DNA of 21,375 nucleotides from a virus. The notes under the pieces are model-generated. The model made no database searches. It was not told the DNA's origin and saw only the letters and a program-made list of their open reading frames with translations. Positions within the stretch are counted from its first letter, which is position 1, and each line of letters starts with the position of its first letter. Where the stretch lies: positions 1 to 21,375 of the IMG/VR virus record IMGVR_UViG_3300032093_000987; one strand, given 5' to 3'. A program made the position numbers and the translations under genes. Below, one piece after another: positions 1 through 21,375 of this stretch.

Positions 1-35
1 AATTCCGAATTGCTCACCATCCCCGCCCCCGCAGG

Positions 36-272
36 TTATTTGTCGAAGGTCACGAAGTCGCGCAGGGCGAGCTTGACGCGTTCCTTTTTGGCATGGGCAA
101 TCAGCGCCGGCCAATGGCGCTGCGGGATGCTGCCACCCGTGCCGCGCCGCTCGGCGGGCATCATCCACCGCGAGACGGCAGACGGATTCAGTTGCAGCAC
201 GCGGGCCGTGGCGCGGACGCCGCCGAGCTTGGCGATCACCTCGCGGGCGGGGGAGAGTTGTGTGTGGGTCAT
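36..272 (-). CDS. Cro-like / YdaS-like HTH regulator (78 aa)
   Basis: This small basic protein has a helix-turn-helix of the kind found in Cro- and YdaS-like phage regulators: residues 9-37 include AREVIAKLGGVRATARVL followed by NPSAVSRW, the recognition-helix pattern. It probably binds the operator region shared with the divergent CI-like gene and is the counter-regulator of the lysis/lysogeny switch. The ATG at 272 is chosen because AAGAG lies about 7 bases upstream; a GTG at 302 would extend it by 10 residues without a better ribosome site. It would be the first gene of a leftward transcript that leaves the window, presumably towards replication genes. The HTH class is clear; the Cro role is inferred from position and size only. 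Confidence 0.72.
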   Translation of the reverse strand: MTHTQLSPAREVIAKLGGVRATARVLQLNPSAVSRWMMPAERRGTGGSIPQRHWPALIAHAKKERVKLALRDFVTFDK

Positions 273-371
273 TTGTTGCTCTTGTGTTCTGTTAAGTTGC
301 ACCGATTGGCCGAAGGTGCTTTAATGTTGCGCAATTGTCAACACCACGCCGAACAACGCAACGAGGCAAAC
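273..371. promoter_or_regulatory. Divergent operator/promoter region of the lysogeny switch
   Basis: This 99-base spacer separates the divergent Cro-like and CI-like genes. The pentamer GTTGC or its complement occurs four times (275-279, 296-300, 326-330, and inverted at 358-362). An imperfect dyad, TGTTG-N9-CAACA, lies at 325-343, just after a candidate -10 box. On the minus strand a perfect TTGACA -35 hexamer overlaps this dyad (337-342), but I found no convincing -10 at normal spacing. These are plausible operators; which protein binds which site cannot be told from sequence. Confidence 0.5.
297..325 (+). promoter_or_regulatory. Candidate promoter of the CI-like repressor gene
   Basis: TTGCAC (297-302) is followed after 17 bases by TTTAAT (320-325), with a TG dinucleotide at 317-318 giving an extended -10. 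The -10 matches the sigma-70 consensus at 5 of 6 positions; the -35 is weak. It reads into the CI-like gene starting at 372 and abuts the 325-343 dyad, so a bound repressor could block or regulate it. Confidence 0.5.
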
Positions 372-968
372 ATGAAAGCTCATAAAGTAAACACCACCTG
401 GTTCAAGGACCGGCTGGCCGAGCGCGACTTGTCCATCCGGCGTCTGGCTAAGCTGCTTGAGCTCGACCCGTCGGCGGTTTCGCTGATGCTGCGCGGTAAG
501 CGCACGATGACCGCTGACGAGGCCAACCGCATCTCTGGCCTGCTCACGATTCCTGTCACAGAAGTTCTGGCGCAGGCGGGCGTGCCGATCGACGCCGACG
601 CGCGGCAAATGCCGATCAAGGCATACGTCGACAGCCGCGGCGTGCTTACGCCGATCACGTCAAAGAATACGCGCAAAATGGCTGCGCCGCGCGACGTGCC
701 TGCCAATGGACTCGCGGTGCAGATCCGCGCGCCAGAGCTCTCGCAGGACGGATGGGTATTTTTTGCGGGAGCGTTCGACACACGCGTCGCGGCGCTGATC
801 GACAGAATGTGTGTTGTCGATGTGCGCGGCGATGGGCACCGCGTCGGCACACTCAAGCGCGGCTATGACGAGGGGCGCTTTAACCTGGTGCCGTTCACGG
901 CAGGCCCTGCTGCAGAGAACATCGAAGTCAAGGCCGCCGCGCCGGTGCTGTGGATTCGCCCGGTATAA
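372..968 (+). CDS. CI-like XRE-family repressor with a non-catalytic LexA/S24-like C-terminus (198 aa)
   Basis: The N-terminal XRE-type helix-turn-helix spans about residues 11-60 (LSIRRLAKLLELDPSAVSLM is the core). The C-terminal half (about 110-198) resembles the S24/LexA fold seen in phage repressors, ending in a VVDVRGDGHRVGTLKRGY-like strand pair and NLVPF. I do not see the catalytic Gly-Asp-Ser-Met motif or a convincing general-base lysine, so RecA-stimulated self-cleavage looks unlikely. The start at 372 is set by GAGG at 363-366; the upstream in-frame extension overlaps the operator region and the divergent gene. It most likely maintains lysogeny by binding the region upstream of itself. 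A terminator overlaps its stop codon, so it appears monocistronic. HTH assignment is firm; the repressor role is inferred. Confidence 0.8.
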   Translation: MKAHKVNTTWFKDRLAERDLSIRRLAKLLELDPSAVSLMLRGKRTMTADEANRISGLLTIPVTEVLAQAGVPIDADARQMPIKAYVDSRGVLTPITSKNTRKMAAPRDVPANGLAVQIRAPELSQDGWVFFAGAFDTRVAALIDRMCVVDVRGDGHRVGTLKRGYDEGRFNLVPFTAGPAAENIEVKAAAPVLWIRPV

Positions 969-979
969 CCGGGTCTTTT
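959..979 (+). terminator. Rho-independent terminator overlapping the repressor stop codon
   Basis: CCCGGT (959-964), a three-base ATA loop and ACCGGG (968-973) form a perfect 6-bp GC-rich hairpin, followed by TCTTTT. The TAA stop of the CI-like gene (966-968) lies inside the hairpin. It would separate repressor transcription from the downstream recombination operon. Confidence 0.65.
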
Positions 980-989
980 ACACTAGGTG

Positions 990-1018
990 TTGCGAATATC
1001 TCATTAGGCTGTTATCTT
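990..1018 (+). promoter_or_regulatory. Candidate promoter of the recombination/integration operon
   Basis: TTGCGA (990-995) and TATCTT (1013-1018) are separated by 17 bases; each matches the sigma-70 consensus at 4 of 6 positions. It sits just after the repressor terminator and 30 bases before the next gene, as expected for the start of a new transcript. Confidence 0.45.
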
Positions 1019-1048
1019 CACCCCGCCCCCACCACGGAGCAAACAAAA

Positions 1049-1438
1049 ATGAACGTCGAAACACTCGCCGCGGAATGGCTCGCCGCGAAGCGTGCAGAAC
1101 TCGAAGCCAACACCCGCCGCCTGGACATCGAGAAGGAACTGCTCAAGCTCGTTCCCTCGCTTGAGGAAGGCTCCCAGTCAACTGTGCTCGGCAATGGCTG
1201 GAGGCTCAAGACCACCGGCAAGCTGACCTACAAGGCCGAGATCGACAAGCTGCTCGCGCTTTGCGCGGCGTGGCCTGCTGAGGCGAAGCCCGTCAAGACG
1301 AAGGTCGAGGCGGACGAGTCGCTGCTGAAGGCGATTCGGCACGACCGGCCCGACCTTTGGCGCCAGATCGCGCCCGCGATCACCGTCAAGCCGGCCAAGA
1401 CCTACATCGTGATTGAGGAGGTGTCGAGTGGCATTTGA
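1049..1438 (+). CDS. Small helical phage protein, first gene of the recombination operon (129 aa)
   Basis: I do not recognise a characterised family. The first ~45 residues form a charged helix (AAEWLAAKRAELEANTRRLD, then IEKELLKLVP). A Gly-rich turn and a two-stranded segment follow (GNGWRLKTTGKLTY), then a helical half rich in Lys/Glu. Small proteins of this shape often sit just upstream of AAA ATPase/DUF669 pairs in phages, so it may be an accessory to recombination, but that is inference from context. The ATG at 1049 is preferred over the upstream in-frame start at 950 because it has GGAG at 1036-1039 and does not run back into the repressor gene and its terminator. Its stop overlaps the start of the next gene, suggesting translational coupling. 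Confidence 0.65.
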   Translation: MNVETLAAEWLAAKRAELEANTRRLDIEKELLKLVPSLEEGSQSTVLGNGWRLKTTGKLTYKAEIDKLLALCAAWPAEAKPVKTKVEADESLLKAIRHDRPDLWRQIAPAITVKPAKTYIVIEEVSSGI

Positions 1439-2162
1439 CCTAAAGTCGATCAAAAAGAACAACGCGCTGGCCGCGCCGCGCGTCCTAGTCTATGGCGTCG
1501 AGGGGATTGGCAAGTCGACCTTTGCCGCGGGCGCCCCGTCGCCGATCTTCATCCAGACCGAGGACGGCCTCGGCTCGCTGGCGGTCGATCACTTCCCCAT
1601 CGCGACGAAAGCGTCCGACGTGCTGGACGCGATCGGCGCATTACATGAACCAGGTCACAATTTTCAAACCGTCGTCATCGACTCGCTCGATTGGCTTGAA
1701 ACCTTGATTTGGCGTGACATCGAAGCAAAGTACGACGCGAAAGACTTGGCTTATGGGAAAGGTTCGATGATAGCCGCCGAAGAGTGGCGCAAGGTGCTGG
1801 AAGGGCTGAACTCGCTGCGTAACAACCACAGCATGTCTGTGGTACTGATCGCGCACTGCGAGATTAAGCGCTTCGACTCGCCGGAGACTGAGCCCTACGA
1901 TCGGTACCAGCCGAAGCTGCAGGCTCGCTCGAGCGCGCTTGTGCGCGAGTGGTGCGACGCGGTGCTGTTCGCCAACTACCGCACGATCGTCAAGAAGGCT
2001 GAGGTGGGCTTCAACAAAGAAGTCAGCCGCGGCATCAGCACTGGCGAGAGGCTGCTCTACACGAGCGAGCGCCCGGCTTACATGGCTAAAAATCGATATT
2101 CACTCCCTGAGAGCATTGCGCTTTCGTGGGAATCTTTTGTTAACGCAATCACGCAAAGCTGA
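1428..2162 (+). CDS. RecA-like AAA ATPase, Sak4-type recombination protein (244 aa)
   Basis: A P-loop ATPase of the AAA_24 / phage Sak4 group. The Walker A motif is GVEGIGKST (residues 23-31), the Walker B strand is TVVIDSLDWL (81-90), and a later strand SVVLIAH (137-143) fits the sensor region. Sak4-like proteins are single-domain RecA/Rad51 relatives that bind single-stranded DNA and assist phage recombination, usually with an SSB-like partner, which is the very next gene here (DUF669). The GTG at 1428 is chosen because a strong GAGGAGG site (1415-1421) lies 6 bases upstream; it overlaps the previous gene by 11 bases. The gene's last ~90 bases and parts of 1640-1790 look less GC-rich than the surroundings, a possible trace of mosaic exchange. 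Confidence 0.82.
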   Translation: MAFDLKSIKKNNALAAPRVLVYGVEGIGKSTFAAGAPSPIFIQTEDGLGSLAVDHFPIATKASDVLDAIGALHEPGHNFQTVVIDSLDWLETLIWRDIEAKYDAKDLAYGKGSMIAAEEWRKVLEGLNSLRNNHSMSVVLIAHCEIKRFDSPETEPYDRYQPKLQARSSALVREWCDAVLFANYRTIVKKAEVGFNKEVSRGISTGERLLYTSERPAYMAKNRYSLPESIALSWESFVNAITQS

Positions 2163-2173
2163 GGAAAACAACT

Positions 2174-2653
2174 ATGCCTTCATTTCAATTCGACGCCCAG
2201 AACCACGTTGCGCCAGCGGCGCCGGATCGCGCCCCGCTACCGCGCGGCATGTACCAGGTTATCGTCATGGCCTCGGACCTCAAACCGACGCAGGCCGGCA
2301 CGGGTCACTACATCGAGCTCACGCTGCAGGTGATCGACGGCGAGCACAGCGGCCGGCGGATCTGGGACCGGCTGAACGTCAGCAACCCCAACAAGACTGC
2401 CGAGGACATTGCCAAGCGCCAGTTGCAGCTCTTGTGCCTCGCGGCCGGCGTCACGACGCTGACCGATACCGAGCAGCTGCACGACATCCCAGTTCTCGCT
2501 GAGATCGACCTCGACCGCAAAGACCCCTCGCGCAACCGCGTGATGGGCTACGCGTCGTTGTCGGCCGGCAAACCCCTTCCCCAGGCCGCGCGGCCGGCCC
2601 CCGCGCCCTCCCCCGCCGCTAAGCCGGCAGCGCGGCCCTGGGAGAAGCGCTGA
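2174..2653 (+). CDS. DUF669 family single-stranded-DNA-binding-like protein (159 aa)
   Basis: The sequence fits the phage DUF669 family: an N-terminal leader, a beta-rich OB-fold-like core (about residues 25-125, including YQVIVMASDLKPTQAGTGHY and GRRIWDRLNV), and a Pro/Ala-rich linker ending in PWEKR. DUF669 proteins are linked to the AAA ATPases of phage recombination modules and are thought to act as the phage SSB. The tail here is basic rather than acidic, unlike E. coli SSB but common for this family. GAGGAAAA before ATG 2174 overlaps the previous stop. The next gene begins at the base after its stop, so the ATPase, this protein and the nuclease probably act as a unit. Confidence 0.8.
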   Translation: MPSFQFDAQNHVAPAAPDRAPLPRGMYQVIVMASDLKPTQAGTGHYIELTLQVIDGEHSGRRIWDRLNVSNPNKTAEDIAKRQLQLLCLAAGVTTLTDTEQLHDIPVLAEIDLDRKDPSRNRVMGYASLSAGKPLPQAARPAPAPSPAAKPAARPWEKR

Positions 2654-3754
2654 GTGGCGCAGGTCCCTGCTTCGCAGCACACCACCGGGGAGGCCATTGT
2701 CAAATGGCGTGCTGGACAGAAGCAGGAACACCGCGAACACCTCGGTGCGTCGCTGATCGGACACTCGTGCGATCGGTACATTTGGTACTCGTTCCGCTGG
2801 GCGATGACGCCCAGCTGGGACGGGCGGATGCTGCGCCTCTTCGATCGCGGTAAGCGCGAGGAGGCGGTCGTGGCGGAAGAGCTGCGCGGCATTGGCGTCG
2901 ATCTGCACACCCACGACGGTGACAAGCAGATCGAGTGCCGCGACGAGGGCGGCCATTTCGGCGGCTCGGTCGACGGCATTGGCCGCGGGTTCCCCGAGGC
3001 GCCCAAGTCCTGGGCGATCCTCGAGGTGAAGACTCACAGCGCGAAGAGCTTCACGGAGTTGAGGAAGCTCGGCGTCGCGGAGAGCAAGCCGCAGCACTAC
3101 GCGCAGATGCAGTCTTACATGGGCCTGCTGCGGCTCGATCGCGCGATGTACCTCGCCGTCAACAAGGACAACGACGAGCTGTACACGGAGTGGGTGCATT
3201 TCGACGAGGACGCGTTCAAGGCAATGCAGGAGCGCGCCCGGCGCATCATCGACGCAAAGACCCCGCCCGCGAAGCTCTCGGAAGATCCTGCGAACTGGCA
3301 GTGCAAGGGCTGCAGCTTCTTCGATGTCTGCCACGCGAGCAAGGTGGCCGAGGTGAGCTGTCGCACCTGTTGTCACGCCTCACCTGTGGCGAGCGGCGCA
3401 TGGCGCTGCGAATTACTCAGTACGCTGCGCAACAAGGGCGAGCAGCGCGCGGCGTGCGAGCAGCACCTGTTCATTCCCGATCTGGTGCCCTTTGGCGAGC
3501 CCGTGGACGGTGGCGAGAACTACATCGAGTACAAGCACCGCGAGACCGGTAAGACCTTCAAGAACGGACCCGGCGGTTACTTGAGCAAAGAGCTCTCTAG
3601 CGCGTGCGCGGGCACGGTGACGGAGCCCGTTGTCGAAGCGCTGCGCGCGACCTTTAACGCGAAGGTCGTGGCGAGCAAGCCTCGCCGCCGCGGGCCGGAT
3701 CTGTCAAAGCTGCCGCCGCCCGAGGAAGACTTCAACGACCCGATTCCATTTTGA
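2654..3754 (+). CDS. PD-(D/E)XK exonuclease, Cas4/RecB-like, with cysteine clusters (366 aa)
   Basis: A RecB/Cas4-type PD-(D/E)XK nuclease. The active-site signature is visible as GGSVDGIG (D107) and ILEVKTH (E124, K126), followed by the Q-x3-Y helix (QMQSYMGLL, 151-159). A cysteine at C39 together with C217, C220 and C226 matches the four-cysteine iron-sulphur arrangement of Cas4 and AddB. A second cluster (C236, C239, C240, C252, C268) may be a zinc ribbon. It probably resects DNA to give single strands for the ATPase and SSB-like partners. The C-terminal ~80 residues are basic and Pro-rich. The GTG start at 2654 directly follows the previous stop, with GGAG nine bases upstream. The family is clear; polarity of digestion is unknown. 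Confidence 0.85.
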   Translation: MAQVPASQHTTGEAIVKWRAGQKQEHREHLGASLIGHSCDRYIWYSFRWAMTPSWDGRMLRLFDRGKREEAVVAEELRGIGVDLHTHDGDKQIECRDEGGHFGGSVDGIGRGFPEAPKSWAILEVKTHSAKSFTELRKLGVAESKPQHYAQMQSYMGLLRLDRAMYLAVNKDNDELYTEWVHFDEDAFKAMQERARRIIDAKTPPAKLSEDPANWQCKGCSFFDVCHASKVAEVSCRTCCHASPVASGAWRCELLSTLRNKGEQRAACEQHLFIPDLVPFGEPVDGGENYIEYKHRETGKTFKNGPGGYLSKELSSACAGTVTEPVVEALRATFNAKVVASKPRRRGPDLSKLPPPEEDFNDPIPF

Positions 3755-3763
3755 GGTGAACGC

Positions 3764-4006
3764 ATGATCGTAAAAGAATACGACGTCGTCGAGCGCCCGC
3801 AGCACTACAACCGCGGCGGCGGTATTGAGTGCATCGACGCGATCAAGGCGCAGCTGACCGAGGACGAGTGGCGGGGCTACCTGCGCGGCCAGGTGGCGAA
3901 ATACAACTGGCGCTTGGGGATGAAGGACAACCCGAAGATCGACGCGGGCAAGCTGTTGTTCTACGCGTCGCTGCTCGCGGGGCGAGAGCCGCGTGAGAAT
4001 CGATAA
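3764..4006 (+). CDS. DUF3310 family protein (80 aa)
   Basis: This matches the short DUF3310 (SaV-like) family found in many phages: a PQHY motif near the N-terminus, GIECIDAI (residues 20-27), then a helical half with GYLRGQVAKYNWRLGMK. The molecular function is not established; members are commonly found among nucleotide and DNA metabolism genes, as here. The ATG at 3764 has GAGGTG (3753-3758) overlapping the stop of the nuclease gene, so the two are probably co-translated. Confidence 0.82.
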   Translation: MIVKEYDVVERPQHYNRGGGIECIDAIKAQLTEDEWRGYLRGQVAKYNWRLGMKDNPKIDAGKLLFYASLLAGREPRENR

Positions 4007-4062
4007 ACCCGGCCAGGCTCACCCCTGGCGCAGCAAGTGGAGCACGGAGCATGGGCGGACGG

Positions 4063-4377
4063 ATGTCGAGAAACAAGGGAGCCGCGGCGGAGCGGGAACT
4101 GGCGCAGATCCTAAGCGACGAGCTTGGCTTCGTCGTGAAAAGGAAACTCGGGCAGGCCCGCGACTCCGGGGATGACATCCAGGTCGGCAAGTTCCGCATT
4201 GAGGCCAAGCGCCGAGAGACGCTCGCCCTGCCCGCCTGGTGCCGGCAGATCGAGGAGCATTGCCAGCCCGGCGAGGTGGCGGTCGTCGCCTACCGCCAGA
4301 ACGGCCAGCCGTGGCGCATCGTGATGAAATTGCAGGACTTTCTGCCGCTGATGCGGGGCGAATTGACAGATGGCTGA
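4063..4377 (+). CDS. Small PD-(D/E)XK endonuclease, Holliday-junction-resolvase-like (104 aa)
   Basis: A single-domain nuclease of the archaeal Hjc/VRR-like PD-(D/E)XK type common in phages. Visible features are an N-terminal helix with the conserved Glu (KGAAAERELAQIL), an acidic pair in DSGDDIQVGKF, and the catalytic strand FRIEAKRRE (E-x-K). It could resolve branched intermediates from the upstream recombination module or act in host DNA processing. The start is uncertain: ATG 4051 adds four residues (MGGR) but has GGAG only one base away, while ATG 4063 gives the MSRNKG opening typical of relatives. Its stop overlaps the excisionase start by 8 bases. Confidence 0.72.
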   Translation: MSRNKGAAAERELAQILSDELGFVVKRKLGQARDSGDDIQVGKFRIEAKRRETLALPAWCRQIEEHCQPGEVAVVAYRQNGQPWRIVMKLQDFLPLMRGELTDG

Positions 4378-4690
4378 GGTGTTGAGAGAATCTCACCATC
4401 AGGTGCTCGTCACACTTGATGACGCGGCGGGCCAGTTGGGTGTTAGCGTAAAGACGCTCCGACGACTGGTCGACCGGCGCGCAGTGCCAGCTTATCGGTT
4501 TGGCAAGGCGATCCGAGTCAACCTCGCGGAGGTTCTCGAAGCAACTAAACAGGAGCCCAGCAAACCATGTCCATCTTCAAGCGAGGCAAGACCTTTTACA
4601 TCGACATCGCGCTCCCCGGCGGGCGGCGATTCAAGCAGTCTGCTCAGACTGCTGATCGCAAAGCAGCGCAGGAGCTGCACGACCAATTAA
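4370..4690 (+). CDS. Excisionase / AlpA-MerR-like HTH protein (106 aa)
   Basis: Residues 13-58 form a MerR/excisionase-type winged helix domain: VTLDDAAGQLGVSVKTLRRL is the HTH, and AVPAYRFGKAIRVNLAEVL is the wing and last helix. Such proteins bend attachment-site DNA to direct excision and often sit just before the integrase, as here. The last ~40 residues (after 66) are Ser/Arg-rich, have no family features, and are read out of frame over the first 124 bases of the integrase gene, so they are probably a passive tail. It may also regulate its own operon. The domain is clear; which start is used (ATG 4370 or GTG 4379) is not. Confidence 0.72.
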   Translation: MAEVLRESHHQVLVTLDDAAGQLGVSVKTLRRLVDRRAVPAYRFGKAIRVNLAEVLEATKQEPSKPCPSSSEARPFTSTSRSPAGGDSSSLLRLLIAKQRRSCTTN

Positions 4691-5559
4691 AGGCCCAGCT
4701 CTGGCGGCAGAATAAACTTGGCGAGAAGCAGCCGCGCTCGCTTACCGAGGCCGCCGAGAAGTGGCTCAAAGAAAACGCGAACGCGAGCGCGATCCGCGAC
4801 TACACGCACCACCTCGCGTTCTGGTGCTCACGCGCCGAGGGGATGTCGCTCACCGACATCAGCCGCGCCTGGGCGGCCGAGCAGATCGAGCAGCTCATCA
4901 CGCGCAAGGGCACCCCCGCGAGCAACGGCACGAAGAACAACTACGTCATCACCCTGCGCAGCGTGCTCTCGACCGCGTGCAAGGAGTGGGAGTGGATCGA
5001 GCAGGTGCCGGCCTTTCGCACCTACGGCGACAAGCGCGACGCGTCGAAGATGCTGATCGCCACCCCCGCCCAGGCGAAGGCGCTGCTTGAGGTGCTGCCG
5101 CCGGGCTTACGCGCGGCGGTGGGCTTTGCGTTCATGACCGGCCTTCGCAAGTCGAACGTGTTTGGGCTCACTTGGGATCGGGTGGATCTTGAGCGGGGCC
5201 TGTGCTGGGTGCAGCCGATCGACACCAAGGCGGGCAATCTGATTGTCTGCCCGGTGAACTCGGCCGCGAAGGCGTTGCTTGAGCAGCAGCCGCGCACCGA
5301 GGCGCGGGTGTTCCCGGTCGAGCCGCCGTGCCATCACCAGTGGCGCCGGTACACCAAGCGCGCGGGGCTCCCGGCCGGGTTCCGGTTCCATGACATCCGC
5401 CACACTTTCGCCAGTTGGGCGGCGATGGACGGGGTCGACCGGAAGACGTTGCAGGACATGGGCGGGTGGAAGACCCCGGCCATGATCGACAACTACGTCC
5501 ACCTACCGGTCGATCACTTGGTCAATGCGGCGGAGCGTTTGGCTACCCGCCTGCACTGA
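4567..5559 (+). CDS. int: Tyrosine recombinase integrase (330 aa)
   Basis: A full-length phage tyrosine integrase. The N-terminal ~55 residues form the arm-binding domain (KRGKTFYIDIALPGGRR), then a SAM-like core-binding domain (about 56-155), then the catalytic domain. Catalytic residues are visible: R194 (TGLRKSN), K221 (DTKAG), H275 and R278 (FHDIRHT), W301 in the H/W position (MGGWKT) and nucleophile Y310 (IDNYVHL). It should recombine the tRNA-fMet-derived attP core at 5638-5682 with the matching host tRNA gene. Its stop is four bases before the first arm-type repeat. Expression probably follows the upstream operon. GGAG lies 11 bases before ATG 4567, rather far, so it may depend on coupling with the overlapping excisionase gene. 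Confidence 0.93.
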   Translation: MSIFKRGKTFYIDIALPGGRRFKQSAQTADRKAAQELHDQLKAQLWRQNKLGEKQPRSLTEAAEKWLKENANASAIRDYTHHLAFWCSRAEGMSLTDISRAWAAEQIEQLITRKGTPASNGTKNNYVITLRSVLSTACKEWEWIEQVPAFRTYGDKRDASKMLIATPAQAKALLEVLPPGLRAAVGFAFMTGLRKSNVFGLTWDRVDLERGLCWVQPIDTKAGNLIVCPVNSAAKALLEQQPRTEARVFPVEPPCHHQWRRYTKRAGLPAGFRFHDIRHTFASWAAMDGVDRKTLQDMGGWKTPAMIDNYVHLPVDHLVNAAERLATRLH

Positions 5560-5563
5560 TCGA

Positions 5564-5589
5564 ACGACTTACGTCCCATTTACGTCCCA
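5564..5589 (+). repeat. attP arm-type repeat, integrase side
   Basis: A 26-base direct repeat unit that contains TTACGTCCCA twice (5569-5578 and 5580-5589), the copies starting 11 bases apart, about one helical turn. It matches 5761-5786 at 25 of 26 positions. An inverted partial copy, CGTAAGTCGT, lies at 5619-5628. Paired, phased repeats flanking a tRNA-derived core are typical arm-binding sites for the integrase N-terminal domain. Confidence 0.78.
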
Positions 5590-5637
5590 GTCGGCCTTAG
5601 TGGAGTTTGCCGAACCTGCGTAAGTCGTTGATTTTGT

Positions 5638-5750
<113 letters not shown>

Positions 5751-5760
5751 CCTCTTTCCC

Positions 5761-5786
5761 ACGACTTACGTCCCAGTTACGTCCCA
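5761..5786 (+). repeat. attP arm-type repeat, late-gene side
   Basis: Second copy of the 26-base arm repeat, with TTACGTCCCA at 5766-5775 and 5777-5786. It differs from the first copy at a single position (G at 5776 against T at 5579). Its last ten bases also encode the final residues and the stop codon of the metallophosphoesterase gene on the other strand, so integrase binding and the end of that gene share DNA. Confidence 0.78.
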
Positions 5787-6781
5787 ACCTTCCGACCGCG
5801 AAACCATGCTGCGCCGTTATGCACGACGCAGAGCTCAGGCTCTAGGAGCCGGCCGGCATGATACGTCAACACGGCGAAGCCCGACGCCCAATTGAGCGGC
5901 CCGGCCTCCGTATAGGCGAACTGAGGGCCTTGCGGCTCTGCGAGGGTGCCAGTGTCCACCCCATAGCGACGGCCTCTGTAATCGCCCCAGGGCGTGTATT
6001 GGAGCTTGTGCAGGTGGCCGTGGACGTAATGCACGCCCGAGCGCAGGGTGCTGTTGTACGCGGCGTGGATGCCGCCCCCGACCGGGCGGTGGCGAATGAC
6101 GGTCCAGCCGTCGGTGCCGCCGTTGACGTGCAGCGCGTACCCCGCGCGCCACCGCGGCAGGTAGTCGATCAGCGTCGCGCCGGTCATATCCTCAAGCTCT
6201 GGCGCGTTGGCCGACATGTAGTTCTCAAACCGTGCGTCGTGATTGCCGATCGTGCGGATCAGCTGCGCGCCGCCCGCCGCGCGCTCAAGCTCGGCGCAGC
6301 GGTCCTGCAGCGCGTGTACTTCGTCCTTCAGCGTCGGCTGCTTCTCCCAGCCGATCCGCGGGTGGCGGCTGATACGGGCGCCATCCAGAATGTCGCCGTT
6401 CAGCACGAGCATGGCGGGCTTCAGTTCCTTGGCGAGCGTGCAGAGCGCCTGGTGCGCCGTCGTGACGATGCCCGGCCAGTAGTGGCAATCGGACGCGACC
6501 AGCACGACGCCGTTCTGCACGACGACGCCCATCTCGCGCTCATATTCCCGCGCGCGGCGCTCGGCGACCTGCTGTATCGCTTTGCGTTCTTGGCTGTGCG
6601 GGCTTGCGTTGAAGTTGGCGTTGGCGCTTGGGAGCACGATGCCGTGCCTCACCTCAATGCGCCGCCGCCGCGCGTGGACGTTGCGGACGGGAACGTCGAG
6701 CGCCTTCGCGACCAGTCGCGGTTCCTTGTAACGATGCCAGACTTCTATGAACTCTTCGTCACGGGCCTTCGATGCAGACAT
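5777..6781 (-). CDS. Calcineurin-like metallophosphoesterase with N-terminal HTH-like segment (334 aa)
   Basis: The calcineurin-like phosphoesterase signature is present in order: SDCH (D98, H100), NGDILDG (D130), GNHDAR (N180, H181), a later H231 and HGHLHK (H254, H256). The first ~45 residues look like a helix-turn-helix (VAKALDVPVRNVHARRRR), followed by a helical linker. Related proteins occur in tailed phages; the substrate (nucleic acid, nucleotide or phosphoprotein) is not known. The ATG at 6781 directly follows the TGA of the preceding gene and has GAGGAA upstream. It is the last gene of the late operon, and its stop codon lies in the attP arm repeat. Confidence 0.8.
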   Translation of the reverse strand: MSASKARDEEFIEVWHRYKEPRLVAKALDVPVRNVHARRRRIEVRHGIVLPSANANFNASPHSQERKAIQQVAERRAREYEREMGVVVQNGVVLVASDCHYWPGIVTTAHQALCTLAKELKPAMLVLNGDILDGARISRHPRIGWEKQPTLKDEVHALQDRCAELERAAGGAQLIRTIGNHDARFENYMSANAPELEDMTGATLIDYLPRWRAGYALHVNGGTDGWTVIRHRPVGGGIHAAYNSTLRSGVHYVHGHLHKLQYTPWGDYRGRRYGVDTGTLAEPQGPQFAYTEAGPLNWASGFAVLTYHAGRLLEPELCVVHNGAAWFRGRKVGT

Positions 6782-7075
6782 TCATTCCTCAAACGTCGTT
6801 AACGCTTGCTGTAGAAGATGGCCGAGCTGATCGACGAATTGCTCGTCGTGCTCGAGCGGGTGCGACATGAGGCAGAGCATCGAGTGTGCCCATTCGTGGC
6901 AGAACGTCTGCTGCAGCGCCGTGATCGGCTGGCTCGCTAGAATGCTGATCCGCAGCTTGTCTGGTTCCCAGATGCCGACCGCGCCCTTGTGCTTCCATCT
7001 GCTTTTCGGGATGACGCGCACTTGGATGACATGCCCGAGAAGCTGGAACCTTTTCGGTATGCCCGTGCGCTTCAC
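6782..7075 (-). CDS. Putative HExxH zinc metalloprotein (97 aa)
   Basis: A small protein with a clear zinc-protease signature, HEWAH, at residues 60-64, in a helix after a short beta-rich N-terminal half (HVIQVRVIP, LRISIL). Acidic residues in EHDEQF (75-80) could give the third metal ligand, as in the SprT/minimal gluzincin pattern. I cannot place it in a named family and its substrate is unknown. The start is GTG at 7075, one base past the stop of the endolysin gene with only a weak ribosome site, so it likely depends on coupling. Its location in the lysis cluster makes a role in host-protein or cell-wall processing possible but unproven. Confidence 0.65.
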   Translation of the reverse strand: MKRTGIPKRFQLLGHVIQVRVIPKSRWKHKGAVGIWEPDKLRISILASQPITALQQTFCHEWAHSMLCLMSHPLEHDEQFVDQLGHLLQQALTTFEE

Positions 7076-7076
7076 G

Positions 7077-7415
7077 TCACACCGTTCGTTGGAAGTGCGG
7101 CACGTCCTTGAAGGACTTCCAGTGGCCGCCCCATTGGTTTTTCGGGTTCAGCGATTCCCAGTATTCGCCGACGGGTTTAAGCGTGGGGATGTCGTAAGTC
7201 AGCTTGCCGTCCTTGAAAAAGTTCAGATCGATTGCGCAGCGCTTGAGGTGGATGCTATTCATGGTCTTAGACCGGCCAGTCTTGACGTAGATCTGCTGCT
7301 GCTCTGGCGTGCGGGCCAACTCACCGCCCGTGACCGTGAACCCCAGCTCTGTCGCCTTCTGCACTAGTTTCGCGACGTCCAGCAGAAAAGCCGCCTGCTC
7401 TTTGACGAGGCTCAT
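7077..7415 (-). CDS. M15-family peptidase endolysin (112 aa)
   Basis: This matches the VanY-like M15 D-Ala-D-Ala / L-Ala-D-Glu peptidases used as small phage endolysins. Zinc ligands are visible in SIHLKRCAIDL (H56, D63) and DVPHFQ (H107), with WGGHW (95-99) corresponding to the usual WGGDW-type motif. It would cleave peptide bonds in peptidoglycan. There is no signal peptide, so it needs the holin encoded immediately upstream. ATG 7415 overlaps the holin stop (ATGA), and GGAGG lies about 8 bases upstream inside the holin gene. Length is typical for this endolysin class. Confidence 0.85.
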   Translation of the reverse strand: MSLVKEQAAFLLDVAKLVQKATELGFTVTGGELARTPEQQQIYVKTGRSKTMNSIHLKRCAIDLNFFKDGKLTYDIPTLKPVGEYWESLNPKNQWGGHWKSFKDVPHFQRTV

Positions 7416-7945
7416 TTCAGAGCCTCCCTAATCGCGTCGTCTTTTGCCTTGCTACCGGCGCTGGAGCCAAAGTAGTACGAGACGACCTGCGTCGCGACCG
7501 CCGAAAGCACACCGAGGATGTAGATCAAAACGTCCTTGCGCGATGGGTCAACCGGCGTCTGATCGAAAAGCACGACGCCGAAGAGGATGAACGTCACGCC
7601 TAGCAGCAACAACGCCAGCACCGGGGTGACGATCTTGTTCAGCAGCGGCGCATCCTTGCTGGTGGCGATCACTGTCTCGCGGTCACGCGCAGAGTCGGTG
7701 TCCTTCAGCCGCAGCTCAAGCTCTGCGAGGTCGAGCTTGTCTTCCTCGAGGCGCAGGCGCAGAAGCTCTTCCTCATGCTCCATCTGCGCGATCTGCACCT
7801 TCGCCAGATCTTCGCTCGACATGTCCGGCTTCAGCTCGACGCCGAGCTTGTTCTCGACCCATTGCTTGCCCTTCGCCTGGACGGCGTTGGCGACTAGGTT
7901 GAGGCCGGCCCCGAGTAGCGGCGCGAGAATGGCTGGTAGAGGCAT
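7412..7945 (-). CDS. GTA-type holin (holin of three TMs, for gene-transfer release) (177 aa)
   Basis: The layout fits the GTA_holin_3TM group: a hydrophobic N-terminus (LPAILAPLLGAGLNLVANAV), a long charged coiled-coil region (about 45-95), then two membrane segments at about 104-127 (VTPVLALLLLGVTFILFGVV) and 138-160. Such proteins let the endolysin cross the inner membrane. The ATG at 7945 is chosen over a longer reading frame because it overlaps the previous stop (TAATG) and matches the usual family N-terminus; it has no strong ribosome site of its own, implying coupled translation. The endolysin follows with a 4-base overlap. Confidence 0.8.
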   Translation of the reverse strand: MPLPAILAPLLGAGLNLVANAVQAKGKQWVENKLGVELKPDMSSEDLAKVQIAQMEHEEELLRLRLEEDKLDLAELELRLKDTDSARDRETVIATSKDAPLLNKIVTPVLALLLLGVTFILFGVVLFDQTPVDPSRKDVLIYILGVLSAVATQVVSYYFGSSAGSKAKDDAIREALK

Positions 7946-8124
7946 TACCGGATGAGATCCTTGCCACTGAACAACATCAAAAAACCGACAGCTGCCGCGC
8001 CGAGAAACCACAGGATCTTGTGGGCTACGTTCTTGCCGATCTGCTGGTACACCTTCTCAAGTGCCTTCTCGGCAGCACGTTCTGCGATGTGTTCGATCTC
8101 GGCTTCGGACAGCTTGTCGGTCAT
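7945..8124 (-). CDS. Small single-TM protein of the lysis cassette (59 aa)
   Basis: A 59-residue protein with a charged amphipathic helix (EIEHIAERAAEKALEKVY) followed by one membrane segment (ILWFLGAAAVGFLMLF, about 37-52) and a short basic end. Position directly before the holin suggests an accessory holin, antiholin or membrane anchor, but there is no diagnostic motif. ATG 8124 has GAGGAG about 9 bases upstream. Its stop overlaps the holin start by one base. Confidence 0.6.
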   Translation of the reverse strand: MTDKLSEAEIEHIAERAAEKALEKVYQQIGKNVAHKILWFLGAAAVGFLMLFSGKDLIR

Positions 8125-8129
8125 CTCGG

Positions 8130-8291
8130 TCACTCCTCTGGCTCTTCTTCGGTCTTCAACTGCGCGTCGGCTTGGCCCTTGATCTTCACCGCCAGAGGGA
8201 ATGCGCCGGATTTGGTCGGCAACTCCCCAAGCACGTTCAGAATCGAATTCACTTCGGCGACGGTCAGCTTTATTTCGATGATGGTTTCCAT
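8130..8291 (-). CDS. Small conserved phage protein (53 aa)
   Basis: A short cytoplasmic-looking protein: ETIIEIKLTVAEVNSILNVL forms a beta strand and a helix, followed by LGELP and an acidic tail (EEEPEE). Similar short proteins are common beside phage lysis genes and have no known function. ATG 8291 has GGAG five bases upstream, which is better than the longer start at 8315. Confidence 0.6.
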   Translation of the reverse strand: METIIEIKLTVAEVNSILNVLGELPTKSGAFPLAVKIKGQADAQLKTEEEPEE

Positions 8292-8324
8292 GCCTGCTCC
8301 TGTGGTGGTTGTCACTCTTCGGGG

Positions 8325-8594
8325 TTATTTTCTCAACATACTGCGCAAATTGAAAGCCACGACCCCGACGTAGCCCAAACATGCGGCGAAGGTGAGCCAG
8401 GTGAGGTTGACCCACCACAGCGCCCATACCGCCAGTAACTTTAAAGTTACCATTACGGCCAGCGGGTCGAACTTGGCAAAGAGTTTCGCCAGCACGGGGT
8501 TCAGTTCCCGCCCGCCTTGCTTCAGCACGGTAAGCGTCGTGTAAATGTCCGCGGCTTGCAGCACACAGAACAGGGCTAGTAAGCCTGTGTTCAC
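8325..8594 (-). CDS. Small multi-TM membrane protein, DUF5658-like (89 aa)
   Basis: Three predicted membrane segments: LLALFCVLQAADIYTTL, DPLAVMVTLKLLAVWALWWV and LTFAACLGYVGVVAF. The GGRELNPVLAKLF stretch after the first resembles the DUF5658 pattern (a Glu-x-Asn-Pro turn). It may be a membrane-remodelling or holin-like accessory in the lysis module, but its function is unknown. GTG 8594 overlaps the TGA of the preceding gene (GTGA) and is preferred; a TTG at 8612 would add six residues. Confidence 0.6.
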   Translation of the reverse strand: MNTGLLALFCVLQAADIYTTLTVLKQGGRELNPVLAKLFAKFDPLAVMVTLKLLAVWALWWVNLTWLTFAACLGYVGVVAFNLRSMLRK

Positions 8595-8818
8595 GCGGGC
8601 AAACTCGCCCAAGCATTATTGGCAAGATTCATGTAATACGGCTCCGCACCAAGCACCTCTGCCGCCTGCGGATCGTTCGGAGCGAGGACGCAACGCCAAT
8701 AAGTCTGCGAGATCACCTCGCCGTCTTTCAGGATCTCCGTCGTTTTGCGGACGTTGATGCTGCCCGACGGCTGCACATTGAACTCGCTGATGTAGGTCTT
8801 TTCTTCAAAATTAGCCAT
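8591..8818 (-). CDS. Small phage protein downstream of the tail fibre (75 aa)
   Basis: I do not recognise the family. It has strand-forming segments (KTYISEFNVQ, SINVRKTTEIL, YWRCVLAP) and an Ala-rich end, with no membrane segment. It directly follows the tail fibre gene and has GAGGA before ATG 8818. It could be a fibre assembly chaperone, as small genes after fibre genes often are, but this rests on position only. Confidence 0.6.
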   Translation of the reverse strand: MANFEEKTYISEFNVQPSGSINVRKTTEILKDGEVISQTYWRCVLAPNDPQAAEVLGAEPYYMNLANNAWASLPA

Positions 8819-8834
8819 GACACATCCTCACAAA

Positions 8835-10667
8835 TTAACTGACAATGTAGAAGCCTTGGATTGAAATGTATCCAGTCGAAAGAGGTGACGTTGTGGCGCT
8901 TGCTGGAGTCCCCCATTGAGCATTGGACTGCGTTACTCCCGTAGGGATTACTTGCAACTTAGTGTCTCCACTAAGTGCATAGGCAGTCTTAAAGTCTGTA
9001 TCGAATACGTCGTTATATCCAATAAGCACCGGAGATGAATAAATAGACGAGAAAACCGTAAATGGCAGTCCACCAATCTGTAAGCCGCCAGTCCCCTGCG
9101 CGGTAACTCCGCTTACAGAAATGCCGATGCTAAAATATACGACCCTTCCGATTTTTGTATAACTGCCATGTAAGTCGGATGTCGTATATGTCGGATTAGT
9201 TGTGCTACCCACGAACGTCGGCGTAAACGTCCCCTCTTCGTAGTCGTCCAAGCAATTTGCATCAGTTGATGCTGACTGCGATGCGGGGAACGTAACGCCT
9301 ACGCCGCTGGCACTTGTAGTGCCGCCTTGCAATGCAAGGTTGCCGTTACTGTTTAAGGTTAGCGCCTGCGTGAACGAGATAGCGTTGCCTGCGGTGCCGG
9401 AGGGGGCGGTGAACCAAGCAAAAACAGACGTATCTATTTCAAACCTAGCCGCAGTACCATTTGCGCTGTATTTGTAAGCGCCGCCTGTATAAGCGACGTT
9501 TCTGGTCATATCAATGTAACCAGCGCCGCTCCAGATAGAGTTTCCAGCAGCGCCTACTTCAATCGCCTTGCCCAAACTCCACGCACTCGGCGAGACGCCC
9601 AAGCCGAGGTTGCCGGAGGAGTCGAGGCGCATTTTTTCTGCGCCGTTGGTAGCAAAATAAAGGTAATGAGATGCAGTGCTTCCAAACATCCCATCTTCAC
9701 CTGTTTGATTATTAAAACCAAACAATCCGCTTCCGCTGTAAATACTGGCCCCAGTAGTTCCATCAGTTACACGCATTAGTTGTCCAGCACTACCTTGCAC
9801 ATGAAGGCGTGTCGCAGGCGAACTCGTCCCGATGCCGACGTTAATCCCCGACGCTGTGTAGAGCGAGGTGGAAGTAATTACAAGCGGACTAGTGCCGCCT
9901 GTTACGTCAAGAATACTAAAGTCGGCGTTATTTGCGCCGGACAAACCTCCAACCAATTCCCAAACACGACCGCCAGTGCCGCCATTGTCAAAACGTAAAC
10001 GAACATTCCCTTGGTCGCTACCGGTGATGCGCTGGTAACTGCCGTTTGACGTATCAACATCAAGAGCGTATCCGGCAGACGGAGTTCTGTTTATTCCAAG
10101 TTTTGATCCGTCAAACACCAGCGCCGACCCACTCGTCGCCACCTTGCTGCCGTTCAGGTACAGGACGCCGTTGGCGGTGCCGCCGGAGAGGGTGGGGTTG
10201 TTGACAAGCGACAGCACGCCGGAGCTGTTCACGCGCAGCGCCTCTACGCCCGCGGTAGACACCGCCAGCGTATCCGCCGCCGGGAACCAGATGCCGGTGT
10301 TGACGTCACCGAACGCGGAGATCGACGGCGTACCAACAGCGCCCGCCGCGAAGCGCGTCACGGCGCCCGTCGAGGTGTGCTGCTGCACTTGCACGCCCGC
10401 CGCCACCGACCACCATTCGTTCGTGCCGGCGCGGTAGAGCCCGCTTGAGGGCTCGTTCGAGAACGCGAGCGAGGGCGTCGCCTGCACGCCGTCGGTGATC
10501 CGCAGCGGGGCCAGCATCGCACCTTCGCCCGAGCGCGAGAGCGAGTCGGTCACCTCGTTGCCGAGGTCGGCCATTGTGTTGTTCGCCCAGGTGGCGTCGA
10601 TCAGCGTGCCGCTGACGACCGGGTTGCCGGACGGAAGGGTGTATGTACCGGATGCGTTACGGGGCAT
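8835..10667 (-). CDS. Tail fibre / receptor-binding protein (610 aa)
   Basis: Ser/Thr/Gly/Asn-rich fibre protein of repeated beta segments. Residues ~64-150 contain two imperfect repeats (TPSLAFSNEPSSGLYRAG, TPSISAFGDVNTGIWFPA), followed by fibre repeats such as RVNSSGVLSL, INVGIGTSSP, RLDSSGNLGLG and LNSNGNLAL. The C-terminal domain starts near DDYEEGTFTPTF (474) and contains SYTKIGRVVYFSIGISVSG, a module shared by many phage fibres. It probably recognises the host surface. It lacks an S74 chaperone domain. DNA for residues 1 to ~182 is GC-rich like the neighbours, while the rest is clearly richer in A+T, indicating an exchanged receptor-binding part. GGAG lies 7 bases before ATG 10667. Confidence 0.8.
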   Translation of the reverse strand: MPRNASGTYTLPSGNPVVSGTLIDATWANNTMADLGNEVTDSLSRSGEGAMLAPLRITDGVQATPSLAFSNEPSSGLYRAGTNEWWSVAAGVQVQQHTSTGAVTRFAAGAVGTPSISAFGDVNTGIWFPAADTLAVSTAGVEALRVNSSGVLSLVNNPTLSGGTANGVLYLNGSKVATSGSALVFDGSKLGINRTPSAGYALDVDTSNGSYQRITGSDQGNVRLRFDNGGTGGRVWELVGGLSGANNADFSILDVTGGTSPLVITSTSLYTASGINVGIGTSSPATRLHVQGSAGQLMRVTDGTTGASIYSGSGLFGFNNQTGEDGMFGSTASHYLYFATNGAEKMRLDSSGNLGLGVSPSAWSLGKAIEVGAAGNSIWSGAGYIDMTRNVAYTGGAYKYSANGTAARFEIDTSVFAWFTAPSGTAGNAISFTQALTLNSNGNLALQGGTTSASGVGVTFPASQSASTDANCLDDYEEGTFTPTFVGSTTNPTYTTSDLHGSYTKIGRVVYFSIGISVSGVTAQGTGGLQIGGLPFTVFSSIYSSPVLIGYNDVFDTDFKTAYALSGDTKLQVIPTGVTQSNAQWGTPASATTSPLSTGYISIQGFYIVS

Positions 10668-10680
10668 TGCTTTCTCCTGC

Positions 10681-12624
10681 TTACTGCGAACCGGCCACAG
10701 CCGACCCGCGCAAAATTCTCAAAAGGGCGTCTTGTTCTGCCGTCAGCGGCTGACCGGAGCGCTCGAGCTGCTCGAGCATCCGCCGCAGCTCCTGCGGGTT
10801 CTGCAGAGCCTCGGCGAGCGCACGGTCGCGCTGCGTGTTGGCAAAGGCGCGCAGGGCGTCGATGCCCGTGCGAGCAACGGCCGCGCCTGGCGCACCTGCG
10901 GCGCCCGCGATGGCGTCCGCGGCCTGCCCGGCTGCCTCAGCCGCGATGCGATCGCTCGCGGTGTTGCTGCCGCCACCTGCCGTCGCGGTCCTCGCAACAC
11001 GCTGGGTAATGTTCTGCCGGCGCAGGGCGTCGAGCACCGTATTGAGCCGCGTCTGCGCGGCGCTCGACAGCTGCACGTTGCCTGCGCGATCGGAGCCGCG
11101 ATTGATGGCGCGGCCGAGCCCGGCCTCAGTGATCTTCGGGACATCGCCCGCGGCGTCTGCCGACACGCCGAGCACGCGCCCGGTGTTGCGGTCGTAGAAC
11201 GCTTCGCGCACGCGGCCCGCGGCCTTGCTCTGATCGACCAGGCGGGAGCCGGCTGAGTAGTCGTCGACGACGCCCTGCCACTTGCCGCTCGTGACGTTGT
11301 TGAGCACGCGGTCGATCTCGCCGAGCACGAGCTTCGTCGCTGCGGAGTCGCGCGGCGCTGCCGCGTAGGCGTTCGGGCTGAGCGGGCTGTACTTGCCGCT
11401 CAAGTTGGCGCGGATCTGCTGCAGCACGCCCGGCTGGATCTTGTCGCCGTAGCGCTCGATCTCAGAGCCGATCTGCTGCAGCATGTTGCGCACGGCCGGG
11501 TTGGCGGCATCCGGCGTCATCAGCGCGTCGTCGATCGTCCCGGCGAGGTTGCGGACCTCCTGCCGGAACACCTGCGGGTTGACGGCGCCTTGGGCCGCGG
11601 CCCAGTTGTTGTCCCACGAGCTCTTTCGAGCCGCGCGTCGGGCGGCCAGATCGCCAGCCTCGCCCGTCGCCGCGCCGAACTCGTCGGCCACCGCACGCGC
11701 CTGCGACTGGTCGAAGTCGTACCAGTTGCCGGAGTTCAGTGTGCGGCTGCCACGCTCGAGGCGCGCGAGGTCTGCGCTGTCGAGCTGGGCCGCGGTCGTG
11801 AGCGGGATCGGCCCCTGCGGGCCAAGGCCGCGCAGCTGCCCGAGCGTGCGCGACAGTACGTTCTGCCGGGTCGCCTGGTCGGCGCCCTCGCCCGCCGTCT
11901 CGCGCACGATCTGCTCCGCGGCACGCTCGCGACCGCCGCCGGCCGTCGTGACGCGTCGAATCTGATTGACGCCCAGGCCAACCGCCGGCAACGCGGCGCT
12001 GAACGCCGCCCCCTCGGCTGCATTGCCCAGCACGCTTTCGCCCTCGGCGGTGGGGCGCAAGGCGCCGTATATGCCGCCAGAGAGCACCGCGTCGCCGACG
12101 AGGCCCGCAGTACCCAGCTTAGCCGTCGTCGCCGCAGCGGGCGCCATAGCCCGTCCTGCGCGCAGTGCCTGATAGGCGCGCGGCAGAAGCGTGCCGGCGC
12201 GAATGGCGGTGTTGGCAAAGGCCCCGACCGGGACCGCGAGCGTCGGCAGTACGTTGCCGGCGACCTGCAGCGCGCCGCCGCCGGTGGTGTTGGCGGCAAG
12301 CGCCTCCGCCACCGCGCGCTCGTCGGCCACGCGGCGCTTGAGATCTGCGCCTTTCTGCTTGTTGCCGAACATGTCGTTGAGGCGCTGCTCGGCGCCCGTG
12401 AACAGCTCCTGCGCGCCCGCGCCGATGTTCATCGCGGCCTTCTTCAGCCACGACGAGTCCTTCGCCTTGGCGCCGGCCATGCTGCGCATCGTGTTGCGGC
12501 GCCACTCGTCGGTGAGCTTCGGGGCGTCGTAGCCTTGCAGCATCCGCTTGAGCTCGTCTTGGGTGATGCCCTCGGGCACCCCCTCGATGACGGTCCCGTC
12601 GGGCATTACGACATCAACGGCCAT
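10681..12624 (-). CDS. Large Ala-rich virion protein, probable DNA-ejection/internal protein (647 aa)
   Basis: The N-terminus (DGTVIEGVPEGITQDELKRM) is a short module often seen in podovirus internal virion proteins. Residues ~115-220 are Ala/Gly-rich and hydrophobic enough to insert in a membrane. The remainder (220-647) is mostly helical and charged, with Ala- and Arg-rich stretches. This is the general form of ejection proteins that leave the capsid with the DNA to build a channel across the cell envelope; no enzymatic motif such as a transglycosylase is visible. ATG 12624 (GAGGAT upstream) overlaps the previous gene by 11 bases. The role is inferred from composition and from its place between the tail and fibre genes. 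Confidence 0.62.
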   Translation of the reverse strand: MAVDVVMPDGTVIEGVPEGITQDELKRMLQGYDAPKLTDEWRRNTMRSMAGAKAKDSSWLKKAAMNIGAGAQELFTGAEQRLNDMFGNKQKGADLKRRVADERAVAEALAANTTGGGALQVAGNVLPTLAVPVGAFANTAIRAGTLLPRAYQALRAGRAMAPAAATTAKLGTAGLVGDAVLSGGIYGALRPTAEGESVLGNAAEGAAFSAALPAVGLGVNQIRRVTTAGGGRERAAEQIVRETAGEGADQATRQNVLSRTLGQLRGLGPQGPIPLTTAAQLDSADLARLERGSRTLNSGNWYDFDQSQARAVADEFGAATGEAGDLAARRAARKSSWDNNWAAAQGAVNPQVFRQEVRNLAGTIDDALMTPDAANPAVRNMLQQIGSEIERYGDKIQPGVLQQIRANLSGKYSPLSPNAYAAAPRDSAATKLVLGEIDRVLNNVTSGKWQGVVDDYSAGSRLVDQSKAAGRVREAFYDRNTGRVLGVSADAAGDVPKITEAGLGRAINRGSDRAGNVQLSSAAQTRLNTVLDALRRQNITQRVARTATAGGGSNTASDRIAAEAAGQAADAIAGAAGAPGAAVARTGIDALRAFANTQRDRALAEALQNPQELRRMLEQLERSGQPLTAEQDALLRILRGSAVAGSQ

Positions 12625-13657
12625 TTGCAAGATCCTCAAACCGCACGCGGCGGTTGCTGCCCGGTTGCTCGCCGCCGCGGTATGCCGGGTTGACGATGAC
12701 GCCCGCCGGGTCGAGGCCGCGCGTCTGGGCGAGCTGCGAGTACTGCTGCGCGGTCGCCATCAGCTTCGCCTCGGCCGCGCGCTGATAGAGCTGCGCGAGG
12801 TTGTTGATTTGCTGAATCGCTACGTCGTTGAGCGGCTCGCCCTTCAAGATGTTGTTCACCAAGTTGCGCGCGCGGCCCTCGAGGCCCTGCGCCTTGATGA
12901 CGCGGTCGAACTCGCCCTCGCGCACGACCGAGCCGGGGTCGAGGAACTTGTTGAGCAGGATCACGAGCGACTGCTGCGTGATCGCGTCCGGCCTCGTGCC
13001 GGGCGGCGTCGCGGAAATTATCTCGGTGATCTTGCGCGTCGCGCCGAGCTCGGTCTGCAAGTCGCCCGTGACCTTGTCGAAGTCGTTGCGCAGCTTGTCC
13101 TCAGCGCGCCAATTGCGCGCGTCGTCGGCGTTGCTGTTGCCTCGCATACCGGCAAGCGACATCCGCAGCACGGCGTTGTCTTCCCGCGCTTGCCGCTTGT
13201 CGTCCTGGCTGATCTGGAACTGCCCAAGCTGCATCAACCGTTGCGCCTCACGCTCGCGGCTCGCAGAGGGGTCTTTCAGCACCTGCCCGTCGGGGGTAAT
13301 CGTGGCGCTGCCGATCTTCATGGGCTCGCGCGCGGCCATCGAGCGCTTGAGGTACTGGCCCTGCACGCCCTCAAAGCGCGGCCCGGCATACTGCGCAGCG
13401 AGCGCGTTCAGCATCGACGCACCGCCCTCGTCGGCGCGGGTGCGCGCATACGCCTGCGCCTGCGAGTAATCATCCTCCTGCGCGAACATGTCGAGCGCCT
13501 TGCGGATGTTCTCCTCGCCCGGCTGCACGGTGTTGGTGACGGTGCCGCCCACACTGACGGCGCGCGCGCGTGGCAGAAGAGAGCGCTTCTTGCGCTCGAT
13601 CTCTTCCGGCGTTTCTACAATGGCGCCGCGCGCCAGTGCGTCTGAGTAAAAGTCCAT
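12614..13657 (-). CDS. Helical virion protein, probable second ejection/internal protein (347 aa)
   Basis: Predominantly helical, charged, Gln/Arg-rich protein with no recognised catalytic motif. Residues ~130-215 look like a long coiled-coil stretch (SREREAQRLMQLGQFQISQD). A compact helical C-terminal part includes ITQQSLVILLNKFLDPGSVV and EFDRVIKAQGLEGRARNLVN, a segment I associate with phage internal proteins. It is translated just before the 647-residue protein, overlapping it by 11 bases, so the two probably assemble together inside the capsid. GGAGG lies 5 bases upstream of ATG 13657. Confidence 0.6.
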   Translation of the reverse strand: MDFYSDALARGAIVETPEEIERKKRSLLPRARAVSVGGTVTNTVQPGEENIRKALDMFAQEDDYSQAQAYARTRADEGGASMLNALAAQYAGPRFEGVQGQYLKRSMAAREPMKIGSATITPDGQVLKDPSASREREAQRLMQLGQFQISQDDKRQAREDNAVLRMSLAGMRGNSNADDARNWRAEDKLRNDFDKVTGDLQTELGATRKITEIISATPPGTRPDAITQQSLVILLNKFLDPGSVVREGEFDRVIKAQGLEGRARNLVNNILKGEPLNDVAIQQINNLAQLYQRAAEAKLMATAQQYSQLAQTRGLDPAGVIVNPAYRGGEQPGSNRRVRFEDLANGR

Positions 13658-13667
13658 GCGGCCTCCG

Positions 13668-14030
13668 CTACCGGTAGTAGCTCGACGCGGTGAATCCTTC
13701 GATGACGTCGTCTTCTTCCTCGGGCTTCTTCTTCAGCCCGCGCGCGGCGCGCAGCGCCTCAAGAGCAGCCTTCTGCCGCGCGTTGAAGTCACGCATACCG
13801 GTGTCGACGCCCTGCTGGCCCTTACGAGCGCCGTAGGCTTGCCCGAGCTGGGCGAGCCCCTGCGTGATAGAGGGTGCGACGTAGACGTTGCCGGCCATCT
13901 GGCCCTGCAGCGGCTTCATCGACTGCTGGCGCAGCGCATCAACCATCGCCTGTTTGCGCGAGAGTTCGTCCTCTTCGGGCCGCATCGCGCCCATCTGCAA
14001 CAAGTAGTCGAACATTTGTGACTCATCCAT
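13668..14030 (-). CDS. Small helical virion-cluster protein (120 aa)
   Basis: A charged, helical protein of unknown function: the N-terminal half is Met/Gln-rich (MDESQMFDYLLQMGAM), the middle carries VYVAPSITQGLAQLGQAYGA, and the C-terminal helix FNARQKAALEALRAARGLKK leads into an acidic tail. The pattern of a conserved SITQGLAQLGQAY-like patch beside ejection proteins suggests a small internal or head-tail accessory protein. ATG 14030 has GAGGTGAT just upstream. It lies 8 bases after the S74-domain gene and 10 bases before the next gene. Confidence 0.58.
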   Translation of the reverse strand: MDESQMFDYLLQMGAMRPEEDELSRKQAMVDALRQQSMKPLQGQMAGNVYVAPSITQGLAQLGQAYGARKGQQGVDTGMRDFNARQKAALEALRAARGLKKKPEEEDDVIEGFTASSYYR

Positions 14031-14038
14031 AGATCACC

Positions 14039-15592
14039 TCACAGCGCGCTGTAGTTGACGGTCAAGTACCCGCTGGCGTGACGCTTGACGAGTTCGGGGC
14101 GAACCGCCGCGACCTCCTGCGCAATCACGCCACGCTGGCGATACCCAGCCATGTCGAATTCGTAGATGCCGACGCCGAGCGCGTGCGTGCCGACGCGCTT
14201 AATGCGGCGCTTCAGCCGGCGATCGGAGAACATGAACGGGTTACTGATCGCGGCACTGCCCAGGCTGAAGAGCCCGCCCATCGCGTTGCCAAAGCCGGCC
14301 TGCTGGGCGTTGTACTGATCCATCGCGGCGTTGTAGCCCATCTGCGTCGCGCCCAAGATGTTCGGCGTCTCCGCGCGGCCCGACTGCGAGAAGTTCGGCA
14401 TCTGCGGCATACCGACCTGCTGGCCGGTCAACAGCGCATTCATTTCGTTGAGCGACATCCCGCGGCGCTGCATCTGCTCCGCGATCGCCTGCTGCCGCAG
14501 CTGGTTCTGCTGGTTGGCATACGACTGGTTCATGTTGAACTGCTGCTGCGCGGCTTGGTTGCCCGCCTGCATACGCGACAGGTCGAGCCCCTGCGCCTGA
14601 CCGAGCGCCTGGTTCTGGAACTGCGCCGCGGCAAGGTTCTGCCCAAAATTCTGCGCCGACGCGCGGTTGGCGAGATCCGCCTGCCCCATCATCTGCCCGT
14701 AGAGCTGCTGCTGCGCCTGGTTGCCAAACTGGCCCGCCTGCAGCCCTTGATTGAACGCCTGCCCCGAAGCCTGGTTGGCGAACTGGCCGCCGGAGAGGTC
14801 TTCGTTGAACGCCTGCTGCCGGGCGCCCATCTGCATCCCGTACAGCCGCTGCGCTTCCTGTCCAGCCATGCCGAGCGCGTTGTACCGCTCGCCCGCCTGG
14901 CGCTGATTGAGTTCGTCCATCGCGCGCTGGTAGCCGGCGGTGCCGACCTTGAACCCGCGGTTCGACAAGTCGGTCTCCATCGACTGCTGCTGCTGACGCT
15001 GCACGGGCGCCATCTGCGCCATGAGGTCGCTTGCGACCTGGTTGCGGAAATCGTTGTTCAGCGTCGGAAGGGCCGGGTTATCGCCGGTCGATAATCCGCG
15101 CTGGACAGACTGCTGCGCGACGCCCATCTGCGGGCCGCCGAAATTGAAGCCACCAACCGCGTTTTGCTGCGGGCCGGCGCTGGTCGTGATTCCGCGCGTG
15201 TAGTCCGTGATGCCGCTCTGCAGCTGGCCGGGGCCGGACGCCTGCGCCATCTGCGGCAGATTCTGCCAATCGAACGGCTTTGAGTATTCGCTGCCGACGC
15301 GGTCCATGAACCCAGACGCGAGATCGCTCCGGTCCTTCTGCAAGCCAATCTGCGCGTCAAGGGCACCCTGCAGCTCTGGCGCGAGCGTGGTGTTCTGCGT
15401 CCACTGCGTGACCTTTTGGCCAGTCGCAGGGTCGACAACGTCCTTGGTGTTCCAGCTCGTCGATCCGAACGGCGTGTTCTGCGTCGGACGGTTGGCGTAG
15501 TTCTGCATGTTGAGAGCTTCTTTTGAAAGCTCACCCTGCAGCTGCGCTGCTCCGACGTAGTCTGGCGCGGCCGGTGCTTTACCCTTACTCAT
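14039..15592 (-). CDS. Gln/Asn-rich repeat virion protein with C-terminal S74 chaperone domain (517 aa)
   Basis: Three parts are visible. Residues 1-255 are mixed, with an MSKGKAPAAPDYVGAA opening common to phage virion proteins. Residues 260-367 consist of six exact 18-residue repeats rich in Gln, Asn and Ala. Residues ~455-517 form a peptidase S74 (intramolecular chaperone) domain: FSDRRLK at 455-461, GVIAQEVAAVRPELV and GYLTVNYSAL at the end. S74 domains trimerise fibre proteins and cut themselves off before the Ser of the SD-x-RLK motif, here S456. This protein does not otherwise look like a beta-helical fibre. ATG 15592 has GGAGA 7 bases upstream and overlaps the stop of the GNAT gene (ATGA). 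Confidence 0.75.
   Translation of the reverse strand: MSKGKAPAAPDYVGAAQLQGELSKEALNMQNYANRPTQNTPFGSTSWNTKDVVDPATGQKVTQWTQNTTLAPELQGALDAQIGLQKDRSDLASGFMDRVGSEYSKPFDWQNLPQMAQASGPGQLQSGITDYTRGITTSAGPQQNAVGGFNFGGPQMGVAQQSVQRGLSTGDNPALPTLNNDFRNQVASDLMAQMAPVQRQQQQSMETDLSNRGFKVGTAGYQRAMDELNQRQAGERYNALGMAGQEAQRLYGMQMGARQQAFNEDLSGGQFANQASGQAFNQGLQAGQFGNQAQQQLYGQMMGQADLANRASAQNFGQNLAAAQFQNQALGQAQGLDLSRMQAGNQAAQQQFNMNQSYANQQNQLRQQAIAEQMQRRGMSLNEMNALLTGQQVGMPQMPNFSQSGRAETPNILGATQMGYNAAMDQYNAQQAGFGNAMGGLFSLGSAAISNPFMFSDRRLKRRIKRVGTHALGVGIYEFDMAGYRQRGVIAQEVAAVRPELVKRHASGYLTVNYSAL
14492..14815 (-). repeat. Six tandem 18-residue repeats in the S74-domain protein
   Basis: Six consecutive units of exactly 18 residues run from residue 260 to 367. 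The clearest are QAFNQGLQAGQFGNQAQQ and QNFGQNLAAAQFQNQALG. An Asn recurs at the same place in every unit (273, 291, 309, 327, 345, 363), usually followed by Gln or Arg. Eighteen residues are five turns of an alpha helix, so the Asn would form one stripe along a long helix. Confidence 0.8.
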
Positions 15593-15999
15593 TGCAACGT
15601 CTCCTTCAGAAACCGGCAGTCCTCGCGCCGCAGCTCGAGCAGCACGCAATCGACCGTCTCCGCGATCTGCTTAAAGCCGATTTTTTTGTTGAACCGAATT
15701 GCCCTGTCGAAATCCTTTGGCGTCAAACCGTAGACCGCCTTCACGCCAATAGACTCAAACGGATACGCAAATGCAGCCTTTAACAGCCCGCGCGTCAGCG
15801 AGTGCCCAGTGTCGAACGCGACGTGCATGAAGCAGCTCTCCGGCGTCCACGAGCCGAACGCAACCGCGGCGGCGATCGTGCCGTCGTCGCGGATCGCAGC
15901 GATCGTGCGCAGATCGGTCGACCACGGGATCTGCGTCTGGCGCGTCATCCACTGCCAGATCACCTGCGGCTCATTGGGCTGGTCGGTCGCGAGCTTCAT
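15589..15999 (-). CDS. GNAT-family N-acetyltransferase-like protein (136 aa)
   Basis: The fold order matches GNAT: an N-terminal strand and helix, TIAAAVAFGSW (strand), SCFMHVAFDTG (strand), an acetyl-CoA-binding-type helix after HSLTRGLLKAAFAYPFESI, KAVYGLTPKDFDRAIRFNKK, then IGFKQIAETVDCVLLELRR. The typical FNKKIGFK signature of GNAT proteins is clear. Such genes recur among podovirus structural genes, with unknown targets. The acetyl-CoA pyrophosphate loop (R/Q-x-x-G-x-G/A) is degenerate here (SLTRGLLK). ATG 15999 overlaps the upstream stop by four bases, and the gene is followed by the S74-domain gene with another 4-base overlap. Confidence 0.72.
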   Translation of the reverse strand: MKLATDQPNEPQVIWQWMTRQTQIPWSTDLRTIAAIRDDGTIAAAVAFGSWTPESCFMHVAFDTGHSLTRGLLKAAFAYPFESIGVKAVYGLTPKDFDRAIRFNKKIGFKQIAETVDCVLLELRREDCRFLKETLQ

Positions 16000-17234
16000 T
16001 CGCCAAACAGCTCCTCAATTGTGATTTCACCCTTTGGATCGTTTGCGGTGCCAAGCATGTCGCCCATCGCTGCCAGCAGCGCCATCTCTCGAGCAAGGCT
16101 AGTCACAAACGGCATGGAGCCGCCGCGGCCGTCAGGCGCGGGCTCCGTTTCCGCCGGCAGCTCTTCCACCGTCACAGACGTTTCGGGCTCGGGCTCTGCC
16201 TCCGGCTCCGTCGCAGCGGCCTGGGTCAGCGCGTTGATGTAGTCGATCACTTCCTCAAGTGTGGGCTCCGCTTGCGGCGCGGGCTCTTCCTGCGGCAGCT
16301 CTTCAACTGTCACCGACGCTTCGGGCTCCGGCTCGCTCTTAGGCTCCACAACCGGCGCAGCTACGGGCGGCGCAACCACGGGCGGCGGCGGAGGGGGCGG
16401 CGGGGGCGGGAGCTCCTCGACCGTTACCGACACCTCCGGCTCTTCCGGCTTTTGCGGGACTAGTTCTTCCAGAGCCTGCCGCACAGTCAAGTCCTGCGGA
16501 ATTTCCTCAACCGTGACAGTCGCCTTGGGTTCTGGCTTCTCCTCTTCTGGGATTAGCTCTTCCAGCACCTCGCGCGCCGTAGGCGCAGCCGCCGGCTGCT
16601 CTGCCAGTTCTTCCACCGTCACGACGCCAGTCTTTTCTTCCTTCTCAAGCTCTGGCTGCGTACCCGCAGTCGTCGTCTCCGAAGGCGACAATTCTTCAAC
16701 TGTAACTACGCCTGTCTTTTCTTCCTTTTCGAGTTCGGGCTGCATTCCTGCCAGCGGCGCCTCTTCCGGCGGAAGCTCTTCAACAGTAATGACGCCTTTC
16801 TTTTCAAGATCGGCGAGCTCGCCCTCGTCCGCAGGCGGCAGCTCTTCGACGGTAATGACGCCCGTCTTTTCTTGCTCTCGCAGCTCAATAGGCTCGCCCT
16901 TCGGGGCAGGCGCAGGCTGTGCTTCCGTTACAGTCTCGGGTTCCGCCTTTTTCTCTGGAATCGTCTCGCCAATCGTGTTCGGGTTCGGCGGGCCAGCAGG
17001 AACGGCAGAACTTCCGCCGCCCTTTGCCGCGGGCGGGATATAGGGAATGTCGGCGTACTCCAAAACTTCTGGATTCGCGAGGTACGCCCGAGCAGCGCGC
17101 TGACGCAGCGCAACGTCGGTGTTCCTCATCCACGGAAAGTCGAGGAACATGACGTCGCCGCCCATCGTCGCGCCTGGCACGCCAGAGCCGCGCAGGGCCT
17201 CGATGAGCGAACTCTTGTACGGCGCTTCGCTCAC
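15996..17234 (-). CDS. Disordered acidic/proline-rich protein with nine V-E-E-L motifs (412 aa)
   Basis: I know no named family for this. Residues 1-68 are folded-looking (SSLIEALRGSGVPGATMG, DFPWMRNTDVALRQRAARAY). Residues ~70-370 are low-complexity Pro/Glu/Ala/Lys sequence carrying a conserved short motif, consensus V-[IVT]-T-V-E-E-L, repeated eight times, then a ninth variant ITIEELF near the C-terminus (404-410). Two LEEL-[IV]-P variants (224-229, 255-260) and a run of ten prolines (276-285) also occur. A short helix (SLAREMALLAAMGDML) precedes the last motif. It is probably a flexible multivalent binder of another virion protein. The start is GTG 17234 with GGAGG 7 bases upstream; an in-register ATG there is followed at once by a stop. 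Confidence 0.7.
   Translation of the reverse strand: MSEAPYKSSLIEALRGSGVPGATMGGDVMFLDFPWMRNTDVALRQRAARAYLANPEVLEYADIPYIPPAAKGGGSSAVPAGPPNPNTIGETIPEKKAEPETVTEAQPAPAPKGEPIELREQEKTGVITVEELPPADEGELADLEKKGVITVEELPPEEAPLAGMQPELEKEEKTGVVTVEELSPSETTTAGTQPELEKEEKTGVVTVEELAEQPAAAPTAREVLEELIPEEEKPEPKATVTVEEIPQDLTVRQALEELVPQKPEEPEVSVTVEELPPPPPPPPPPVVAPPVAAPVVEPKSEPEPEASVTVEELPQEEPAPQAEPTLEEVIDYINALTQAAATEPEAEPEPETSVTVEELPAETEPAPDGRGGSMPFVTSLAREMALLAAMGDMLGTANDPKGEITIEELFGE
16008..16856 (-). repeat. Nine copies of a V/I-T-V/I-E-E-L short linear motif
   Basis: Motif cores begin at residues 127, 149, 177, 205, 240, 270, 308, 354 and 404 of the 412-residue protein, spaced 22, 28, 28, 35, 30, 38, 46 and 50 residues apart. 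The 18-residue unit QPELEKEEKTGVVTVEEL occurs twice exactly (165-182 and 193-210), yet its two DNA copies (16689-16742 and 16605-16658) differ at about ten bases without changing the protein, so the peptide rather than the DNA is conserved. Confidence 0.85.
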
Positions 17235-18817
17235 ATCACACCTCCCGGCTCACTCATCATGTGCGACGACGTGAAGATCGTCGCAGGCAGTCCGCGCACC
17301 TTCATGCGCAGGCTCGCGTAGTAACCGAGCCCCGTCGTGCCGGCCCAGCTCTGGTAAGTGTTGGCGGAGCCCGCCCACACCGCGACGTTCCACAAGCCGC
17401 TGTTCCAGATGCCGCCCGGCGTCTGAACGAACGACGGCGAGCCGCCGACGTTGACGAAGGTGTACTGCGTGTTGATCTGCAGCTTTACCGAAGGCGGCCC
17501 CGGCGCGATAAAGATCGGCCGCGCCATCGTGAACTTTTTCAGCACCGCGGGCGTGTTGAAAGAGTTGAACGCGGTCTGCACGTCGCCCTCGAGCGTGGCG
17601 CCAGGCGTGCCATTCGTCTCGGTGCCGTCGGTGTTCCCGAGAAACCCCTTTGCAATGCGGCCGTCTTCCGTACCGAAGTACAGCTGCCCGTCGAGCAGCG
17701 CAGCGCACGTCATGGGCATACCGGAGAAGTCGCACCAAGCGCCGGTGTTTACGTTCATCGCGAACTGCTGGTAGGTGCCTGTCACCTGCTCCGGCAGCTT
17801 GATGATGAGGATGTCCTCGCTCGGCAGCAAAAACACGTCCCAGCTGATCGAGTTGATGTACGAGCGCACGAGCGGGATCAGCACCGACTGAATCTTTTGC
17901 GCCGGGCCGGGCGAGACATCGCTGAACTGGCCGTTCACAAGGCGCGAGACGGGCACGAGCCCGAGCTCGGAGAGCATCATCACTTCGCCGCCATAGCCGG
18001 TGAAGAAGCGCCCGAACTTGGGCACCTTGCCGACGTACCAGACGCCGCGCAGCGCAAACTTCGACGGGTCAGACGGGTCGGTGCCCGTCCAGACTCCAAT
18101 GTCGCCCTGCGAGCCGACGACGACGAGGTGGTCGTCGATACCGACGCCGGCGTCGAGAGTCCAGTTGACAAGCCCGCGGATGTATCCGCCGTTGCGGAGT
18201 AGCGAGCCCATCTCAAAGCCCGACGCGGTGCCTGCAATTGCATCAACCGTGTCGAGGTAGTAAACGGTCGAGCTGTCCGACACCGTGAACCAGACGCGGT
18301 TCTTGAATACCGCGACCGTTTCGGGGCTGCCCGGCAAACCCGTTACCGTTTGCTGCGTCCAGGTCGTGCCGTCGTAAGTCCAATACCCGGCGCCGGGCGA
18401 GACCGCGAGCAGATACATGCCGGCGCCGTTCGCAAACTGCGTGACGCTCCAAACATCGTTCGTTGAGCCCGTCGCGCTCACGGCCACCGAAGGCGTGCCG
18501 CTCGTGACGTCGTAAATGTTTCCGCCCGCCGCGGCGAACAACTTGTTGTCGCCGATCACGGCGCCGTTGTAGGCAAAGATGGAATCGACCGAGCTGCCGA
18601 CCGAGCTTGTGTGATACGTCCAGCCCTTGCGCATCTCGACGCCAGTCTGGCGCGGGATCAAGTTCGTCAGCACGAGCGCGTCCGTCGGCCTCATGTCGCT
18701 GATCGGGTCGCGATAGTTGAGCCCGCCCACCGGCGCAGGGATGTTGAACACCTGCAGCGTCTGCGCCGCTGCGGAGCGGCGCGGAGCTTTGAATGGTGCG
18801 AGCGGGACGAGCGGCAT
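17231..18817 (-). CDS. Beta-propeller-like tail nozzle/hub protein (528 aa)
   Basis: A beta-rich protein with repeated WxV/YxxDG-type blades (VWSVTQFANGAGMYLLAV, GYWTYDGTTWTQQTV, RVWFTVSDSSTVYYLDTVD, LVVVGSQGDIGVWTG, QLYFGTEDGRIAKG), as in the propeller tail proteins of T7 (gp12) and P22 (gp10). Its N-terminus, PAPVGGLNYRDPISDMRPTD, is a motif widely shared by this podovirus group. It would form the lower tail tube or plug holding DNA after packaging. It follows the adaptor gene with the stop and start adjoining (TAAATG), the usual adaptor-nozzle order, and its stop overlaps the GTG start of the TVEEL-motif gene. Confidence 0.72.
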   Translation of the reverse strand: MPLVPLAPFKAPRRSAAAQTLQVFNIPAPVGGLNYRDPISDMRPTDALVLTNLIPRQTGVEMRKGWTYHTSSVGSSVDSIFAYNGAVIGDNKLFAAAGGNIYDVTSGTPSVAVSATGSTNDVWSVTQFANGAGMYLLAVSPGAGYWTYDGTTWTQQTVTGLPGSPETVAVFKNRVWFTVSDSSTVYYLDTVDAIAGTASGFEMGSLLRNGGYIRGLVNWTLDAGVGIDDHLVVVGSQGDIGVWTGTDPSDPSKFALRGVWYVGKVPKFGRFFTGYGGEVMMLSELGLVPVSRLVNGQFSDVSPGPAQKIQSVLIPLVRSYINSISWDVFLLPSEDILIIKLPEQVTGTYQQFAMNVNTGAWCDFSGMPMTCAALLDGQLYFGTEDGRIAKGFLGNTDGTETNGTPGATLEGDVQTAFNSFNTPAVLKKFTMARPIFIAPGPPSVKLQINTQYTFVNVGGSPSFVQTPGGIWNSGLWNVAVWAGSANTYQSWAGTTGLGYYASLRMKVRGLPATIFTSSHMMSEPGGVM

Positions 18818-19567
18818 TTAGACCCCGAATCCCGTGTCGGGCGTGTTAGACAGCGGCTGGATGTACGGGTACTTGAAGCTGCGCGCCATCGTCAGCACGG
18901 GCGAGCCGCGCTCGTTGCCCTTGCGGTTCTCAAAGTTGACTTGGAAGTCGCGCATCGCGGCCGACGAATCAAAGCCCTTCATCTCAAGCCACTTCACCCG
19001 CGCGAGCAGCGTGACGAGGTAGGAGTCGAGCAGAATCGTGTCGCCGTTTTTGATCGCGCGGTTTTTGTATAGCGATGAGTTGTCCTGATCGCGCACCCAC
19101 GCAACCGACTGGTAAAAGAAACTCAGTGTTTGGGCCGGTGTGGGTGGCGACAGGATGTAAATCATGTTGTCCCGCACCTGCCAGTAGAACGACAGGGTCG
19201 GGAGCGTTTGACGGATCAGCAGCTGCTGCCAGAACTGCGGCGAGATCGGCCCAACGGCAGGCCACTGCATCGACGAGTTCCACTGCGTCTGATCGACGAA
19301 CTCGTAGAAGTCTTCGGGCAATGCAAAGCCCTGCTCGCTGATGCCGGGGCTGCTCGCGAGGATGCTGATGGTGTGGGTCTTGGTCAGCTCCTGCCAATCG
19401 TTGAGCGAGATCAGATCTAGCCCAGCGAGGTTGACAGCCTGCACCATCTGGACGACAGCGGGGTCAGTGTCCCCCGCCGGGTCCGCCGGAGTCGGAAAGC
19501 TCACCAGCTGCGCAACGTTCTGAACGATCGCGGACAGCGTCGAGTCGTTGACAATCTGGAAAGCCAT
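18818..19567 (-). CDS. Tail adaptor protein, T7 gp11 / P22 gp4 / SU10-adaptor-like (249 aa)
   Basis: Helix-rich N-terminal part (IVQNVAQLVSFPTP, VVQMVQAVNLAGLDLISL) followed by the beta-sandwich typical of podovirus adaptors: FALPEDFYEFVDQTQW, SFYWQVRDNMIYILSPP, LSFFYQSVAWV. A final helical part (LLDSYLVTLLARVKWLEM) leads to an extended tail. The pattern of LPxDFY, then an IYxxSPPP turn, then FxYxxxxWV is characteristic. It would form the ring beneath the portal that joins head and tail. It lies directly before the nozzle gene, as in T7. Confidence 0.74.
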   Translation of the reverse strand: MAFQIVNDSTLSAIVQNVAQLVSFPTPADPAGDTDPAVVQMVQAVNLAGLDLISLNDWQELTKTHTISILASSPGISEQGFALPEDFYEFVDQTQWNSSMQWPAVGPISPQFWQQLLIRQTLPTLSFYWQVRDNMIYILSPPTPAQTLSFFYQSVAWVRDQDNSSLYKNRAIKNGDTILLDSYLVTLLARVKWLEMKGFDSSAAMRDFQVNFENRKGNERGSPVLTMARSFKYPYIQPLSNTPDTGFGV

Positions 19568-19576
19568 GCCGGTGTG

Positions 19577-20179
19577 TTACTCCTCTGACTTCTTGCCCTT
19601 CGCGGACATCATCTTCGTGATCGCCTCGATCTGAGCCTGCAGCTCTTCGATCTTGCTATCGCGAGACTTCAGCTCTTCGTTCATCTTCTCAAGCGGGGCG
19701 TTGCCCTTGGCGAGCTCCACAAACGCCTTCGCGGCGCGCTTGTCCTCGTTGAACGAAAAGAAATTCTTGCCGACGTTGTCGTTCGCATGCGCGAGCTGCT
19801 CGACGGTGTGAATGCCGAAGTAGCGATATTCCTCAACCTTGGTCGGAGTCATCTTCGGCATTGACGAGAGCGGCGTTCCTTCGACGGCGTTGCCCTGGCC
19901 GAGCTTCCACTTCTCGTAGCGCGCGGCGAAACGCGCGGCGTCAAGCTCGTTGACCTGGCGATCAATGATGTTCAGCTTGTCGCCGGGCACCATGATCTTG
20001 ATGAAGTCGCGTTCCTCGTAGATCGCGCGGCCAGCTTCGGTGCTCTTCGCGGCGTTCAGCACCGGCTTGCGGTAGAACTGCACAAAGAGCTTGCCGTCCT
20101 CGGCAATGCGGCTCTCGTCGAGGCCGGGTGCGTTCTGCACCGTATTCCAATCTGTTGGCATCGTGGCGGGTACGTTCAT
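19577..20179 (-). CDS. Conserved phage virion-cluster protein with C-terminal coiled coil (200 aa)
   Basis: A protein of uncertain function but conserved appearance: an N-terminal region with FVQFYRKPVLNAAKS and IKIMVPGDKLNIIDRQV, then RFAARYEKWKLGQ and VEEYRYFGIHTVEQLAHAN, which resemble widespread hypothetical proteins located between capsid and adaptor genes. The last ~45 residues form a coiled coil (LEKMNEELKSRDSKIEELQA) with a Lys/Glu-rich end. It may be a head-completion or neck-associated protein. ATG 20179 has GGAAAA about 8 bases upstream, and a strong terminator separates it from the upstream decoration gene, so its mRNA level should be lower than that of the capsid. Confidence 0.6.
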   Translation of the reverse strand: MNVPATMPTDWNTVQNAPGLDESRIAEDGKLFVQFYRKPVLNAAKSTEAGRAIYEERDFIKIMVPGDKLNIIDRQVNELDAARFAARYEKWKLGQGNAVEGTPLSSMPKMTPTKVEEYRYFGIHTVEQLAHANDNVGKNFFSFNEDKRAAKAFVELAKGNAPLEKMNEELKSRDSKIEELQAQIEAITKMMSAKGKKSEE

Positions 20180-20204
20180 CTTGTTTTTTCCTTGTGTGGT
20201 TGTG

Positions 20205-20241
20205 AAAAAGGGACGGCGCAGGAATTACCCCGCACCGTCCC
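20205..20241 (-). terminator. Strong Rho-independent terminator after the decoration gene
   Basis: On the minus strand GGGACGGTGCGGG pairs with CCTGCGCCGTCCC over 13 bp, including two G-U pairs (20210-20241, loop of about six bases), followed by five Us (20205-20209). It lies between the stop of the decoration gene (20256) and the start of the next gene (20179), within the late operon, so it likely reduces rather than ends downstream transcription. Confidence 0.85.
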
Positions 20242-20255
20242 ACTCTGCTGCTGAA

Positions 20256-20762
20256 TTACAGCGTCGCGCCGACGGACGGGTAGCTGAAGATGGCGTCCGC
20301 GTTCGTGGCGGCAGCGCCGCCGGTCGCGGTGCCGAGCACCACACCAACGATCGCCTCCGAGCTAGCGGTGCCATCGTCATCAACCGCGCCAGCCGTAGCC
20401 GTGCTGTTGAGGCGAGTGCCCTTCGCAGCGCTTGCGAGCGTGCGCAGGGAGCCTTTGCCGTAGATTTGGAACCAGCCGTACTCGTTGTCCGCAAGCACAG
20501 CCTGCGCCGCACCAACGCGAGAGCCGTGGCCCGAAGCGCCCGGCGCGGTGTTGGTCGTGGTTGCCATCGCGAAGTCAAAGCCGGTGGCCTCAACGCAGAG
20601 ATAGCCAGCGCCCGTTACGGCGCCATCAGCGCGGCCGTAGACGAATTCCTGGTAGCCGTTGACCGGGTCGTCGTAGCCACCGAGCGTGCCGAGCCGGAAG
20701 GCCGGGACGGCTGAAGCAGCTACAACCGCGGTCTTGTCGATTCCGATAATCTGACCAGACAT
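20256..20762 (-). CDS. Probable capsid decoration/stabilising protein (168 aa)
   Basis: A Gly/Ala/Thr-rich, beta-strand-rich protein without charged clusters (QIIGIDKTAVVAASAVPAFR, EFVYGRADGAVTGAGYLCVE, TASSEAIVGVVLGTATGG). Its composition, size and place directly next to the major capsid gene fit head-decoration or capsid-stabilising proteins; no named family is certain. ATG 20762 is preferred over a TTG two codons earlier because AGGAGA is 9 bases upstream. It is bracketed by two hairpin/terminator structures, implying expression tuned separately from both the capsid gene and the tail genes. Confidence 0.6.
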   Translation of the reverse strand: MSGQIIGIDKTAVVAASAVPAFRLGTLGGYDDPVNGYQEFVYGRADGAVTGAGYLCVEATGFDFAMATTTNTAPGASGHGSRVGAAQAVLADNEYGWFQIYGKGSLRTLASAAKGTRLNSTATAGAVDDDGTASSEAIVGVVLGTATGGAAATNADAIFSYPSVGATL

Positions 20763-20776
20763 GTTCAATTTCTCCT

Positions 20777-20834
20777 AAAAAAACCTTGATGAGTTAGGGG
20801 ATCACCCAAACCCATCAAGGCAAGGGTGACCCCC
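20777..20834 (-). terminator. Interlocked hairpins with a U7 run between capsid and decoration genes
   Basis: On the minus strand CCTTGATG (from 20813-20820) pairs with CATCAAGG (20784-20791) as a perfect 8-bp stem with a 21-base loop, directly followed by seven Us (20777-20783), a terminator shape. A second helix, GGGGGTCACCC (20824-20834) with GGGTGATCCCC (20797-20807), pairs over 11 bp with one G-U. Its arms alternate with those of the first stem, so the two helices either exclude each other or form a pseudoknot. The downstream ribosome site begins right after the U-run. Confidence 0.75.
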
Positions 20835-20847
20835 ACCACGGGGCCGA

Positions 20848-21375
20848 TTAGTTCTGGATGCGACCCTGGAACTGCGCGCCCGAGCAAGTCAGGTTGCCGG
20901 CCCACGCGAGGATCTGGACTTCGGCGTCCTGATTGATCGCGTAGCGCTTGTTCGGCGACAGACTCACCATGTTGCGGTCCCGGTGCGGACGCATGAACAG
21001 GTACTTCGTGTTGAGCATGAAGCCCGTGTTCGCGGGGCAGAACCCACCGATGCCGCCGTCCAGGACCACGTCGGCGTCCATGAACTTGAGCGACGGGAAA
21101 CCGAGGCTGCCGACCGAGGGGTCGGTGAAGCGCTGGTTGGCCTGCAGCGACGCGGTGTAGATGCCCCAGTAGGCCGAATCGAGCACGATGAGGTCGGGCC
21201 GATCCGAACCACGCACGAGCGAAGCCCACAGCGTGTTGAGGCCGGTCTGCATCTGAGCACCAGTCGGGGGCGGCGTCACGCCAGCGGTCGAGAAGTCGTA
21301 CAACTTCGACTGCCAGAACGTCCAGGTGGCGCGGTCGATGCCACCGTAGGTGCCGGTGGTCGGGTTGGAGGGCAC
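20848..21375 (-). CDS. Major capsid protein, C-terminal part (at least 175 aa; cut by window edge)
   Basis: The sequence runs off the right edge of the window, so the true start is not seen; the GTG at the edge is not a start. Segments GTYGGIDRATWTFWQSKLYD, LWASLVRGSDRPDLIVLDS, SLQANQRFTDPSVGSLGF, SLKFMDADVVLDGG and TGFMLNTKYLFMRPHRDRNM are the pattern of phage coat proteins of a common podo/siphovirus family, where a GGIxR loop and a DVVxD strand are conserved. It forms the capsid shell. It is the first late gene visible in the direction of transcription, and the interlocked hairpin lies 14 bases after its stop. Family recognition is by memory of the pattern. Confidence 0.75.
   Translation of the reverse strand: MPSNPTTGTYGGIDRATWTFWQSKLYDFSTAGVTPPPTGAQMQTGLNTLWASLVRGSDRPDLIVLDSAYWGIYTASLQANQRFTDPSVGSLGFPSLKFMDADVVLDGGIGGFCPANTGFMLNTKYLFMRPHRDRNMVSLSPNKRYAINQDAEVQILAWAGNLTCSGAQFQGRIQN

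Follow-up and report, generated by a model that had tools for sequence, protein, structure and literature searches.

A predicted disordered protein with nine VTVEEL-type peptides is encoded directly behind the tail nozzle gene of an uncultured virus

INTRODUCTION

Which role fits a 412-residue viral protein in which one short peptide recurs nine times and whose gene lies directly behind that of the tail nozzle? The question is raised by positions 1 to 21,375 of IMG/VR virus record IMGVR_UViG_3300032093_000987; this whole stretch of 21,375 nucleotides is referred to here as the window, and the gene and its product as the leash gene and the leash protein. No family in PHROG, Pfam, or NCBIfam covers the 412-residue chain, and literature searches for the motif returned only unrelated matches; none of the papers searched describes a VTVEEL motif or an example of such a tether in a bacteriophage virion.

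RESULTS AND DISCUSSION

Gene context

The window carries the gene order nozzle, leash, GNAT acetyltransferase, S74/IVPA-like protein (Table 1). The start of the leash gene overlaps the stop of the upstream nozzle gene by 4 nt (offset -4); the two genes are probably translationally coupled, and the leash reading frame is conserved in 8 relatives. An AlphaFold2 (AF2) model of the nozzle (mean pLDDT 77) matched Pa223, VP1, Pan3, P22 gp10, Sf6 gp8, and T7 tails in Foldseek. The GNAT proteins of relatives are either ~85% or 30 to 40% identical to that of the window, and because these classes are distributed independently of nozzle relatedness, the GNAT gene has probably been exchanged by recombination. 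Besides the leash gene, the virion operon contains another fast-evolving member, the gene of the S74 protein, which varies greatly in length and identity between phages whose neighboring genes are 97% identical. An integrase-like ORF at 4567-5559 points to a probably temperate lifestyle.

Table 1. Features of the leash gene, its product, and its neighbors (window coordinates)
Feature	Position	Strand	Basis
Virion structural protein, C-terminal S74 chaperone domain; syntenic place of P22 gp14/IVPA	14039..15649	-	phrog_6121, PF13884, synteny
GNAT acetyltransferase, downstream of leash gene	15589..15999	-	phrog_4470
Leash gene, 412 aa, GTG start overlapping nozzle stop	15996..17234	-	ORF
Tail nozzle gene, upstream (P22 gp10/T7 gp12 type beta-propeller)	17231..18817	-	AF2 + Foldseek, phrog_5107
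Tail adaptor (tube A; named by synteny)	18818..19567	-	phrog_6013 tail protein
Conserved N-terminal module, aa 1-66 (SSLIEALR helix ... FPWM ... NPEVLEY)	17037..17234	-	Family HMM; AF2 helix 9-16
Motif copy 1, ITVEEL, aa 127	16839..16856	-	
Motif copy 2, ITVEEL, aa 149	16773..16790	-	
Motif copy 3, VTVEEL, aa 177, inside first 18-aa repeat	16689..16706	-	
Motif copy 4, VTVEEL, aa 205, inside second 18-aa repeat	16605..16622	-	
Second motif type, TAREVLEELIP, aa 219-229	16548..16580	-	Alignments A1, A9
Motif copy 5, VTVEEI, aa 240	16500..16517	-	
Second motif type, TVRQALEELVP, aa 250-260	16455..16487	-	Alignment; AF2 helix 251-257
Motif copy 6, VTVEEL, aa 270	16410..16427	-	
Motif copy 7, VTVEEL, aa 308	16296..16313	-	
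TLEEVIDYINALTQ helix, aa 325-338	16221..16262	-	AF2 helix 326-341, block pLDDT ~86; nearly invariant in relatives
Motif copy 8, VTVEEL, aa 354	16158..16175	-	
C-terminal helix, aa 375-395, spacer before terminal motif	16050..16112	-	AF2, block pLDDT ~82; conserved in L080
Motif copy 9, ITIEEL, aa 404, three residues short of C-terminus; predicted helix 406-411	16008..16025	-	

Motif array and predicted structure

Nine matches to [VI]T[VI]EE[LI] are spread along the leash protein, against a mean of 0.002 and a maximum of 1 in 20,000 residue shuffles. They follow one another at 22 to 50 residues from start to start, leaving 16 to 44 residues in between. An exact 18-residue repeat, QPELEKEEKTGVVTVEEL, begins at residues 165 and 193, and 10 silent changes are the only differences between its two 54-nt DNA copies. 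The original prediction had described this array correctly, from the nine motifs in 412 residues and their spacing to the last copy near the C-terminus and the about ten silent differences within the 18-residue repeat. Its view that the remainder consists only of Pro/Glu/Ala linker has to be given up, since the chain also holds an N-terminal module, a second motif type, and a C-terminal helix. The consensus of that second recurring motif is [ST]xR[EQ]xLxxL[IV], a related helix occupies residues 325 to 338, and a relative with a 65% identical nozzle (L080) has the counterparts SVRETLAQLI and STLRETLSALV.

The protein is acidic (pI 4.06, net charge -61), and the chain that follows the N-terminal module is predicted to be disordered. 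The AF2 monomer model, built on a 44-sequence family alignment, has a mean pLDDT of 55 and a pTM of 0.22 and contains only short helices (residues 9-16, 251-257, 326-341, 375-395, and 406-411). It shows neither strands nor a long coiled coil, the longest helix having 21 residues, and the internal VTVEEL copies are modeled without structure.

A conserved N-terminal module in one uncultured clade

Searches of IMG/VR with the nozzle yielded 96 distinct nozzle/downstream pairs. A profile HMM built for the N-terminal module from clade members matched the next ORF at 80 of 81 distinct loci whose nozzle identity is at least 55%, these 80 including the training sequences, and at none of the 13 loci whose nozzle identity is 36% or less. 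Because the positive loci include the training set, an independent check is provided by two loci outside it, at 53% nozzle identity, which the HMM also matches (E 3e-6). The module thus tracks the clade of its nozzle.

The single exception (L052) has the nozzle followed directly by GNAT. It is nested within the clade on the nozzle tree, and a protein search of its 35.7-kb record with one relative as the query found no leash copy, so this phage has probably lost the gene, which would then be dispensable at least there. In eight relatives (L112, L158, L127, L116, L121, L179, L124, and L093) the module is internal, behind an extra domain, and two of these (L112 and L127) have similar helical-looking segments on both sides of it.

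The module spans ~45 to 65 residues across the family, whose members have 149 to 456 residues (median, 320) and almost nothing in common beyond it; their bodies are Pro rich, Gly rich, Asp repetitive, or built from helical repeats. Long Asp-rich repeat bodies (VGDVGD, TDDVTDT, and VDPVVDP), of a chemistry far from VTVEEL, occupy the equivalent genomic position in L115, L092, and L111. Two other relatives repeat their own, differing C-terminal peptides within the body, namely, LPSWFDEE/LPSWWNEQ in L139 and TGDIVFVP in L156. We considered whether a C-terminal peptide copied inside the body might be a family-wide rule and rejected it, as only 16 of 55 proteins reached p<0.05 and several of these were near-duplicates; the pattern holds for the motif-bearing lineages and a few others such as these two. 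In another member (L128:4742-5758), the C-terminus (the GEFVLNKEAAKAIG region) weakly matches several tape-measure PHROGs (E 9e-5), which hints that the family may be virion associated.

A tblastn search with the leash protein gave no match in cultured phages, whose best nozzles are only ~32% identical and whose inspected members lack the gene, and a genome scan with the nozzle alignment, aimed at host assignment, likewise returned no match. A scan with the capsid protein recovered seven relatives at 48 to 75% identity, and all four that include the nozzle end (bacterial loci in Nitrosovibrio, Pandoraea, and two metagenome bins) have GNAT directly after it. Compared with the annotated relatives inspected, in which a GNAT or GNAT-like gene comes after the nozzle, the leash gene is an extra gene restricted to a single uncultured clade.

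Exchange of the body and change in copy number

The leash body is exchanged as a cassette between phages with otherwise nearly identical virion genes. This is clearest in the pair IMGVR_UViG_3300044615_000736 (G001) and IMGVR_UViG_3300044631_001340 (G002). The leash protein of G001 carries seven motifs, whereas that of G002 has 192 residues and none, and the two bodies lack similarity, although the nozzles are 97%, the adaptors 98%, and the large downstream proteins 97% identical. Among the virion proteins of this pair, strong divergence is limited to the leash, the tail fibre (73%), and the S74 protein (601 versus 769 residues, 59% identical). Between the window and L006, silent divergence (pS) is 0.08 in the anchor versus 0.46 in the linkers, which fits a body imported by recombination.

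Copy number changes on a finer scale. Eight motifs are found in L005, L006, and L007, whose compared structural proteins are 97 to 100% identical to those of the window, except for one small protein at 96% in L006. In L005 and L007, one unit is a chimera of the two 18-residue units, its 5' half resembling copy 1 and its 3' half copy 2. This fusion of two units accounts for their eight copies and reveals that the 18-residue units also recombine.

These observations bear on the idea, put forward in the original prediction, that the motifs, some nine in number, dock on a ring of the phage (portal, nozzle, or capsid) whose symmetry sets their count. Members of the family of the neighboring nozzle form rings in solved phage tail structures, and the motif is indeed repeated and selected (see below). 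Nevertheless, we regard this as very improbable: the count is 9, 8, 6, 7, or 4, with 8 and 9 occurring in nearly identical virions and the 8-copy form arising by repeat recombination, which argues against a set of nine motifs for a ring. The absence of the whole motif-bearing body beside the nearly unchanged nozzle and adaptor of G002 is a further argument that the motif does not require a conserved virion ring as its partner.

Another candidate partner is a different late phage protein, e.g., the S74/IVPA-like protein or ejection proteins, in which case the leash would act as an assembly or loading chaperone and perhaps not be retained in the virion. Within the structural operon, the leash gene does have the nozzle on one side and the GNAT-S74 pair on the other, the S74 protein also evolves fast, and the window and L080 share more identity in GNAT (85%) and S74 (69%) than in the nozzle (65%), which would suit coinheritance of the block. 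However, the S74 protein of motif-positive G001 is closer to those of motif-negative G006 (63%) and G002 than to those of motif-positive G003 (56%) and G004 (51%), and the GNAT class fails to separate motif-positive from motif-negative phages. We consider this possibility unlikely, albeit worth keeping in mind. A partner search by gene content, comparing G001, G003, and G004 with G002 and G006, identified no gene that tracks the motif. The strict motif is absent from every other gene product of G001, G003, and G004; a relaxed pattern retrieved only two further matches, LSVEEV from a short ORF without a name and LTVEQL from a protein that motif-negative G002 has as well.

Recurrence of the motif and selection on it

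Three lineages that lie apart on the nozzle tree carry the motif, and the well-supported branching of this tree requires its state to have changed three times; the linkers of these lineages are unrelated or strongly diverged. Bodies in the three lineages have four to nine copies, including one that ends the chain or lies close to its C-terminal end. Within the window's own lineage, L009 carries six. L091 (nozzle 61%) has seven, the last forming its C-terminal residues, and resembles the window protein in little except the motif and the acidic EP[ED] stretch before it (E 0.003). L080 is a clear homolog of the C-terminal half of the window protein (E 2e-19), with four copies, two of them degenerate (ITYQEV and ISVEQV); some L091 copies are also looser. 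Scanning with the C-terminal half disclosed no further motif lineage.

Purifying selection in the window's lineage acts more strongly on the motif than on the linkers. By simple counting on few sequences, pN/pS was 0.014/0.34 in motifs versus 0.138/0.46 in linkers between the window and L006 (Fisher p 0.02) and 0.071/0.69 versus 0.145/0.52 between the window and L009 (Fisher p 0.03). Similarly, the four 33-residue motif units of L091 differ at 13 to 19 of 99 nt, yet at only 1 to 3 residues. The original prediction had argued from the silent differences that the peptide is held by selection rather than by recent duplication. The lower pN/pS of the motif sustains the first half of that argument; the silent differences alone do not demonstrate that the units have long stayed in place, since the repeat units also recombine, as the L005/L007 chimera illustrates. 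Its broader claim of a selected, multivalent motif gains from the pN/pS contrast and from the recurrence in two distant lineages with unrelated or diverged linkers. Motifs lost from retained linkers, the pattern it had named as refuting, were not seen in the relatives, in which the body goes or stays as a whole.

These data also bear on whether the body is simply a low-complexity spacer that needs only length, charge, and disorder, with repeats as by-products of slippage or unequal recombination. The highly variable Gly-, Asp-, and Pro-rich repeat bodies of relatives and the unit lost through repeat recombination would agree with such a spacer. Recurrence of the motif in three lineages despite differing linkers, fewer replacements in motif than in linker codons, and the amino acid-level conservation of the L091 units despite silent divergence do not, and we judge it distinctly improbable.

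A proposed role for the leash protein

We tentatively favor the explanation that the leash protein is a nozzle-coupled tail accessory of Mx8-like short-tailed phages, with an exchangeable disordered body on which VTVEEL serves as a multivalent docking peptide. From synteny and co-occurrence, the N-terminal module would dock on the nozzle or at another site of the tail, and the body anchored in this way might hang outward like a leash. Each motif may be a weak docking peptide that folds when bound. Its residue pattern (hydrophobic, T/S, hydrophobic, E, E, hydrophobic) would suit an N-cap and capping box of a helix, and each copy could contribute one turn. The repeats would then provide avidity toward a partner that differs between phage lineages. 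Counted against this explanation are the two degenerate copies of L080 and the absence of the gene from L052.

Given the fibre-like pattern of exchange, the partner more likely faces the host or evolves fast than forms a fixed ring of the virion. A bolder version, which we hold to be doubtful, is that an exchangeable leash displayed on the nozzle binds host-side targets through its repeated peptides, mediating adhesion or triggering without a folded receptor-binding domain and swapping its motif type as other phages swap a fibre tip. A resemblance to the TonB box was considered and dropped because the conserved residues are not placed as such a box would require.

If confirmed, the tail accessory proposed here would give the nozzle of short-tailed phages, so far described through folded parts, a component that is fully disordered and repeats a peptide, and a phage could swap docking peptides on a leash as others swap fibre tips. 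The G001/G002 pair and the 8- versus 9-copy alleles offer natural comparisons for the function of the repeats.

Comparison with known systems

The surrounding gene order matches the Mx8/PhiGT1-type module (tubeA-tubeB-GNAT-IVPA), and the window nozzle is 26 to 32% identical to those of Mx8, Mx9, BUCT555, pCB2047-A, and PhiGT1. Unlike the window, Mx9, BUCT555, pCB2047-A, and MW202489 (nozzles 28 to 32%) have an annotated acetyltransferase after the nozzle, with GNAT adjoining the nozzle directly in the first three; in EBPR podovirus 2, an unnamed protein of 152 residues comes after the nozzle.

Tail needles combine a conserved hub-binding end with a variable remainder, as the leash protein does. 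The leash gene also shares with P22 gene 26 a place between the nozzle and the gp14/IVPA position (P22 10-26-14, within the order 4-10-26-14), and in SU10 the needle gp18 adjoins the nozzle gp17, with adjacent gene numbers (PMC9509320). The leash might thus be a functional stand-in for the needle, filling the gene 26 slot and plugging the nozzle with its N-terminus. Needles, however, are trimeric coiled coils with folded tips, whereas the leash is predicted to be disordered and its model has no long coiled coil; moreover, the slot is empty in Mx9, BUCT555, and pCB2047-A, which have the same nozzle type. No sequence relation to gp26 was found by hhalign (0.1% probability), a comparison of little weight given that the positive control, nozzle versus gp10, reached only 0.3%. 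Overall, such a stand-in seems improbable.

In podovirus tail fibres, the hub-binding N-terminal module is kept and the distal part is exchanged wholesale between similar phages (PMC10386132), much like the leash body. The leash differs from fibres in its predicted lack of β-structure and of a folded receptor-binding domain and in having no Pfam or fibre PHROG match; its distal part is predicted to be disordered and is peptide repetitive. In this last respect, it resembles multivalent short-linear-motif tethers, in which a short peptide is repeated on disordered linkers with one copy near the C-terminus, and, as in such arrays, the motif is conserved while the surrounding sequence, predicted to be disordered, varies.
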